Source: Chitinispirillum alkaliphilum (GTDB lineage Bacteria; Fibrobacterota; Chitinivibrionia; Chitinivibrionales; Chitinispirillaceae). Taken from it: a DNA stretch of 64,000 nucleotides. The notes beneath the pieces are model-generated. The model had not been told where the DNA came from, made no database searches, and saw nothing but the letters and a program-made list of their open reading frames with translations. Below, one piece after another: positions 1 through 64,000 of the stretch. The position numbers were made by a program, and so were the translations under genes. The DNA lies in NCBI GenBank assembly GCA_001045525.1, contig LDWW01000001.1, forward strand, positions 124,001 to 188,000. The letters are read 5' to 3'. Position 1 is the first letter of the stretch; every line of letters starts with the position of its first letter.

Positions 1-1
1 G

Positions 2-169
2 GTAAATGGTAAATTGAGAGCGGAGTTTTCTTCGCCCAGGGAGGCTGATAAAGAGCAGCTTAAAGAGAGAGCACTTTCTATGGAAAAGGTTAAAGCTCAT
101 CTTGAAGGCAAAGAAGTCCGCAAAGTGATTGTTGTACCGGGTAAACTGGTCAATATTGTGGCTTCTTAG
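2..169 (+). CDS. leuS: Leucyl-tRNA synthetase, C-terminal end (5' cut by window)
   Basis: The first 56 codons visible are the tail of a gene that begins before the window. The reading begins VNGKLRAEF and ends KVIVVPGKLVNIVAS. This matches the C-terminal signature of bacterial leucyl-tRNA synthetase, where a VNGK(L/V)R segment opens the last domain and VPGKLVNIV closes the enzyme. LeuS charges tRNA-Leu in the cytoplasm. The stop lies 29 bases before the next gene, so the two are probably co-transcribed. Only the extreme end is seen, so catalytic and editing domains cannot be assessed. Confidence 0.85.
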   Translation, partial: VNGKLRAEFSSPREADKEQLKERALSMEKVKAHLEGKEVRKVIVVPGKLVNIVAS

Positions 170-198
170 AAGTAAATAGCAAAAGAAGGTGAACGAAA

Positions 199-810
199 AT
201 GGTTGAGATTATTGTAGCGTCTGCAAATGATGGAAAAGTAAGAGAGTTCCGCGAAATGTTTTCTTCTCTTCCGGTGCGATTATCTTCGTTGCGGGATCGA
301 TGGCAGCCTGTCCCCGAAATAGAGGAGACAGGCTCAACCTTCTACGAGAATGCCAAAATCAAAGCAGACTGGGTATTTGAAAACAGTTCGGGAATATGGG
401 CTCTTGCAGATGATTCGGGTCTGGTCGTGGATGCCCTTGACGGGGCACCCGGTGTTTACAGTGCCAGATTTGCCGGTGAAAATGCCAGCAGTGATGATAA
501 CAACAGAAAACTGCTCAGTTTACTTTCGGATATCCCCGGAGAGCAGAGAAAAGCCAGGTTTGTGTGCACTTTAGTTTTAAAAACAGCACCCGACAGGTAT
601 ATTTCTTCTGAGGGAACCTGTGAGGGAGAGATTACTTTTCAAAAAAGCGGCACTGCAGGGTTTGGGTATGATCCGATATTTCAGCCCCAGGGGATGCAAG
701 TCACCTTTGCAGAGATCGATTCGGAAAAGAAAAACCAAATTAGTCACAGAGGAAAAGCTTTAAATAGTCTGGTCAGGGAATTACATGGATTTTTCGGTTC
801 AGGGAGTTAA
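199..810 (+). CDS. rdgB: XTP/dITP pyrophosphatase (Ham1/RdgB family)
   Basis: This 203-residue protein has the family's usual length and all its motifs. SANDGKVREF near the N-terminus binds nucleotide, DDSGL near residue 72 supplies the catalytic acidic residues, and GYDPIF and SHRGKAL lie towards the C-terminus. The family hydrolyses deaminated purine nucleoside triphosphates (ITP, dITP, XTP) to monophosphates, which keeps them out of DNA and RNA. A GAAGGTG ribosome site precedes the ATG. The last 26 bases overlap the start of the histidine kinase gene in another frame, so translation of the two may be coupled. Confidence 0.95.
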   Translation: MVEIIVASANDGKVREFREMFSSLPVRLSSLRDRWQPVPEIEETGSTFYENAKIKADWVFENSSGIWALADDSGLVVDALDGAPGVYSARFAGENASSDDNNRKLLSLLSDIPGEQRKARFVCTLVLKTAPDRYISSEGTCEGEITFQKSGTAGFGYDPIFQPQGMQVTFAEIDSEKKNQISHRGKALNSLVRELHGFFGSGS

Positions 811-2308
811 TACACCACAATCAGGAACACCGGGACGAATTCTGGTAATAGATTCTTCTACGCAGATGCGCTCTAAGGTAAAAAAGATTCTCCACGAAGC
901 TGGGTATCAGACCCTTGAGGCTCAAAGCGGAAGTGAAGCATTGAAATTAATCGGAGAAGTGGCGTTAGATGCGGTTATACTTGATGTGGTGATGCCTGAT
1001 ATAAACGGTATAGAAGTAGCAAGGAAAATTAAGGCGATAACAAAGGATTGTGAATTTCTACCCGTTTTATTACTCTCCGGTTTAGTGGATGAAAGTCATA
1101 AACTCTCCGGTCTGAAATATGCCGATGATTATGTGGCAAAACCTTGTTCATGCGCAGAGCTGATTGCCCGGGTGGAATCGCTTCTGCGTATTCGGTTTCT
1201 CCAAAGAGACCTTCTCCGTTCACGCGAAAACTACAGATCCCTGTATGAACACTTTCCCCATTTGATTTTGACACTTGATACACAGCTTAATATCGTCGAT
1301 TGCAATCAGATCTTCTGCTCCTCTCTGGAAATAACAAAAGAACAGGTCATTGGTAAGCCGATAGTGGGGTTTATCGATATTAGGGATCACTCCCGGCTGC
1401 TCCATTATCTCTCTCTGGTCAAACATCATCAGACTCCGGTTAAAAACCAGATGTTTGAAATGTCTGCCTCCGGCGGGGATAAATTGTATGTTGATGTCAA
1501 GGGTACTGTGATTGCGACAGAAGAATCTGCTCAAATGATTCTTCTGACAATGGTAAACATTACAGAAAAAATCCGTTTTGAAGAAGAGAAAAAGATTGCA
1601 AGAAAACAGCTGTACAGGTCAGCAAAACTTGCCGCTATCGGAACTCTGGCTTCCGGAGTTGCCCATGAAGTGAATAATCCGCTTACTGCCATAATGGGGT
1701 TCTCAAGCTCTATACTAGATCGCATACAACAAAACGAGACTCTTGACCCTAAAGAACTCCAGCATTATCTTCAGATTATTATAGGGGAGACAATGCGTTG
1801 CCGTGATATTATTGACAACCTCTCACGTTTTGCAAGAAGAGATGAATGTACTATAAAGGAGTTCTCTTTGCATGAGTGCATCGATAATGCACTGAAACTT
1901 ATCCATTCGAGAGCTGTAAAGAAGGGCATCTCATTTGAGGTCAAAGTCGCTCAGGTGGTTAGGGTTAAAGCGGATCCAAATAAACTTGAGCAGGTGTTCT
2001 TTAATGTGTTCACTAATTGTTTGGATTTTGCAATCAGTGAATCCGTTGTGAAAATTTCCCTCTCAGGTGGTTCGGGAAATCCGGATATGGTTAAACTAAA
2101 AATTTCTGATCAGGGTCCGGGTATAGAGGCTGAGGTGTTATCCTCTGTATTTGATCCTTTTTTCACTACCAAAGACTCCGGCCCGGTTGCAGGAATGGGG
2201 CTGGCTGTTTGTTACAGGATGATGGAGGATTTTGGAGGGAAAATCGAGATTTACAATGATCTCGAGGCTGGTGGAACTACTGTATCTTTGGAAATCCCTA
2301 AAGCGTAA
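785..2308 (+). CDS. Hybrid sensor: receiver-PAS-histidine kinase
   Basis: The 507-residue protein has no membrane segment and should be cytoplasmic. A receiver domain (about 18-130) has the phospho-acceptor Asp67 in ILDVVMPD. A PAS domain (about 145-260) follows, then a HisKA dimerisation helix with His294 in GVAHEVNNPL, then a HATPase domain with DQGPGI and GMGLAV boxes. An N-terminal receiver suggests it takes phosphate or a signal from another two-component protein. The sigma-54 response regulator 24 bases downstream is the likely output partner. The signal sensed cannot be read from the sequence. The gene overlaps the rdgB end by 26 bases. Confidence 0.9.
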   Translation: MDFSVQGVNTPQSGTPGRILVIDSSTQMRSKVKKILHEAGYQTLEAQSGSEALKLIGEVALDAVILDVVMPDINGIEVARKIKAITKDCEFLPVLLLSGLVDESHKLSGLKYADDYVAKPCSCAELIARVESLLRIRFLQRDLLRSRENYRSLYEHFPHLILTLDTQLNIVDCNQIFCSSLEITKEQVIGKPIVGFIDIRDHSRLLHYLSLVKHHQTPVKNQMFEMSASGGDKLYVDVKGTVIATEESAQMILLTMVNITEKIRFEEEKKIARKQLYRSAKLAAIGTLASGVAHEVNNPLTAIMGFSSSILDRIQQNETLDPKELQHYLQIIIGETMRCRDIIDNLSRFARRDECTIKEFSLHECIDNALKLIHSRAVKKGISFEVKVAQVVRVKADPNKLEQVFFNVFTNCLDFAISESVVKISLSGGSGNPDMVKLKISDQGPGIEAEVLSSVFDPFFTTKDSGPVAGMGLAVCYRMMEDFGGKIEIYNDLEAGGTTVSLEIPKA

Positions 2309-2332
2309 TTCAAACACAAAAACAGGCATCGT

Positions 2333-3697
2333 ATGAGTAAAGGGAATATACTTGTTGTAGACGATGAGGCATCACTAAGGCTGCTTCTGCAAAATGAGCT
2401 GACACGTTCTGGCTATTCGGTAGAAACTGTCTCTGATGGTAATTCTGCACTTGATAAAATCAAGGACGATTTTTATCATGTTATTTTACTTGATATAATC
2501 ATGCCACGGATTGACGGCATGGAAGTACTAAGGACTATCAAACAGGAAAACACAGCTTCTGAAATTATTATTCTCACCGGAAATGCAACCCTGGAAACAG
2601 CTATTGAAAGTATGAAACTTGGGGCTTTTGAGTACATAAGGAAACCTTATATCCTCAAAGAACTAATTATTCAGATTGAGAGAGCAATGAAGCATCAGCG
2701 CTCTTTGCTTGATCTGGAGATATTGCGTCAGGAGCTCAAAAAAACCGGACACAGCGGAAACCTCTTGGGAACAAGTGCCCCGATGCGCGGACTTAAATCT
2801 ATGATTTCAAAAATTGCCCCAACTCAATCGACTGTTCTTGTGCTTGGTGAGAGCGGCTCCGGAAAAGAGGTCGTGGCCAGGGCAATTCATGAAAGCAGCA
2901 CCCGAAGTGACAAGCCTTTCATACCGGTGAACTGTGCATCTCTGTCAGGAACTCTTCTGGAAAGTGAATTGTTCGGGTATGAAAAGGGTGCTTTTACTGA
3001 TGCAAAAACTCAGAAAAGAGGACTGGCAGAAATCTCTGATGGCGGTACACTGTTTTTGGATGAGATAGGGGAGATACCTATCAATTTCCAGGCAAAATTG
3101 CTGCGTTTTCTTGAAACCGGGGAGATCCGTCGTGTAGGTGGAACCAGGGATATCGCTCTTAATGTCAGAATTATATGTGCAACCAACCAGCCTCTCGAAA
3201 AACTGGTTGAGGAAAAAAAGTTCAGAGCAGATCTTTATTACAGGTTAAATGTACTCTCCATTACGGTTCCTCCTCTTAAGGAAAGAGTTGAGGATATTCC
3301 TGTACTTGTTGAAAGCTTCATATCTCTTCAGGGAATTCAAAAAGAGTTTGACAAAAGTGCCATTGATATCCTGAAAAAATATGACTGGAAGGGAAATGTC
3401 AGGGAATTGAAAAATGTAGTTGAGAGAACCTGCATCCTATCCAGAGGCAGAGTGATTTCTGCTCAGGATCTCTCCTTTCTTGATCTGTCAGAAAAAGTTG
3501 TTGAAAACAAACCTTCATCGCCTGACATACAGAATCCTGAAATCTGTACACTAAAAGAGCTGGAGAGAAAGCATATTGTCAATGTTTTAAAGCACGTAAA
3601 CGGACACAAAAGCAGGGCTGCAAAGATTCTTGGAATCTGTCCTAAAACTCTTTATCTGAAAATGAAATCCTTCAATATAGTTTCAGTATACGAATAA
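2333..3697 (+). CDS. NtrC-family sigma-54-dependent response regulator
   Basis: The 454-residue protein has three parts. A receiver domain carries Asp54 in LLDIIMP. The central AAA+ domain has Walker A GESGSGKE (about 172-179) and Walker B GTLFLDEIGE. A C-terminal Fis-type helix-turn-helix includes SRAAKILGICPKTLY. Such proteins hydrolyse ATP to remodel RNA polymerase carrying sigma-54. The sigma-54 contact loop, usually GAFTGA, reads GAFTDA at residues 219-224. The gene follows the hybrid kinase by 24 bases, so the two probably form one pathway. Its stop codon abuts the stop of the convergent gene with no base between. Confidence 0.93.
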   Translation: MSKGNILVVDDEASLRLLLQNELTRSGYSVETVSDGNSALDKIKDDFYHVILLDIIMPRIDGMEVLRTIKQENTASEIIILTGNATLETAIESMKLGAFEYIRKPYILKELIIQIERAMKHQRSLLDLEILRQELKKTGHSGNLLGTSAPMRGLKSMISKIAPTQSTVLVLGESGSGKEVVARAIHESSTRSDKPFIPVNCASLSGTLLESELFGYEKGAFTDAKTQKRGLAEISDGGTLFLDEIGEIPINFQAKLLRFLETGEIRRVGGTRDIALNVRIICATNQPLEKLVEEKKFRADLYYRLNVLSITVPPLKERVEDIPVLVESFISLQGIQKEFDKSAIDILKKYDWKGNVRELKNVVERTCILSRGRVISAQDLSFLDLSEKVVENKPSSPDIQNPEICTLKELERKHIVNVLKHVNGHKSRAAKILGICPKTLYLKMKSFNIVSVYE

Positions 3698-5620
3698 TCA
3701 ATCAAGCTGTACTATTCTTCTGATAATCCACTCTGAAGCCATAAGGCCAAACAGCATCAGAAGTATAAACCAGTTTCTCTTTATGCTGAATGTCTCCTGC
3801 ACGGTACGGCCCTGAGTTGTACTGCCTGAAAACTGCTCGCTTAACAGATGTGGGTCACCGGGCAGAGGTACAGCAAATTGTTCAAGAAATCCACTGTTTT
3901 GAGATGTTACCCTGAGTTCGGAAATGTCCTGGTAAACCTTTATTTCTTGATTCGCAGCGTATTGAGTTTCATCAAGTTGAAGGGTGCATCTCATCATATA
4001 TTCACCTTCGGCCAATTCCGGCAGCACAAATTCCCTTTCCAAATTTCCTGGTACCGAAAAAGATACAAGTGTATCAAACACAGATAAATCATTTTTGCTG
4101 AAGTGAAAAGTTAGACTTGCAGGTGTAAAAGGTCGTGCACTCGAGGGAAAAACTGCGTTGAATTTAAGTGAGTCTGAATTGTAAAGAGGTTTGGGGGGGT
4201 AGGCCAGAAAGGAGTCTGAGATATTGTTATAAAGCAACTCCTTTGCACTCTCAAGAACAAGGTGGCTGAAAAGAAATGGCTCGTGCTCATCCCTGTCTAT
4301 TGACAACGGCCAGAAATCCCATTTCCACATACCCTTTACGGCACAAAACAAACTGTTTGTCTCTCCTGTTTTTCCTGTGAAAAGAAGTGGTATGGAATCA
4401 CCTGATCCATCCTGGATTGCTGATACCAATTTCTGTCCCATTTTAAGAGCTTCTGCATCAGAACAAACCAAGAGAGCATCGGGGGGGGGAAGATTATTGG
4501 TTATGCGTGATTTTATGTCAAGGTGTGGAGAGGCTGTGTAGCGGTAGTTATTCGGCGAATCTATTCTGGTATATGGACATGGCAGTGCTCCTAAAAATAC
4601 CGCAACCCCGTAAGGTGGAAGTCTTCTGAGTTTGTTTTGTGCATTATTGTTCCAGGCGGTAAGAAAGAGGATGTCGGGTTGGTTGCTTTGGCGCCAGATA
4701 TTTCTTTGTGTAAGGGCCTGAGAAATGAAACGTCGATTAAGTGTTGGTTGAGGTGAGAAAAATTGATATTTGATCTGTTCCGGTAATGCGTGGTGAAGAA
4801 AAGAGATGCATATCTCTTTTTGATCCTCTTTATGGACAGCATCAATTGTGTAAAGTGTCCGACCCGGTTCAACATCTGTTATATGGAAATCAGCGGCAGC
4901 CCGGTAATGTCCTGCACTGTCGGTTGATAATAGCTTTTTTTCAATTACCCTGTCGCCTTCTCTGAGTATTAGGGCTATATTGGATTTGTTTCCGGAAAAC
5001 CCATTTACATCTGCTTTGACATGCATCGAGTTTCCGAAGGATGTTCCCTTGGCTGTTTCGATATTCAAGTCTATAAAAGGACGGGGCCTGGCTTCTGGCA
5101 GCCGCAGATAATGCACCGATGAAAAGGAAAGTGCATCAGGTGGGAGCCGCGGATTTGTCCAGTGGCCATCTGTAATTAGTATCAGTTTTTCAGCATTACG
5201 GTTTTTTCTCCTGAATGAGAGTGGGAAATCGCTTCGGGAATCAGAGAACTCAAGTTCTTCGATATCAGAAACATTTCTCAGTGAATCGCCAAAGGAGTAA
5301 AATGAAAATGACACATCGCTCTGCTCATCTGGCTTGTTAAGTTGCTTAAGCAATGGTATCACAGCTGAATCGGGAGAAAAAAGGCCCATGCTTTTGGATA
5401 CGTCGATTAAAACCGGTATTTCATTATCAGTCAGCTGAAATCTCTCAAAAACGAAAGCTGGCTCCATAACAGCCACAAATATCAGAATCATCCAGCTAAG
5501 GCGTACCAATATAAGGGCAACGCGTGCCGGTAAAGAGATTTTATACAGTGAATACCTAAGGATCGAAAAAAGGGCGATCAGAAGCAACAGAACTGTGAAT
5601 GTTGAGGATACGTTGTTCAT
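3698..5620 (-). CDS. Membrane protein with VWA-like domain
   Basis: This 640-residue protein is membrane-anchored at both ends. Two hydrophobic helices lie within about the first 55 residues, and one sits near the C-terminus (WFILLMLFGLMASEW). After the first helices, VLIDVSKSM fits the DxSxS metal-ion site of a von Willebrand factor A fold, and LILITDGHW is a typical later VWA strand. This layout resembles conserved Bat-like or glutamine-amidotransferase-like membrane proteins, but the large extracytoplasmic middle is not recognised. It lies 31 bases downstream of nadB on the same strand, probably in one transcript. Function is unknown. Confidence 0.75.
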   Translation of the reverse strand: MNNVSSTFTVLLLLIALFSILRYSLYKISLPARVALILVRLSWMILIFVAVMEPAFVFERFQLTDNEIPVLIDVSKSMGLFSPDSAVIPLLKQLNKPDEQSDVSFSFYSFGDSLRNVSDIEELEFSDSRSDFPLSFRRKNRNAEKLILITDGHWTNPRLPPDALSFSSVHYLRLPEARPRPFIDLNIETAKGTSFGNSMHVKADVNGFSGNKSNIALILREGDRVIEKKLLSTDSAGHYRAAADFHITDVEPGRTLYTIDAVHKEDQKEICISFLHHALPEQIKYQFFSPQPTLNRRFISQALTQRNIWRQSNQPDILFLTAWNNNAQNKLRRLPPYGVAVFLGALPCPYTRIDSPNNYRYTASPHLDIKSRITNNLPPPDALLVCSDAEALKMGQKLVSAIQDGSGDSIPLLFTGKTGETNSLFCAVKGMWKWDFWPLSIDRDEHEPFLFSHLVLESAKELLYNNISDSFLAYPPKPLYNSDSLKFNAVFPSSARPFTPASLTFHFSKNDLSVFDTLVSFSVPGNLEREFVLPELAEGEYMMRCTLQLDETQYAANQEIKVYQDISELRVTSQNSGFLEQFAVPLPGDPHLLSEQFSGSTTQGRTVQETFSIKRNWFILLMLFGLMASEWIIRRIVQLD

Positions 5621-5651
5621 GTTCTTACCCGATTCTGTTTCAGGTTAAATT

Positions 5652-7292
5652 TCACATACTTATTTTTTTGGCAGTGAAAGTCGCCTTTTTGACAACTACA
5701 GTATTTTTTTTCCAGTACCGGTCATCCTGCTTCGGGTGATCGGTTGTGTAGTGAAGCCCCCTGCTCTCTTTCCTTCTCAGGGCGGAAGTTATTATAAGTC
5801 TTGAAATGGTAACGATGTTTCTCAGCTCAAGGAGCTGTGGGGTGATTCTTGTTTTCTTGTAAAAGGTTTCGATCTCTTTTTCCAGAAGATCTATTCTTCG
5901 CAAAGCTCTGTGGAGACGGAGGTTTGAACGCACTATTCCTACATAATCCCACATGACAGATTGAATCTCGTGCATGTTGTGGGAAAGAAGTATCCACTCT
6001 TCGTTATCATGTGTACCGCTTTCATCCCAATCCGGAATTTCATCCGCTTGGGGTGATTTGATCTTTCCTATCTTGACAGCGGCATCCAGGGCTGCCCTGT
6101 AGGAGAACACTATCGCCTCCAGAAGAGAGTTTGAGGCCAGCCTGTTTGCACCGTGTACACCGGTACAGGCGGTCTCTCCGCAGGCATAAAGGTTGGCAAT
6201 GTCGCTGTTTCCCTGGTAGTCAACCATTATCCCTCCGCAAATATAATGGGCTGCGGGGACAACAGGGATGAGATCTTTGGTGATATCGATTCCAAAGCGC
6301 AGGCAGGTGTTATAAATATTTGGAAAATGATCACGGGTCTGAGAGGCCGGTTTATGCGTTACATCGAGGTATACACATGGCTCTGCTGAGATTTTCATCT
6401 CATTGTCTATAGCCCTGGCTACCACATCCCTTGGTGCCAGCACTCCTGACTTGTGATACTTATTCATAAATTCTTCACCGGAGCCGTTACGCAATGTGGC
6501 GCCATAACCTCTCAAAGCTTCACTTATAAGAAATGAGTTCGCGTCTTTATGGTACAGGGTGGTAGGGTGGAACTGGATGAATTCCATGTTTGAAATTCTT
6601 GCGCCGGCTCTGTATGCCATTGCCACTCCGTCTCCTGTTGCTATGGCTGGATTTGTTGTGTGCTGATAAACCTGTCCGGCGCCTCCGGTTGCCAGACATG
6701 TTATTTTTGACCTTATCTTGAATATTGACTTGTCAACACAGCTGAGAACATAGGCACCGTAACATTCACGTGAAACCAGTTTGCTGTGGAGGTGATGATC
6801 GGTTATCAGCTCTATGGCCATGTGGTTTTCATAAAGTGAAACATTGTCAAGGCTGCGAACGGTTTTGAGCAGTGCATTCTCCAGCTCCCGGCCTGTGAGA
6901 TCTTTGGAGTGCACTATTCTGTTGGCGGAATGTCCGCCCTCTTTGCCTAAATGGAGGTCATAGGGGTTGTCGTTATGGTCTGTTTTGGAAAAATCGACTC
7001 CCCACTGCAGAAGCTCCTTAATGCGAACCGGGCCTTCCTCTACAAGTATCCTTACTGATTCGTGATCGCAAAGCCCGCAGCCTGCAACTTCAGTGTCTTC
7101 AATATGTCTCTGAAAGCTGTCCTGACTGCTCAATACGCATGCAATTCCGCCCTGGGCATAGTTGGTATTTGATTCAGTGTCATGTTTTTTGGTAATCATA
7201 ACTACTGAACCGTATGCCGATGCGTGTATCGCATAACAAAGGCCAGCTATACCGCTTCCGATCACCAGGAAGTCGCAGCTTTTCTCATTCAT
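5652..7292 (-). CDS. nadB: L-aspartate oxidase
   Basis: NadB is a flavoprotein that oxidises L-aspartate to iminoaspartate, the first step of de novo NAD synthesis. The 546-residue protein opens with the FAD-binding [13 protein letters not shown]. It continues with the family motifs [32 protein letters not shown] and [14 protein letters not shown], then ends in a helical domain. HPTTLY and the ANRLASNS segment separate it from succinate dehydrogenase and fumarate reductase flavoproteins, which are close relatives. A strong ribosome site (AAGGACAAGG) precedes the ATG. nadA and nadC are not in the window. Confidence 0.95.
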
Positions 7293-7866
7293 TTGCCTTG
7301 TCCTTTAAGGCTTTGGGTTATAAATACAGCTATTATTTTAATATACATTTCTCCGGTGCAGTTCCGCACTTACCCCAAAAACCTTATATGTTTTTGACTC
7401 GAAGCGATTGAAACATAAATTCAATAATTGCGGCTGGAAAGAGAAAGTTTTGTCCAGAGCAGCTAATTTATGTGTGTGCGGGGGAAAATTTTATACCCAG
7501 ATTTCACCTTCCGATTTAACAGTTCTCTTTGCTCTATGATTTTATCGGTTAAATAATGTATTTTGAATCGTTTACATCTGTTCTGAAGATATTTGAGCCG
7601 GCAAACTACTGAGAAAATATCTGCTGAATCTGTTGTCGGGGATCGGAAAGCGAGAACAGATGTGTGCTGTATTATTCTGTTTTCGAGGGGTACAGAAGAG
7701 TGATGAAGCAGAAAACCGATTTGTCTGAAGGGCTGAAAATGTCCCTTTTTTTTGCATCTGGTTATGAAATACACTTAAATTATGATTGCCGGATCAGCAT
7801 TTTTTTTAACTAAACACACTGGTATAACGTACTTTAAATAATTGATAAAAAAATTGCGAAAGAGCT
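7293..7866. other. 574-base intergenic region between nadB and the pre-secA gene
   Basis: The two flanking genes diverge, so both promoters should lie here. The only open frames are about 60-100 codons on the minus strand, with no ribosome site and no recognisable protein character, so I do not call them. A possible extended -10 element (TGG before TATAAC, 7820-7828) sits 38 bases before the plus-strand gene, but no good -35 accompanies it. No tRNA, repeat or clear terminator was seen. Confidence 0.5.
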
Positions 7867-8442
7867 GTGCAGGAAACACAACAAAAAAAAGAAACAGTGC
7901 TGAAACGACAACGAAAACGGCAAAATTTACTCAAACGGTTTCTGTTGCTGGCGATCTGTATTATTTTTTCTGTTGTGGTGATTATCAATAACCGCGACAG
8001 ACTTATCTCTTCAAGTGGCAATGATTTTTCTCGGCACAGAGATACAAGTCTGGCTGAACCGGAGCAATCTGCGCGGGATACTTTTTTATCCCGGGAAGAT
8101 GTGTCTCCCGATGAAAGTGAAGTGCAGGCTGTTTCCCACAGCTACGATACAGAGCAGATCCTCTCTTTATATCTTCCCGGCATCAGATCAGATGTTCTGG
8201 GCAGGGATAATCTGACGATCCATTTTTCGGTTGAACTTTTCACCGATTGCAGGGAATTGCATCAGGAGATGCTCTTTAAAAGAAACGAATTGAGAGTGAT
8301 GGCCATAAAAGTGATAAGGAAAGCCGAGGTTGGGGCTATCCGTCCGGTTATTCTTAAACCGCAGCTTTTGGAGGCCATGAACTTAATACTTGAAAATGAC
8401 AAATTGACTGATTTGGAATTCAGGACCTTTCGAATAGAATAA
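7867..8442 (+). CDS. Small single-pass membrane protein upstream of secA
   Basis: This 191-residue protein starts with GTG. The first 23 residues are very basic and are followed by one hydrophobic helix (about 25-41, FLLLAICIIFSVVVI). The rest is a polar domain, probably outside the cytoplasm, and ends 13 bases before secA. I do not recognise a family. Its place next to secA, and the tmk and envelope-protease genes beyond, hint at a part in export or envelope biogenesis; this is inference from position only. The ribosome site (GAAAGAG) is weak and very close to the GTG, so the exact start is uncertain. Confidence 0.7.
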   Translation: MQETQQKKETVLKRQRKRQNLLKRFLLLAICIIFSVVVIINNRDRLISSSGNDFSRHRDTSLAEPEQSARDTFLSREDVSPDESEVQAVSHSYDTEQILSLYLPGIRSDVLGRDNLTIHFSVELFTDCRELHQEMLFKRNELRVMAIKVIRKAEVGAIRPVILKPQLLEAMNLILENDKLTDLEFRTFRIE

Positions 8443-8455
8443 AGGAAAAGAAATT

Positions 8456-11400
8456 ATGGATTTACTGAGCGTACTCGGTAAAGTGTTTGGATCAAAACAG
8501 GAAAAGGATATGAAAAAGATCCGTCCTGTTCTGGAGCTGGTAAACAGTTACAGAGAGACCATGCAGGCTCTCAGTGACGAGCAGCTCAAGGAGAAAACCG
8601 CAGAGTTTAAAGGGCGTATTGCCGGGGGTGAGACTCTTGATGACATTCTGCCTGAGGCTTTCGCGGTGGCAAGGGAAGCTACTCATCGTGTGCTGGGTGA
8701 ACGTAAAATGGTCTTCGACCACTATCAGCAAAAAGAGATCCCTTTTATGGCTCACTTTGATGTACAGGTTATGGGTGCGATTGCTCTTCACCAGGGGAAG
8801 ATCTCAGAGATGAAAACCGGGGAGGGTAAAACACAGGTTGCCGCAATGGCTGCTTATCTCAATGCTCTGAGCGGAAAAGGGGTTCATGTCATTACTGTTA
8901 ATGATTATCTTGCCCGGCGTGACAGTGAGTGGATGGGGAAAATATTTAATTTCCTCAACCTGACTGTGGGTTGTCTTGACCTCACAGATCCGCATAGTCC
9001 CGAGAGAAAAAACGTCTACGCCAGTGATATCGTATTTGGTACAAACAATGAGTTTGGATTTGATTATCTTCGTGACAACATGGCCACCTCTCCGGAGCAT
9101 TGTGTGCTTCGTGAGTTGAATTTTGCCATCGTGGACGAGGTTGATAACATCCTCATTGATGAAGCCCGAACTCCTCTTATCATTTCCGGTCCGGTTACCA
9201 AAACCAATAAAGAGTACGACGAGCTCAAGCCCAGAGTGGTAAAGCTGGTGAGTGCACAGAATCAGTTGGTGCAGCGTATTATTGCCGAGGCTGAGGATTT
9301 GCTTAAAAACGGGGGTAAGGAGTATGAGGTAGGGTATAAGCTGCTTGTTGCAAAAAGGGGCGCACCCAAAAACAAGCGGTATCTCAAAATCATAAAAGAG
9401 CCAAACGTGGCCAAATATATGAAGGCGGTTGAGACCGAGTATCTCAGGGAAAAGAAACTTAACGAAATTGATGAAGAACTGTTCTTTACCATAGATGAAT
9501 CGGGGCACAGTGCTGAGTTGACAGAAAAAGGCAGAAATCTTATCAGCGGTTCGAACAGTGACTTTTTTGTCGTTCCCGATCTTTCCGTTATGCTTGGGGA
9601 AATCGACAACAATGATTCTATTGATTATACAGAGAAATCCAGGGCGCGTGAAGAGGCCCATCGTCTCTATGCTGAGCACTCAGAGCGCATTCACAGTATT
9701 AGTCAGCTCTTAAGGGCATACGCTCTTTTTGAACGGGATGTCAACTACGTGGTTCAGGATGGACAGATACTGATTGTTGACGAATTTACCGGGCGTATTC
9801 TTCACGGGCGACGTTATAGTGAGGGACTTCATCAGGCCCTCGAAGCTAAGGAAGGGGTAAAGGTCGCAGGGGAAAACCAGACTCTGGCAACTATCACTTT
9901 CCAGAATTTCTTCAAGATGTACAATAAGCTTGCGGGTATGACTGGTACAGCAGTCACCGAAGCAGGTGAATTTCATGAGATCTACAATCTCGATGTGGTG
10001 ACTATCCCTACAAACAGACCCTTACAGCGGGTTGACCATAATGATGAGATCTATAAAACGCATCGAGAAAAATATAATGCAATAGTCAAAGATATCGAGA
10101 ACATGACCTCCCAGGGCAGACCCTGTCTTGTAGGAACCACATCTATCGAGAAATCAGAGCTTTTAAGTAAGCTTCTGACCCGGGCAGGGATCAAGCATGA
10201 GGTGCTTAACGCCAAATATCACGCCAAAGAGGCTTCTATTGTGGCTCAGGCGGGAAGGCTGGGGGCGGTGACAATCGCTACCAACATGGCCGGACGTGGT
10301 ACAGACATTGTGCTCGGTGGTAATTTTGAACATCTCGCAAATACAGAACTGCTTAAAGAAGGTGTAGAGCTCGAAGAGCTTTCCCTGGAGGAGAAACGCC
10401 GCAAATACAGCAAACTTCTGGAATCAATAAAAAATGAGCAGAAAAAAGTTCTCGAACTGGGCGGGCTGCACATTATAGGCACAGAGCGTCACGAAAGCAG
10501 ACGAATCGATAACCAGCTTCGGGGTCGTGCCGGTCGTCAGGGTGATCCGGGATCTTCAAAGTTTTTCCTCTCTCTTGATGATGATCTCATGAGGATTTTC
10601 GGATCTGAGCGAATTGCAACTATAATGGATAAAATGGGCTCAGATGACGGTGAGGCCATATCTCACCCGCTTGTATCCAAGGCAATTGGTAAGGCGCAGG
10701 AGAGAGTTGAGGGGAGGAATTTTGAAATCAGAAAGCATCTTAAGGAATATGATGATGTGATGAATCTCCAGCGCAGTGAAATCTATGGTTTGCGTCAGAG
10801 AATTCTGAGGGGTGAAAATTTAAAGGACGATATACTTGATCAGATTGCCGCACATCTTGAAGAGATAATTTACAAGCATACTGCGACTGGAAAACATCCT
10901 GAAGAGTGGGAACTCTCGGGTCTCTATGCCGATATCCAGACCGCATTCGGCTTGGTTTACACCATACCCGAAGATCAGCTTGCGACTCTCACTCAGGATG
11001 ATCTCTTCGACAAGGTCTGGGAAAAGGCCAAGGAAAGGTATGAGGAGAAGGAGCAGCGTTTTGGTGGTCCGCTGATGCGTCAGTTTGAACGCAGTGTATT
11101 TCTGATGGTTATTGACTCCCTCTGGAAAGATCATCTCTACGAGATGGATCATCTTAAGGGCGGAGTTCAGTTCCGGGCCTTTGGTCAGAAAAATCCTCTC
11201 TATGAGTATCAGAGAGAAGGGTTGAAGATGTTTGAGGAGTTGAGAGGAACTATTGCCAGTGAGGTATCCAGTTATATTTTCAGACTGGAGAGGGCTGAAC
11301 CTCAAAAAAACAGTTCTCCATTGAATAACTCAAAAACCATTCACGGAGGTTTTGATCTCTTTTCGTCATCTGCTCAGGGGCAGGCTGCTTCAACACCCCG

Positions 11401-11551
11401 GCCACAGCCCAGACCACGACAGACGGTAACAAATCGCGGTTCTGCAAATGGAGCTGCAGTGCCGGTGCGGGCCGCTGTGCAGGTTGGGAGAAATGAACCT
11501 TGTCCTTGTGGCAGTGGTAAAAAGTACAAAAAATGTTGTGGTAATGTATGA
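8456..11551 (+). CDS. secA: Preprotein translocase ATPase SecA
   Basis: SecA is the ATP-driven motor that pushes unfolded preproteins through SecYEG. The 1031-residue protein has Walker A MKTGEGKT near residue 125, the DEVD box in IVDEVDNILIDEARTPLI, the helicase-like GTTSIEKSE and TNMAGRGTDI segments, and GRAGRQGDPG. It ends in a proline-rich linker and a zinc-binding SEC-C tail, CPCGSGKKYKKCC, used to bind SecB or ribosomes. It is longer than E. coli SecA (about 900 residues). Much of the extra length is in the preprotein cross-linking region around residues 240-370. Its last 4 bases overlap the tmk start. Confidence 0.98.
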   Translation: MDLLSVLGKVFGSKQEKDMKKIRPVLELVNSYRETMQALSDEQLKEKTAEFKGRIAGGETLDDILPEAFAVAREATHRVLGERKMVFDHYQQKEIPFMAHFDVQVMGAIALHQGKISEMKTGEGKTQVAAMAAYLNALSGKGVHVITVNDYLARRDSEWMGKIFNFLNLTVGCLDLTDPHSPERKNVYASDIVFGTNNEFGFDYLRDNMATSPEHCVLRELNFAIVDEVDNILIDEARTPLIISGPVTKTNKEYDELKPRVVKLVSAQNQLVQRIIAEAEDLLKNGGKEYEVGYKLLVAKRGAPKNKRYLKIIKEPNVAKYMKAVETEYLREKKLNEIDEELFFTIDESGHSAELTEKGRNLISGSNSDFFVVPDLSVMLGEIDNNDSIDYTEKSRAREEAHRLYAEHSERIHSISQLLRAYALFERDVNYVVQDGQILIVDEFTGRILHGRRYSEGLHQALEAKEGVKVAGENQTLATITFQNFFKMYNKLAGMTGTAVTEAGEFHEIYNLDVVTIPTNRPLQRVDHNDEIYKTHREKYNAIVKDIENMTSQGRPCLVGTTSIEKSELLSKLLTRAGIKHEVLNAKYHAKEASIVAQAGRLGAVTIATNMAGRGTDIVLGGNFEHLANTELLKEGVELEELSLEEKRRKYSKLLESIKNEQKKVLELGGLHIIGTERHESRRIDNQLRGRAGRQGDPGSSKFFLSLDDDLMRIFGSERIATIMDKMGSDDGEAISHPLVSKAIGKAQERVEGRNFEIRKHLKEYDDVMNLQRSEIYGLRQRILRGENLKDDILDQIAAHLEEIIYKHTATGKHPEEWELSGLYADIQTAFGLVYTIPEDQLATLTQDDLFDKVWEKAKERYEEKEQRFGGPLMRQFERSVFLMVIDSLWKDHLYEMDHLKGGVQFRAFGQKNPLYEYQREGLKMFEELRGTIASEVSSYIFRLERAEPQKNSSPLNNSKTIHGGFDLFSSSAQGQAASTPRPQPRPRQTVTNRGSANGAAVPVRAAVQVGRNEPCPCGSGKKYKKCCGNV

Positions 11552-12183
11552 GCAGAGGGAAATTTATTGCATTTGAAGGGATAGATGGGTGCGGGAAGAG
11601 CACCCAGATCTCACGTGTGGCAAAGCTTTTGCTGGATTCTGGCGTAAAACCTGTTCTCACCAGAGAACCCGGCGGCACCCAAATCGGGGAAGCAATTCGT
11701 TCCCTGCTGATAGATCCCCGCTACGAAGAGATGAGTGACACTGCAGAGCTTCTTTTGTATCTTGCTTCAAGGGCTCAGCATGTCAAAGAGAAGATCGCAC
11801 CGGCTCTGGGGGAGGGACGGGTAGTGCTCTGTGATCGTTTTCAGGCGGCCACATTCTCTTATCAGGGATACGGCAGAGGGATTTCTCTTGATCTGCTTGA
11901 TCAGTTAAACCGGTTTTCTACGGGGGGGGTTAAGCCGGACCTTACATTTGTTTTGGATATTTCTGTAGAATGTTCAATGCACAGACTTGCTGCAATGAAT
12001 AAGAGCAAAGATCGCCTTGAAAGTAGCTCAGTGCAGTTTTTTCAGAAAATAAGACAGGGGTATAAGGCTCAGGCTCAGGCCGATCCCGGTATCGTTTTGC
12101 TTGACGGGGAGAGGGATATCGATGAGCTTACGGAGCTGATATACTCTCGGATCAGTCAAGAGTTGATGCAATCCTGCCATTAA
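11548..12183 (+). CDS. tmk: Thymidylate kinase
   Basis: Tmk phosphorylates dTMP to dTDP for DNA synthesis. The 211-residue protein has the P-loop GIDGCGKST at the N-terminus, TREPGGT, the DRF motif in VVLCDRFQAATFSYQG, and a lid region near residues 145-160. Its length is normal. The ATG overlaps the secA stop by four bases (ATGA), which suggests translational coupling to secA. Confidence 0.96.
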   Translation: MSRGKFIAFEGIDGCGKSTQISRVAKLLLDSGVKPVLTREPGGTQIGEAIRSLLIDPRYEEMSDTAELLLYLASRAQHVKEKIAPALGEGRVVLCDRFQAATFSYQGYGRGISLDLLDQLNRFSTGGVKPDLTFVLDISVECSMHRLAAMNKSKDRLESSSVQFFQKIRQGYKAQAQADPGIVLLDGERDIDELTELIYSRISQELMQSCH

Positions 12184-12288
12184 GAATGGAATTGCTCTTG
12201 CATCCTGATGTATTTTCTGCTGATGTAGTTGTTTTTGATGCCAGAATTAAAACCTGTGATCAAATTTTTAAAAACCCCAGGAGTGATA

Positions 12289-14061
12289 ATGGAAAAGAAA
12301 ATCAGCGAATCGGGTAATATGTTCGGAAAGGCTCCCTTTTTCGGAATCGTAATAATGATGGTGGTTATAACCGGTCTGTTGATGGATTCCAGCAGAGCAG
12401 ACGGTGATAATTTCTACGCCGATATTATTAGACTGGACAATGTTACCACCAAAATCCATCAAAATTACGTTGAAGAACTCTCTTCAAAGGAGCTGATTGA
12501 CAATGCCATTAAGGGCATGATGAACTCCCTTGACCCCTACACATCTTACTTCGAAGCCAGAGATTACGAAGAGTTGCGAATCCACACAGAGGGAAAATTT
12601 GGCGGGCTTGGTATACAGATTTCCATAAGAGACGATGTGCTGACCGTTATGACTCCGATAAGCGGAACACCCGCTTCCAGAGCAGGGGTACAGTCAGGGG
12701 ATCAGATAATAAAAATCGATGGGGAATCAACACGGGGTATCTCTATTGAGGATGCTGTTAACAAGCTGCGCGGTGCTCCCGGCTCTCCGGTAAGTATTCT
12801 TATAAGAAGAAAAGGCGCTGCCAAAGATATTGAATACTCAATTACAAGAGAGATCATAAATATCAAATCTGTTCCTTTTTATGGCGTGCTTGATGACAGC
12901 CTGGGTTACATACAATTATCAAACTTCAGTCAGGAAGCGGCTTCGGAGGTGGAGCGTGCAATCAGGGTGCTTCTTGATGAAGGGATAAAGGGACTGGTTT
13001 TTGATCTCAGAAACAATCCCGGAGGATTACTGCCCCAGGCGATCGAAGTTGCCGATAAGTTTCTGCCTCAGAAATCACTGGTAGTTTCAACCAGAGGACG
13101 GGTAAGATCACAGAATAACGATTTTTACGGACACGGGCCATCTGTTCTGCCAGAAGATTTTCCTTTGGCTGTGATGGTTGACTATTCTTCTGCAAGTGCA
13201 TCGGAAATTGTCGCAGGGGCTATTCAGGATTGGGACAGAGGTATTATCGTTGGGGATACGACTTTTGGAAAAGGATCTGTTCAAAGTGTGTTGCCTCTGG
13301 ATAAGGCACACCACCTGAAACTTACCACTGCCCTTTACTATACTCCTTCAGGCAGGGGCATAAACCGCTCCGATATGAGAAGAAATGACACTGCATCAGG
13401 TGAAAACAGGGATGAATCTGAGGATGAGTCCGAAAACAGCGATACCAAGGAGTACAATACCAAAAACGGAAGAGTGGTTTTTGGTGGCGGAGGGATTATT
13501 CCTGATATAGTAGTGGAAAGAGATATTCCTAAAATGCCGGTCAGAGCACTTTTCGGTAAAGATGCATTCTTCCAGTTCGTTAACACTAAATATCCTCTGT
13601 TACAGGAACGTAACCAGAGGGTAGGGCCCGATTTCGTGGTGACAGATGAAATCATGGAGGCATTTTACGGTTATCTGGATTCCATAGACTTTACCTATAA
13701 CAGTATTGCACAGCTTCAGTTCGAGGAATTCAAGAAGAAAAGCGGACTTATTCCAGATACTACAATTGATTCTACGAGGGCTAAATTGCTTGAGTTCCCA
13801 CAATGGAGTGAAGCAGAGCTTGAGGTAATTAAGGCCGCAACAGCCCAAATGGATTCTGTTCTGGCTCAAGACAGCAGGCGTGCAGTGGAAAATAACGAAC
13901 TCGAAATCAGACGCCATCTCAGGGATGCATTTCTGGCACGTGAATTTGGTCAGGATCATGAGCTGGTATTCAGGATAAGGCTTAAAGAGGATGAGCAGCT
14001 AAAAAAGGCAATGGAAATTATTTCTGATGCCGATACGTATAACAATCTGTTAAATCCTTAG
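12289..14061 (+). CDS. S41 carboxyl-terminal processing protease (CtpA/Prc-like)
   Basis: The product is a membrane-anchored periplasmic serine protease. I place the start at the ATG at 12289, which has AGGAG six bases upstream, giving 590 residues; an in-frame TTG at 12229 has no such site. A hydrophobic anchor lies near residues 14-33. A PDZ domain (about 75-155) contains GGLGIQISI, and the S41 fold has the Ser of SSASASEIV and the Lys of FGKGSVQS, the usual Ser-Lys dyad. The roughly 200 residues after the catalytic core are long for CtpA but usual in Bacteroidetes-like homologues. Such proteases trim or degrade envelope proteins. Confidence 0.93.
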   Translation: MEKKISESGNMFGKAPFFGIVIMMVVITGLLMDSSRADGDNFYADIIRLDNVTTKIHQNYVEELSSKELIDNAIKGMMNSLDPYTSYFEARDYEELRIHTEGKFGGLGIQISIRDDVLTVMTPISGTPASRAGVQSGDQIIKIDGESTRGISIEDAVNKLRGAPGSPVSILIRRKGAAKDIEYSITREIINIKSVPFYGVLDDSLGYIQLSNFSQEAASEVERAIRVLLDEGIKGLVFDLRNNPGGLLPQAIEVADKFLPQKSLVVSTRGRVRSQNNDFYGHGPSVLPEDFPLAVMVDYSSASASEIVAGAIQDWDRGIIVGDTTFGKGSVQSVLPLDKAHHLKLTTALYYTPSGRGINRSDMRRNDTASGENRDESEDESENSDTKEYNTKNGRVVFGGGGIIPDIVVERDIPKMPVRALFGKDAFFQFVNTKYPLLQERNQRVGPDFVVTDEIMEAFYGYLDSIDFTYNSIAQLQFEEFKKKSGLIPDTTIDSTRAKLLEFPQWSEAELEVIKAATAQMDSVLAQDSRRAVENNELEIRRHLRDAFLAREFGQDHELVFRIRLKEDEQLKKAMEIISDADTYNNLLNP

Positions 14062-14081
14062 GTACAAGATAGAAAATGCTT

Positions 14082-14111
14082 GGGATAGTATCAGATATCT
14101 GGTGCTATCCT
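14082..14111 (+). terminator. Long hairpin after the S41 protease gene
   Basis: The run from GGGATAG to CTATCCT folds on itself over 15 positions per arm with every position paired when G-U pairs are allowed, centred on the palindrome CAGATATCTG. GTTCTT follows, which is only a weak U-tract. It separates the S41 protease gene from the next gene and probably terminates or stabilises the transcript. Confidence 0.6.
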
Positions 14112-14171
14112 GTTCTTAAAAACGAATTCAATTTCAAATGTGCTTAATTTCACATCGCAGGGAGAGAATCT

Positions 14172-15983
14172 ATGATCAATAAAATGCGGGAAATGGCTCC
14201 TGTAATCATGGCGGTTATTATTGTCGCTTTTGTTGGAGGTACCATCTTCATGGAGTGGGGGATGAATGTTTCACAAACCGGCAGGGAGAGATCAGCCGGC
14301 AGAATCAACGGAACAGAAATAGGGATGCAGCAGTTTGGCCGCATGGTCAATTATGAACGCGAGAGAATGAGAGAAATGATTGGCGAATTGTCTCCCGAGC
14401 AGGAGCGCGCCATTCCGCAGCAGGTGTGGGATCAGGAAGTTGAGAGAGTTCTCATGAACGAAGTTATCGAAGAAATGAAACTTGGTGCTACTGCAGAAGT
14501 GATGTATCAGTATATAAAAAACAATCCACATCCGGGAATTACGCAACATGATGCTTTCCTGAATGAACAGGGCGAATTCGATCAAGGCAGATATATCGAA
14601 TTCATAAGCAATCCGCATAGTTTTGAGTTACCATTCATGAGAAGTTATGAGAAATATGTAGAAGAGATTACAATTCCTGCGCTGCAGTTTGAAACACTTC
14701 TTAAGGCCAGTGCCTTGTCCTCTCCCTCGGAGATAAAGCAAGCTTATCGTAATCAAAACGAAAAAGGCGTATTTGAATTCGCTAAAGTCCAGAAGGAAAT
14801 GTTCAATGCTGATGACTCTGAGATTACAGATGAAATGATACAGAGTTACTACAGGCAGAATCGCAGAAATATGGTGCAGGATGAAAAGGCAGAATTGCTC
14901 TTCGCCCGTATACCTAAAAAGGTGACTGAGTTTGATGAAATGATCTACCGTAACGAAATGGAAAGTCTAAGAGAGCGAATCATTTCAGGGGATTATGAGT
15001 TTGAGAATGTCGCTAAGGTCCAGTCTGATGATTTCCAAACTGCTGAGAGTGGTGGTGATATGGGATGGCTCAGTTTTGAAGATAGCAATCCAGCGATTAG
15101 TGAGGCTGTCTTTGGCCTGGAAGTCGGAGAGATATCAGAACCTCTGAGAACTGATTTGGGATATCATCTAATAAAAGTTGAGGACAGAGAAGTTCGTGAC
15201 GGCAAAGAGATGGTAAAACTCCGCCAAATCTTAAGAAATGTTGAGCCTACAATGGAGACTATAGATGTTCTGATTGATCTGGCTAATGACCTGAGAAAAC
15301 AAATGGACGATGTGGGATTTGAAGAGGCTGTGAAGAATTCTCCCAATGTCGTTTTAGGTTCTACTGGTTTGTTTTCAAGAGATGAGATGGTCTATGAAAT
15401 CGGTTATCTGCCCGGAATGGTAGGGTTTGCATTTAACAGCCAAAAGGGTGAAATTTCAGAACGTCTCGAAAACTCAGAAGCTATCTACATTCTGAAAAAC
15501 AAACAAAGAACAAGAGAGGGTATCGTTCCCCTTGATATTGCGCGGCCTGACATAATCGAAATTCTTAAGGATTCCATTAGAATGGAAAGGGCTAAAGAGT
15601 ATGCCATGGACATACTTTCAAACATAGGAGATGTGGAATCTATCGCTGAGTTGCAGAACGAAAAAGAAAAAGTGAGGTCTGCTGTCACTGACACTGTAAG
15701 CCGAAATGATTTCATCGCAATACTCGGGCCTAATTCCAGAGAGCTGAGCGTAGCATTGTCGCTTGAAGAAAATCAGGTCTCCGGGTTAATTGAGTCTGAT
15801 GATGGGTACTCTTTCGTAAAACCTCTGTATATATCGCGCGTTGAATCTGTTGACCTGTCATCACCAGATGTAAATATGGTAAGTAATTTACTTCGCCATC
15901 ACAACCAGCAAAGACTGTTTCAGGAGTGGTCTGCTGCGCTTAGGGCTGGTGCAAGAATTGAAAGTAATATCGACAGAATCTAA
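14172..15983 (+). CDS. PpiD/SurA-like periplasmic peptidyl-prolyl isomerase
   Basis: This 603-residue protein has one N-terminal membrane anchor (about 8-27, PVIMAVIIVAFVGGTIF), a SurA_N-type helical chaperone region and a parvulin domain near residues 215-340. The parvulin domain includes GDMGWLSFED and the ending GYHLIKVEDRE. The layout is that of PpiD, an inner-membrane foldase that helps proteins leaving the Sec channel. This suits the nearby secA and the FKBP gene that follows. The C-terminal 250 residues may hold a second, degenerate parvulin-like domain. GGGAGAG precedes the ATG. Confidence 0.88.
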   Translation: MINKMREMAPVIMAVIIVAFVGGTIFMEWGMNVSQTGRERSAGRINGTEIGMQQFGRMVNYERERMREMIGELSPEQERAIPQQVWDQEVERVLMNEVIEEMKLGATAEVMYQYIKNNPHPGITQHDAFLNEQGEFDQGRYIEFISNPHSFELPFMRSYEKYVEEITIPALQFETLLKASALSSPSEIKQAYRNQNEKGVFEFAKVQKEMFNADDSEITDEMIQSYYRQNRRNMVQDEKAELLFARIPKKVTEFDEMIYRNEMESLRERIISGDYEFENVAKVQSDDFQTAESGGDMGWLSFEDSNPAISEAVFGLEVGEISEPLRTDLGYHLIKVEDREVRDGKEMVKLRQILRNVEPTMETIDVLIDLANDLRKQMDDVGFEEAVKNSPNVVLGSTGLFSRDEMVYEIGYLPGMVGFAFNSQKGEISERLENSEAIYILKNKQRTREGIVPLDIARPDIIEILKDSIRMERAKEYAMDILSNIGDVESIAELQNEKEKVRSAVTDTVSRNDFIAILGPNSRELSVALSLEENQVSGLIESDDGYSFVKPLYISRVESVDLSSPDVNMVSNLLRHHNQQRLFQEWSAALRAGARIESNIDRI

Positions 15984-16224
15984 ATGAATTAGTAGTTCCC
16001 TCATAAATGTTCCGGGTTAGTAATTGCCACTTATGTGGCATTACTGACCTGCGGAATAATCCAGAACGGTATTCAAAGTAAAATCAAAATTCATGTATCT
16101 GTATACAAGTGATGTAAAAACGAAATTGTGTAACTTGTTTTCCGCCACTGATTTGTAATGCACCTCGTATTATAAGTATATTCAGTAGAATACTGTTTTT
16201 TTTTCAATATGGAAGGAGTTTTTC

Positions 16225-16908
16225 GTGAGAAGTTATTTAGTGGGTTTATCAGCGTTTCTTTTGATTTCCTGTAGCTATGCATCAGATAATGATCTTGATA
16301 GTTATGAGGATAAGATTAGTTATATGATTGGTCAGGATATCGGAAGATCCCTGAAGGCATTAGATACAGACCTCAATATGGATGTTCTTAAATCAGCTAT
16401 AGAAGATGTTATGAACGATAGGCCTTCTCTGCTTTCAGAAACTGAGATGCAGGAGCTGAATGTGAAATTTTCAAAAACTATGAGGGAAAAATCTGTAGCT
16501 AAGCATAATGAGATGCTCGAGAAAAATAAAGCTGAGGGAGAAAAATTCCTGGAAGAAAACAAAATGAAGTCTGATGTATCTGTAACTGAGAGTGGGTTGC
16601 AGTATAAGGTGCTTGAGGAAGGTGATGGAGAGAAACCCGAAGCATCAGATCAGGTTACTGTTCATTATACAGGAACACTTCTGGATGGTACCGTATTTGA
16701 CTGCTCCCACACAAGAGGTGAACCTGCAACATTTCCTCTCAACAGAGTCATTTCAGGTTGGACTGAAGGTGTGCAGCTCATGAATGTAGGAAGTAAATAT
16801 AGATTTTTTATTCCTTCAGAACTTGCGTATGGCGAACAGGGAGCAGGTCAGCAAATTGGTCCCAATGAAACTCTGATTTTTGAGATCGAACTTCTTTCGA
16901 TCAACTGA
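16225..16908 (+). CDS. FKBP-type peptidyl-prolyl isomerase, probable lipoprotein
   Basis: This 227-residue protein resembles Mip and FkpA. A signal sequence ends in the lipobox LISC, an FKBP_N dimerisation helix region (about 30-115) follows, and an FKBP domain fills the C-terminus. [30 protein letters not shown] and [10 protein letters not shown] are hallmark FKBP motifs. It should speed proline isomerisation in folding proteins of the periplasm. Translation begins at a GTG with GGAAGGAG upstream. A hairpin at 16934-16974 lies downstream. Confidence 0.93.
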
Positions 16909-16933
16909 TTATTATCAGAATCACCTCTATATT

Positions 16934-16974
16934 GGCACACAGGCAAAAATCTTTTCAGATGGCGCCTGTGTGCC
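16934..16974 (+). terminator. Hairpin downstream of the FKBP gene
   Basis: GGCACACAGGC and GCCTGTGTGCC form a perfect 11-bp stem with a 19-base loop, 25 bases after the FKBP stop. No T-tract follows directly, so it may be an RNA-stabilising hairpin or a weak terminator instead of an intrinsic terminator. Confidence 0.55.
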
Positions 16975-17549
16975 CCACGATTGATTACCCTCTCTTTCTC
17001 TTTTAGATATCCCTGCGATGTTACATTTACAGTCAGACAGAAATCAGAACCGTTTGCATGAACAGATCCAGATTGTTTAAACCAGCTGTATGTCGAGCTC
17101 TGCGTATGGTGTTTATGTTTTAGTTATTCCTGAAATCGGTTTGAAAATCTTACCACCCGCGCTCACACCCTGCGGTTATGCACGGGTGCAGGCAATGCTT
17201 TTCGGGACTCAACAACCTCTGGCAATAATGTTGTCGGGTTTTGAAAAGGGCACTGTTCGTATCGTAGAAGGTTCGCGCGAACATAGAAAAAACGTTTGCT
17301 GGGATCAGGGCTAAAGAAATGTTCGGCGATCCGCAATTAATAATTCAAAACAGTCACCTAAAGGGTTCCTCAGATGATGAATAGTTATGGTTTGTTGATT
17401 TTATAGATGCAGAAAGGCTGCTGAGGAAAGGTGTGGGATGGTGGCTTTGGGGTAAGAACAGAGGATAAAGCAGCTATCAATGGCTCTGCATGTGCATTGG
17501 GGTATTGACTGCTTCTACCCGTTGCACTCATCTTCTCATATATGATATT
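16975..17549. other. 575-base region without a convincing gene
   Basis: The region lies between the converging FKBP gene and the barrel gene. A 74-codon open frame at 17090-17314 on the plus strand has no ribosome site. The rest has stops in all frames. The stretch may be the remains of a gene, because parts read with normal codon use (for example 17190-17260), but I recognise no family. No repeat or tRNA was seen. Confidence 0.4.
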
Positions 17550-19439
17550 CTAACTTTGAAGATACCAGTTTATACCCCAGCGGAACGTGACCCCCGGTGA
17601 GAAATAGCCCGGCACCCAGGCGTGTTTTCTGTTTAGAAGATTATCTACTTTGTAGAAAAGTCTGAATGTCTGAATGTGGGCCGAAAGGCTGAGGTTAAGG
17701 TTGTAAATCGGACTGCTCCAAACATCCAGACCTGCAAAGGTAACCGATTCCTGTTTACTCCAGTAATCAAAAGAGAGTTTGGATTCGAAGAATGCGCTTG
17801 TCTGTTCAGGATTGAAGATAAAGGAGGCTGTGCCGGATGCTTTTACGTGAGGTTTTGTATCCGATATCAATGCTCTTGTTGAGAGCGAAAAATTGTTACT
17901 CTTTAGTTTTGGGGCGATCAGTATCACGTTGGCTGACTGAGCATAGGGGGGGGTGTTTTGAAGCCAGGAATTACGGACCGTAAAATCCTCTATACCTCTT
18001 ACATGCTGATATCCAAGAGTGATCCCCATATTGTCTTTAGATAAGAATAGTTCTCCGCCAAACTGTCCGAAATTATCGATATACGGGTTATCGATTTCAA
18101 GCCCCGATAAGCCGGGATAGACAGGAATCGCATCCCTGTTTGCATAAATGTGCAATGACTGCTCCCAAAATTCAATATCCAGCGATACTCCTAACACTGG
18201 GGTATAGAGGAGGTCTTCTCTTGTGTGCAGGAATGTGTATCCGGCAGAAGCTTTCAGATCGCCTCTGAGATCCCAGGCGCTGAGGGAGTGTTTGTAGTGC
18301 AGTTCAGGTCTGTTTTTTAATGACAGATTGTCTTTCCGTTCAGAAAACTCATCATTTTTCCGATGTATTGCATAGTGCAGGCCTGCAGAACTGGATTCTG
18401 ATATTGGGAGTCCCAGTTGGAGAAGCCCTTCAGAATTGTGTGTTTTGGCAATTTCCAGTCTGGTTCCGATGGTGTCGTGCGGGACAAGAAACCGGGCGCT
18501 TGTTCTGTCGGTTCTGACTCCCAGATCAAGCGTGAATGGGCCTGCATTTTTCATGCTGAATCCGCTTTCAATATCATAGATATATCGATTCAGTGTACCC
18601 CAGTGCAATCTGTCTGATGATAATGCTGTTTTATTCAATGCTATTTCGTTTGTAAGATCCCCGTACAAAATCGATGCAGAAAACACACGATCAGGAGAGT
18701 CAGAGTAGTGTAGATGTGTTCCTAATATATGTTCGTTTGTTTCTGGATTATAACCTCTGTTCATAAGAGTGGAAGTATCACGGGTGAAATTTCTGTAGAA
18801 GTCTATGATGTTATTGTATTCGTGATTAAATCTCTTTCCCTTAAAGCTGCGGTAGTCAGAGAACATGCTAAACATAAGGTTGTGACTTAAGGGGCGTGAG
18901 AAACGAAGATTCAGAATGTTTTCATCAAATACGCCATTTTCCCAGAATGCGACCATTTCAGGTTTTTGCAGACCGGATGGATGATTGGTGGTGGTTAGAG
19001 CTGATCCTGGTCCCGGATATATCTCCACTGTTCGGGTATTTGAAATATGAGTGGGAATATTAAACTCTTCAGTTCTGGATAAAAAACCGGACCTGGTTCT
19101 TATTTTGTCTATTGGGGCGCTGTTTCCGTATAACAATGTGCGGTTCAATGTGCTTGAAAGGGTAAAGGGGACGGAAACCGCAGAAGGGTGCAAAAGTGGT
19201 ATTTCGGATATCGAAGGCGCATCAGATCTGAAGATTTCACCAGCATCAAGGTAGTATGGATTTGTTCTGCTTTCTCTGTCTGCAGAGGGGATATGGAATA
19301 TTCTTTGTGTATTTTCACTATTTACGGTGGACTCATGGCATGATAACCCGCATTTATCATGGTGCTGATGAGCCATGGCGACAGAGCTTAACCACACTAT
19401 CAATGGTAACAGAAATCGTTTTTTTGAAGATTGTAACAT
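17550..19439 (-). CDS. TonB-receptor-like outer-membrane barrel with His/Cys-rich N-terminus
   Basis: The 629-residue protein has a signal peptide ending SVAMA, then a metal-ligand-rich segment HQHHDKCGLSCHE. A region of about 100 residues resembling a reduced plug (around residues 60-170) follows, then a long stretch of alternating amphipathic strands. Its end, YKVDNLLNRKHAWVPGY and FRWGINWYLQS, is like the last strands of TonB-dependent receptors. It is likely an outer-membrane receptor or porin-like protein for a metal, heme or small ligand. No TonB box was seen. A receptor role is inferred from fold-like pattern and length, not from a clear family match. Confidence 0.7.
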   Translation of the reverse strand: MLQSSKKRFLLPLIVWLSSVAMAHQHHDKCGLSCHESTVNSENTQRIFHIPSADRESRTNPYYLDAGEIFRSDAPSISEIPLLHPSAVSVPFTLSSTLNRTLLYGNSAPIDKIRTRSGFLSRTEEFNIPTHISNTRTVEIYPGPGSALTTTNHPSGLQKPEMVAFWENGVFDENILNLRFSRPLSHNLMFSMFSDYRSFKGKRFNHEYNNIIDFYRNFTRDTSTLMNRGYNPETNEHILGTHLHYSDSPDRVFSASILYGDLTNEIALNKTALSSDRLHWGTLNRYIYDIESGFSMKNAGPFTLDLGVRTDRTSARFLVPHDTIGTRLEIAKTHNSEGLLQLGLPISESSSAGLHYAIHRKNDEFSERKDNLSLKNRPELHYKHSLSAWDLRGDLKASAGYTFLHTREDLLYTPVLGVSLDIEFWEQSLHIYANRDAIPVYPGLSGLEIDNPYIDNFGQFGGELFLSKDNMGITLGYQHVRGIEDFTVRNSWLQNTPPYAQSANVILIAPKLKSNNFSLSTRALISDTKPHVKASGTASFIFNPEQTSAFFESKLSFDYWSKQESVTFAGLDVWSSPIYNLNLSLSAHIQTFRLFYKVDNLLNRKHAWVPGYFSPGVTFRWGINWYLQS

Positions 19440-19634
19440 TATGTTAAAATACTACAGTTACTCATCCAATACAGGAGATTTGATTATTTAATAAGAGAAT
19501 ATCAATTTTTTTTGTGATATGACATTTCTCAGGGTATTTTAAAATTAGTTTAATTCCCTCATGGGATGTTTTATGTAGAAAAACGGCTGAATGTATTTTA
19601 CATTTATAATCTTAAATATACAGGATTTTAGTCC

Positions 19635-21500
19635 ATGCATTCAAATAAACCACTGTTGTTGATGATGATTTTTGCTGTTCTGTTTTTTTCAGGATGTGCA
19701 TACTTCAATACTTTCTATAATGCCAATCTTGCATATAATACCGCGCATTCTGAACATCAGACACTGATGAATGAAAATCCGGATAGTCTGTTTGTAGCAC
19801 CGACCTCCTCGATTATAAAAAATTATGACAGGGCGATAGAAAAATCTGTCAAAATGATGGACTTGTATCCCGATGACAACAGGTGGGCCGGTGATGCGGT
19901 GTTTCTCATTGGAAAGGCTTTGTATTATAAGGGGGAGCATTTCATAGCAATCAGCCAGTTGCGCAGTTTTCAAAGGCAGTATCCTGAAAATGAAAATATC
20001 CCTTTAAGTCATCTCTACAAGGGAAAGGCCTATATACTTACAGGAAATCTTAACGCTGCTGAAGAAACGCTTGAATATCTGATTGAACAATACCCTCACT
20101 TCGATCGGGATCATCAGGTTACCATGCTGCTGGTTGAAGTCGCATATCGCAGAGGCGGCCGTTCCCAGGCTATCAGTCTTCTTGAGCAAATCCTGGACAC
20201 CTCTGTTCCTGAAAGTAAAAGATCACAGCTACTTCTACGCACCGCTGAATTGTATATAGAGCTAAACCAGTTCAGCAGAGCATACAGTTTATTACGTTCC
20301 GTTCCAAGAACAAGAGAGATGCCTCTGATGTACAGGGTCGATCGGGCTTTACTTGTGTGTTATACTGCCGGGGACACTCTTGATCAAGCCTTGGAATTTG
20401 TCAGCGAGATGCTCGGGAACCGAAGGTACTACCTATATCGGGATGAATTACTGCTTGAGAAAGGTTTCATCCTAAGAAACATGGGCCGGGTGTATGAGGC
20501 GATTGAAATTTTAGAAATGTTGGTAGCGAGTATTGATTCGGAGCAGTCAGAAGTGGCAGCCAGGGCCTGGGCGGCATTGGCCAGAATGTACCAGGTTAAT
20601 TTGGGCGATTTAAACACCGCCGCGCAAGCCTATTCTGAGGCATCACGAAGTTCTGATACTTCTGTGGCCAATTATGCCTCCCGTAAGTTCAAGGCCATAG
20701 AAGAACTGGAAAGACTCAGAAACCCTGATTCATTAGATACCAGGTTGCCTGAGCAACGAAATTATAAAATTGCAGAACTCTTTAAATTCGAGCTTGCAAA
20801 TGCAGACTCTGCCTTTTTTCATTTCATGGATCTGACTCATGGGGATTTGGAGGATTCCACCCTGATCCCAAGAGCCCTGTCCATGGCTGCAATCATTGCA
20901 AGAACCGATCTTAAAGATACTGTTGTTTCAGACAGTATATATAATCTGGTAATTGAAAACTACCCGGGAACAGAATTCGCCCGAAATGCACAAGCAGCAA
21001 TGGGGCTGCCGGTCACCATAGAAACCCCCGCAGTTCTTGCAGAGCGTGAATTCAAAAGAGCTGAAGCTCTATATTACGATGAAGGTGATGTGGTGGAAGC
21101 GATCAGAGTGTTTTTTAATATTCACAGAGAATTCCCCGATTTGGATATAGCTCCAAAAAGTCTTTTTGCCGCTGCTTATCTGACTGATAATGTACTTCAG
21201 CGAAACAGGTCCGCACTCACTCTCTATGAGAGGCTTTGCGAACTGTATCCGGATAGTGAGCAGTGCACTAAATCTGCATCACCCAGAATAAAAATCGCTC
21301 AGGATACGATTAGAGCCAGACAGGGAATTGCTGATGTAGAGGAGAATAAGGCTGAACCAGTGCCGGTTGACCGGAACATGGAGCGTCATCAAGGCAGACC
21401 ATCTGTGCCGGTTTCCTCACCCGGGGGAGGAATGTCGGGGCAGCAACCCATGCAGGGTCCCGATGGGCCCCGAAGAAGAAGCCCGCCAAGTGAAGAGTAG
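19635..21500 (+). CDS. TPR-repeat outer-membrane lipoprotein
   Basis: This 621-residue protein has a lipoprotein signal ending in FFSGC. The mature start AYFNTFYNANLAYN is, to my knowledge, typical of lipoproteins in the FCB group. Several TPR-like helical pairs follow, such as WAGDAVFLIGKALYYKG and IPLSHLYKGKAYILTGN. The architecture recalls BamD/YbgF-like scaffolds, but the protein is much longer. The last 70 residues are rich in Pro, Gly and Arg and probably disordered. It likely acts as a periplasmic scaffold; its partners are not known. A perfect TATAAT lies at 19605-19610 but no good -35 was found. Confidence 0.8.
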   Translation: MHSNKPLLLMMIFAVLFFSGCAYFNTFYNANLAYNTAHSEHQTLMNENPDSLFVAPTSSIIKNYDRAIEKSVKMMDLYPDDNRWAGDAVFLIGKALYYKGEHFIAISQLRSFQRQYPENENIPLSHLYKGKAYILTGNLNAAEETLEYLIEQYPHFDRDHQVTMLLVEVAYRRGGRSQAISLLEQILDTSVPESKRSQLLLRTAELYIELNQFSRAYSLLRSVPRTREMPLMYRVDRALLVCYTAGDTLDQALEFVSEMLGNRRYYLYRDELLLEKGFILRNMGRVYEAIEILEMLVASIDSEQSEVAARAWAALARMYQVNLGDLNTAAQAYSEASRSSDTSVANYASRKFKAIEELERLRNPDSLDTRLPEQRNYKIAELFKFELANADSAFFHFMDLTHGDLEDSTLIPRALSMAAIIARTDLKDTVVSDSIYNLVIENYPGTEFARNAQAAMGLPVTIETPAVLAEREFKRAEALYYDEGDVVEAIRVFFNIHREFPDLDIAPKSLFAAAYLTDNVLQRNRSALTLYERLCELYPDSEQCTKSASPRIKIAQDTIRARQGIADVEENKAEPVPVDRNMERHQGRPSVPVSSPGGGMSGQQPMQGPDGPRRRSPPSEE

Positions 21501-21541
21501 GCTAGTTGGGGTATTTTTGCCCGTACCTGCACAAGTGACGT

Positions 21542-21571
21542 AATATCCTATTTACTCAGAAACAGGATATT
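21542..21571 (+). terminator. Hairpin downstream of the TPR lipoprotein gene
   Basis: AATATCCT and AGGATATT form a perfect 8-bp stem with a 14-base loop, 41 bases after the stop. A T-rich but broken tract follows about 10 bases later. It is a possible weak terminator separating this gene from the sigma-factor operon. Confidence 0.4.
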
Positions 21572-21762
21572 CCCGTTATGGTTTCTTTCTCTCATCTCTA
21601 TTACGGATGGTTTGAATGTTCATGGGAATTCATTGCTGATTCTGATCCTACAAGTTGTGATCTAATTGCGTGTGAAATATTGTTTCAAAAAAAGTGGACC
21701 TGTTATGTAGCGGTTTGTGTTAACCGGGGCGTCTACTAAAAAGGAAAAGGAAGGAACCAGAT

Positions 21763-22272
21763 TTGTCGGCGAAATCATCAGATGAATTGCGCGATCTATA
21801 CAAACGTTACGCATCGGTTGTGCATTCCCGTTGTGTGTCGATTCTCAAGTCCGAGGATGATGCATGGGATGCAACACAGGAGGTGTTTATAAAGCTGAAC
21901 AGAGCTCTGCCTTCAATTCGCAATAAAAATGCGATCTTTTACTGGCTCATGAGCGCAAGCACCAACCATTGCATATCGGTTTTGCGCAGAAAAAAAACTG
22001 TCGAGTTTGATGAGGCTGTTCATCGCCCTGCCAAAGAGCCCGGGATGAGCGCCCAGGAGAAGAGACTTGTCATGAAAGAGATTTTGAAACACTATTTTAT
22101 GCCGTGGAATAAGAAAGTAAGAGAGGTACTGTTCTACACTTATATTGATGGCTATAAGCAGCAGGAAATTGCAAAGCTTACAGGTCTTGGAGAATCCACT
22201 ATAAGAAAGTATCTCACCGGATTTCGTCGTGCCTGCGGTACGGCTTCAGTCAAGCCAGAGGAGGTTATATGA
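21763..22272 (+). CDS. ECF-type RNA polymerase sigma factor
   Basis: The 169-residue protein has sigma region 2 with DAWDATQEVFIKLNRAL, which fits the core-binding and -10 recognition helix. Region 4 includes YIDGYKQQEIAKLTGLGEST, a helix-turn-helix that reads the -35. The start appears to be a TTG after a GGAAGGA ribosome site. The stop overlaps the start of the anti-sigma gene by 4 bases (ATGA), so the two are translated together. It should direct the polymerase to envelope-related promoters when released by the anti-sigma. I could not define its promoter motif in the window. Confidence 0.92.
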   Translation: MSAKSSDELRDLYKRYASVVHSRCVSILKSEDDAWDATQEVFIKLNRALPSIRNKNAIFYWLMSASTNHCISVLRRKKTVEFDEAVHRPAKEPGMSAQEKRLVMKEILKHYFMPWNKKVREVLFYTYIDGYKQQEIAKLTGLGESTIRKYLTGFRRACGTASVKPEEVI

Positions 22273-23063
22273 GTTGGGAACCAGGACGGCTTACACTTCA
22301 GAAATTCTTTACCGGGGAACTTCGGGGTGAGGAGGTTGAAAAAATAAAATCCCATATTGAGGGCTGCTCACACTGCAGCAGTTATATCGATGAGCTGGAG
22401 GCTGAGCAGAAACGGTTTTTAAATCTGCACCCCTTTGAGCAGTTGGAGCCCAAAAGGTCAGAAACCAAAAGTCGGTTTTCAATTCCGGACCTGTTTGCCG
22501 CAAAGGGACATCCCTTGTATGCCTTAAGTGCAATCTTGCTCTTAACTCTTGTCTCCATACCACTTTTAATCCTAACTATGGGCGGAAATGATGAGGAAAT
22601 GTTCAGGTACAGGGGCTCATCACAGCTTCAGTTCTTCTATGACAGAGCGGGTGTAATAAGCCGGGGAAGCCTCTCTCAGGAGTTTATGGCAGGTGACAGG
22701 ATTCAGATTCTGTATGAATACTCCGGTTTTTCTCATGTTTCACTGTTTAGTATAGATAATCTGGGAAACATATATTTCTATCAGCCGGATCAGGGGGACT
22801 CCTATCCTTCTGTCCCTGCTGATACCGGTAACCACAACTATTTCCCCTCAAGCATTATCCTTGATGATAAAGGCAGGGGAGAGCTGATCGTGCTGCTTCA
22901 CTCAAACAGAATGGTAAAAACAGAAGAGTTACGTTCGTGGATAAAGGGGCATTCCGGGTATGTCAAAGCTGATCTTTCTCTTTTGGAGAGAGAACTGAAA
23001 AACAATCCATTGTTTGGACAGGGAGCTGTCTATACGATGTTAATAAATAAGCAGGAAATGTAA
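22269..23063 (+). CDS. Zinc-finger anti-sigma factor with periplasmic DUF4384-like domain
   Basis: This 264-residue protein starts inside the sigma factor's stop. Its cytoplasmic part carries the HxxxCxxC zinc anti-sigma signature (His29, Cys33, Cys36), and one membrane helix lies near 84-104. The outer part includes SLSQEFMAGDRIQI and HVSLFSIDNLGNIYFYQP. This resembles DUF4384, a domain that, to my knowledge, often accompanies caspase-like proteases. The design suggests the outer domain senses an envelope condition and the inner part holds the sigma factor. The DUF4384 match is by eye. The caspase-like gene starts two bases after its stop. Confidence 0.85.
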   Translation: MSWEPGRLTLQKFFTGELRGEEVEKIKSHIEGCSHCSSYIDELEAEQKRFLNLHPFEQLEPKRSETKSRFSIPDLFAAKGHPLYALSAILLLTLVSIPLLILTMGGNDEEMFRYRGSSQLQFFYDRAGVISRGSLSQEFMAGDRIQILYEYSGFSHVSLFSIDNLGNIYFYQPDQGDSYPSVPADTGNHNYFPSSIILDDKGRGELIVLLHSNRMVKTEELRSWIKGHSGYVKADLSLLERELKNNPLFGQGAVYTMLINKQEM

Positions 23064-23064
23064 C

Positions 23065-24570
23065 ATGAAGAGATTGACTCTTTTGTTAGTGCTTCTGGGC
23101 CTTTTCTCATTGTCCTGGGCAAATCAGAGACACGCCCTTTTGATAGGGGCCAATAATGGAGGAGAGGGGCTTGACATACTGAGGTATGCGGAATCCGATG
23201 CTCTCAGATTTGCAAATGTTCTACGGGGGCCGGGAGAATTTTCCAAAGAGAATGTTTTTACACTTCTCTCACCCGACAGTGCAGAGGTGTTTGTTGCTCT
23301 TCAAGAGATCACAAACCATATAGAACAGGGAAATGGAAATTCTCTTTTCCTGTTTTACTATTCCGGACACTCTGATGGAGAGTATTTGCTTTTGGGTGAT
23401 CAAAGATATTCCCTCAGGGAGATAAAAACTTTCCTGGATTCATCAAAAGCAGATATCAGGATTGCAGTGATTGATGCCTGCTACAGTGGTGCAGTGATTG
23501 CGTTCAGGGGAGGCCGGCGGGGTGAACCATTTTTCATGAGCAGCCAGGAAAAGGTGAGAGGGCAGGTTATCATTTCATCTTCTGCTGCGCATCAAAGGGC
23601 GCAGGAATCGGATGCTCTTGGAGGTGGCATATTCACACACCATTGGATCAACGGGTTGAGAGGCAGTGCCGACATGGATGGGGACAGGTATGTAACTTTA
23701 AACGAGGCGTATCGCTATGCTTATCTAAAGACAATAGAATCTTCTGCCCTCACAGGAGGTGGGATACAGCACCCCTCCTATCATTTTAATATTCAGGGAG
23801 AAGGCGAGATTCGTCTGACTAACCTTAATCGTACAAATCTGAGTGGCGTACTTTTCGACCAAAGTTGTGAGGGCGCATTCTTGGTTCTAAGCCCCACTTT
23901 TACCAATGTATATGCTGATTTCACCAAACAGGGAGGAGTCCAAAACTTCATCTCTCTGGCTCCTGGTGAGTACAGTGCGATCAACGCAAGGGGAAGTGAT
24001 GTTTTTATACGGAATTTCACTGTGGGTGAGAGTGAAACGGTACTTTTAACCAATGCTATGCTGAGAAGCAGGCCTCTGGTCGATGTCACGAGAGTGAGAG
24101 GCCCTGATAAGGCTGAAGGGCCACTTTCCACCCCGCAGGAAACAGAGGGGCTGTTTCTGCATAGATGGGGATTAGGGACAGGGGCTGCATCCGGTTCAGG
24201 AGTAAGAGGTGGTGCTGATATGGTGATTACGGGATCTGGCTCTTACCGTCTTGAGGAAGACAGACGAATTTTTTATGATCTGCATCTTTTGCCATTTTCC
24301 AAATCCGCAGGTTTTAATATGGGCGTGAATGTATATAAACCTGTATATGATTTTCACCTCTATGCTGGTGGAGGCCCGGGGGTGTGGTATCTCGATTCCC
24401 ATTCCCGCAGTGTGACACTGGCTATGAGGGGGCACTTTGGGTTTAGCAGGGAATTAAACCAAACCCTGGAGATTCAGGGTCAAATTCCACTGACTATACT
24501 TTTTTCCAGAGGAAGAGAGCTTAAGAGCGGCATAGAGATCAGATTTCTTTTTACCGGGAAATCATTTTAA
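23065..24570 (+). CDS. Secreted caspase-like protease (C14) with barrel-like C-terminus
   Basis: This 501-residue protein has a signal peptide ending near SLSWA (residue 19). A caspase/C14 domain (about 20-245) follows, with HALLIGANNG, YYSGHSDG carrying catalytic His102 and IDACYSGA carrying catalytic Cys139. A middle region (about 255-345) looks like beta-sandwich. Residues about 365-501 show alternating strands with Gly-rich turns (YAGGGPGVWYL, LKSGIEIRFLF) and end in Phe, as outer-membrane barrels do. It is therefore probably exported and perhaps anchored in the outer membrane. Substrates are unknown. Both dyad residues are intact, so it may be an active cysteine peptidase of Asp or Arg/Lys preference. 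Confidence 0.85.
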   Translation: MKRLTLLLVLLGLFSLSWANQRHALLIGANNGGEGLDILRYAESDALRFANVLRGPGEFSKENVFTLLSPDSAEVFVALQEITNHIEQGNGNSLFLFYYSGHSDGEYLLLGDQRYSLREIKTFLDSSKADIRIAVIDACYSGAVIAFRGGRRGEPFFMSSQEKVRGQVIISSSAAHQRAQESDALGGGIFTHHWINGLRGSADMDGDRYVTLNEAYRYAYLKTIESSALTGGGIQHPSYHFNIQGEGEIRLTNLNRTNLSGVLFDQSCEGAFLVLSPTFTNVYADFTKQGGVQNFISLAPGEYSAINARGSDVFIRNFTVGESETVLLTNAMLRSRPLVDVTRVRGPDKAEGPLSTPQETEGLFLHRWGLGTGAASGSGVRGGADMVITGSGSYRLEEDRRIFYDLHLLPFSKSAGFNMGVNVYKPVYDFHLYAGGGPGVWYLDSHSRSVTLAMRGHFGFSRELNQTLEIQGQIPLTILFSRGRELKSGIEIRFLFTGKSF

Positions 24571-24668
24571 AAAAAATGTTGTAAAAGTGTGTAGCTGTTT
24601 TCTGCTCTTTATGTGTCATATATACAAGCATCAAGAAAAAGGATCCATATAAAAAGGAGAGGTGTTGA

Positions 24669-25223
24669 ATGAAAAACGTTCTGTTTTTGGCTTTAGTGTT
24701 GGGACTTACAGTTGGCGCGGTCGAGCCTCAGGCCCGTGAGGGAAGAAAGACAACTCCGCTGAAAATCTATAGTGGTGGTATAGGTGCGGGTGCTATGCTT
24801 GATCTGGATTCAGAGGCGGATGCATTTTCCGGGCAGTTGTTCAGGTTATCCTTCGTTAATATGTGGCAGTTCCGTGAGCACGTGGCACTTTTTGCCGATG
24901 TGAACTGGTTTGGACCAGGCAGAAATTTCGGTGCCGATGCAGGATTTGATTTCCTTCTGTCCAGTTCCTCTCTCAAACCTTTCCTGGGGTTTGGGATAGG
25001 TGCACATCACTTTGAAAGTGACGAAGGAAGTTTCAGTACTGATTTTGGTCCATCTGCCACTCTTCATATAGGCTTTTTACTTGATATCACAGAAACCGTG
25101 CAGGTGAGAATGCGCCTGCCCTATTATGTCGTACTCAATGAAGCGAATAATCATGGTGCCGGGCTCGATATCGCAGTTATGTTTACCAGCCCTTTGAGCA
25201 GAGTGAGAAGAATTCACTACTGA
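24669..25223 (+). CDS. Small outer-membrane beta-barrel protein
   Basis: This 184-residue protein has a signal peptide (about 1-22, FLALVLGLTVGAVEPQA). Short alternating strands follow with Gly-rich turns, such as GGIGAGAMLDLDSEAD and PFLGFGIGAHHFES. The pattern fits an 8-stranded outer-membrane barrel of the OmpA/OmpW/Opacity type. It resembles the C-terminal part of the upstream caspase-like protein in style, not clearly in sequence. An AAAAGGAGAGG ribosome site precedes the ATG. The 98-base gap to the caspase gene contains no terminator. Confidence 0.72.
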   Translation: MKNVLFLALVLGLTVGAVEPQAREGRKTTPLKIYSGGIGAGAMLDLDSEADAFSGQLFRLSFVNMWQFREHVALFADVNWFGPGRNFGADAGFDFLLSSSSLKPFLGFGIGAHHFESDEGSFSTDFGPSATLHIGFLLDITETVQVRMRLPYYVVLNEANNHGAGLDIAVMFTSPLSRVRRIHY

Positions 25224-25264
25224 TCTTAAATTGAAATGAAAACGAGTTTTTTCAGGAGAATATT

Positions 25265-25822
25265 ATGAAAAAGATGGCTTTGGTCTCATTGTCTGTACTA
25301 TCTTCACTCGCCTTTACAACCCTTGCCGGAGAGGATAGGGCCACTACAGAAAACAAAAATGTCACTATTATTCAGGGGCGCTCAACCGCTGACGGCAGCT
25401 CTGAAATAACAGAGCGTATCCTTGAGGAGTGCATCATTGCCCTTCCCGGTGTTGGGGATCTTGATGCTCAGGTTGATGCGGAAACGGAATTTCTAAGAGA
25501 GATTAACGGCGAAACCGGGAAAAATGAGTTTGTCACTGTGTATTCTGCTTCAATTGATATCAATTATATGCTTCATCAGAAAGTGCTCATAATTGTTACA
25601 AGCAGTACCGTTCAGGCACAGGAGCCGGTTATGAAGGTGGTGGAAAGAAATCTGAGACAAACTGTGAGGTTTGAGTCCAATCCTGCAAACGGGGATATTT
25701 TTGCCGGAAGATCGAACAGACAGCATTATTTTAGCACTCGGGAGGGCGCGGTCAATGATGCTAAAACAAGAGCCGCTGCCTGGATAAAACAACAAAGTGC
25801 AGTCGTGTGTGCAGAAAAGTAG
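25265..25822 (+). CDS. Exported protein of unknown function
   Basis: This 185-residue protein has a clear signal peptide (VSLSVLSSLAFTTLAG) and no lipobox cysteine. The mature part is mixed alpha/beta, with two cysteines (in EECIIALPG and at the end, VVCAEK) that might pair. I recognise no family. It sits between a small barrel and the LpoB-like gene with AGGAGAATATT before the ATG, so it is likely part of the same envelope operon. A role alongside LpoB-type lipoproteins is guessed from position. Confidence 0.7.
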   Translation: MKKMALVSLSVLSSLAFTTLAGEDRATTENKNVTIIQGRSTADGSSEITERILEECIIALPGVGDLDAQVDAETEFLREINGETGKNEFVTVYSASIDINYMLHQKVLIIVTSSTVQAQEPVMKVVERNLRQTVRFESNPANGDIFAGRSNRQHYFSTREGAVNDAKTRAAAWIKQQSAVVCAEK

Positions 25823-25902
25823 ATTGTTGCTGTTAAAAACAGGTATTTTATATTTTTCTGCAGTGCGGGTTACAAAAGTTAAGCTATTATTAAGGAGGAT
25901 TT

Positions 25903-26496
25903 ATGCGCGGGTTGAAATCAGTTGTTTGTGTTATACTTCCGGTTTTCCTGTTGGGGTGTGCAACGAAAGTGTCACGTGTGGACACTGCTTCCACAATCGA
26001 TCTTAGTGGCAGATGGAACGATACCGATTCAAGGCTTGTGGCTGAGGAGATGATTGAGGATTGCTTGAATCAGCGCTGGCTGTATAGCTGGGAAGCCAGA
26101 AATCAACGTCCCACTGTGATTGTGGGTAATATTGTAAACAGAAGTCATGAGCATATAAACACACAAACATTTACCAGAAATATTGAACGGGCGCTTCTTA
26201 ACAGCGGACGGGTTAATTTTGTGGCTACAAGGGAAGATCGTGAGCAGCTTCGTGATGAGCGTCGTGATCAGGCTGAACACTCCTCTGTGCAGACGATGAA
26301 GCAAATGGGGGAGGAAACAGGTGCTGATCTGATGCTTATGGGCACCATAAATACCATCGTGGATCAGGAAGGAAGACGGGCTGTTATCTATTATCAGGTA
26401 AATATGGAACTGGTCGAAATAGAGTCCAACATGAAAGTATGGATCGGTGAAAAACAGATCAAAAAATATGTAGAACGTGCTAACACCAGATTCTGA
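25903..26496 (+). CDS. lpoB: LpoB-like penicillin-binding-protein activator lipoprotein
   Basis: The 197-residue protein ends its signal with the lipobox LLGC. The mature sequence has LSGRWNDTDSRLVAEEMI, PTVIVGNIVNRS, RNIERALLNSGRVNFV, and GADLMLMGTINTIVDQ. These match the LpoB family fold, related to the N-terminal domain of TolB and to CsgG. In gammaproteobacteria LpoB reaches through the wall from the outer membrane to switch on the PBP1B synthase. The next gene is a COG3014-like lipoprotein, a pairing I recall from other diderms. The ribosome site is AAGGAGG. Confidence 0.88.
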   Translation: MRGLKSVVCVILPVFLLGCATKVSRVDTASTIDLSGRWNDTDSRLVAEEMIEDCLNQRWLYSWEARNQRPTVIVGNIVNRSHEHINTQTFTRNIERALLNSGRVNFVATREDREQLRDERRDQAEHSSVQTMKQMGEETGADLMLMGTINTIVDQEGRRAVIYYQVNMELVEIESNMKVWIGEKQIKKYVERANTRF

Positions 26497-26531
26497 TTAA
26501 AACCTTTAAATGTGAGAATTGATAAAGGTCA

Positions 26532-27989
26532 ATGTATCGTATAACGCATCTATATGGTCTTTTAAGGATTATTGCTGCAACTGCGGCTGTGCTCATGTTC
26601 TCTTCATGTGCCGGACGCAGTCTGTTACGGCAGGATAAAATTTCCGATGCTGTGGCAGAGGGGGACTTTCTTACTGCCATATCGCTCATAAGGGAAAATG
26701 ATAACCTGTATGGCAGAAACAATGAGTTTCTGTACAATATGGACATAGGCGTGTTGTTTCATTATGCCGGTAAATTTGATTCCAGCAATACATATCTGAT
26801 GAGGGCCGCTGATGTCTATGATGAGTTGTTTGCACGTTCTGTTACCAATGAAGCTGCTGCGATTCTTGTCAATGATAACATTCGTCCATATAGAAGTAAA
26901 CCGTATGAAATTGTTCATCTGCATATGTTTGCCGCCCTGAATTTTATGGCTATGGGAAGGGTGGATGATGCGCTTGTGGAGACCCGCAGAATGCAGCTCC
27001 ATTTCAATGAATGGGAGCGCAGGGACAGAAGCGGTAACAGATATACCAATGATGGAATGTTTCACCTGATTTCATCAATTATTTATGAGCAGGCGGGGGA
27101 AATTGACAATTCCCTTATTTCTCTTTTCAAATCTGTGCAGGCTTACCAGAATGGGCCGGTACCCTTGCCCTCTGTCGTGAGAGATTATGCATATACTAAA
27201 CTTGTGACTTATGACAGGGCTGCCGATACTGCACGTTTGAATATCACTGCTCCCGAGGGGAATTCTGTTTGGGAACTCAACCCCAGGGGTTCAGAGATAG
27301 TGGTTGTAAGTTACGCCGGAAGGGGGCCGGTACTGCGGGAGACTGTATGGGCTGGCACTTACGTTAAAGACGGCTTACTGGTATTAAGGTACACTGATCC
27401 GAATGGAAATACTGAGGTGATTACAACACATGCACCTGCACTGCCTCAGTCTGAGTATGAGAAGGCAAATCAGGGGCAGCCTACCAGGTCCGGTACAACT
27501 TTCCGAATAAAAGTGGCTCTGCCGATGGTGAGTACAAGCACTTCACGTGTAGCTCATTTTACCGCTGACCCAGGCACAGGGAATGCAAAACGCTCTGTGG
27601 TGGTCAGCGATATAGATCTGCTGGCAAGGGATTATCACCAGGATAACTGGAATGCCACGCTGAGCAGAACTGTTGTAAGAGTCATACTACGCACCATTGC
27701 AGCAGAGAGAACAAAAGCCCAGATGCGCACGGATAATCCGGTTCTCAATCTTTTGCTGAATCTTGGTACCGATGTTGTTACCGATCAAATGGAGAGGGCG
27801 GATGTAAGGAACTGTTTTCTCTTGCCTCAAACTATTCACCTGACGCGCATACCTGTTGATACCGGTACCCATTCTGTTACTGTAAAGGCTTATGACCGAA
27901 ACGGCAATGTGATACGTTCAAAAAATATAGATGATATAACAGTGCGCAGAGGAGAGCGCAGGTTTGTTTTCAACCATTCTTTTTATTGA
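26532..27989 (+). CDS. COG3014-like lipoprotein
   Basis: This 485-residue lipoprotein has the lipobox FSSC. A helical, TPR-like half (about 35-220) includes LYNMDIGVLFHYAGKFDSSN and NFMAMGRVDDALVETRRM. The second half is mixed beta and includes NPRGSEIVVVSYAGRGP. The end carries TRIPVDTGTHSVTVKAYD. It fits the uncharacterised COG3014 lipoprotein group, which is found beside LpoB homologues. The start is an ATG 35 bases after the lpoB stop, and AAAGGTC precedes it. Likely an outer-membrane scaffold in cell-wall assembly; the exact role is unknown. Confidence 0.78.
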   Translation: MYRITHLYGLLRIIAATAAVLMFSSCAGRSLLRQDKISDAVAEGDFLTAISLIRENDNLYGRNNEFLYNMDIGVLFHYAGKFDSSNTYLMRAADVYDELFARSVTNEAAAILVNDNIRPYRSKPYEIVHLHMFAALNFMAMGRVDDALVETRRMQLHFNEWERRDRSGNRYTNDGMFHLISSIIYEQAGEIDNSLISLFKSVQAYQNGPVPLPSVVRDYAYTKLVTYDRAADTARLNITAPEGNSVWELNPRGSEIVVVSYAGRGPVLRETVWAGTYVKDGLLVLRYTDPNGNTEVITTHAPALPQSEYEKANQGQPTRSGTTFRIKVALPMVSTSTSRVAHFTADPGTGNAKRSVVVSDIDLLARDYHQDNWNATLSRTVVRVILRTIAAERTKAQMRTDNPVLNLLLNLGTDVVTDQMERADVRNCFLLPQTIHLTRIPVDTGTHSVTVKAYDRNGNVIRSKNIDDITVRRGERRFVFNHSFY

Positions 27990-27997
27990 TTTGTAGC

Positions 27998-28027
27998 TTG
28001 TTTTTCTGATGTGTGCGAATATATAAT
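27998..28027 (+). promoter_or_regulatory. Probable sigma-70 promoter for the 28112 lipoprotein gene
   Basis: A TTGTTT -35 (27998-28003) and a perfect TATAAT -10 (28022-28027) are separated by 18 bases. A leader of about 80 bases follows before the ATG at 28112, which has a GGGAGG ribosome site. It suggests this gene can be read independently of the upstream lpoB group. Confidence 0.6.
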
Positions 28028-28111
28028 ATTAGAATTCTCAGGAGAAAAAGTCGATTTAAACGGGTAATTTGACTGCAACTCTAATACTTCTATAACTCTA
28101 AGGGAGGTCTT

Positions 28112-28993
28112 ATGAAAAGGTTTTTGGTAGCAACTGGAGCTGTCGCTGCAATAGTTTTTAGCGGTTGTGGATTACTGGATGCTGATAAGGACGATATCAC
28201 TATCAACAATACTCCTATTGGTACTTTAGAGGCCAATACGGTAGATAATGCACTTCAAGGTAGAGTGTCGGCAAATGTTGATATTGACAGGGTGGAGTTC
28301 GAGGTCAGGGATACTGTAGGCAACAGAGTTGATACAAATATGATCAGAGTGCTCAGATCATCTGTTCCGGGTGGAAACCGCAGAATCAATTTTGAAAATG
28401 ACCTGAATGCACGAGTAAATCTTGGAGATGCAGTCAACGGTGAATATGTCCTCAGAATTACTGTTACTGCCGGTTCCGCCACCACAACAAAAGAGGATCG
28501 TTTTACTGTGATTAACGGTAGAGACGGATCTGGGACTCCTGTAGCAACCGAGACAATCACAGTTGCTGGTCATGGCCATGCCACCATGGGAAGTTCGTTC
28601 AATCTGGATGACGGAGAGGTTATGCTTTCTTCAGCTGCTACACAGAACAATTCAGGTGTAGATCTTGTTTACACATTCTCAGGTATAGTAAACAGCCCGG
28701 TTCTTATGACTCCGGTATTTACCAAAGAAGAAAGCGGAATTGGTGCATTCTCTGGGTGGGTAAACCCACACAACACAAGGTTTCACAAAGTAAACGTAAA
28801 CTTCGATGAAATCGAAACTGCAGAGGAAATTGAAGCTCTCTTTAACAGCTCACACAACTTTCAGGGACGCGTAGCTGTTGATGAAGGTGATGTTTTGGTT
28901 GTAGAAACCACTGCTGGCAATTACGTTCTTATAAGAATGAACTCTGTTTCAAGTGATGCTGCTGGGACTGCCACGATAAAATCTGCAAAATAA
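28112..28993 (+). CDS. Lipoprotein of unknown function, beta-rich
   Basis: This 293-residue protein has a lipoprotein signal ending FSGC. The mature part begins with an acidic linker, then strands typical of an Ig-like or Big-like domain (ALQGRVSANVDIDRVEFEVRD through NGEYVLRITVTAGS). The C-terminal half (about 140-293) is a second beta-rich domain with AGHGHATMGSSFNLD. It is probably a surface or periplasmic lipoprotein; no catalytic motif was seen and I do not recognise the family. It has its own promoter and a hairpin at 29003-29037 downstream. Confidence 0.72.
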   Translation: MKRFLVATGAVAAIVFSGCGLLDADKDDITINNTPIGTLEANTVDNALQGRVSANVDIDRVEFEVRDTVGNRVDTNMIRVLRSSVPGGNRRINFENDLNARVNLGDAVNGEYVLRITVTAGSATTTKEDRFTVINGRDGSGTPVATETITVAGHGHATMGSSFNLDDGEVMLSSAATQNNSGVDLVYTFSGIVNSPVLMTPVFTKEESGIGAFSGWVNPHNTRFHKVNVNFDEIETAEEIEALFNSSHNFQGRVAVDEGDVLVVETTAGNYVLIRMNSVSSDAAGTATIKSAK

Positions 28994-29002
28994 ATCACAA
29001 AT

Positions 29003-29037
29003 AGATGGCACCGGTAATCTTTTCGCCGGGGCCATCT
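29003..29037 (+). terminator. Hairpin between the 28112 lipoprotein and the M48 protease gene
   Basis: AGATGGC-A-CCGG and CCGG-G-GCCATCT pair with one internal A/G mismatch, giving 11 base pairs and an 11-base loop. It begins 10 bases after the lipoprotein stop. There is no T-tract, and the next gene starts 22 bases later, so it may reduce read-through or protect the upstream mRNA. Confidence 0.55.
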
Positions 29038-29058
29038 GCTACACTATCGGAAAAGTAA

Positions 29059-29844
29059 ATGAAGAGCATACTTCCTTTCTGTTTCTTTTTGCTAATTTTC
29101 CCCTCCTGCCAGAACATTACCTACTTTTTTATCTCTGACCAGGCAGAAGTTGAACTTGGTAGACAGGTAAAACGCGTAATTCTAAGCGACAATCAGCAAT
29201 TCCCAGAATACACCGCAAATGAGTCTCTCATCCGATATGTGGATTCCATCGGGCAGGCGCTGGTTGAAGCTCAGCAGGACAGAAAAGAGATCGGTTACAC
29301 ATTTGCCCTCATAGATAATCCAGATATTATAAACGCGTTTGCTCTTCCGGGCGGATTTGTGTTTGTCTACACAGGCCTTATCAAAGCAGCCCGCAATGAA
29401 GCTGAGCTCGCAGGGGTTTTGGCCCACGAAATCGGGCATATTACAAAACGGCACGGAATAAAAAGGCTGATTCAGACATATGGAGCAGGATTACTTCTCG
29501 AAATTTTGATAAGTGAAGATGCTCAGGTAACCAGAAAGTTATCAGAAATCGCAGCTAAACTTGCTTTTTTGCAATATGGCCGCTCAAACGAGTATGAGGC
29601 AGACAGCGTGGCTGTTGAGTACATGCATCTTGCAGGGTATAACCCCACAGGAATGCAGACATTTCTTGAACTGCTGAATGAGTACACCCAGGAATCTTCT
29701 CCGGTTATGGAGCTTTTCAGTACCCACCCTGATACTGAGAGAAGAATCGAACGGGTGGAAAGAATAATATCCAGACTCGAAGCCGATCTTCCGGAAGAAG
29801 AATTGTATGAAAGCAGGTTTATACAGTACAGAGAGTTGCTTTAG
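29059..29844 (+). CDS. M48-family metalloprotease lipoprotein (BepA/YggG-like)
   Basis: The 261-residue protein has a short signal with lipobox IFPSC. The peptidase M48 domain includes LAHEIGHITKRH, where HExxH binds zinc, and NEYEADSVAVEYMHLAGYNP, which carries the third ligand Glu. It ends with STHPDTERRIERV, also typical. Homologues such as BepA and LoiP act in the periplasm on misassembled outer-membrane proteins. The long TPR tail of BepA is absent, so this is closer to LoiP. It closes the envelope gene block and converges with the radical SAM gene. Confidence 0.92.
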   Translation: MKSILPFCFFLLIFPSCQNITYFFISDQAEVELGRQVKRVILSDNQQFPEYTANESLIRYVDSIGQALVEAQQDRKEIGYTFALIDNPDIINAFALPGGFVFVYTGLIKAARNEAELAGVLAHEIGHITKRHGIKRLIQTYGAGLLLEILISEDAQVTRKLSEIAAKLAFLQYGRSNEYEADSVAVEYMHLAGYNPTGMQTFLELLNEYTQESSPVMELFSTHPDTERRIERVERIISRLEADLPEEELYESRFIQYRELL

Positions 29845-29868
29845 CAGGAGGTTGTCTGTTGTATATGA

Positions 29869-29898
29869 TTACCGGGGAGAAAAAGGACTACCCGGTAA
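29869..29898 (+). terminator. Hairpin between the convergent M48 and radical SAM genes
   Basis: TTACCGGG and CCCGGTAA form a perfect 8-bp stem with a 14-base loop, and a T-run follows about 10 bases later (29909-29914). It lies in the gap between two converging genes and probably ends the M48 transcript. Confidence 0.6.
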
Positions 29899-29936
29899 CC
29901 AGGCATAATTTTTCGGTTTAATGAGGTTTCAACATA

Positions 29937-31145
29937 TCAGAATCCCTGCAGTCCACAGCATCTGGTACACACCGGCATAAGCCCCTTTTTCATCTCTCTT
30001 CTGAACTTTTTGTACTTCTCTCCATTCCAGATATCGTAGAATGTCTGCTCGTTAATATTACCGGCAGTATAGTCCTGGTAATCACGGCAGGGTGTCATTC
30101 TTCCATCGGGGGAGATCTCTGCGGCAAAGTAGATGCTCTCACAGTTGGGGTATCCGCAGTGCCAGGAATGATCTGCATAATACTTTCTGATCTGTGATTC
30201 TGTTTCAATATCTGGCAGAAACTGCGGAGAACACATTCCTTCCCTGGACATTGTGCGTATTTGGGCTATCTGCCTTGCGGTTTCAGCGGGATCGACATCG
30301 TTGAAACATGATTTGAGATAGCCTCTGTGGTTTTTGGGCTTGTAGCCAAATCTCTCCTCATGGATCGACTCATGAAGCCGGGCTCGTTCTTCGGTGATGA
30401 ACCAACCGTAATAGAATGGATGAAGCTGGGCTTTGTCGTGTACCAGTTTGTGAATCTCTGCAAGATGGGAGTAATTGTGATTTGAGATTACGGTTATCGG
30501 TATTACCAGCGGGAAATGGAGGTTTTTCCGTTTCTTGATTTCGTCAGTTTTCTCCATAACCGCCATTGTTTTCTCAAAATTGTCTGAGAGTTTTCCGTTT
30601 GCAGAAGAGCGCATGACATTCTGTGATTCGCTGTCCCAGCCATCGAGGCTTAGAAACAAAACAGCCAGTGCACCGGTGTCGATAAGATCTTCCAGTTTCT
30701 CTTCCAGAGCCTGTGCGTTTGTAACAAGGGAACCCTTGAGTTTATACTTTGCAAGTTCCTGAAAAAAAGGTAGCAGTGGTTTCCACATAGTGGGCTCTCC
30801 ACCCCAAACGTAGTAGAATGGTTTGTCTCTGCGTGTTTCAAACACAACTCTTTTAACCGTGTCGAAATCGAGCTGATCGAGCCGCTCGCCATTTTCAAGT
30901 TTTTGTCGCAGGTGACCGTTTTCACCCCATTGCCCACACGATGAGCAGCGGAGGTTGCACACTTCATTGACCCGTAGAGAAATCTGACCTATTGGCTGAT
31001 CCTTCTCTGGATCGAGCGGGAAAAGATATTTCCTGAGTTGCTGAGGGACCATGCTCAGGTTGGAGGGATCCTTGTAAAGTGCGGGCAATATATGTGAAGT
31101 AACGAAACGTGAAGGCAGTAATGCTTTGCCTCTGAATTTGGACAT
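29937..31145 (-). CDS. Radical SAM protein with C-terminal SPASM-like cysteines
   Basis: This protein has 402 residues when started at the ATG at 31145, which has GGAGG six bases upstream; a longer frame from 31166 lacks one. The radical SAM motif is CxxxCxxC in VCNLRCSSCGQWGE. It is followed by FYYVWGGEPTMW, the GGE motif that binds the SAM amino group. The C-terminus has SPDGRMTPCRDYQDYTAGN and PVCTRCCG, typical of SPASM domains that hold extra Fe-S clusters. Such enzymes modify peptides or sugars by radical chemistry. No precursor peptide gene was found beside it, so the substrate is unknown. Confidence 0.88.
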   Translation of the reverse strand: MSKFRGKALLPSRFVTSHILPALYKDPSNLSMVPQQLRKYLFPLDPEKDQPIGQISLRVNEVCNLRCSSCGQWGENGHLRQKLENGERLDQLDFDTVKRVVFETRRDKPFYYVWGGEPTMWKPLLPFFQELAKYKLKGSLVTNAQALEEKLEDLIDTGALAVLFLSLDGWDSESQNVMRSSANGKLSDNFEKTMAVMEKTDEIKKRKNLHFPLVIPITVISNHNYSHLAEIHKLVHDKAQLHPFYYGWFITEERARLHESIHEERFGYKPKNHRGYLKSCFNDVDPAETARQIAQIRTMSREGMCSPQFLPDIETESQIRKYYADHSWHCGYPNCESIYFAAEISPDGRMTPCRDYQDYTAGNINEQTFYDIWNGEKYKKFRREMKKGLMPVCTRCCGLQGF

Positions 31146-31384
31146 CTGTACCCTCCAGGATTTCATCTTGGTTTTTATTGTATTAGAGGTAAATATAGTA
31201 TTCAGAAATGATCAGTGGGTAACAGTAAGTTGCATAAACGGTGCAGGTGAAAAATGGTAATCCATTGAGGGGGTATTGTGAACTGATTAACATTTCCTTT
31301 GCCATAGTTTGGCACAAATTATCATTTTGTAGTTCTTGTTATATTATATTAATCCTCCGGAATAAGTGAAAACAGGGAGATAAA

Positions 31385-33007
31385 ATGGGATCAGTAGAGA
31401 TTAGACGGGCTTTAATTAGTGTTTCTGACAAAACCGGCATTGTGGAGTTGGCAAAAAAACTAACCGAAAAAGGGGTTGAGATCCTTTCCACCGGGGGAAC
31501 AAGTAAAACTCTTTCGGAAAACGGAATACCGGTTAAATCGGTGGACAGTTATACAGAACATCCAGAAATTATGGGTGGTAGAGTTAAAACACTTCATCCC
31601 CGTGTGCATGGGGGAATACTTGCGGTAAGGGACAATGCTGAGCATCGCTGCCAGATGGATGATAATAAAATACAGAATATCGATATGGTTGTGGTTAACC
31701 TTTACCCATTCGAGAAAACTGTGGCCAGGCCCGATGTTTCTGTTGAAGAAGCGATAGAGAACATAGATATTGGTGGTCCTGCAATGGTAAGGAGTGCTGC
31801 AAAAAACCATCGTTTTGTTACCGTAGTGGTTGACCCTTCAGATTATGAAAGTATACTGAAAGAAATTGACGAAAGTGGTTCGGTGTCGTTTGAAACCCGC
31901 AGGCGTTTTGCTGTAAAGGCGTTTCGTCATACTGCTGACTATGATTCTGCAATCGACACATATCTTTCCGGGGCTTATCTCGATGAGGAGGTTCTAAGGC
32001 TCTCCTACAGTGATGGTGTGTCGTTGCGCTATGGTGAAAACCCGCATCAGAAGGCATATTTTTACAGGAACAAGAAAACAACGGAGCCCTCAGTTTCCAA
32101 TGCAGAGCAGCTTAACGGGAAAGAACTGTCGTTTAATAATATTGTCGATGGTGATGCGGCACTTGAAGCCGTAAAAGAGATTGGTGAAATGCCGGGAGCG
32201 TCAATAATAAAGCACACCAACCCCTGCGGGTACGCTACTGGGGAATCGCTGGACTTGGCACTGGAGGCTGCCTGGTCGGGAGATCCAATTTCCGCTTTTG
32301 GCAGTGTAATTGCGGTCAATCGCAGGGTTGATCTCAAAGCGGCAGAAGTTCTCACCGGCAGATTCGTCGAGATGCTTATTGCGCCCGATTATTCGGATGA
32401 GGCTCTTGAGTTTCTAAGACAAAAAAGCTCTGCACTGCGAATCCTTAAAATAGGAAGTTTGGAAAATTATCCAAAAGAGAGCTTTGTGGTCAAGCATGTA
32501 ACCGGGGGGATCCTGATTCAGGACAGAGATGATGCTCTGTTTCAAAAATGGGAAATAGTCACCCAGAACAGTTTCCCCGAATCGATGATCAAGCAAGCTG
32601 AGTTTGCCTGGAAAGGGTGCAAGCATGTTAAATCAAATGCAATTATCTTAACCCAAGAATATCAGGCAGGACAATTTCGTATTATAGGAATGGGTGCGGG
32701 GCAACCAAACAGAGTGGATGCATTGAGAAAACTCTCTGTTACAAAAGCCAAAGAGAATCTTGAAGCAGAGTACAAAAACTGCGGCAAGCTGCTTCCTGAA
32801 AATGGGTGTTTCGATGAATTCTCTCAAATAGTTATGGCTTCAGATGCCTTTTTTCCCTTCTCTGACACCGTTGAAGAGGCCCACGCCGCAGGGATAAAAT
32901 ACATCGTTCAACCCGGCGGTTCTAAGCGTGACGATGAGGTTATTGAAACATGTAACCGACTTGGGATTGCAATGGTGTTTACAGGTATGCGACATTTCAG
33001 ACATTGA
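31385..33007 (+). CDS. purH: Bifunctional AICAR transformylase/IMP cyclohydrolase
   Basis: PurH carries out the last two steps of purine synthesis, formylating AICAR and closing the ring to IMP. The 540-residue protein has an N-terminal MGS-like cyclohydrolase domain (LISVSDKTGI, MGGRVKTLHP, IDIGGPAMVRSAAKNH). The transformylase domain has the conserved RYGENPHQKA, IKHTNPCG, and MASDAFFPF. The ribosome site GGGAG lies before the ATG. It stands apart from purL (49.7 kb), so the pathway genes are scattered here. A T/A-rich leader of over 200 bases precedes it without a promoter I could define. Confidence 0.97.
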   Translation: MGSVEIRRALISVSDKTGIVELAKKLTEKGVEILSTGGTSKTLSENGIPVKSVDSYTEHPEIMGGRVKTLHPRVHGGILAVRDNAEHRCQMDDNKIQNIDMVVVNLYPFEKTVARPDVSVEEAIENIDIGGPAMVRSAAKNHRFVTVVVDPSDYESILKEIDESGSVSFETRRRFAVKAFRHTADYDSAIDTYLSGAYLDEEVLRLSYSDGVSLRYGENPHQKAYFYRNKKTTEPSVSNAEQLNGKELSFNNIVDGDAALEAVKEIGEMPGASIIKHTNPCGYATGESLDLALEAAWSGDPISAFGSVIAVNRRVDLKAAEVLTGRFVEMLIAPDYSDEALEFLRQKSSALRILKIGSLENYPKESFVVKHVTGGILIQDRDDALFQKWEIVTQNSFPESMIKQAEFAWKGCKHVKSNAIILTQEYQAGQFRIIGMGAGQPNRVDALRKLSVTKAKENLEAEYKNCGKLLPENGCFDEFSQIVMASDAFFPFSDTVEEAHAAGIKYIVQPGGSKRDDEVIETCNRLGIAMVFTGMRHFRH

Positions 33008-33132
33008 TCTGGGTGTCGAATGGGTGTGAATAAAAAAAAGAGATTGTCGTAGTAATCATGAAACAATCCCCATACTCAAGTTTTAAAGTATTGAAAAAGT
33101 CAGCTTTTTTAAAGCGTAAGGAATAACATAAT

Positions 33133-35427
33133 ATGGCAAAAAATCTGGTTGTTGTTGAGTCCCCGGCCAAGTGCAAAACAATTTCAAAATATCTGGGAAA
33201 AGATTTTTCGATACGGGCAACGATGGGACATATAATCGACCTTCCTGAAAAAGAGCTTGGTGTTGATATTGAGCATGATTTCAAACCACGCTACATAACC
33301 TCCAAAGGTAAACGCAGGATTTTAAAAGAGCTTAAGGAAGAAGCTGCCAAAGCGGAGAATGTATATCTGGCTCCTGACCCTGACCGCGAAGGGGAAGCTA
33401 TTGCGTGGCATGTGGCTCAGAGTATATCAAAAGATAACGGAAGTATAAAGCGGGTTATGTTTAATGAGATAACCAAAAGAGCGGTATTGTCCGCTTTTGA
33501 CTCACCACGTGATATCGATATGAATAAGGTCAATGCTCAGCAGGCCCGGCGTATTCTTGACCGTATTGTAGGGTATCAGGTTTCGCCTGTGCTGTGGAGA
33601 ACCGTTTTCAGGGGATTAAGTGCAGGGAGAGTTCAGTCGGTTGCACTGCGTCTTATCTGTGAACGTGAGGATGAAATCGCTGCCTTTGTTCAGAAAGAGT
33701 ATTGGTCAATACACAGTATTTTCGATTTCGAAGGCAGTGGGTTTTCTGCTAAACTTATCACTGTCGATGGAAAAAAGGCAAACAATACAGAAGAGCCTCT
33801 TTTACCAAATGCCGAATCAGCACGTGCCATCATAGATCGTCTCAACGGTAAACCATTTGCCGTTTCAAATGTACGTCGCACAGATAAGAATCGCAAACCA
33901 TATCCTCCCTTTATCACAAGTACATTGCAGCAGGAAGCTTCAAGAAAGCTCAATTTCAGTGCCGCAAAAACCATGATGGTTGCACAGCAGCTCTATGAAG
34001 GTCTGGAGCTTGGAGCACTGGGGTCAATGGGACTTATCACCTATATGCGTACAGACTCCACCCGTGTAGCCGCTGAGGCGTTGAATGATGCCCGCTCGGT
34101 TATATCAACTCTTTTCAGTGATAAACATCTCCCTTCAGCTGCGCGAATCTACGGCAAAAACAAAAATTCACAGGATGCTCACGAAGCGATTCGTCCATCA
34201 CAGGTAGGTCTGGATTTCGAACCTCAGAAACTCAGACAATATCTTAGCCATGATCAGTTCCGTCTCTACGAGCTTATATGGAAAAGGTTTTTGGCCTCTC
34301 AGATGGAAAACGCACTTTTCGACTCCACACGTGTTGATATAGAAGGGGACGGATGTGTTTTCAGGGCCACCGGTTCAATAATGAAATTTGATGGATTTCT
34401 TGCCCTCTATGATGAAAGTAAAGATGAATCGGCTGATAGCGGTGACGGACACAATGAACGGATTCCATCACTGCAGACCGGAAACAAAGTGGATCTCAAA
34501 GAGCTTACAGATAAACAGCATTTCACTCAGCCGCCACCACGCTATACCGAAGCTACACTGGTAAGAGAGCTTGAGGACAAAGGGATTGGACGTCCAAGTA
34601 CATATGCTCAGATTATCGATACACTGAAGAGAAGAAAGTATACCCTGGTTGAGAGCAGACGCTTTATGCCCACTGAGATTGGGCATATGGTGAAAAATAT
34701 TCTCGTAAGGGAATTTCCCCAGATCTTTGATGTTCATTTCACTGCCGGTATGGAGAACACACTGGATAAAATTGAGGCCGGGGGGGCGGACTGGATTGGT
34801 GTACTTAAAGAATTTTATGAACCCTTTGCACATCGTCTCGATGATGTGAAAAAGAGTATAAAGGATCTGCGTGCCCAGAACCAGGAAGTTACAGACAGGA
34901 CTTGTCCTAAATGCTCGGAGCACCCACTGGTGGTCAAATGGAGTAAAAACGGTAAGTTTCTTGCCTGTCAGGGATTCCCTTCATGCAAGTACACTGAGCC
35001 ACTGGAGAAAGTTGAAGCTGTTCAGACTGATGAGAAGTGCGATAAGTGCGGGGCTCCCATGGTCATACTCTCTATCAAGGGAAATAAATTTTTGGGTTGC
35101 TCCAAGTATCCGGATTGCAAAAACACCCGCTCGATTTCAACCGGGGTTAAATGTCCTCAGGAAGGGTGTGAGGGAGTAATCGTTGAGCGCAAAACCCGCA
35201 GGGGAAAAATTTTCTTTGGTTGCAGCAGTTATCCCAAATGCACATTTGCCTCCTGGGACAGACCTGTAGACCAGAAGTGTGAGAAATGCAGTTATCCCAT
35301 GCTTGTACGTAAAGATAATAAACGGAAAGGCACATTTTTGAGATGCCTGTCATGCAGAGCAGAGTTCGAGCTTAACGAAAATGAATCTCAGGAAAGTGTT
35401 TCTTCAGAAAGCATCAAAAAGGCGTGA
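33133..35427 (+). CDS. topA: DNA topoisomerase I
   Basis: TopA relaxes negative supercoils through a covalent 5'-phosphotyrosine link. The 764-residue protein starts with the TOPRIM motif VVESPAKCKTI, and PDPDREGEAIAWH supplies the metal-binding acids. The active tyrosine is in GLITYMRTDSTR. The C-terminus has four Cys4 zinc ribbons, starting at CPKCSEHP, CDKCGAP, CPQEGCEG and CEKCSYP. Its last 4 bases overlap the trmFO start. topA followed by trmFO is a known arrangement in Firmicutes and others. Confidence 0.97.
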   Translation: MAKNLVVVESPAKCKTISKYLGKDFSIRATMGHIIDLPEKELGVDIEHDFKPRYITSKGKRRILKELKEEAAKAENVYLAPDPDREGEAIAWHVAQSISKDNGSIKRVMFNEITKRAVLSAFDSPRDIDMNKVNAQQARRILDRIVGYQVSPVLWRTVFRGLSAGRVQSVALRLICEREDEIAAFVQKEYWSIHSIFDFEGSGFSAKLITVDGKKANNTEEPLLPNAESARAIIDRLNGKPFAVSNVRRTDKNRKPYPPFITSTLQQEASRKLNFSAAKTMMVAQQLYEGLELGALGSMGLITYMRTDSTRVAAEALNDARSVISTLFSDKHLPSAARIYGKNKNSQDAHEAIRPSQVGLDFEPQKLRQYLSHDQFRLYELIWKRFLASQMENALFDSTRVDIEGDGCVFRATGSIMKFDGFLALYDESKDESADSGDGHNERIPSLQTGNKVDLKELTDKQHFTQPPPRYTEATLVRELEDKGIGRPSTYAQIIDTLKRRKYTLVESRRFMPTEIGHMVKNILVREFPQIFDVHFTAGMENTLDKIEAGGADWIGVLKEFYEPFAHRLDDVKKSIKDLRAQNQEVTDRTCPKCSEHPLVVKWSKNGKFLACQGFPSCKYTEPLEKVEAVQTDEKCDKCGAPMVILSIKGNKFLGCSKYPDCKNTRSISTGVKCPQEGCEGVIVERKTRRGKIFFGCSSYPKCTFASWDRPVDQKCEKCSYPMLVRKDNKRKGTFLRCLSCRAEFELNENESQESVSSESIKKA

Positions 35428-36797
35428 GTGGATCAGAAAAAAAAGTTGCCATCATAGGAGCCGGCCTCGCTGGCTCTGAGGCAGCGCTTGTATTATCATC
35501 TCTGGGTGTCAGGGTCATGCTGTATGAAGCTCGTCCTCTTTGGGTATCCCCGGCTCACAATACCGATAAGCCTGCTGAGCTTGTCTGTTCAAACTCCTTT
35601 AAAGCAGCCACTCCTCCATCTGCACACGGGCAGCTCAAGTCCGAACTTTTGTCTCTTGGCAGTCCGCTGCTTCGTGCCGCAAAAGAGTGTGCAGTTCCGG
35701 CCGGAGGGGCACTGGCGGTCGACAGGGAAATTTTTTCTGAAAAAGTTCTGCAGGAAATCGAGCGTGATCCTTTAATCGACCTGGTTCGTGAGGAGATAAA
35801 GGAGCCACCCAAAGGGTTTGATGCCTGCATAATTGCAGCTGGTCCGCTGGTGTCAGATTCGCTTGCGGAGTGGCTTAAAAACAGGTTCTCATCTGAAAGT
35901 TTAAACTTCTACGATGCCATTGCTCCGATTATAGACTTCGATTCGATTGATATGTCAGTTGCTTTCTTTGCCTCGCGAAGAGACAATGATAGTTTCGATT
36001 ACATAAACTGTCCTTTCAGCGAAGAGGAGTATCGTACCTTTTATGATGCGCTGCTGCATGCTGATCAGACCCAGGCGCGTTCCTTTGAGGACAGTGTGTT
36101 TTTTGAGGCATGTTTGCCGGTGGAGATAATGGCTGGGAGGGGATATAAGTGCCTGGCATTTGGTCCTCTGAGACCGGTTGGAATCACTGACCCACGCACT
36201 GGTAGATGGCCTTATGCTGTTTGTCAGCTAAGAAGGGAAAACAAAGCCGGGGACAGTTTCAATATGGTGGGCTTTCAGACCAGACTCACAATTCCGCAGC
36301 AAAAAAAGGTATTCAGGCTTATTCCCGGTCTGGAAAATGCAGAATTTCTACGCTATGGAAGTATTCATAGAAACACCTACCTCAACTCACCCAAACTACT
36401 CTCAGATGATCTCTCCTTCTCTGAAGAGCCAGATCTTTTTCTCGCAGGACAGATCTGCGGAAATGAGGGATATACCGAAAGTGTTGCAACAGGTCACCTT
36501 TCTGCACTTTTTGTAAGCCGCAGGCTTTCGGGTTGCAGTATCGAGCCACCACCGCTGGAAACCGCTACCGGTGCACTTCTTAATCATGTAACTAATTCCA
36601 CCTCCGATCCTTTCACACCATCCAACATCCATTTTGGATTATTTCCCGCTCTTGAGCAGCAACGGTTCAACAGAAAAGAGGGGAAAAAAAGGAAAAAGCA
36701 GGTGTTGTGCGAGAGAGCCACTGAAAAACTAAACGAATGGGCGGAGAAAACAGGGGTACTTACCCCGAATTCAAAACATTTGTCTCCTGAAAAATAG
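35424..36797 (+). CDS. trmFO: Folate/FAD-dependent tRNA m5U54 methyltransferase
   Basis: TrmFO methylates uridine 54 of tRNA using methylenetetrahydrofolate and FAD. The 457-residue protein opens with the FAD motif IIGAGLAGSEAA. It continues with the family markers AELVCSNSF, AGGALAVDR, DYINCPF, MAGRGYKCLAFGPLRPVG, and ICGNEGYTESVATG. It starts with a GTG that overlaps the topA stop (GTGA). Usual length is about 435-460. It implies folate-dependent rather than SAM-dependent T54 formation. Confidence 0.95.
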   Translation: MSGSEKKVAIIGAGLAGSEAALVLSSLGVRVMLYEARPLWVSPAHNTDKPAELVCSNSFKAATPPSAHGQLKSELLSLGSPLLRAAKECAVPAGGALAVDREIFSEKVLQEIERDPLIDLVREEIKEPPKGFDACIIAAGPLVSDSLAEWLKNRFSSESLNFYDAIAPIIDFDSIDMSVAFFASRRDNDSFDYINCPFSEEEYRTFYDALLHADQTQARSFEDSVFFEACLPVEIMAGRGYKCLAFGPLRPVGITDPRTGRWPYAVCQLRRENKAGDSFNMVGFQTRLTIPQQKKVFRLIPGLENAEFLRYGSIHRNTYLNSPKLLSDDLSFSEEPDLFLAGQICGNEGYTESVATGHLSALFVSRRLSGCSIEPPPLETATGALLNHVTNSTSDPFTPSNIHFGLFPALEQQRFNRKEGKKRKKQVLCERATEKLNEWAEKTGVLTPNSKHLSPEK

Positions 36798-36799
36798 CA

Positions 36800-36828
36800 G
36801 AACCCCGGTCAGGTAAGTTCCGGGGTTC
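36800..36828. terminator. Hairpin between convergent trmFO and trpB2
   Basis: GAACCCCGG and CCGGGGTTC form a perfect 9-bp stem with an 11-base loop. It starts two bases after the trmFO stop. On the minus strand it is followed by TGCTATTTTTC, a partial U-tract, so it could end the trpB2 transcript; on the plus strand no T-tract follows. Likely a two-way terminator. Confidence 0.7.
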
Positions 36829-36877
36829 GGGTGATGCTCTTCTGATGATGGGTAAGGAAGAGTCGTATAACAGTAAA

Positions 36878-38266
36878 TTACCAGTTCCCGCTTTTTTGAA
36901 TTTTTGCCTTGGGCAGGGAAGTCAGCTGACTTTCTGCTTTTTCAATCTCTTCAACAGGCAGCTCATGGTCGGAAAGTTCACCATTCAGGAATTTAGAGTA
37001 GCCAAGGAGATCCATGTGACCATGTCCGCTTAGGTTCATAAGGATCACCTTCTCTTTGCCCTCCTCTTTTGCTTTCAGCGCTTCGCGGATCGTGGCCGCA
37101 ACTGCGTGACTTGATTCCGGGGCTATTATTATTCCTTCCGAACGTGCCCACTGGATCGCTGCCCTGTAGCATTCTGTCTGTGGTATGGCTCTGGCGGTGA
37201 AGAGTCCCTCAAGAAGGGCCTGACTTACGAGTGGTGACATACCATGATACCTCAATCCTCCTGCATGTATTGGTTCCGGAACGAAATTATGCCCAAGAGT
37301 ATGCATCGGTAGAAGGGGGGTGAGTCCTGCCACATCACCGAAATCATAGGTAAAGATTCCTTTGGTCAGTGTGGGACATGAAGCCGGTTCGGCTGCAATG
37401 ATCTCTATCTGCTCACCGTTTATCTTATCGTTCATGAAGGGAAATGATATCCCGGCAAAATTGCTTCCCCCGCCTGCACAGCCTATCACAACATCCGGCT
37501 TTTTGATTCCCGCTTTGGCCAGCTGTTTTTTAGCCTCGAGTCCAATAATTGTCTGATGAAGCATTACGTGATTAAGAACGCTCCCAAGCGAATATTTGGT
37601 ATTGCCGCTTTTATCTGAAACTGCGGCTTCAACCGCTTCGCTGATAGCTATACCCAGGCTCCCCGGAGTTGAAGGGGTTTCCTGAAGTATCCTGCGCCCT
37701 GTATCTGTCTCTTCACTTGGACTGGCGATACAATTTCCTCCCCAGGTCTCCATCATAACTTTCCTGAAAGGTTTCTGATCGAAACTGATGCGCACCATGA
37801 AAACCTTACACTCAAGACCAAGTAGTGCGCTTGAAAAAGAGAGCGCACAACCCCACTGTCCCGCACCGGTTTCTGTGGTGAGTGTTTTTGTCCCAAACTG
37901 TTTGTTGTACCAGACTTGGGGCACTGCGGTATTGGGTTTATGGCTTCCTGCCGGAGAAACTGATTCATCTTTGTAAAATATCTTGGCCGGTGTGCCCAGT
38001 GCTTTTTCAAGAAATACTGCCCGGCGAAGAGGGGAGGGCCTCCAGCGATACAAAATGTCAATAACCTCATCCGGTATATCGATCCAGCGCTGAGTGCTGA
38101 CTTCCTGTTCAATGAGATTCATCGGGAAAACCGGCGCCAGGGATTCGGGGGTAAGCGGATTGCCATCCGGGCCAAGCGGGGGCTGAACTGGAGAGGGCAG
38201 ATCTGCTGCGATGTTATACCACTGGCGGGGAATTTCGCTTTCGTCCAGTAATATCTTGATGCTCAT
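36878..38266 (-). CDS. trpB: Tryptophan synthase beta-like protein TrpB2
   Basis: The product makes tryptophan from indole and serine using pyridoxal phosphate. The 462-residue protein is longer than classic TrpB (about 400) and has the TrpB2 style. [18 protein letters not shown] holds the PLP lysine, [12 protein letters not shown] binds substrate, and [11 protein letters not shown] binds the PLP phosphate. TrpB2 is often found without a neighbouring trpA, and none is seen here. Its start (AAGGG before the ATG) lies within the TrpR-like gene, overlapping it by 53 bases, so both are co-transcribed and perhaps translationally coupled. Confidence 0.92.
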
Positions 38267-38570
38267 GTGAACCCTTTCTGCAAATGTTGGAGGAGTGCTG
38301 TTTTAGAATCTTGTTTACCGCAGAGTTTTTATCCTTTATTAATTTGGATCCTCTGGTGATCTTACAAAGACTTATACCCAGCTCTGAGGCTATCTGTCGC
38401 TGAGAATTTCCTTCAGAAAGCTTTTTCATAAGTTCCCAGCGCAGTGCGAGGGCCTTTATCTCCGCTTCTGTGAAGATTTCTTCGAAAAATTTATTCATGA
38501 GACCGGGATCATCTATGTTGGTCAGAATCTCAATTATTTCGTCTTTGGAGTTTTGAGTGTTTCTATTCAT
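38214..38570 (-). CDS. TrpR/YerC-family transcriptional repressor
   Basis: This 118-residue protein has the TrpR-family helix-turn-helix: [36 protein letters not shown] and GSKLIKD. TrpR binds tryptophan and represses trp genes; YerC relatives respond to other signals. Overlap with trpB2 makes tryptophan the likely effector here. The last 53 bases lie inside trpB2, and the C-terminal tail (RKGSHEHQD onward) is set by that overlap. The start ATG has no ribosome site, while a strong promoter ends 6 bases before it, so the mRNA may be leaderless. An 18-bp palindrome covers the start codon. Confidence 0.88.
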
Positions 38571-38576
38571 AGAAAC
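38559..38576 (-). promoter_or_regulatory. 18-bp perfect palindrome, likely operator of the trpR-like/trpB2 operon
   Basis: GTTTCTAT and ATAGAAAC are perfect 8-bp arms with a two-base centre. The palindrome lies right after the -10 box and spans the predicted transcription and translation start of the TrpR-like gene. An 18-bp dyad at +1 has the size of a TrpR operator, though its sequence differs from the E. coli CTAGTTAACTAG core. Self-repression by the TrpR-like product is inferred. Confidence 0.65.
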
Positions 38577-38605
38577 AATATATTTACTGAATGAGGATTG
38601 CGCAA
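38577..38605 (-). promoter_or_regulatory. Sigma-70 promoter for the trpR-like/trpB2 operon
   Basis: On the minus strand a TTGCGC -35 (38600-38605) and a TATATT -10 (38577-38582) are 17 bases apart. The expected start of transcription is about 6-7 bases downstream, at or one base from the A of the ATG at 38570. No ribosome site lies between them. Confidence 0.72.
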
Positions 38606-38751
38606 AACTTTTTTTCTTATTGTTTAAACCAGGTTTGACTGCAGTCTTGGGACCCGAATTTCAGGTCAAGCTTCAGAGTACTGATTGTAAACTGTGCCGG
38701 GATAGATTAGATTTGTGCAAACCGTGCAGGATGAAGTTTTTTTACACGGGG

Positions 38752-40401
38752 TTATTCTGCTCTGTGAATTTCAAGTATATGGGCTGCGATTCTGAAAGAG
38801 AAATGGTTCATGCGCTGTATTTCTTCGAGGAGGTCCACATGAATTGAGGTGGTCTGTACAGATTCTGGTTTTCTTTTGTATAATCTTTGCAGATGTCTGT
38901 AGACATATTCATCAAAATCAGCTCTAACCTGATGTTTGCGATTAAAGATTGACAAGGCGGTGTCGTGGTCATCGTTTACAAAAGCTTTGGTTGTTTCTTT
39001 AAACAGCATAGTGGTTTTTTTTAAAAACTGAAGTATGTCATTTTCCCCCTCAGTTGACAGTGGCTGAGGGCTGAATCTGATCTTGTTTGCAAGTTCAATG
39101 ATTCTTTTTGAGATTATATCCCCGATATGCTCGATATCAGTGGTAACCATAATAAGTTTATAAGCCTTGGTGGCTTCTTCGGGGTTGAGCTCCTCATGGG
39201 ATATTCTGGTCAGGAAAATAATGATATTCTCGTGCAGGAAATCAACCTCATCATCCTGTTCTGTAATTGATTTACACACTCTCCAGTTATACTTCTGAAT
39301 AAGGCTATGGCAGTTATCTGACATCTGACAAACCTTCTCTGACATCCTTGCAATCTCTTTTGCCGATTGGGTTAGTGCAAGGTTTGGCAAGGAGAGCAGA
39401 TTGTCGTGAAGGTAATTTATCTGATGTTTTTGTTTGTTGTTTGCTGCTGATGTTTTGGTGATTTTAAGGATGAAATTTTCGAATGGTTTGAGCATTGGTA
39501 AAAATATTGCAGTGATCATGATGTTGAAGACTGTGTGCAGCATGGCGATTTGAAAAGCAGGTGATCCATGCCCCAGGCCAGGCATGGTTCTGAGGATCCA
39601 GATTGCTGGAAAGGCAACTATGGTTCCTATCAGCTTAAAATAGAAATGTGCCCATGCGACTCTTACACCATCGGGATCAGCTTTGAGTGTTGAGATGAAG
39701 GCGGTTGCACATGTTCCAAGATTAGCACCTAAGACCAGGGGGAGCAATTCTGAGAGTCCCGGTGTCCAGGGGGTGCCTTCATAGGATGCGGCCAGGGTGA
39801 TCACCATGGCGAGTGTCGCTGCGCTGCTTTGGATGATAGCGGTAAAAAGTGTACCTGCAATGAGCCCCCACCATGGGTTTGTGAAGCTGTGAAGAAGAAC
39901 TCTCTCAAAGGAGGGGTTTGAACGCAGCGGTGTTACAGCCTCAGACATGAGACCCATACCGAAAAAAACAAAACCGAATGCCAGGATTAGTTTCCCGTAT
40001 TCGGTCATTTTGTCAGAAGTTGTAGTGATAGAGATAAAAAAGCCGACTGCGATCAGCAGAGGTGCTATTTCGTAAAATTTTATGGCGAAAAGCTGTACTG
40101 TTATGGTGGTACCCAGGTCTGAGCCAAGGATCATACCAAGGGACTGGCTGAATGTCATCAGTTTGGCGCTGGCCAGACTCACAAGCATCACCGTGGTCGC
40201 AGAGGATGACTGGGTGAGGATTGTGGTTGAAAATCCCGCCAGGTATGCACTGAATCGGTTTCGTGATATGATATCGATAATTTTTTTTATATCGGTACCA
40301 CCAAGCCTCCTGAGATTCTTCTCCCCCTGCTGCATGCCGTAGAGGAAAAGGGCCAGTCCGCACAGAAGAGAAAAAAACTCCAAAATCGTGAAGCTGGACA
40401 T
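38752..40401 (-). CDS. Na/phosphate cotransporter (NptA-like) with PhoU-like tail
   Basis: The 549-residue protein has about eight hydrophobic helices in residues 1-310. They contain two inverted-repeat cores typical of Na/Pi cotransporters: TTILTQSSSATTVMLVSLA and FTAIIQSSAATLAMVITLA, both with the QSS(S/A)AT motif. A cytoplasmic PhoU-like helical domain (about 335-545) follows. Such proteins bring in phosphate with sodium, or regulate phosphate flux. A TAGGATAG ribosome site precedes the ATG. The gene reads away from spoVG and shares the 230-base gap with it. Confidence 0.92.
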   Translation of the reverse strand: MSSFTILEFFSLLCGLALFLYGMQQGEKNLRRLGGTDIKKIIDIISRNRFSAYLAGFSTTILTQSSSATTVMLVSLASAKLMTFSQSLGMILGSDLGTTITVQLFAIKFYEIAPLLIAVGFFISITTTSDKMTEYGKLILAFGFVFFGMGLMSEAVTPLRSNPSFERVLLHSFTNPWWGLIAGTLFTAIIQSSAATLAMVITLAASYEGTPWTPGLSELLPLVLGANLGTCATAFISTLKADPDGVRVAWAHFYFKLIGTIVAFPAIWILRTMPGLGHGSPAFQIAMLHTVFNIMITAIFLPMLKPFENFILKITKTSAANNKQKHQINYLHDNLLSLPNLALTQSAKEIARMSEKVCQMSDNCHSLIQKYNWRVCKSITEQDDEVDFLHENIIIFLTRISHEELNPEEATKAYKLIMVTTDIEHIGDIISKRIIELANKIRFSPQPLSTEGENDILQFLKKTTMLFKETTKAFVNDDHDTALSIFNRKHQVRADFDEYVYRHLQRLYKRKPESVQTTSIHVDLLEEIQRMNHFSFRIAAHILEIHRAE

Positions 40402-40545
40402 GAGTTCTATCCTAAAAGAGTATTAAGAAGCCGTTATCGTTACTAATATAAGAGTTTGGTAAGATAATAATAGTAATTTATGAGGTTGAAAATCAATGAG
40501 TTATTTATTGGGTTGGAATATCGGTTAAAAAAACAAAACAAACTG

Positions 40546-40574
40546 TTGGCAAAGGGAAAATTTCTGTTTATATT
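40546..40574 (+). promoter_or_regulatory. Sigma-70 promoter for spoVG
   Basis: TTGGCA (40546-40551) and TATATT (40569-40574) are exactly 17 bases apart. The transcript would carry a leader of about 50 bases that includes a (CA)6 run (40605-40616) and an AGGAGG ribosome site before the GTG start. Confidence 0.75.
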
Positions 40575-40631
40575 ATTAGAAATGGTATTTGGGTCTCCCT
40601 ACACCACACACACACACTTAGGAGGCTTGCA

Positions 40632-40958
40632 GTGGAGATAACTGAAGTAAGAGTAACTCTCAGAAATGAAGATAAGCTTAAAGCCTTTGCCAGCATCACT
40701 CTCGATGATTGTTTTGTCGTGCGCGGGCTTAAGGTTATCAATGGGTCTCAGGGGTACTTTGTTTCCATGCCCAGTCGCCGCAGACGGGATGGGTCATTTC
40801 AGGATTTGGCTCACCCAATTAACAATGATATGCGGAAAGTGATAGAAGACAAGGTTCTCGATGCTTTTGAAAGTGAACTGAGCAAGTGGGACAGTGGAGT
40901 TATACGGATTGATGAGAGTATGGCTTCTGCCTGTGCTGAAGAGGTTTTTGAGGAGTGA
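40632..40958 (+). CDS. spoVG: SpoVG-family RNA/DNA-binding regulator
   Basis: The 108-residue protein begins with GTG (AGGAGG upstream). It has the family core: EITEVRVTLRNEDKLKAFAS, LDDCFVVRGLKVINGSQG, FVSMPSRRRRDGSFQDLAHP. SpoVG binds nucleic acid and tunes many genes in Firmicutes, spirochetes and others. In a diderm without sporulation genes in view, a general post-transcriptional role is most likely. It stands just upstream of tRNA-Gln and rplY, as also seen in other lineages. Confidence 0.95.
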   Translation: MEITEVRVTLRNEDKLKAFASITLDDCFVVRGLKVINGSQGYFVSMPSRRRRDGSFQDLAHPINNDMRKVIEDKVLDAFESELSKWDSGVIRIDESMASACAEEVFEE

Positions 40959-40999
40959 AAACCGGAATAGTTAATTTTCTCGCCTAAGTTGTGAAGTAT

Positions 41000-41027
41000 T
41001 TGTTTTTCTCGTAAGTACCCATAATAT
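41000..41027 (+). promoter_or_regulatory. Possible promoter for tRNA-Gln and the rplY group
   Basis: TTGTTT (41000-41005) and TAATAT (41022-41027) are 16 bases apart, and the tRNA starts about 30 bases downstream. The spacing and the position suit a tRNA promoter, but both boxes depart from consensus. Confidence 0.4.
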
Positions 41028-41056
41028 ATTTTACGTAGTTCTCATGGTAATCTTAC

Positions 41057-41131
41057 TGGGGCGTCGACAAGTGGCAAGTCACGTGGTTTTGGTCCACGTA
41101 TTCGGAGGTTCGAATCCTTCCGCCCCAGCCA
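41057..41131 (+). tRNA. tRNA-Gln (anticodon TTG)
   Basis: The 75-base gene folds into a full cloverleaf. The acceptor TGGGGCG pairs with CGCCCCA, the discriminator is G, and CCA is encoded. The anticodon stem CGTGG/CCACG holds the loop TTTTGGT with anticodon TTG at 41089-41091. The T-arm reads CGGAGGTTCGAATCCTTCCG. TTG reads both glutamine codons. It is probably co-transcribed with rplY downstream. Confidence 0.97.
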
Positions 41132-41192
41132 TATATCTTAAGTGGAAAAAATTTCAAAGTTACTTTAGTGTTTATCCGAGGAGGTTGCACTT

Positions 41193-41801
41193 TTGGATGT
41201 GATCAAATTGCAGGCACGTACCAGAGCTGGTTCCGGAAAGTCCTACACTCGCAAGGCGCGTGCGCAGGGTTGGATTCCCGCTGTCTATTATGGCAAAAAC
41301 CAGGAATCAGAGAAGATTGAGGTCTCAGAAAGGGAGTTCTGTGCATTGGCCAGAGCAAAACAGCTGACACACATCATTGATCTGGGACTTGAAAAAAATG
41401 ATGGTTCGATGGCAGTTGTCCGTGATGTGCAACGCGATGTGCTTAAGGATCAGGTGTACTATCATATCGATTTCCTCAAAGTCTCTATGGATCAGGTTAT
41501 TACCGTAGATGTTCCGCTTGAAATCGTGGGTACACCGGTAGGGGTTAAGGTGGATAATGGTGTGCTTGGGCATCCGGTTAAAACTGTGATGGTGGAATGT
41601 TTACCTAAAGATATTCCGGAAAACGTCAAAATCGATGTGTCTGAGCTTAAAGTTGGTGATTCTATACACGTTCGTGATGTGTCCGTTCCGGGTGTTGTTA
41701 TCAAAGACTCACCAGATGAGGTGCTTGCAGTGGTAACACCACCGACCCGTGAAGCTGCTGTGACATCTGAGGAAGAGGGAGCGGCTGAAGGAGCTGCCTG
41801 A
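41193..41801 (+). CDS. rplY: 50S ribosomal protein L25 (CTC/TL5 type)
   Basis: L25 binds 5S rRNA. The 202-residue protein is the long form, with an N-terminal L25 domain (RTRAGSGKSYTRKARAQGWIPAVYYGK) and a C-terminal TL5-type beta domain (VDVPLEIVGTPVGVKVDNG). A short acidic Ala-rich tail ends it. It appears to start with TTG, since GAGGAGG lies nine bases before and no ATG is in range. pth follows 23 bases later, a common neighbour pair. Confidence 0.94.
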   Translation: MDVIKLQARTRAGSGKSYTRKARAQGWIPAVYYGKNQESEKIEVSEREFCALARAKQLTHIIDLGLEKNDGSMAVVRDVQRDVLKDQVYYHIDFLKVSMDQVITVDVPLEIVGTPVGVKVDNGVLGHPVKTVMVECLPKDIPENVKIDVSELKVGDSIHVRDVSVPGVVIKDSPDEVLAVVTPPTREAAVTSEEEGAAEGAA

Positions 41802-41824
41802 GGCTGGTCTGTAGCTCGATAAGT

Positions 41825-42457
41825 ATGGGTCTGTTCAAGCTCTTTGGAAAAATACTGACTTCAAAAAAGGTTCCTCTTAAAGCCGACAAACTCATAGTCG
41901 GTCTGGGGAATCCGGGTAAGGAATATCTCAATACCCGTCATAATGTAGGGTTTAAGTTGGTGGATGCACTTGCTGAGCAAATGACTTACAGGTCAGATTC
42001 TCAGATGTGCAGTTCCTCATGTGTAACTGGCAGCCTGGCAGGGTTTGATCAGGTGGTGCTGGTAAAACCTCTGACATACATGAATAGAAGTGGTGAAGCC
42101 TTAAGTGCATGTATGAATCTTTACAACTTGCCTCTTTCTGATTGTCTGGTGGTAGTTGATGATTTCAATTTGCCTTTAGGTTCTTTCCGTTTTCGAAAAG
42201 GTGGATCTCATGGCGGTCATAACGGTTTGAAATCCATCTCTGCTTTTGTCGGTTCTCAGTTTCCTCGTCTTCGTGTTGGGATTGGGCCACTTCCTCAGGG
42301 TACCGATATTATCAGCTTCGTTCTTGGTGAGTTTTCTGATCCTGAACTGCTGCATCTTAAAAGGGTTATATATACAGCAAAAGAAGCAGTGATCTATAGT
42401 ATGGAAAATGGCCTTGAAAAGGCTATGAATAAGTACAATTCTGTTGTAGTTGAATAA
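41825..42457 (+). CDS. pth: Peptidyl-tRNA hydrolase
   Basis: Pth frees tRNA from prematurely released peptidyl-tRNA. The 210-residue protein has LIVGLGNPGKEYLNTRHNVGF, with the catalytic His of the RHNVGF segment, then KPLTYMNRSGEA, VVDDFNLPLGSFRFR, and GGSHGGHNGLKSI. About 20 residues precede the usual LIVGLGNPG start, so the N-terminus is longer than in E. coli, and no later ATG offers a shorter start. It is the second gene of the rplY-pth-rpsF-rpsR-rplI group. Confidence 0.95.
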   Translation: MGLFKLFGKILTSKKVPLKADKLIVGLGNPGKEYLNTRHNVGFKLVDALAEQMTYRSDSQMCSSSCVTGSLAGFDQVVLVKPLTYMNRSGEALSACMNLYNLPLSDCLVVVDDFNLPLGSFRFRKGGSHGGHNGLKSISAFVGSQFPRLRVGIGPLPQGTDIISFVLGEFSDPELLHLKRVIYTAKEAVIYSMENGLEKAMNKYNSVVVE

Positions 42458-42519
42458 ATTTTAAATCCTGCTCCGTGACACTGTTGTACATGGAGTCAAA
42501 CGACCACAGGAGGTTTTTC

Positions 42520-42912
42520 GTGAAGCGACCTTATGAATCAGTGATTGTGTTTGATGGAACACTTTCAGACGATACGATTCAAAGAGAGCAAAAGCAGATA
42601 GAGGAGTTTCTCTCTGCCAATGCTGATTTTGAGAAAGCTGATGTTTGGGGTAAGAAGGCTCTTGCTTATCCTATAAAGAAGAAACGCTCAGGGTATTATG
42701 TACTTTATCTCTATGAGGGAGAGGGTAATGTTCCTGCAGCACTCGATAAGCACATCAAGCTGAATGAGTCTGTGCTGCGTTCCCTAACTGTTTTGCGTGA
42801 TCTTAAAAATGAGGCTGCAAGAGCAGCTGTCGTTGCTCGCAAAGAGCAGAAAACTGAAGCCCCGGTTAAGAAAAGCGAAGAAAGCTCTGAATCGGAAAGT
42901 GATAAGGAATAA
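42520..42912 (+). CDS. rpsF: 30S ribosomal protein S6
   Basis: S6 binds S18 on the platform of the small subunit. I start it at the GTG at 42520, which has a perfect AGGAGG six bases upstream; this gives 130 residues beginning KRPYESVIVFDG. The alternative start 15 codons earlier has no ribosome site. ANADFEKADVWGKKALAYPIK and SGYYVLYLYEG are typical S6 segments. The last 30 residues form a charged Lys/Glu/Ser tail. rpsR and rplI follow, the standard order. Confidence 0.95.
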   Translation: MKRPYESVIVFDGTLSDDTIQREQKQIEEFLSANADFEKADVWGKKALAYPIKKKRSGYYVLYLYEGEGNVPAALDKHIKLNESVLRSLTVLRDLKNEAARAAVVARKEQKTEAPVKKSEESSESESDKE

Positions 42913-42934
42913 TCGTAAAAAGGAGAATTCATAA

Positions 42935-43165
42935 ATGGCTTTTGTTAAAAGAAGAGCAAAGAAGGTCTGCTGGTTCGAGCAAAATAAAGTTAAACCAGAT
43001 TATAAGGATGTCGCAATCATTCGTAAATATATTACTGAAAGAGGAAAGATCGTACCCCGTCGTCTTTCAGGAGTGACTGCAAAAAATCAAAGGAAATTGG
43101 CTACAGCAATTAAACGTGCCCGTCATCTGGCGTTGCTGCCATTTGTTTCAGAAAATATCAAATAA
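42935..43165 (+). CDS. rpsR: 30S ribosomal protein S18
   Basis: S18 is a small-subunit protein that pairs with S6. The 76-residue product has the usual core: VDYKDV-like [37 protein letters not shown], and [14 protein letters not shown]. The ribosome site is AAGGAG. It lies 22 bases after rpsF. Only one Cys is present near the N-terminus, so this is the form without a zinc site. Confidence 0.96.
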
Positions 43166-43194
43166 AGCCGTCCGGGGCTTAACTGGAGGATAAT

Positions 43195-43644
43195 ATGCAA
43201 GTAGTTCTTATGAAGGATTATGGAAACCTCGGTAAGGCAATGGATGTCGTCACTGTGAAGGATGGGTACGCAAGAAACTACCTCATCCCATCAGGGGTCG
43301 CAGTGCCTGCAACCGAAGGTAACAAAAAAATTGTGGCTCAGGCTAAAAATTCTGCTGAAAAGCGTGAAGAGAAAAAACTTAAAGAAGCTCGTCAGTTGGC
43401 TAAGAAAATCGAGCAGGTCCCTTGCACCATTCCGGTTAAAGTGGGAGAAGAGGAAAAGATCTTTGGTTCTGTAACCTCTCAGGAAATTGCCGATCTTCTT
43501 AACAAAGAAGGCTTCAATATCGATAAAAAGGCTGTCGGACTCGATGAACCTATAAAACAGCTTGGCGTCTATAATGTAAAAGTTAATCTCTACAAAGACG
43601 TTTATGCAAAGGTCAAAGTGTGGGTGGTGAAAGAGGAAAAGTAG
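43195..43644 (+). CDS. rplI: 50S ribosomal protein L9
   Basis: L9 spans the side of the large subunit with two domains joined by a long helix. The 149-residue protein starts MQVVLMKDYGNLGKAMD and has the signature DGYARNYLIPSGVAVPAT. The helix follows, then a C-terminal domain with GSVTSQEIADLL and VYNVKVNLYKDVYAKVKV. It ends the ribosomal group and is followed by a strong intrinsic terminator at 43670-43714. Confidence 0.97.
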   Translation: MQVVLMKDYGNLGKAMDVVTVKDGYARNYLIPSGVAVPATEGNKKIVAQAKNSAEKREEKKLKEARQLAKKIEQVPCTIPVKVGEEEKIFGSVTSQEIADLLNKEGFNIDKKAVGLDEPIKQLGVYNVKVNLYKDVYAKVKVWVVKEEK

Positions 43645-43669
43645 CCCGATACTGATTCTGTTATTTTCC

Positions 43670-43714
43670 TGCCGGGCATGTGGATTTTCTCCTGCATAAC
43701 CCGGCATTTTTTTT
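43670..43714 (+). terminator. Intrinsic terminator after rplI
   Basis: TGCCGGG and CCCGGCA form a GC-rich stem, extended by ATG/CAT pairs with small bulges, and eight Ts follow directly (43707-43714). It closes the ribosomal-protein operon. Confidence 0.88.
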
Positions 43715-43755
43715 AAAAAAATATGATAGTAAACCCTGGAAAGGAGTTTCTGAAC

Positions 43756-44640
43756 ATGAAATTTCAAGGTTGTTATGTAGCGATTGTAACCCCTTTTACA
43801 GAGGATGATAAGGTCGATGAAAAGGGGCTTAGATCCAATATCGAATTTCTGATAAAAAAAGGTGTAGCCGGAATCGTCCCATGCGGGACAACCGGGGAAT
43901 CTGCAACTCTTACCTGGGAAGAACATAACAGAGTGGTTGATATTGCCATAGATCAGGCTAAAGGCAGAGTTACAGTTATCGCCGGTGCCGGATCCAACAA
44001 CACATCTGAAGCGGTCGCCGCTGCAAAACATGCGGCTGAAGCTGGGGCTGATGCGATCCTGAGCATAACTCCATACTACAATAAACCAACTCAGCAGGGC
44101 TTGTATGAGCATTTCAAAACCGTTGCCGAACAGGTGGAGATTCCTATCGTCGTGTACAACGTGCCAGGAAGAACCGGGGTAAATCTGTTGCCTGAGACTC
44201 TGGAAAAACTCTGCCATTTCAAAAATATCGTAGCTGTTAAAGAAGCAAGCGCAAATGTGACACAGGTTTCTGAAATTCATCGCCTCTGTGGTGATAAAAT
44301 CGATATCCTCTCGGGTGATGACGGGCTGACTTTGCCAATCCTGTCTGTCGGTGGAAAAGGTGTGGTTTCTGTTATCGGTAATATCGTTCCGGATAAAATG
44401 AGCTCCATGATCGATCTCTATCTTAAAGGGCAGCACTCTGAAGCTCTTGAGATTCATCAGCAGTTAGCTGAGCTGGCACAGATCGTTTTCATCGAGAGCA
44501 ATCCCACTCCGGTAAAAGTTGCCATGAACCACTACGGTCTCTCGGCGGGAAGAGTGAGACTGCCTTTGGTTGACATGAAAGATCAAAATAAACAAACACT
44601 CTTAAACGTACTCAAAAAGTATCCGGTTACTCTGGACTGA
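43756..44640 (+). CDS. dapA: 4-hydroxy-tetrahydrodipicolinate synthase
   Basis: DapA condenses pyruvate with aspartate semialdehyde, the first dedicated step to lysine and meso-diaminopimelate for the cell wall. I start it at the ATG at 43756, with AAGGAG nine bases upstream; the product (294 residues) then opens MKFQGCYVAIVTPF like its relatives. It has CGTTGESATLTWEEH, SITPYYNKPTQQGLYEHF, VYNVPGRTG, and the Schiff-base Lys in IVAVKEAS. The gene stands alone, after a terminator. Confidence 0.95.
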   Translation: MKFQGCYVAIVTPFTEDDKVDEKGLRSNIEFLIKKGVAGIVPCGTTGESATLTWEEHNRVVDIAIDQAKGRVTVIAGAGSNNTSEAVAAAKHAAEAGADAILSITPYYNKPTQQGLYEHFKTVAEQVEIPIVVYNVPGRTGVNLLPETLEKLCHFKNIVAVKEASANVTQVSEIHRLCGDKIDILSGDDGLTLPILSVGGKGVVSVIGNIVPDKMSSMIDLYLKGQHSEALEIHQQLAELAQIVFIESNPTPVKVAMNHYGLSAGRVRLPLVDMKDQNKQTLLNVLKKYPVTLD

Positions 44641-44978
44641 GTTCATCAATTTCGGTCCTGCCGGTATAGCTTTTACGTGGCTGGATCGCAGCTTTTCTGG
44701 GCCGGGGGAATATCTTCTGAATTGGACTTTCCCCTGGCAAAGAGTTGGTTAACCGGTTTCTGATCCAAAAAAACAGTGCCAATTATTTGGGAAAATGTTC
44801 AGGAAAATGGTAGATTTAAATTTGTCTCCGGTTAGCTTGATTTACCAATTTGCGGTTCTGGTTTTAAGTATATGTGCTTTAATGTGGCTTAACTGAAACA
44901 CTTTTTGCGGTGAGGATGGTTAAAGACTGGTGTACTCTGGTTAGATATTCCTTAACATGGTACTTTTTGAGAGGTCCT
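44641..44978. other. 338-base region upstream of the DUF5683-like pair
   Basis: I see no gene here. GGGGAA and TTCCCC can pair (around 44706-44737) but the stem is short. The stretch near 44850-44890 is T/A-rich and probably carries the promoter for the next gene, though no box pair stands out. No tRNA or repeat was found. Confidence 0.45.
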
Positions 44979-46358
44979 ATGAAATTTATCAAGATTTTCG
45001 GTGTTGCACTGTTGTTGGCACTCTCCACAGCAGCATCAGATGTTAAAGCTGATGAACAGTCAGAGGGATCGGACCTTGTTGTTGAGGATCTGGAAACGGA
45101 TGCACTTTTTTTGGAAGAAGTAGAAACCGATGAACTTGTGCTTGAAGATCCCCTGTCTGATGATCCTGAAACTGACACAGTGGTGGTTTTAGATGTTGAG
45201 ATTGATATCGATGATCTTCTGGGAAATGACAGTGATGAAGAGCTTCTTGTAGCTGACCAGGATTCTGAGGAGAAAAGTGAGCCTGATATTCTGGATATAG
45301 ATGAGCTGCTTGCCGGTGATGCTGAAGATGAACTGCTTATTTCTGATGAACCCCGTGATACAGCCACTTCAGAGCATATAGAGACTGTTTCAGAACAGGA
45401 TGCCTCAGAAGAGGAATTATCGGGTGAGCAGGACGAATATGTTCAGGTTCAACCTGATACCCCCCCCCAACTGAAACCCTCTGATGACTCGGATTTTCAG
45501 GAAGTGGATTACGAAACAATAATCGATGATGAGATGGAGATCAATTTCGCGAGAAATTTGGAAGAGTACCGCTCACCAAGAAGGGCGATGTTACTGTCTT
45601 TGCTCGTACCGGGTCTCGGACAGGCTTACTCCAGAAACTACATCAAATCGGGAGCCTTTGTGGCAGCAGAGGCTGTTTTAATTGGAGTTGCTATTCGCAA
45701 TTCTGTCAGAGGAAGAAGCCAGCGCAGAGATGCCAGGGATTTTGCTGATGAGAACTATGACCCGGACCAGTTAAGGCACTATTACAGAGTTATGGAAGAG
45801 ATACACAATGAGAGATCACCTGAATACTCATTTGATACCTTGATTATGCTGGATTTCGAGGACGATTTTTATGACTGGGCGCGGGAGAGAAACGGAAGTT
45901 TCTACAGAAACATTGATCGACAATTTTACATACCAGGATGGAAGGATGTTGAACCTCATATCGATACACTAAGCACCTATATACGTGATGGAAGAACAGA
46001 TGAAATCATTGGTGATTCCGGTGAGAGATTTGTTATTGTCAATCCGGATCAGAGCAGATTTTTTCTTCTGAATCAGGTAGGTGGCAACGAGGGCATATTA
46101 GGTTATTCTGAGAACCAGCAGAAATACAGCGATATGGTTGCAAAATCCAATAACTACTTCCGCAATGTAACATTCTCACTATATGGCATATTACTTAATC
46201 ATGTTATAAGTGCATTGGATGCAGGGATTACAGCCAGATCATACAACCGGGCTCTTTTGGGAGAGCAGAGTGTATGGGATAGAATCAGTATTGAACAACA
46301 GATTGTGCATACAGGTTCAGAAAGTGTACCTGGAGTGGCACTAAGGATGCAGTTTTGA
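44979..46358 (+). CDS. DUF5683-like membrane protein with acidic repeat region
   Basis: I choose the ATG at 44979 (GAGAGG upstream), which gives a signal peptide directly (FIKIFGVALLLALSTAAS) and 459 residues. About 130 residues follow that are very rich in Asp, Glu, Val and Leu, with recurring DDLL, DELL and DEELL blocks. Then comes the DUF5683-type segment LSLLVPGLGQAYSRNYIKSG with a hydrophobic stretch. The C-terminal half is polar, with a second hydrophobic stretch near the end. Proteins of this type sit in the envelope of FCB bacteria; function is unknown. The next gene is a shorter relative overlapping its stop. Confidence 0.75.
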   Translation: MKFIKIFGVALLLALSTAASDVKADEQSEGSDLVVEDLETDALFLEEVETDELVLEDPLSDDPETDTVVVLDVEIDIDDLLGNDSDEELLVADQDSEEKSEPDILDIDELLAGDAEDELLISDEPRDTATSEHIETVSEQDASEEELSGEQDEYVQVQPDTPPQLKPSDDSDFQEVDYETIIDDEMEINFARNLEEYRSPRRAMLLSLLVPGLGQAYSRNYIKSGAFVAAEAVLIGVAIRNSVRGRSQRRDARDFADENYDPDQLRHYYRVMEEIHNERSPEYSFDTLIMLDFEDDFYDWARERNGSFYRNIDRQFYIPGWKDVEPHIDTLSTYIRDGRTDEIIGDSGERFVIVNPDQSRFFLLNQVGGNEGILGYSENQQKYSDMVAKSNNYFRNVTFSLYGILLNHVISALDAGITARSYNRALLGEQSVWDRISIEQQIVHTGSESVPGVALRMQF

Positions 46359-47044
46359 ATAAATATCTTCTTATAACAGCTCTACTTTCATTAATTGTCC
46401 TGCCTTCTCATTCTCAGATCATCATTGAGGATGATGTTGTTACAGACACCATATCGATATTTTCAGAACCGGAGATTGAGATCCCTTCCAACCTCCTGAT
46501 TGCAACTTCCATTGTGCTCCCCGGACTGGGTCATCATCTCCTTGAGAGGCCTGTCCAATCCTTTGTTTATACGACGGCTGACCTCGTGTCAATTTTCGGT
46601 GCAATTGTATGCTACAGCCATTCACGACAAATATCAGCAGATGCCAGAGCTCATGCCTGGCGCTATGCCGGTGCTTCGGGTGATCCCGATGATAACCTTT
46701 ACTGGAGGCATGTAGGCAGGTTTATGGATACTCAGGAGTTCAATAACACGCATGACCTCAACAGAACACCAGATGAGAGATACATAGACACTGATCTTTA
46801 CTGGAAATGGAGCGATGAGAGCTTCAAGGATGAATACAATGATTTAAGGGAAAGCTCCAGACGCTTTCAGGTTGCTTCAAGTTTTTTCATGGGAGCATTG
46901 GTTCTGAACAGAGTTGTTTCCTTTGTTGATGCAAGAACATCAATCAGAAGGAAAAATGTGGGAATGTTATCCTCTTTGGAATTTATCCCTCATTATTCCC
47001 ATTTTGAAAATGAATACGGACTGTCGTTATCTGCGCGATTCTGA
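46355..47044 (+). CDS. Second DUF5683-like membrane protein
   Basis: This 229-residue protein starts with a TTG overlapping the previous stop, with AAGGA upstream. It has a signal peptide (LLITALLSLIVLPSHSQ), then IATSIVLPGLGHHLLERP, which parallels the PGLGQAYSRNY segment of its neighbour. The end, EYGLSLSARF, and VLNRVVSFVDARTSIRR parallel the neighbour's VISALDAGITARSYNR. The two genes thus look like an old duplication in which only the first kept or gained the acidic region. Function is unknown. Confidence 0.72.
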   Translation: MNKYLLITALLSLIVLPSHSQIIIEDDVVTDTISIFSEPEIEIPSNLLIATSIVLPGLGHHLLERPVQSFVYTTADLVSIFGAIVCYSHSRQISADARAHAWRYAGASGDPDDNLYWRHVGRFMDTQEFNNTHDLNRTPDERYIDTDLYWKWSDESFKDEYNDLRESSRRFQVASSFFMGALVLNRVVSFVDARTSIRRKNVGMLSSLEFIPHYSHFENEYGLSLSARF

Positions 47045-47111
47045 AATCAATCGATCCGGCAGACTCTGTGTTCTTTTACATATAACCGCACATATGATAT
47101 AGGAGAGTAGA

Positions 47112-47591
47112 ATGCGTTGTCCGTTTTGCAGCTATGAAGAAGATAAAGTCGTTGATTCCAGGACAAGTAAGGAGGGGCGGGCAGTGCGACGCCGCAGGGA
47201 GTGTCTGGAGTGCGGAAAACGTTTTACTACTTATGAGTATATTGAGAGTACATCTCTGATAATCGTCAAAAATGACCGCCGCCGCGAAGCCTACGACCGG
47301 CAGAAACTTATGAATGGTCTTGTCTCTGCATGTAAAAAGAGACCTGTAAGCCTTAAAAAGGTGGAAAGTATCGTTGATAAGATTGAAAATCAATTGGAAA
47401 AAGTTGGCAAAACCGAGATACCGAGTGCCGAAATTGGCAAAATGGTAATGGAAGAGCTTTATGGCCTTGACGAAGTCGCTTATATACGATTTGCCTCAGT
47501 GTATAGAAAATTCAAGGATATAAGCGAATTTATTTCTGAAGTCAAGGAAATAGAATCAAAATTCGAGCCGCTTTCAAAAGATAAACCCTAA
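47112..47591 (+). CDS. nrdR: Ribonucleotide reductase repressor NrdR
   Basis: NrdR represses ribonucleotide reductase genes in response to dATP/ATP. The 159-residue protein has the N-terminal zinc ribbon (CPFCSYEEDKVVDSR and CLECGKRFTTYE) and an ATP-cone domain (IIVKNDRRREAYDRQKLMNG). The final part has AYIRFASVYRKFKDISEF. Length and motifs are standard. No nrd structural gene is in the window. The ribosome site is AGGAGAG. Confidence 0.96.
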   Translation: MRCPFCSYEEDKVVDSRTSKEGRAVRRRRECLECGKRFTTYEYIESTSLIIVKNDRRREAYDRQKLMNGLVSACKKRPVSLKKVESIVDKIENQLEKVGKTEIPSAEIGKMVMEELYGLDEVAYIRFASVYRKFKDISEFISEVKEIESKFEPLSKDKP

Positions 47592-47648
47592 GAAGCTCAA
47601 AAATAGAGAGAGTGAGCCTGATCTGAGCAGCCCTGAATCAGTTTGGGG

Positions 47649-47864
47649 CTATTCAACCTCGATAATGCTTCCGGAGGAAGATGTTTCATCAAAGAAATCT
47701 TCCTTGAAATAGTAAAAACCCTGATCATCTGCAGAATAAAAGTCGTTTGTTTCTTCGGTGAAAAATTGTCTTAATGCATTATCTCTGTTCTCACCGGTGA
47801 TAATCCTGTGACGGATCTGGGGCTTTTTTGAAGGAGTGATGAACGCTATAGAATATTTTGACAT
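47649..47864 (-). CDS. Small conserved-looking acidic protein
   Basis: I start this 71-residue protein at 47864, where AAGGAG precedes the ATG by seven bases; a longer frame upstream has no such site. It reads MSKYSIAFITPSKKPQIRHR, then GENRDNALRQFFTE, and ends in an acidic stretch with FYYFKEDFFDE. It has no signal peptide or membrane helix. Codon use is normal and the ribosome site is strong, so it is probably real. I do not recognise the family. It converges with nrdR and diverges from dacB. Confidence 0.7.
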   Translation of the reverse strand: MSKYSIAFITPSKKPQIRHRIITGENRDNALRQFFTEETNDFYSADDQGFYYFKEDFFDETSSSGSIIEVE

Positions 47865-47981
47865 ATATAACTCCTTGATTTGATATTTTTGGCTCTCTTT
47901 TTGTACTGATCTTTCCTGAGTAAAATAGATTTCGGAAATATAAATAAAACTAAAAAATTGCATTAAATAAGGTTGGGGTGT

Positions 47982-49424
47982 ATGAATATCAGAAACGTGT
48001 TCTGCGTGTTGGCTTTAACACTCTTTTTTGGGGGGAATGTCCGTGCCGATATGCAACAGAGGGTTGAGCGGCTGCTGAGAGAAAATGATTACCACAATGG
48101 TGGCATAGGTATAATGATTTTGGATCTTGAAACTGATTCTGTCGTCGTCTCTGTCGACGCTGATTCTCTTATGAATCCTGCTTCGGTGAACAAACTGTTC
48201 ACTGGTGCCGCTGCCATGGAACTGTTCGGACCAATCCATACTTTCCCTACAAAAGTCTATATCGATGGAAATTTCGACAGTGAATCGGGAATTGTGGATG
48301 GAAATCTCTACATTAAAGGCGGCGCAGATCCGGGGTTATCTGCTGAGAGACTTTGGCTTTTTGTACAGCACCTCTCTCACAGAGGAATAAAAAGTGTCAC
48401 TGGAGATCTCATTCTCGACAACAGTTATTTTGATTCAGTTTCTCTTGGGCCCGGTTACACTCAGGGACCAAACAGCAGAGCCTATTTGCCGCTGATAAGT
48501 CCCCTGGCCGCAAATTTCAGCTCCATTGCTATTCATCACAGGTCTGGACACACACCGGGCACTCCTGTTAAGGTAGATGTTTTTCCAAGAATTGAAGGTC
48601 TGGTTATCAACTCTTCAGCCCGTACTGCAGCCCCGGGCTCAAGAGGCAGTCTCAATGTCACCACTTCCTACAATGGGGGCAGAACACAGGTTAATGTCAG
48701 TGGCTTGATGCCGCTCAATCAGCTACCCGGCTATACCTACAGAAGAGTGTGGCAGACATGGGAAGTTTTCGGTGGAGCCATGCGTGCCATGTTTTCAGAA
48801 AACGGTATTGAGATAAAGGGGGAAACCATTGAGGGTACCGTCTCGGACTCACTGATAAATTCGGGGCCTTTTTTTACTTTCAGAAGTCAGCCTGTCACAG
48901 AATTTGTAGATCATATGTTTAAATACTCCAGTAATTTTGCCTCCGAGATGCTTTTTAAAGCACTTGCTGCAGAGTATGTTTCTGTCCCGGGAACCTGGGA
49001 GGGGGGAGCAAAAGTTATTAGTGACTGGTGGAAAAACAGAAAATTGCCAGGAATGCCAGTCATAAAGAATGGCTCTGGAATGGGTGATGTAAACAGGGTC
49101 AGTGCCGCTCAGGTCACAGAACTTCTTCGATACGTCTCACAACAGAAAACCTATTACCCGGAATTTCTGGGCGCACTATCCATAGGGAATGTTGATGGTA
49201 CACTCAAAGACAGGTTTAGACAATCAAGACTCGGGGGGCTGGTCAGGGCAAAAACCGGAACACTCAACTCACTGAGAGTTAGCACTCTGGCTGGATATCT
49301 GTTTCTCTCTGACAGAACTTATGCTTTTGCGATTTTGTGCAATAATGTAGGTAGCGGGCAGTTTGATAATTGGGTGATACAGGAGCTTATCCTAGATACG
49401 GTTGCTTCTGATATCTGGTGGTAA
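47982..49424 (+). CDS. dacB: D-Ala-D-Ala carboxypeptidase/endopeptidase (PBP4, S13)
   Basis: This penicillin-binding protein trims peptide stems or cuts cross-links in the periplasm. The 480-residue product has a signal peptide (VFCVLALTLFFGGNVRA) and all three active-site motifs: SxxK in PASVNKLFTG, SxN in YSSNFASEM, and KTG in RAKTGTLNS. A large insert between the first two motifs is typical of the S13 family. I start at the ATG; a TTG three codons earlier is less likely. A hairpin with a T-rich tail lies downstream. Confidence 0.94.
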   Translation: MNIRNVFCVLALTLFFGGNVRADMQQRVERLLRENDYHNGGIGIMILDLETDSVVVSVDADSLMNPASVNKLFTGAAAMELFGPIHTFPTKVYIDGNFDSESGIVDGNLYIKGGADPGLSAERLWLFVQHLSHRGIKSVTGDLILDNSYFDSVSLGPGYTQGPNSRAYLPLISPLAANFSSIAIHHRSGHTPGTPVKVDVFPRIEGLVINSSARTAAPGSRGSLNVTTSYNGGRTQVNVSGLMPLNQLPGYTYRRVWQTWEVFGGAMRAMFSENGIEIKGETIEGTVSDSLINSGPFFTFRSQPVTEFVDHMFKYSSNFASEMLFKALAAEYVSVPGTWEGGAKVISDWWKNRKLPGMPVIKNGSGMGDVNRVSAAQVTELLRYVSQQKTYYPEFLGALSIGNVDGTLKDRFRQSRLGGLVRAKTGTLNSLRVSTLAGYLFLSDRTYAFAILCNNVGSGQFDNWVIQELILDTVASDIWW

Positions 49425-49566
49425 TTTGAACTATTTGGTTTCTGAAGTGGGGTAAAACCCTGTTCTCTCCTCATTTGCTTAGGGGATAGCGAGTGCTTAT
49501 CGTACTTAAATCCTTCTTAACAGCCCTACTTCGTAATTCATAATTTATTTTTAATTCTCACTCTCG

Positions 49567-49602
49567 ACCTGATCCCTTTAAGTGGATCAGGTATTATTTC
49601 AA
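49567..49602 (+). terminator. Probable terminator after dacB
   Basis: ACCTGATCC and GGATCAGGT form a perfect 9-bp stem with an 8-base loop (49567-49592), followed by the T-rich ATTATTTCAATTTTTC. It lies between dacB and purL and would end the dacB transcript. Confidence 0.65.
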
Positions 49603-49678
49603 TTTTTCTGCTGTATAGGTGTTGATCTGAAGCTTTTGTCGGATCGCAGCTGTGATAGGGAAGGTAGGATCTGAAAGT

Positions 49679-52600
49679 ATGGGGAATGTTAGGCGTGTTT
49701 TTGTGGAAAAACGTAAGGGGTTCGATGTATATGCTCAGGGAATGTTGCGTGATCTGAGAGATAATCTGAAAATATCCGGGTTAAAGGAAGTGCGAATTCT
49801 CAATCGCTATGACATTGAAGGGATTACAGAACAAAACTATACACTATTTCGTGATTCTATCTTTTCTGAGCCTCCTGCAGATATGGTTTTCGATGAACAG
49901 ATTCCCTATGAAGAAGGATATCGGGTGTTTGCCGTTGAATATCTTCCCGGGCAGTACGATCAGAGAGCCGACAGTGCTTCACAATGTATTCAGCTTCTGA
50001 CTCACGGGGAACGCCCGGATGTGGCAACAGCACAGGTCTTTGTACTTCAGGGCGATATAACAGATCAGCAGTTTTTACACATAAAAAAATACTGCATAAA
50101 CCCCGTCGATTCCAGAGAGGCATCTTTACTTAAACCTGACACCTTAAGTGCGTGTTCGGAATCACCATCCGATGTGCAGATCGTAGACGGTTTTATTAAT
50201 CAAACCCCCAGGGAACTTGAAGCGTTACGTCTGTCTCTGGGGCTGGCTATGAAAGCTGAAGATCTGCTGTTCTGCAGGGATTATTTCAAAGAGACAGAAA
50301 AAAGAGATCCTACCATTACAGAGATCCGTATGCTCGACACATACTGGTCAGATCACTGCAGGCACACAACCTTTCTTACAAAAATCGAATCGGTAACTAT
50401 TGAGGAGGGTTCTTACAACGAACCTCTGAAAGATGCTTACAACGCTTACAAAAAGGCCAGACATCTTGTATATGGGGAAAAAGAGAAGCCACTGTGCCTA
50501 ATGGATATTGCTACTATTGCCATGAAAGAGCTGAAAAAAGAGGGCGTTCTTGATAATCTGGATGAATCTGAAGAGATAAATGCATGCAGCATAGTTGTTA
50601 AAGCAGATATCGATGGAACAATGGAAGACTGGCTGGTGATGTTTAAAAACGAAACTCACAACCATCCAACTGAAATTGAACCATTCGGTGGTGCTGCCAC
50701 CTGTTTGGGTGGGGCCATAAGGGACCCCCTCTCAGGACGATCGTATGTCTATCAGGCAATGAGAGTTACCGGTGCAGGCGATCCGCGGGTGCCGGTTGAG
50801 GAGACACTGCCCGGAAAACTGCCTCAAAGGAAAATAACTACTCTGGCTGCTCATGGTTACAGCTCTTATGGTAATCAGATTGGGTTGGCAACTGGATTGG
50901 TTTCTGAAATATATCACGAAGGATACCTAGCCAAAAGACTGGAGATCGGTGCGGTAGTGGGTGCTGCACCAAAAGAAAACGTTGTAAGGGAACAACCCCA
51001 GCCCGGAGATATCATTGTTCTTCTGGGCGGAAGAACCGGACGAGACGGGTGCGGTGGTGCAACCGGCTCCTCGAAAGAACACACTGAAGAGTCGATCCAG
51101 ACCTGCAGCGCTGAGGTTCAGAAAGGTAATCCCCCGACAGAACGAAAAATTCAGCGGCTCTTCCGTAATGGGGAAGTGAGCAGGATGATCAAGCGATGTA
51201 ATGATTTTGGAGCCGGAGGTGTTTCGGTTGCCATTGGAGAGCTCGCTCCGGGGCTTGATATCAATCTGGATGCCGTCCCCAGGAAATATGAAGGGCTCGA
51301 TGGTACAGAACTTGCCATCTCCGAATCCCAGGAAAGAATGGCCGTTGTCATAGAGCCTTCAAATCTGGAACGTTTCACAAAACTGGCTTCTTCTGAAAAC
51401 CTGGAATCAGCCGTTGTTGCCAGGGTAACAGAGGAGAAGAGATTGAAAATGAGCTGGCGGGGCAAGGTTATTGTCGATCTGAGCCGGGATTTCATTGACA
51501 CAAATGGTGTGCTGCAGAAAACTGCTGTAGAGGTAACTGCTCCGGATGAAAATGAGAAATTTTTCGACCAAACAATCTCGACCATATCTGCTGAAAACAT
51601 CGAATCTGCATGGAGTGAAACCCTTTCAAACCTTAATGTGTGCAGCCAGCGGGGGCTGGTCGAAATGTTTGACAGCTCTATTGGGGCTGCAAGTGTACTG
51701 ATGCCTTATGGGGGTAAATTCCAGGCGACACCAACAGAGTGTATGGTTGCAAAACTGCCGGTATCTAAAGGGGATACTTCAACCGGAACTGCGATGAGCT
51801 ATGGTTTCAACCCCTATCTTTCAAGCTGGAGCCCCTTTCATGGAGCTGCGTATGCTGTTGTAGAAGCTGTAGCCAGAGTGGTTGCTGCTGGTGGGGATTA
51901 CCGCACAATCCGTCTCACCCTTCAGGAGTATTTCGAAAAGGTTGGTACAGATCCAAAGAAATGGGGTAAGCCTTTCGCCGCACTTCTGGGTGCGTATCAT
52001 GCCCAAAAACAAATCGGAATTGCTGCAATTGGTGGTAAAGACAGCATGTCCGGCACATTTAAGGATATGCACGTACCGCCTACTCTGGTAGCATTTGCAT
52101 TGGCACCGGTAGACGTATCCCGGACAATCTCCCCGGAGCTTAAAAAAGTTGATTCTCAACTTATACTGCTCTCTCTTCCACGGGACCAGTTCTCAATGCC
52201 AAATTTCGACATACTGCACAAAAACTACGCAGCTGTGAATGAGGGTGTAAAATGCGGACACATTATTTCTGCTCATTCTGTTGGGAAGGGTGGCGTGGCA
52301 GAGGCGTTATCAAAAATGAGTTTCGGAAATAGAATCGGAATATCCCTGAACCCAAATATAGAACCTAATTCTCTGTTTACCCCCGAGTATGGCAGTCTGG
52401 TTCTTGAAATAGAAAAAGGAACAGAGACTGCTACCTTTTTGGAAGGGACAGAATTTAAACTGTTGGGCAAAACCGTTTCTGAGGAAAAAATCACCGGAGA
52501 CCGGTTCTCTGTTGATATTGGAAAACTATATTCTGAGTGGGAAAAACCGCTTGAGAATGTCTTCCCATCACAGGCATCTCAGGAAGAATGTCTGGACATA

Positions 52601-53452
52601 GAAATTCCATCAGATACTACACAACCCAGATTTTCTTCAAAACTGAAAATCGCAAAACCAAGAGTGCTGATACCGGTTTTTCCCGGCACAAACTGTGAGT
52701 ATGACAGCGCCCGGGCCTTTGAGAAAGCCGGCGGGATGTGCGACTTTTTGATCCTGAGAAATTGCACAGCTTCCGATATCGATGATTCCATTAGCCTGAT
52801 GGCAAAGAAGATAGCGGATTCCCAGATAATCATGATACCAGGAGGATTCAGTGCAGGAGATGAACCGGATGGTTCTGGGAAGTTTATTGCTGCATTTTTC
52901 CGTAATCCTCAAATTAAGGATTCTCTTACAGAGTTCCTGGAGAAAAGGGATGGCTTGATGCTTGGGATCTGTAATGGATTTCAGGCCCTGATAAAACTGG
53001 GGCTTGTGCCTTATGGAGAAATCCGTGATGCTGAAAGTAGTACTCCTACATTGACATTCAATACTGTGGGGCGCCATATCTCAAGAATCGCTTACACAAA
53101 AATCTGTTCCGTCAAATCTCCCTGGCTCACAAATGTCAGTGTCGGGGATCTTCATGCTGTTCCCATTTCCCATGGTGAAGGGCGATTTGTGGCCTCCAGG
53201 GAACAGATCGAGTCTCTTGCGAAGAATGGTCAGGTTGTTACCAGATATGTTAATTCAGATGGGGAAACCCAAACCGGGATGAATGGCAACTGTAATGGAT
53301 CATATGGCGCTATTGAAGGAATAATTAGTCCTGATGGCAGGATCCTTGGGAAAATGGGACATTCAGAACGTAAAGGTAAATTTGTCGCCAAAAATATTCA
53401 TGGTGAAAAAGACCAGCTCATTTTCGAATCCGGTATAAGCTATTTTGCTTAG
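49679..53452 (+). CDS. purL: Phosphoribosylformylglycinamidine synthase, single chain
   Basis: PurL converts FGAR, glutamine and ATP to FGAM in purine synthesis. At 1257 residues it carries the parts in one chain. These are a PurS-like N-terminus, two AIRS-type domains (DTYWSDHCRHTTF, NETHNHPTEIEPFGGAATC, GGKDSMSGTF), and a C-terminal glutaminase with Cys in MLGICNGFQALIKLG and HGEGRF. It resembles the clostridial-type long form more than the proteobacterial one. I start at the ATG with TAGGA nine bases upstream; a GTG nine codons earlier is possible. A strong terminator follows. Confidence 0.96.
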   Translation: MGNVRRVFVEKRKGFDVYAQGMLRDLRDNLKISGLKEVRILNRYDIEGITEQNYTLFRDSIFSEPPADMVFDEQIPYEEGYRVFAVEYLPGQYDQRADSASQCIQLLTHGERPDVATAQVFVLQGDITDQQFLHIKKYCINPVDSREASLLKPDTLSACSESPSDVQIVDGFINQTPRELEALRLSLGLAMKAEDLLFCRDYFKETEKRDPTITEIRMLDTYWSDHCRHTTFLTKIESVTIEEGSYNEPLKDAYNAYKKARHLVYGEKEKPLCLMDIATIAMKELKKEGVLDNLDESEEINACSIVVKADIDGTMEDWLVMFKNETHNHPTEIEPFGGAATCLGGAIRDPLSGRSYVYQAMRVTGAGDPRVPVEETLPGKLPQRKITTLAAHGYSSYGNQIGLATGLVSEIYHEGYLAKRLEIGAVVGAAPKENVVREQPQPGDIIVLLGGRTGRDGCGGATGSSKEHTEESIQTCSAEVQKGNPPTERKIQRLFRNGEVSRMIKRCNDFGAGGVSVAIGELAPGLDINLDAVPRKYEGLDGTELAISESQERMAVVIEPSNLERFTKLASSENLESAVVARVTEEKRLKMSWRGKVIVDLSRDFIDTNGVLQKTAVEVTAPDENEKFFDQTISTISAENIESAWSETLSNLNVCSQRGLVEMFDSSIGAASVLMPYGGKFQATPTECMVAKLPVSKGDTSTGTAMSYGFNPYLSSWSPFHGAAYAVVEAVARVVAAGGDYRTIRLTLQEYFEKVGTDPKKWGKPFAALLGAYHAQKQIGIAAIGGKDSMSGTFKDMHVPPTLVAFALAPVDVSRTISPELKKVDSQLILLSLPRDQFSMPNFDILHKNYAAVNEGVKCGHIISAHSVGKGGVAEALSKMSFGNRIGISLNPNIEPNSLFTPEYGSLVLEIEKGTETATFLEGTEFKLLGKTVSEEKITGDRFSVDIGKLYSEWEKPLENVFPSQASQEECLDIEIPSDTTQPRFSSKLKIAKPRVLIPVFPGTNCEYDSARAFEKAGGMCDFLILRNCTASDIDDSISLMAKKIADSQIIMIPGGFSAGDEPDGSGKFIAAFFRNPQIKDSLTEFLEKRDGLMLGICNGFQALIKLGLVPYGEIRDAESSTPTLTFNTVGRHISRIAYTKICSVKSPWLTNVSVGDLHAVPISHGEGRFVASREQIESLAKNGQVVTRYVNSDGETQTGMNGNCNGSYGAIEGIISPDGRILGKMGHSERKGKFVAKNIHGEKDQLIFESGISYFA

Positions 53453-53480
53453 TTAAAACCTTAAATACAGATTTTCTCGG

Positions 53481-53512
53481 GGAGCATATTCTTGTAATAT
53501 GCTCCTTTTTTT
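53481..53512 (+). terminator. Intrinsic terminator after purL
   Basis: GGAGCATATT and AATATGCTCC form a perfect 10-bp stem with a 5-base loop, directly followed by seven Ts. It starts 28 bases after the purL stop. Confidence 0.93.
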
Positions 53513-53590
53513 AATTGGAGCTGTTGACCTTTGCTTTTCACAATAGTAAAATTTATCTAATATATAAATTCTTTCCGGGAGGCTGAAGGT

Positions 53591-53920
53591 ATGAAATTTG
53601 AGACATACACAAAAGGGAAATACCAAATAGTAAAAATTCGGGATGAGCAGTCACGCATCAGTGATCTTTCAGAACTGAAGGATCTTGTGAACGGGTATCT
53701 CGCCCGCGGGAAAGCGAATATAGCAATTAGCTTTGGTGATGCATCCTACATTTACAGTGGAGCAATAGCCGTTCTTGTAAGCTGCCACCAGATGATTCAA
53801 AATAAGGGCGGCTCACTTTGCATAATTGAGCCTGACCCTGAATTGTTTGATATACTTGAGACCCTTAATATAGACAGGGTAATAAATATCTACGTCTCTG
53901 AGGAATATCTGCCGGTTTAA
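53591..53920 (+). CDS. STAS-domain anti-sigma factor antagonist
   Basis: This 109-residue protein is a single STAS domain like SpoIIAA. It opens with a strand-rich part (FETYTKGKYQIVKIRD), and has ASYIYSGAIAVLVSCHQMI, where the Ser of the YSGA turn matches the site phosphorylated by switch kinases. FDILETLNIDRVINIYVSEE ends it. Such proteins free a sigma factor or other partner when unphosphorylated. No anti-sigma kinase is adjacent, so its partner lies elsewhere. It is flanked by a terminator upstream and converges with the transglycosylase gene only two bases away. Confidence 0.85.
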   Translation: MKFETYTKGKYQIVKIRDEQSRISDLSELKDLVNGYLARGKANIAISFGDASYIYSGAIAVLVSCHQMIQNKGGSLCIIEPDPELFDILETLNIDRVINIYVSEEYLPV

Positions 53921-53922
53921 AT

Positions 53923-56310
53923 CTATCTTTCCTCTACTACCGGAACCCATAATTTCATCCCGACTCTTAGCATAGAGGGGTTGAGATTATTGTTGTGTTT
54001 AGCCAGGAGCCAAAGGGGGATAACATTTTCGTCTTTTCTGATTATATCCCATACACTTTCCCCTCTTCCTACAACATGTTCCCTTAGATCCACGATCTTA
54101 TACCTTGAGAAAAAGTCTTCTTCTATGGCCATGTGATATTCCAGCCGTGCAGCGGCAAAACTTTTCAGTGCATCCGGCTTATTCAGCGGTATGTTTAAGG
54201 TGCTGTTGAGCCTGATCTCAGAAGTTCTTCCCATGTTGTTGAACTGGCGAATTTTGTGGGTTGGGATTCCTAACCAGTCAGCATAATGGCCGATTGTTTC
54301 ATTGAGATTTACAATGATTCTTGCCTGATTTCCGGTTGGTGAGAGTACTGCATCCAGTTTGTACGCATTTACATCAAAGCTGGTGGAAAATGCTGGTTGA
54401 GCATTTTCTCTGGCTGGCTGATCGGTAGCAATTGTTGCGGCAATATCTCTAAGTGTATCAGACATTTCTTCTGCGGGGGAGGGCGCAAGGGATGATTCTG
54501 CTCCGGTTTCTTTTTCCGGTTGGATGACCTCAGGCTCTGAGCTGGATCCCGGTTCAATTGAGATGGCAACAGCAGGAGATGTTTTTTCCGTGGGTGTTTC
54601 ACTCATGGGGATTACAAGTATCTGGCCTACAAACAGTCTGTTGAGTGTTCGGATGTTGTTGGTTTTTGCGAGTTTTTGAACCGATACACCGTAACGATTG
54701 GCGATGTGAGTGAGATTATCACCTGGTCTTACCCGGTATTCTATGGTTTCGGGGGTTATGGCTATCTCCTGTTCCAATCCGGTATCTTCATCAACGATTT
54801 CCTGCTCTGTTTCTTTTGTGACTGTTTCTTCAGATTCGCCCGCTTTGGAAGTTACAATTTCCGGTCCTTCAGGAATATCGGAAACTCTCTGCTGTTCTGA
54901 CTCAACCTCCTGATGGGCTGTTTCTGTGGGTGGGGGAACTGTTGCGGTTTCCCGTGGGGATGTTACTCTGCCAGCAGTTACAGCCGAACGGGGAACCCGG
55001 GAGGGTATCCTTAACACCTGACCGGCATAAATTCTGTTTAATCTTGTGATATTATTGGCCTGTGCGATATCTCTTACAGACACTCCATAGCGGTTGGCTA
55101 TGATATTGAGGTTTTCTCCCCTCTGTACCCTGTGGTATTCCTGTCTTGGTGGATCGCTGCTGCGATAAGAGTGGGGTATCGAGGCAATGGTCTGCTCAAG
55201 GCGCTCAGGGGTGATTGTGCCCGGTACATGGATGGTGAAACCTTTGGGAAGATGGTTCTGCTGGTTATAAACAGAGGCTCTGATAGCCGGGTTGTATGCT
55301 CTGAATTGCTCCTGAGAGAGCCCAAGGTGTGAGATGAGTGCGTGGATATTCATGTACTCGTTGAGCCTGGTTGAGTTGAACTCTTTTCTGGGCATCAGTG
55401 TGACATTGGGGAATATGTTCTGGTAGTCTTCTGCAAGCCTTGCGGCAGCAACAAAGCAGGCGTAAAAGTTTGAGGAGGCAAAGCCAAAGGTACGGCTGCG
55501 ATAGTTTTCAATGATGTTTGCGATACAGTTTGATCCGGTTGTGTTAACCGCACGTCTCATGCCGTTAACCCCATGGTTGTATGAGGTTATAGCAACAGGC
55601 CAGGAGCCCAGTAGATTGTATGCATTTGAGAGATAACGTGCAGCACCGACTGTGGCGATAATGGGGTCGCGCCGCTCATCCACAAGATAGTCAACTTTCA
55701 TCCCAAAGGCCCCACCCGTAGCCCGCATGAACTGCCATAATCCGGCAGCTCCAACCTTAGAATAAGCTTCTGTATCGAACGAAGACTCTACATGGGGAAT
55801 GTAGGCTAAAAGAAGGGGCAATTCATGTTCCTGAAGTATGCTTCTGATGGTATCAAGGTACATTCCCGATCTTTCTATTCCGGATATGAACCGTTCCCGC
55901 TGACCGCGCTGAAATCTCACTCTTTCTGAAGCTCCCCTGAGTGCATCGCGGCTGGCATGTTCCTCGAAGAGTGCAACAATCCTTCTCTCCTCTTCCCCCC
56001 AGGAATCTTCCGGCTGGCTGTTTATAACCTCAAGGGACTTGTTTATCTGCTCTCTTCTCCTCCGCACCTCTTCAACTTCAGAGGGACTGTTTGTTCTCAC
56101 TTTGTCATATATGACCATGGGATGATGCCTGTCGTGAAGGAGACCTTCCCGGATTGATACCTCTGAGTAGACCATTTTCCAAAACTGAACATTTGGTTTT
56201 ATAAGGTCAGGTACCGGAAAAAGTTTCTCATCAGATGCATTGATGAAGCCAAACAGTAAAAAAAATAAAAGTAAACTGAAACGACTTTGGCCCTGTATAC
56301 AGTTTTTCAT
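53923..56310 (-). CDS. LysM-containing lytic transglycosylase (MltD-like)
   Basis: The product cleaves peptidoglycan glycan strands. The 795-residue protein has a signal peptide and an SLT domain (about 145-300) with catalytic Glu in YIPHVESSFDTEAYSKVGA, then AAGLWQFMRATGGAFGM. Two clear LysM repeats follow (HRVQRGENLNIIANRYGVSV and YRVRPGDNLTHIANRYGVSV). Two weaker ones lie near the C-terminus (NETIGHYADWLGIPTHKI; VGRGESVWDIIRKDENVIP). LysM domains bind the glycan. A Ser/Pro/Glu-rich linker separates the repeat pairs. AAAGGGA precedes the ATG. Confidence 0.93.
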   Translation of the reverse strand: MKNCIQGQSRFSLLLFFLLFGFINASDEKLFPVPDLIKPNVQFWKMVYSEVSIREGLLHDRHHPMVIYDKVRTNSPSEVEEVRRRREQINKSLEVINSQPEDSWGEEERRIVALFEEHASRDALRGASERVRFQRGQRERFISGIERSGMYLDTIRSILQEHELPLLLAYIPHVESSFDTEAYSKVGAAGLWQFMRATGGAFGMKVDYLVDERRDPIIATVGAARYLSNAYNLLGSWPVAITSYNHGVNGMRRAVNTTGSNCIANIIENYRSRTFGFASSNFYACFVAAARLAEDYQNIFPNVTLMPRKEFNSTRLNEYMNIHALISHLGLSQEQFRAYNPAIRASVYNQQNHLPKGFTIHVPGTITPERLEQTIASIPHSYRSSDPPRQEYHRVQRGENLNIIANRYGVSVRDIAQANNITRLNRIYAGQVLRIPSRVPRSAVTAGRVTSPRETATVPPPTETAHQEVESEQQRVSDIPEGPEIVTSKAGESEETVTKETEQEIVDEDTGLEQEIAITPETIEYRVRPGDNLTHIANRYGVSVQKLAKTNNIRTLNRLFVGQILVIPMSETPTEKTSPAVAISIEPGSSSEPEVIQPEKETGAESSLAPSPAEEMSDTLRDIAATIATDQPARENAQPAFSTSFDVNAYKLDAVLSPTGNQARIIVNLNETIGHYADWLGIPTHKIRQFNNMGRTSEIRLNSTLNIPLNKPDALKSFAAARLEYHMAIEEDFFSRYKIVDLREHVVGRGESVWDIIRKDENVIPLWLLAKHNNNLNPSMLRVGMKLWVPVVEER

Positions 56311-56438
56311 TTGATCCCTTTAAACTCCGCTTCTTGAAGAGGTGAATGATAACAAAAATATCAACAGAAAGGAGCTATGTACAAACTTTTTGATCAAAAA
56401 TTATACCATCACGGCATCAGACCAAAATACACAAAGGC

Positions 56439-57083
56439 TCACATGCCTGAACGTTTTCTCTTGAAACTCTTCTTTTTTACGTGCATTGGGAATTCTGATG
56501 TGCTTTTCCCCACAATCTGAATCCTCTTTTCGGTGGCAAAAAGAACATCAGTGCGGTTGAAATTTTTGCATATATGATCTACTCTACGCCTCAGAGTGCT
56601 TAATCCCTGAGAAGAGATCTCCGCATTCTGAATCTCTGAGAGAAGCAATATCTCAACAGCTGCAGAAAAGATCCATACAACTCTGTTTCTGTAACCAAAT
56701 ACCCCTTTTGCCCCCGTTCTCTGCAAAAACAATCTGATTAATTCATCCTCAACATTTACAGTCCTGCATGATGCCAGGAAAATGAAGGCATCGGTGCAAC
56801 TGTCTTTAAGCTTCTCGGAGAGTTTTTTAAGCGTGTATTTTTCGCTCCCTATGAGAATCATACCACTTTCCCCATGAAAGGCAAAGTAGAGAATGGGGTA
56901 GTTTTTAAAACAGCTCTCTTTCCATTTCGATAAATAGAAATCCAGCTCTCCGGTGGTTGCGACCCTGTGGTGCATAAAGGGTGCTTTGCTGTACATCTCA
57001 AGCATCGTTAACAGTGGGTAGACTGAATATTTCTCCTCCAGGTCCTCATCCCATAGCCCCTCAAGACAGAAAATCCCCCTCAT
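56439..57083 (-). CDS. Orphan caspase/CHAT-like His-Cys dyad protein
   Basis: I start this 214-residue protein at the ATG at 57083 (GGAG six bases upstream); an ATG four codons earlier has no site. It opens MRGIFCLEGLWDEDLEEKYS. A YFAFHGESG segment (His70) and FLASCRTVN (Cys106) then have the order and spacing of the catalytic dyad in caspase and CHAT peptidases. GAKGVFGYRNRVVW also fits the strand after the Cys in that clan. It has no signal peptide and should be cytoplasmic. The basic C-terminal tail (KKKSFKRKR) may bind nucleic acid or membrane. The start resembles a family I recall as DUF6642, unverified. Confidence 0.65.
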   Translation of the reverse strand: MRGIFCLEGLWDEDLEEKYSVYPLLTMLEMYSKAPFMHHRVATTGELDFYLSKWKESCFKNYPILYFAFHGESGMILIGSEKYTLKKLSEKLKDSCTDAFIFLASCRTVNVEDELIRLFLQRTGAKGVFGYRNRVVWIFSAAVEILLLSEIQNAEISSQGLSTLRRRVDHICKNFNRTDVLFATEKRIQIVGKSTSEFPMHVKKKSFKRKRSGM

Positions 57084-57209
57084 TTTTATCTCCATTTACA
57101 TGTGAAACACTTTTTTCTCCCGGTGAAAAAAAAAATATGCAAAAACCGGGCTAATTTATTATTATCTTAGTAATGGAGTTCTAAGGCCCTGTAAAACAAA
57201 GGGATGCAT

Positions 57210-57440
57210 ATGGGAATTAGGGAAGATATCAGAAGGGCTATTCACAACAAACTGATACTGCGCATTTTAGGACCAAAGGGGGATAAAGAGGTCTGCGTGA
57301 TCTGCAATAAATCCTTCAATGGAGCAAATTCCTTATGCGTTCACATAATCAATGATGGGAATATGTGCGACAGCTGCTCTGAAATCTACGCTCCTGATCT
57401 CCTCAATGCCAAAAAACTGTGCCTCAGTGAGACTGATTGA
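57210..57440 (+). CDS. Small zinc-ribbon-like protein
   Basis: This 76-residue protein (start at the second ATG, with AAAGGG six bases upstream; the first ATG is two codons earlier) has a basic N-terminal helix (GIREDIRRAIHNKLI). Two CxxC pairs follow, VCVICNKS and NMCDSCSEIY, with LCVHI between them, so it probably holds a zinc ion. I recognise no family. It is divergent from the orphan caspase/CHAT-like gene, with 126 bases between, so they may share control. It converges with the ABC exporter gene five bases away. Confidence 0.65.
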   Translation: MGIREDIRRAIHNKLILRILGPKGDKEVCVICNKSFNGANSLCVHIINDGNMCDSCSEIYAPDLLNAKKLCLSETD

Positions 57441-57445
57441 CAGAG

Positions 57446-59209
57446 TTATATCTGAAGACTCTGAAATCTGTAAAACTCTCCCATCTTTTCTATCAACTCC
57501 TGATGAGTGCCTGCTTCCACACACCGACCCTGTTTCAGCACCATTATCCTGTCCACCTTTCTGATTGTTGAGAGGCGGTGAGCGACGATAAACATGGTAC
57601 GCCCCCTGGCCAGATGGGTTATCGCTTCCTGCACAAGTGCCTCTGATGAGACATCAAGAGCTGAGGTGGCTTCGTCGAGGATGATTATTCTTGGATCACG
57701 GATAAGGGCTCTTGCAATTGCTATGCGCTGACGCTGTCCGCCGGAGAGAAGTGCACCATGTTCTCCTATAAGTGTCTCAAGCCCCTGGGGGAGTTTTTGT
57801 ATAAATTCTTTAACATTTGATAAGTCAAGTATCTCCTGCAGCTTATCCTCCGAAGGATGATCCATACCGTAGGTGATATTTTCACGGATTGACCCGGAGA
57901 AAAGAATGGTGTCCTGAGGTACAACTGCGATATGCTGTCGGTAGGTCCGGAGATCAAGATCCTGCATGTCTGTGTTATCGAGAAGAATTCTGCCGCTGGT
58001 TGGACGCTGAAAGCCAATTATAAGCTTCACTATTGTAGATTTTCCGCTTCCCGATTCCCCAACGAGTGCAACCGATTCACCGGCTTTCACTTCATGGCTG
58101 AACTCACACACCGCAGGACTTTGAGAGCCTTCGTAAAAAAACGTAACATCTTCGAAAGCGATAGTACCATCAATTTTGGAAACCTTTTGTTTGCCTTCAT
58201 TAAACTCAATATCCGGACACTGAAGAATCTCTCCCATCGAATTTACTGAATCAAACCCCCGGCTCAACTGGGGATAGATGTTAATAATTCCACCCACACT
58301 ATTAACAATATAGACAAAAAAGGTCTGATACATGACCACATCACCAACGGGAATTCTTCCCCGGTACGCCATATAGCCGGTGACCAGCAGACAAATAAAC
58401 TGAAAAACCTGAAAGGCAACCCAGGTGGTGGCCCCGAAAAGAGCATTGATTATATCCAGACGAATTCCCCGGTCTTTGACTTTTTCAAGCTGGGTGTCGA
58501 TTCTGGATATCTCTTTTTTCTCAACACCATGGGCTCTTGTGATAGGGAGCATCGCCACCATCTCAGAGAGCATGGCAGACATCGTTTCTATCTGTCCGCG
58601 AAAAGCTTCATTCTGAAGATTGATCTTATTTTTGAACAGGTGAACCATCAAAACCGACAGTGGCACCGTTATGAGGAAAAACAAAGCCACAAGCCTGTCT
58701 CTGATTATAGTAACAGATACCGCAAACACAATAGTCATAAACGATTGGTACACTGTGAGAAAAAACTGGCGGGCAAGTACTTCAACAGACTCAACATCAC
58801 GGAGAACTTTAGACTGAAGGCGGCCTGATTCAAAATTTTCATGAAAGGAGATGCTTAATTCCTGGAGTCGACGTACAAGGGAGCTTCTCAGCCGTGCCTC
58901 TACATTTCTTATTGCCACACTCATGTATTTGGTGAAAAGCGTGTGAAGGGGGATATTCTGTGCCAAAAGTATGGCAATAATTACTGTGCCTCTGATTATA
59001 ACGTCGGTTCCATGGGTCTCAGGATCGCTGACCGCGGTTATAACATTGCCCATAATGATTGGCATGAAAAGAAATGGAGTGTGCTTAATTGCCCCGAAAA
59101 GAAGTGAAAGGAATACTTTCCACCTGTCCTGATAAAAAAATGACAGCAGAATTTTCAATGGGCCTGATTTGCGTTTGTCGACTTCAGGGGTCGATAAATC
59201 TGTTTTCAT
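57446..59209 (-). CDS. ABC exporter, fused permease and ATPase
   Basis: The 587-residue protein is a half-transporter of the MsbA/multidrug type. Residues about 20-320 hold six membrane helices. The ATPase domain has Walker A GESGSGKST, the Q-loop VVPQDTILFSG, the signature LSGGQRQRIA, Walker B IIILDEATSALD and the H-loop His in IVAHRLSTI. It should work as a homodimer exporting a lipid, peptide or drug; no substrate gene lies beside it. AAGGA precedes the ATG. The downstream end lies close to the convergent zinc-protein gene. Confidence 0.93.
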   Translation of the reverse strand: MKTDLSTPEVDKRKSGPLKILLSFFYQDRWKVFLSLLFGAIKHTPFLFMPIIMGNVITAVSDPETHGTDVIIRGTVIIAILLAQNIPLHTLFTKYMSVAIRNVEARLRSSLVRRLQELSISFHENFESGRLQSKVLRDVESVEVLARQFFLTVYQSFMTIVFAVSVTIIRDRLVALFFLITVPLSVLMVHLFKNKINLQNEAFRGQIETMSAMLSEMVAMLPITRAHGVEKKEISRIDTQLEKVKDRGIRLDIINALFGATTWVAFQVFQFICLLVTGYMAYRGRIPVGDVVMYQTFFVYIVNSVGGIINIYPQLSRGFDSVNSMGEILQCPDIEFNEGKQKVSKIDGTIAFEDVTFFYEGSQSPAVCEFSHEVKAGESVALVGESGSGKSTIVKLIIGFQRPTSGRILLDNTDMQDLDLRTYRQHIAVVPQDTILFSGSIRENITYGMDHPSEDKLQEILDLSNVKEFIQKLPQGLETLIGEHGALLSGGQRQRIAIARALIRDPRIIILDEATSALDVSSEALVQEAITHLARGRTMFIVAHRLSTIRKVDRIMVLKQGRCVEAGTHQELIEKMGEFYRFQSLQI

Positions 59210-59434
59210 TTATAGTTCCTTCGGCTTTATTGCATAATAAAATAATTGCTGCTTCAGATTATGAATTGCTCAATCAAGCGAAAAGGAGTATCTGTATCCG
59301 TTAAAATATTGATTTTTTTTAACACGGTGGAGATTTTTGCAACTTTAATAAACTGTTTATTTTATGTTCACCAGATTAATAAGGTATATTTCCAATCAGC
59401 CTTGTAATCGTACATTTCTCCTGAGAGATTTAGA

Positions 59435-60598
59435 ATGAATCTTACCGGTTTAGCTCTTCCCAAAAAAATCATGCCAGTTCTTTTAATTATCACTGCATTT
59501 ACAGCTCTCTATTATCAAAACGAATACAGTAGATTACAAAACATCCTCTCTCAGATGGACCCGGGTACCGTTTCGTTCGAAAAAATCAAGGAGGTGTTTC
59601 CTCAGGCACATGGTATTAGCGCTGCGGACAATTTTGAAGGAGCATCAGAGATAATCGGTCAGGAAAATGAAATTCTGGGTTATTATCTGGACAGCAGACC
59701 CTACAGTGACAATATCCGGGGGTATGCAGGTCCGGTTCCGCTTTTAATCCTGTTTGACTCTGATGAGGTGATAAAGGAGGTTGTACTTCTTGAAAACAAT
59801 GAGACAAAGTCATTCATCAGGCGTCTTGTCAATGCTGATTTTCTTCTGAACTGGCAGGGAGTTACGTTGCAGGAAGCTTCTCAGAAAAGAGTTGATGCAA
59901 TCAGCAGTGCTACTCTGTCCTGTGATGCAATTGAAGAAGCAATAAGAGTTCGAACATCTGTATATATGGGATATCAGAAGGATCGCTCCAACGGTGCAGC
60001 CTTTTCGGTTGTTCAGATTCTGTTCTTAATTCCCGTAGCTCTGTATTTACTGACCTTGGTAAAAACTTCAAAATTTTCCAGATACAGACGTTTCCTACCC
60101 ATAATTTCGTTTTTGATTTTTGGATTACTGACCGCTTCAATGCTTTCTCTCTCCCTGTTCTCGTCATGGGCTTTTAGTGGTGTCAGCCTCACATCACAGT
60201 GGCCTCTTGTGGCAGTAGTGTTGGTAGTTGCATTGTTTCTCCTGTTTAAGGGACAGAATATTTACTGTGCATTTTTTTGCCCCTTTGGAATGGTTCAGGT
60301 ATTGCTGGCGCGGCTTCCTGTAAAAAAAGTAAGATTACCCGGCTGGATTAGCAGAAAAATTCCACTGTTCAGATCCCTTGTGCTGCTTACCGTGTTTGGA
60401 CTCTTTTTTGTGTATAGAGATTTTGATCCGGTTTATGTGGAACCGTTCGCTGCATTCAGACCATCTGGTGCACCTTTGATTGTTGTAATTCTTGCAGGAG
60501 TATTTACTGTTGTGTCACTGTTTATACCAAGGCTCTGGTGCAGGATGTTTTGCCCCACAGGAAGGTGTCTTGATCTGGTGAAGGATTCCAAACGGTAA
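59435..60598 (+). CDS. Membrane FMN-binding and Fe-S (CxxxCP) electron-transfer protein
   Basis: This 387-residue protein has one N-terminal helix, then an outward FMN-binding domain (about 40-180) of the RnfG/NosR type. VDAISSATLSCDAI there matches the ApbE flavinylation motif, with the Thr as the FMN acceptor. About five helices follow. Two cysteine motifs sit by membrane helices, YCAFFCPFG and WCRMFCPTGRC, as in NosR/NapH-like proteins. The ferredoxin domain of NosR is missing, so the protein ends right after the second motif. It probably moves electrons across or along the inner membrane. Its partners are not in the window. Confidence 0.8.
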   Translation: MNLTGLALPKKIMPVLLIITAFTALYYQNEYSRLQNILSQMDPGTVSFEKIKEVFPQAHGISAADNFEGASEIIGQENEILGYYLDSRPYSDNIRGYAGPVPLLILFDSDEVIKEVVLLENNETKSFIRRLVNADFLLNWQGVTLQEASQKRVDAISSATLSCDAIEEAIRVRTSVYMGYQKDRSNGAAFSVVQILFLIPVALYLLTLVKTSKFSRYRRFLPIISFLIFGLLTASMLSLSLFSSWAFSGVSLTSQWPLVAVVLVVALFLLFKGQNIYCAFFCPFGMVQVLLARLPVKKVRLPGWISRKIPLFRSLVLLTVFGLFFVYRDFDPVYVEPFAAFRPSGAPLIVVILAGVFTVVSLFIPRLWCRMFCPTGRCLDLVKDSKR

Positions 60599-60738
60599 GA
60601 TTACATTCATGGCACGAAGCTCAAAGCGAATTCTGGCGGGCTAAACAACAGGGCAGAAACTCAAAAAAGCGCCGTTACACTCTTCGGTCATAACTGCAGT
60701 TTAGTTTAAGATTTATTGTCCGGTATTGGAATGGATTT

Positions 60739-60772
60739 AGCTCCGGCAATTTCAGATCATTCTGCCGGAGCT
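60739..60772. terminator. Two-way hairpin between convergent genes
   Basis: AGCTCCGGCA and TGCCGGAGCT form a perfect 10-bp stem with a 14-base loop. It lies between the FMN/Fe-S gene and the convergent lipoprotein gene, 31 bases past the stop of the latter. No strong T-tract follows on either strand. Confidence 0.6.
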
Positions 60773-60802
60773 GTGGTTATATCAAAACCTGATTATTTTA
60801 TC

Positions 60803-61480
60803 TCAAAGTTCAATGATCCCTGCGATCCTCATGGTCTCGATCGCGTCCTCCATTGTCTGTACCGCTTCCCCGTATTCACTCTCGGGGAACTGCTTCTGAA
60901 AGCGTTCGATAGTGTTGAGGCAATTCCTGTACTGCCTGATGCCAAACCATGATGAGATTTGGAAAAAAAGAAATGTATCCAGATTGTCCTTTAGAGCCGG
61001 ATAAAGGTTTGGATTTGCCAAGATATCACTGGTAATCATGATCAGCTCTTCATGTTTCCCATCATGAAGAAGTTCACTAATCTCACTGACCCCTTCAGAA
61101 AAACACTCATAGCTGCGCATCGGTTGACGGGAGACAGGGGCAACCGGGGGAGGTGGATCAGATGGTAGTGGTGGTGGGGTTTTGGGTTCTTTTTTTTCGT
61201 CCTGTGAGGGTACGTGCTTACTTGTAGTCTGGTTATCGGGAGAAGGTGGGGGAGGATCAATATCTGTATGGGACGTTGGTATGGTGGGGGATACTGTATC
61301 CTTGACTGGCTCAGGTATATCGATCTCAGAAATATCACTTGTACAACTGACTGTAGTAATGGTGTCTGACGTAGTTATGTCAAGAGGTTCATTCTGTGAT
61401 GCGTCCTTACAGGAAATAAAAATCAAGAGGCAAAGTATGGCTGTACAGCAGAACAGCGGGATATATCTGTTCGTAAACAT
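60803..61480 (-). CDS. Lipoprotein with Pro-rich linker and TPR-like end
   Basis: This 225-residue protein has the lipobox IFISC. The next 110 residues are rich in Pro, Thr, Ser and Asp and probably disordered. The last 100 residues are helical and TPR-like (SEISELLHDGKHEELIMIT; IRQYRNCLNTIERFQKQFPE). It probably sits in the outer membrane with the linker spanning the periplasm. Its start is 14 bases after the stop of a smaller TPR-like lipoprotein, so they are one operon. AAGGAGA precedes the ATG. Function unknown. Confidence 0.75.
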   Translation of the reverse strand: MFTNRYIPLFCCTAILCLLIFISCKDASQNEPLDITTSDTITTVSCTSDISEIDIPEPVKDTVSPTIPTSHTDIDPPPPSPDNQTTSKHVPSQDEKKEPKTPPPLPSDPPPPVAPVSRQPMRSYECFSEGVSEISELLHDGKHEELIMITSDILANPNLYPALKDNLDTFLFFQISSWFGIRQYRNCLNTIERFQKQFPESEYGEAVQTMEDAIETMRIAGIIEL

Positions 61481-61494
61481 GGAAATCTCCTTTT

Positions 61495-61812
61495 TTAATG
61501 GTTAATTGTGTAAAATCTTATTCTTTGGTTTTGACTTTTTTTGAGACCCGGGGTACGTCCTAAATAAAACATTGCAGGCGTGTATTGTTCAATTTTTACG
61601 TTTATTATGCCTGCATTAAGCAAGGCTTCCATATTAGCCGAATCACGTTGGAGTATTAGGTCATACACTTCGATAGCATTTCTATAGCGCTGATTGTCTG
61701 CGAGGTCCCTGGTTATCTGCACATAGTGTCTGTGCGGTGAGCAGCATAGGCTCAACAGCCATGCTGAAAGGCATGAATATAAAATGAGATGGAAAATACT
61801 TTTTTTACTCAT
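61495..61812 (-). CDS. Short TPR lipoprotein
   Basis: This 105-residue protein has a signal with LSLCC, so it is likely a lipoprotein. Residues about 30-90 form one to two TPR units (QRYRNAIEVYDLILQRDSANMEALLNAGIINV). It ends abruptly after RTPGLKKSQNQRIRFYTINH, so it is short for this type and may be a shortened copy of a longer TPR lipoprotein. It is the first gene of the pair with the Pro-rich lipoprotein. Confidence 0.65.
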   Translation of the reverse strand: MSKKSIFHLILYSCLSAWLLSLCCSPHRHYVQITRDLADNQRYRNAIEVYDLILQRDSANMEALLNAGIINVKIEQYTPAMFYLGRTPGLKKSQNQRIRFYTINH

Positions 61813-62181
61813 AATATGATCCGCTTCGTGATAAACAAAACTTCCGGCATCAAGGAAGAAAATACATTATGTCAACACGATGTTATGTTGTAAATTTCCC
61901 GCTTCAAAAATTTTCGCATTCAGTCTGATAATATGGAAAAAGAAGAATTGGTTCTATGTGAACAGAATCGGGGAATTTTTATTCACTGCAAAGCGTATGT
62001 GATTACGTTTGGGGGATAGTATAGGATTGGCAGCTTGAGGATAATATATTGTAGTTATGCGAAGCAGATCATGTTGTTCAGATATGTTCAGCGCATTAGC
62101 ATTGTGTATGTGAGCTGTTGAGGAATCACCGACAGTGCAGGAGTAAAAAAGCCCTCTGTGTTTAGTTTATCTGCCTTATAC
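61813..62181. other. 369-base region without a gene
   Basis: All frames are closed by stops within 60 codons. The stretch is AT-rich with scattered promoter-like hexamers but no pair I trust. It should hold the promoter of the minus-strand TPR lipoprotein pair near 61820-61900. Confidence 0.45.
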
Positions 62182-62212
62182 AAAAAAAGCCTGAAGAAAA
62201 ACTCTTCAGGCT
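62182..62212 (-). terminator. Intrinsic terminator of the cold-shock gene
   Basis: On the minus strand AGCCTGAAGA and TCTTCAGGCT form a perfect 10-bp stem with a 5-base loop, followed directly by a run of Ts (62188 down to 62182). It lies 26 bases after the csp stop. Confidence 0.93.
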
Positions 62213-62237
62213 AACTTCGACAAAACTGAAAGTGCTA

Positions 62238-62441
62238 TTATAAAGCAGTCACATTCTGAGCGCTTGGCCCTTTGTCACCGGTAACTATTTCGAATTCTAC
62301 GTTTTGTCCTTCTTCCAGTTTTTTGAATCCACTGGACTGAATAGCTGAGAAATGGACAAAAACATCTTTTGATCCGTCATCTGGTGAGATGAAACCGAAT
62401 CCCTTGCTCTCATTGAACCACTTTACGATTCCTGTAGACAT
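62238..62441 (-). CDS. Cold-shock protein (CspA family)
   Basis: This 67-residue protein is one cold-shock domain that binds single-stranded RNA and DNA. It has [20 protein letters not shown] with the RNP1 motif KGFGFI and RNP2 [14 protein letters not shown] precedes the ATG. A small hairpin (62476-62491) and AT-rich inverted repeat lie in the region upstream, which suits control at the RNA level as in other csp genes. An intrinsic terminator follows. Confidence 0.97.
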
Positions 62442-63043
62442 ACTGCACGACCTTTTCTAAAAAAAATAAAATACTTCGGACTCCTGTCCGACATTGAACA
62501 CTTTAATATATTTCAGGCAATACCAACAAAGTGAAATTAAATGAAAAAAGAGATTTTTTTTTCATTTAAGTGTTGCTCAGATCTTTTTTAGGGCAGTTGT
62601 CATCAGTCCTGTTCTGAGGTACTTCTTGTTTTCTGGTTTTTCGCTGTAAAACGACCAGAAAAACTCCTTTTCAAATTACAAGGTTATTACTGCAGGATAT
62701 TGAGTGTTCATCTATATATACGGCTCATTATCCAGATTATTTCCAAATAAAAATCTTATACTGCATACGCTCTGAAAAAGCTCTGGGTTAAGATTGCAGG
62801 TTTTATTGACAATGCAACGTATATCTTTGCAGATTGTCATCGGGGCGGGGAGAGCATCTCGTAACGAAGAAAAATTTCTGTATTTTCCTATATTATAAGA
62901 GGTCCAATCCGCCCATGTTACATATTTATGTAAGTACATGAACCAGTATTGGATATCTAATAGGCGGCTTATAATTTATGATATTTTCAGCTATCAGAAC
63001 ACAGTGTACAATCGTTGGTTCATGAAGAAGCGTTTAGATAAAT
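62442..63043. other. 602-base region holding the csp leader and several inverted repeats
   Basis: I see no gene. TCGGAC and GTCCGA form a tetraloop hairpin (62476-62491) that would lie in the csp 5' leader. TTAAATGAAAAAA and TTTTTTCATTTAA are a perfect 13-bp inverted repeat (62537-62569). TTTTCTGGT and ACCAGAAAA pair across 62629-62662. An open frame on the minus strand (62712-62939) has no ribosome site and is not called. The right end should hold the promoter of the phosphatase gene. Confidence 0.5.
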
Positions 63044-63856
63044 TTGAAAGAGGTGATCGAAATAGAAACTTCAACCGAGAGTTATGGGTTAACGTCTGTG
63101 CTCAATTTTCGTGATTTGGGAGGGTGCCAAACAGAAGATGGGCAACGGGTAAAAAGGGGGGTGCTCTTCAGAAGCGCTTCTCTTGATAGTGCATCAAAGA
63201 AAGATCTTCTGAAACTGTCTTCTCTGGGGATCAGGACAATCTGTGATCTCCGGGCACCGGTTGAAACCCGTTCAAGGCCGGATCGTATCCTGCCGGATTC
63301 CTCGGCCAGGTATGTAAAAATACCCGTGGTTCCCAGAAATATAGAATATATGTGTGCCTACAGAAGGCTTGGGGGGCTTATAAGCGGCAAATTCCGAAAG
63401 ATAGATTTCGAGGAGTTGATGATTGAGCAATACGGGGATTTTGTATTGCGCTTTTCGGCAGAATTCGCCACATTGCTGAAAATTGTATCCTGCAGAGAGA
63501 ATCTGCCAGTTCTGATCCACTGTACCGGAGGAAAGGATCGCACAGGATTTGCCTGTGCACTGATACAGGCTGTACTTGGGGTTTCGGAAAAAACAATCGG
63601 GGATGATTATTTGATGTCCAACAGCAGCATGGCCGGGTTTGAGGAAAAAATGTGGAAAACAATTTTCTTCATGAGGTTCTTTGGAATCACAAGGGAAAAG
63701 TTACTCCCCCTCGTAGAGGTTAGAAAACATTATCTGGATAATTCATTTAATACGATTCGCAAAGAGTACACTACACTTGAGGATTATCTCAAAAAGGGAT
63801 TGGGGCTTGAGAAGAGGTACGCTGCTGAGTTAAGGTCTTTTTTGGTTGAGCCTTAA
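63044..63856 (+). CDS. Tyrosine/serine protein phosphatase (PTP, DUF-like Y_phosphatase3)
   Basis: The 270-residue protein has the dual-specificity-like layout of bacterial PTPs such as MptpB/LipA. SVLNFRDLGG lies near the N-terminus, RSASLDSASKKDL and LGIRTICDLRAPVE follow, and the active loop is IHCTGGKDRTGFACAL, with the Cys and Arg of the CxxGKDR motif. Such enzymes remove phosphate from proteins or phosphoinositides; no secretion signal is seen. The start may be the TTG at 63044 or a GTG three codons later, as neither has a clear ribosome site. A stem-loop lies downstream. Confidence 0.9.
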   Translation: MKEVIEIETSTESYGLTSVLNFRDLGGCQTEDGQRVKRGVLFRSASLDSASKKDLLKLSSLGIRTICDLRAPVETRSRPDRILPDSSARYVKIPVVPRNIEYMCAYRRLGGLISGKFRKIDFEELMIEQYGDFVLRFSAEFATLLKIVSCRENLPVLIHCTGGKDRTGFACALIQAVLGVSEKTIGDDYLMSNSSMAGFEEKMWKTIFFMRFFGITREKLLPLVEVRKHYLDNSFNTIRKEYTTLEDYLKKGLGLEKRYAAELRSFLVEP

Positions 63857-63870
63857 AAAATCAGTATAAA

Positions 63871-63905
63871 ACAAACTCCCATTAGACCTGATAGTGGGAG
63901 TTTGT
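63871..63905. terminator. Two-way terminator at the end of the phosphatase gene
   Basis: ACAAACTCCCA and TGGGAGTTTGT form a perfect 11-bp stem with a 13-base loop. On the minus strand a short TTTATA tract follows, so it may serve both the phosphatase and the convergent gene cut by the window end. Confidence 0.65.
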
Positions 63906-63931
63906 AGTAATCGTTTCTCTTAAGGAACTGT

Positions 63932-64000
63932 TTATTTTCCCAAGAGTTTCATCGCTGTTCTTTTGAACCATGAAGATTTTTTAGGAGCCGGAGTTTTATG
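63932..64000 (-). CDS. C-terminal end of an unidentified gene (cut by window)
   Basis: The last 69 bases read on the minus strand as HKTPAPKKSSWFKRTAMKLLGK then stop, open to the window edge. The tail is basic with an amphipathic end, and the stop lies 27 bases from the two-way hairpin, which supports a real gene end. The family cannot be told from 22 residues. Confidence 0.45.
   Translation of the reverse strand, partial: HKTPAPKKSSWFKRTAMKLLGK

Follow-up and report, generated by a model that had tools for sequence, protein, structure and literature searches.

What is the task of a secreted caspase-family protease that is encoded in one operon with an ECF sigma factor and a membrane anti-sigma factor? 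The question is raised by a locus in a 64,000-nucleotide stretch of the Chitinispirillum alkaliphilum genome (the window), for which the original prediction had suggested that the protease could cut the outer domain of the anti-sigma factor and thereby free the sigma factor. We consider it rather probable that the three genes encode a switch dedicated to envelope stress with the caspase as its site-1 protease, which would process itself, release itself from a barrel and cut the tether of the anti-sigma factor before RseP completes the breakdown. We arrived at this reading of the trio because the protease contains two copies of a short motif that the sensor carries once.

Operon organization and the anti-sigma factor

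The sigma gene, the overlapping anti-sigma gene and the caspase gene form one operon at the coordinates originally given (Table 1). The overlap is 4 bases, and the gap between the anti-sigma stop codon and the caspase gene is one base rather than the two reported earlier. The sigma protein has the composition that defines ECF factors, with sigma regions 2 and 4 only: it matched Sigma70_r2 (PF04542, 6e-10) and Sigma70_r4_2 (PF08281, 1e-7) in the Pfam profile search and the ECF model TIGR02937 (1e-19) in the NCBIfam profile search. One full copy of the caspase was found in the organism's own genome (4.43 Mb, 160 contigs).

Table 1 Features of the operon and its surroundings (positions in the window)
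Feature	Position	Strand	Basis or remark
Putative ECF-type promoter, AGCG-N17-CGTCTA	21709..21735	+	27 bases upstream of the sigma start
ECF sigma factor, 169 aa, TTG start	21763..22272	+	Pfam and NCBIfam profile matches
Membrane anti-sigma factor, 264 aa	22269..23063	+	Zinc-finger N-domain, TM 83-104, tether 106-115, DUF4384-like outer domain ~117-263
Zinc motif, H29-x3-C33-x2-C36	22353..22376	+	Sequence and alignment
Anti-sigma transmembrane helix, residues 83-104	22515..22580	+	AlphaFold2 model; hydropathy of homologues
Site 1, R113-Y-R115↓G116, juxtamembrane tether, proposed caspase cut	22605..22616	+	Conservation
Secreted caspase-family protease, 501 aa, predicted C-terminal outer-membrane barrel	23065..24570	+	Profile and AlphaFold2 model
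Catalytic His102	23368..23370	+	Invariant
Catalytic Cys139	23479..23481	+	Invariant
Site 2, A146-F-R148↓G149(-G150), loop after Cys139, proposed autoprocessing	23500..23511	+	Conservation
Beta-rich middle domain of the caspase, residues ~236-336	23770..24072	+	AlphaFold2 model
Site 3, T342-R-V-R345↓G346, linker before the barrel, proposed self-release	24088..24102	+	Conservation
Predicted 8-stranded beta-barrel of the caspase, residues 367-497	24163..24555	+	AlphaFold2 model; Foldseek
Barrel-like outer-membrane protein, separate gene, homologous to the caspase barrel	24669..25223	+	Conserved downstream neighbour

The zinc residues that had been read from the anti-sigma sequence, His29, Cys33 and Cys36, are all present in an H-x3-C-x2-C motif. 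The zf-HC2 profile (PF13490) matched the window protein at E 0.0016, with 18.9 bits against a cut-off of 22.2, and it matched 25/63 anti-sigma orthologues, the best at 6e-8. The supposed resemblance of the outer domain to DUF4384 (PF14326) was borne out through the orthologues, of which 48/63 matched this profile (best 7.7e-10), but not for the window protein itself, which gave no match even at E 10; a search of the organism's own genome with the same profile returned nothing. In genome scans, the DUF4384 matches in anti-sigma factors sat beside caspases, and several orthologues (G027, G033, G021, G020, G022, G017 and G057) exceeded the Pfam gathering cut-off of 27 bits.

The AlphaFold2 model of the anti-sigma factor (mean pLDDT 86.7) consists of an N-terminal domain, a transmembrane helix and a compact, well-predicted beta domain from residue 120, and the tether before this domain (106-115) is disordered, with pLDDT under 50. 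A fold search of this model against the PDB gave no match better than E 0.03, and thus the fold offers no hint on function. Judging from sequence and model, the protein is a zinc-finger anti-sigma factor that crosses the inner membrane and whose DUF4384-type domain sits in the periplasm at the end of a short disordered tether.

One possible reason for the presence of this domain is that it serves as a docking or inhibitory partner, so that the anti-sigma factor, itself left uncut, restrains the caspase or signals that it is present. The compact and well-predicted fold would be consistent with such a role, and at the loci L185 and L186 DUF4384 adjoins other caspases without any sigma factor. 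However, G116 and D163 were the residues found invariant in two anti-sigma alignments, R113 and K/R115 were among the best-conserved positions, and apart from D163 it is the disordered tether, rather than the surface of the domain, that is most strongly conserved. We consider the docking role improbable.

The caspase and its predicted barrel

The Peptidase_C14 profile of Pfam matched the window caspase at 1.9e-9 (38 bits vs. a cut-off of 21.4). As predicted, its N-terminus is signal-peptide-like (MKRLTLLLVLLGLFSLSWA) and its His102/Cys139 dyad is intact, which also holds for the orthologues, since both residues were invariant in 70/70 and in 72/72 homologues in two alignments. The NCBIfam family caspase_w_EACC1 was rejected as the family of this protein, its match being below the cut-off of that model. 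The nearest sequences among solved structures are metacaspases, and the structural comparison returned Arabidopsis metacaspase 4 (Z 20.1, rmsd 2.8, 203 residues aligned), with caspase-7 and MALT1 within one Z unit of this match.

In the metacaspase TbMCA2, the S1 residues are Asp95, Ser156 and Asp211, of which Asp95 and Asp211 are the pocket acids (PMC4357240). By alignment and by spacing to the catalytic residues they correspond to D45, S100 and D137 of the window caspase, and D45 and D137 were invariant in 72 homologues. As reported, every characterised non-metazoan C14 enzyme cleaves after Arg or Lys (PMC5756287). By this comparison the window caspase has the acidic S1 pocket of the Arg/Lys-cutting metacaspases, and Arg or Lys would be expected at P1 of its substrates.

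The AlphaFold2 model of the caspase (mean pLDDT 88.9) runs from a signal helix through the catalytic core, a loop, a beta-rich domain and a linker to eight long strands, and Foldseek placed OmpA, OprF and NspA among the top matches of the predicted barrel at E 1e-6 to 1e-5. Outer-membrane barrels end in a strand with a terminal Phe, and so do many caspase homologues, for example with PGFYAGLTVGRF in Fibrobacter; a terminal Phe was present in 68/147 caspases, whose C-terminal lengths and ends vary. The last ~135 residues are a predicted OmpA-like outer-membrane barrel, with the structure prediction covering one member, the window caspase, and with weak Pfam matches to OMP_b-brl in the C-terminal parts of two members only. 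The earlier proposal had placed caspase and sensor together in the periplasm, but the caspase is predicted to be anchored in the outer membrane by its barrel and not to be a free enzyme.

Conservation of the gene trio

Caspase homologues were present in 137/168 genomes of the phylum (Fibrobacterota), and the scan of a contig collection yielded 80 loci. Within the phylum, the anti-sigma gene lies directly upstream of the caspase gene in 66/70 loci, with a median gap of -1 base; the sigma gene is also present in 63/70 and unseen in 3 more, and 4 loci are without the anti-sigma gene. Outside the phylum, where the caspases came from Acidobacteria, Myxococcota, Gemmatimonadetes (Gemmatimonadota), Spirochaetes, Latescibacteria, Gammaproteobacteria, Eisenbacteria, FCPU426 and others, the anti-sigma gene lay directly upstream for 37/41 caspases and the sigma gene was also visible for 33. 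Inside and outside the phylum, the anti-sigma and caspase genes typically overlap. The trio spans at least seven bacterial phyla, and the gene order, whose survey in relatives had been proposed together with the prediction, is conserved far beyond chance. An adjacent anti-sigma gene was missing, despite upstream DNA on the contig, at L133 and at the second caspases of L164 and L165.

By genome, too, caspases and strong anti-sigma matches co-occurred near-perfectly within the phylum. The few exceptions included G006 (68% complete), which has the anti-sigma factor without the caspase, and four genomes of the Fibrimonas group, which have the caspase without the anti-sigma factor. Other genomes of this group carry the sigma/anti-sigma pair and the caspase on different contigs and have retained both, and these separated modules keep both of the motifs discussed next (RIKG or RVKG in the tether, TRTKGG in the caspase).

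A cleavage-like motif shared by sensor and protease

A motif of the approximate form T-R-x-K/R↓G (the arrow marks the bond proposed to be cut) occurs in three predicted disordered segments, namely the anti-sigma tether (site 1), the caspase loop (site 2) and the caspase linker (site 3), and each of the three sites either lies inside a segment with pLDDT under 50 or borders on one. In the caspase, these segments are the post-Cys loop at 148-161, whose pLDDT is under 50, and the linker at 341-361, which is disordered in the model. Most members have T-R-x-K-G-G in the loop, and the window caspase has A-F-R148↓G-G. K or R followed by G was found at both sites 1 and 2 in 96/96 non-identical anti-sigma/caspase pairs, with Arg at P3 in 86/96 tethers and 82/96 caspase loops. 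The pattern R.[KR]G occurred in 59/63 anti-sigma linkers, compared with 1.7 expected after shuffling each linker. At site 3, K or R occupies P1 in 109/112 homologues, and a Thr stands four residues before the bond in 53. Residues P4-P2 differ between the sites.

It could be argued that R-x-K-G has a structural or membrane-surface role in each of the two proteins and that the likeness is coincidental. The motif is indeed short, and the linked proteins share ancestry, so that the counts are not independent. However, tether length differs between phyla and the motif shifts along with it, with R-x-K-G remaining just before the folded domain. The caspases of L013 and L081 end after the linker without a barrel, and site 3 is missing there. 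K/R-G was found in every pair at sites 1 and 2, and the controls lack the motifs: motif 2 was absent from caspases outside the module (those on plasmids of several phyla and the DUF4384 neighbours at L185 and L186), and motif 1 was absent both from the DUF4384 domains of unrelated proteins and from the generic zinc anti-sigma factors of the same genomes. The plasmid-borne caspases, which show 24-35% identity and for the most part adjoin TIR genes, served as controls only. A coincidental likeness therefore seems to us very improbable.

The residue at P2 co-varies between tether and loop, being aromatic at both sites in 11/96 pairs, among them those of the window's own clade, and at one only in 6/96 (2x2 table 79/1/5/11; Fisher p 6e-10), but the linked caspases form one clade and the pairs are not independent, so the coupling may rest on few events. 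The g37 modules break it, with an aromatic P2 in the caspase and a non-aromatic P2 in the anti-sigma factor. Because the coupling comes largely from one clade and has these counter-examples, we give it supporting weight only; the co-variation at P3 (p 0.04) was not relied on.

Proposed mechanism

We infer the cleavages, the order of events and the signal of the switch as follows. The caspase would be exported and held in the outer membrane by its barrel as a zymogen, and a natural guess for the trigger would be damage to the outer membrane or a failure of barrel insertion. Caspases and metacaspases activate by cutting their own loop, and the window caspase may become active in the same way by a cut at R148↓G149. 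A second cut in its own linker, at R345↓G346, would let it leave the barrel, after which the freed protease could cross the periplasm and cut the anti-sigma tether at R115↓G116. The remaining transmembrane stub would then be cut by RseP, which is encoded in the genome (E 9e-102), and the freed sigma factor would probably act on the operon's own promoter. The earlier suggestion of a caspase cut in the anti-sigma factor gains strength from the common R-x-K/R↓G motif, but the bond likely to be cut is one in the juxtamembrane tether rather than one inside the folded outer domain. We are more tentative, at somewhat less than an even chance, about the further proposal that one protein links both membranes via the three copies of the motif, with the barrel reporting on barrel assembly or membrane integrity, followed by the self-cut at R345↓G346 and the cut in the anti-sigma factor.

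The caspase may instead be the output of the system. A DegS-type site-1 protease and RseP would then free the sigma factor, and the caspase would be an effector under its control that clears damaged outer-membrane proteins or kills the cell. Three trypsin-like (Trypsin_2) DegP/DegS-like candidates are encoded along with RseP, sigma operons often contain their own targets, and there is a promoter-like site in front of the operon. Nevertheless, this explanation does not account for a tether motif that is the same as in two caspase segments, nor for the near-perfect co-occurrence of sigma module and caspase even when they are unlinked, and we regard it as unlikely.

Relation to known systems

The switch in which the caspase starts the breakdown of the anti-sigma factor is similar to the sigma-E/RseA/DegS/RseP system of E. 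coli in its ECF sigma factor, its single-pass anti-sigma factor with a periplasmic domain, its proposed juxtamembrane site-1 cut and RseP. It differs in that a cysteine caspase with a predicted barrel, encoded in the operon itself, is proposed as the site-1 protease, and in the DUF4384-like outer domain. Caspase-driven release of a sigma factor had been thought new, but control of a sigma inhibitor by a caspase-family protein has a precedent. In type III-E CRISPR systems, Csx29 (TPR-CHAT) cuts Csx30 and relieves CASP-sigma (PMC10028731). There, a caspase-type protease cuts a protein that inhibits an ECF-like sigma factor, as we propose here. However, the Csx29 system is cytoplasmic, RNA-activated and Cas7-11-dependent, whereas the present protease is predicted to be exported and barrel-anchored, and its proposed target is an inhibitor in the inner membrane. 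The window caspase is not of the Csx29 type, as it has a signal-peptide-like N-terminus and a predicted C-terminal barrel and not the TPR-CHAT architecture.

An earlier study, which also took up cell death, recorded metacaspase operons with sigma-70 genes in Myxococcus xanthus, Anaeromyxobacter, Haliangium, Sorangium, Ralstonia and Fibrobacter (Asplund-Samuelsson et al. 2012; PMC3501461). Judging from the accessible part of that paper, these operons are of the same kind, with Fibrobacter and myxobacteria among the members found here; this part gives the sigma-metacaspase link, with no mechanism, anti-sigma factor, DUF4384, barrel or cleavage motif. ECF54 sigma genes likewise adjoin caspase-type proteases, lying near CHAT, subtilase and carboxypeptidase genes, but their control was proposed to work without an anti-sigma factor (PMC8999054). 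Like the orthocaspases and metacaspases AtMC4, TbMCA2 and MaOC1, the window caspase has the C14 fold, the His-Cys dyad, an expected Arg/Lys P1 and, as proposed here, autoprocessing; unlike them, it is predicted to be exported and fused to a barrel, and it is encoded in a sigma/anti-sigma operon. In the literature searched, which included few subscription papers, no caspase that is exported or anchored by a barrel was described as acting on an anti-sigma factor. What is new here is the motif common to the tether, the caspase loop and the linker, together with a protease and a topology that are unusual for anti-sigma proteolysis.

Bacterial relatives of caspases are common, but a physiological substrate is known for few of them; a candidate substrate, with the bond named, is offered by this module. 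If the proposed switch is correct, a caspase would join the proteases that start anti-sigma breakdown, and an outer-membrane protein would have a way to pass a signal inwards, through release of the protease domain that it carries. Such a non-lethal task would also bear on the question of whether cell death is the main role of bacterial caspases. Because such operons have been reported in Myxococcus xanthus and Fibrobacter (PMC3501461), the proposal can be tested in cultured species.

Promoter and neighbouring genes

The operon is probably induced by its own sigma factor at the putative promoter, as the sequence in front of the operon suggests. The exact pattern AGCG-N17-CGTCTA occurs once in the 4.43 Mb genome, at the operon itself, so that a search with it revealed no wider regulon there. 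In the window it was likewise the single match, with ~1.2 expected when one mismatch is allowed. A related pattern, GAGC-N14..18-CGTC, was found upstream of the sigma gene in 8/12 relatives, whereas in shuffled sequences the best pair of words reached 4-5. Together with the conserved flanks, the promoter-like site suggests an envelope role with self-induction of the operon. In the window's family, the conserved flanks consist of a TPR protein upstream and, downstream, the separate barrel protein, a secreted protein, an LpoB-like lipoprotein and the gene at 26532.

Putative promoter and downstream genes of the trio

A putative ECF-like promoter, AGCG-N17-CGTCTA, lies directly upstream of the sigma gene, where the genome has its single exact copy, and the trio's own operon may be the chief target of the sigma factor. 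The barrel-like gene downstream of the caspase keeps its position in most of the family. The conserved block beyond it, in which the LpoB-like lipoprotein matches PF13036 (5e-43), suggests an association with the envelope or the cell wall.

Features around the trio and additional caspases
Feature	Sequence	Position	Description
Putative promoter	window	21709-21735	
Barrel-like protein	window	24669-25223	separate protein; homologue of the barrel at the C-terminus of the caspase
Conserved gene block	window	25265-27989	uncharacterised secreted protein, LpoB-like lipoprotein, 485-aa protein
Second caspase	L164	8244-9968	Latescibacteria; same kind
Second caspase	L165	8147-9922	Latescibacteria; same kind
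L091	G000, contig C73	1889-2272	second Peptidase_C14 match

Variant trios and caspases outside them

The His/Cys zinc ligands are gone from Fibrobacter-type anti-sigmas (L026, L030, L052, L055 and further loci in Fibrobacter), which retain the DUF4384-like domain and the tether motif preceding it. The caspases of L013 and L081 lack the C-terminal barrel and also the putative linker cleavage motif, and they offer a natural test of the model in which the caspase would free itself from an outer-membrane barrel and then cut the anti-sigma tether. In the divergent trio L179, the caspase loop reads DACHAYFLVQKRG and R-x-K-G is absent from the anti-sigma; this trio is possibly degenerate or altered in specificity.

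At L185 and L186, DUF4384 proteins immediately adjoin caspases of another, unrelated type without sigma factors, an independent association of DUF4384 with caspases. For the second Latescibacteria caspases, no anti-sigma of their own was detected. The caspase of L133 (Myxococcaceae) carries the loop motif, R-x-K-G-G, and neither a sigma nor an anti-sigma gene was recognised in the 5 kb of upstream DNA present. The window's own genome, G000, also contains a second Peptidase_C14 match (L091).
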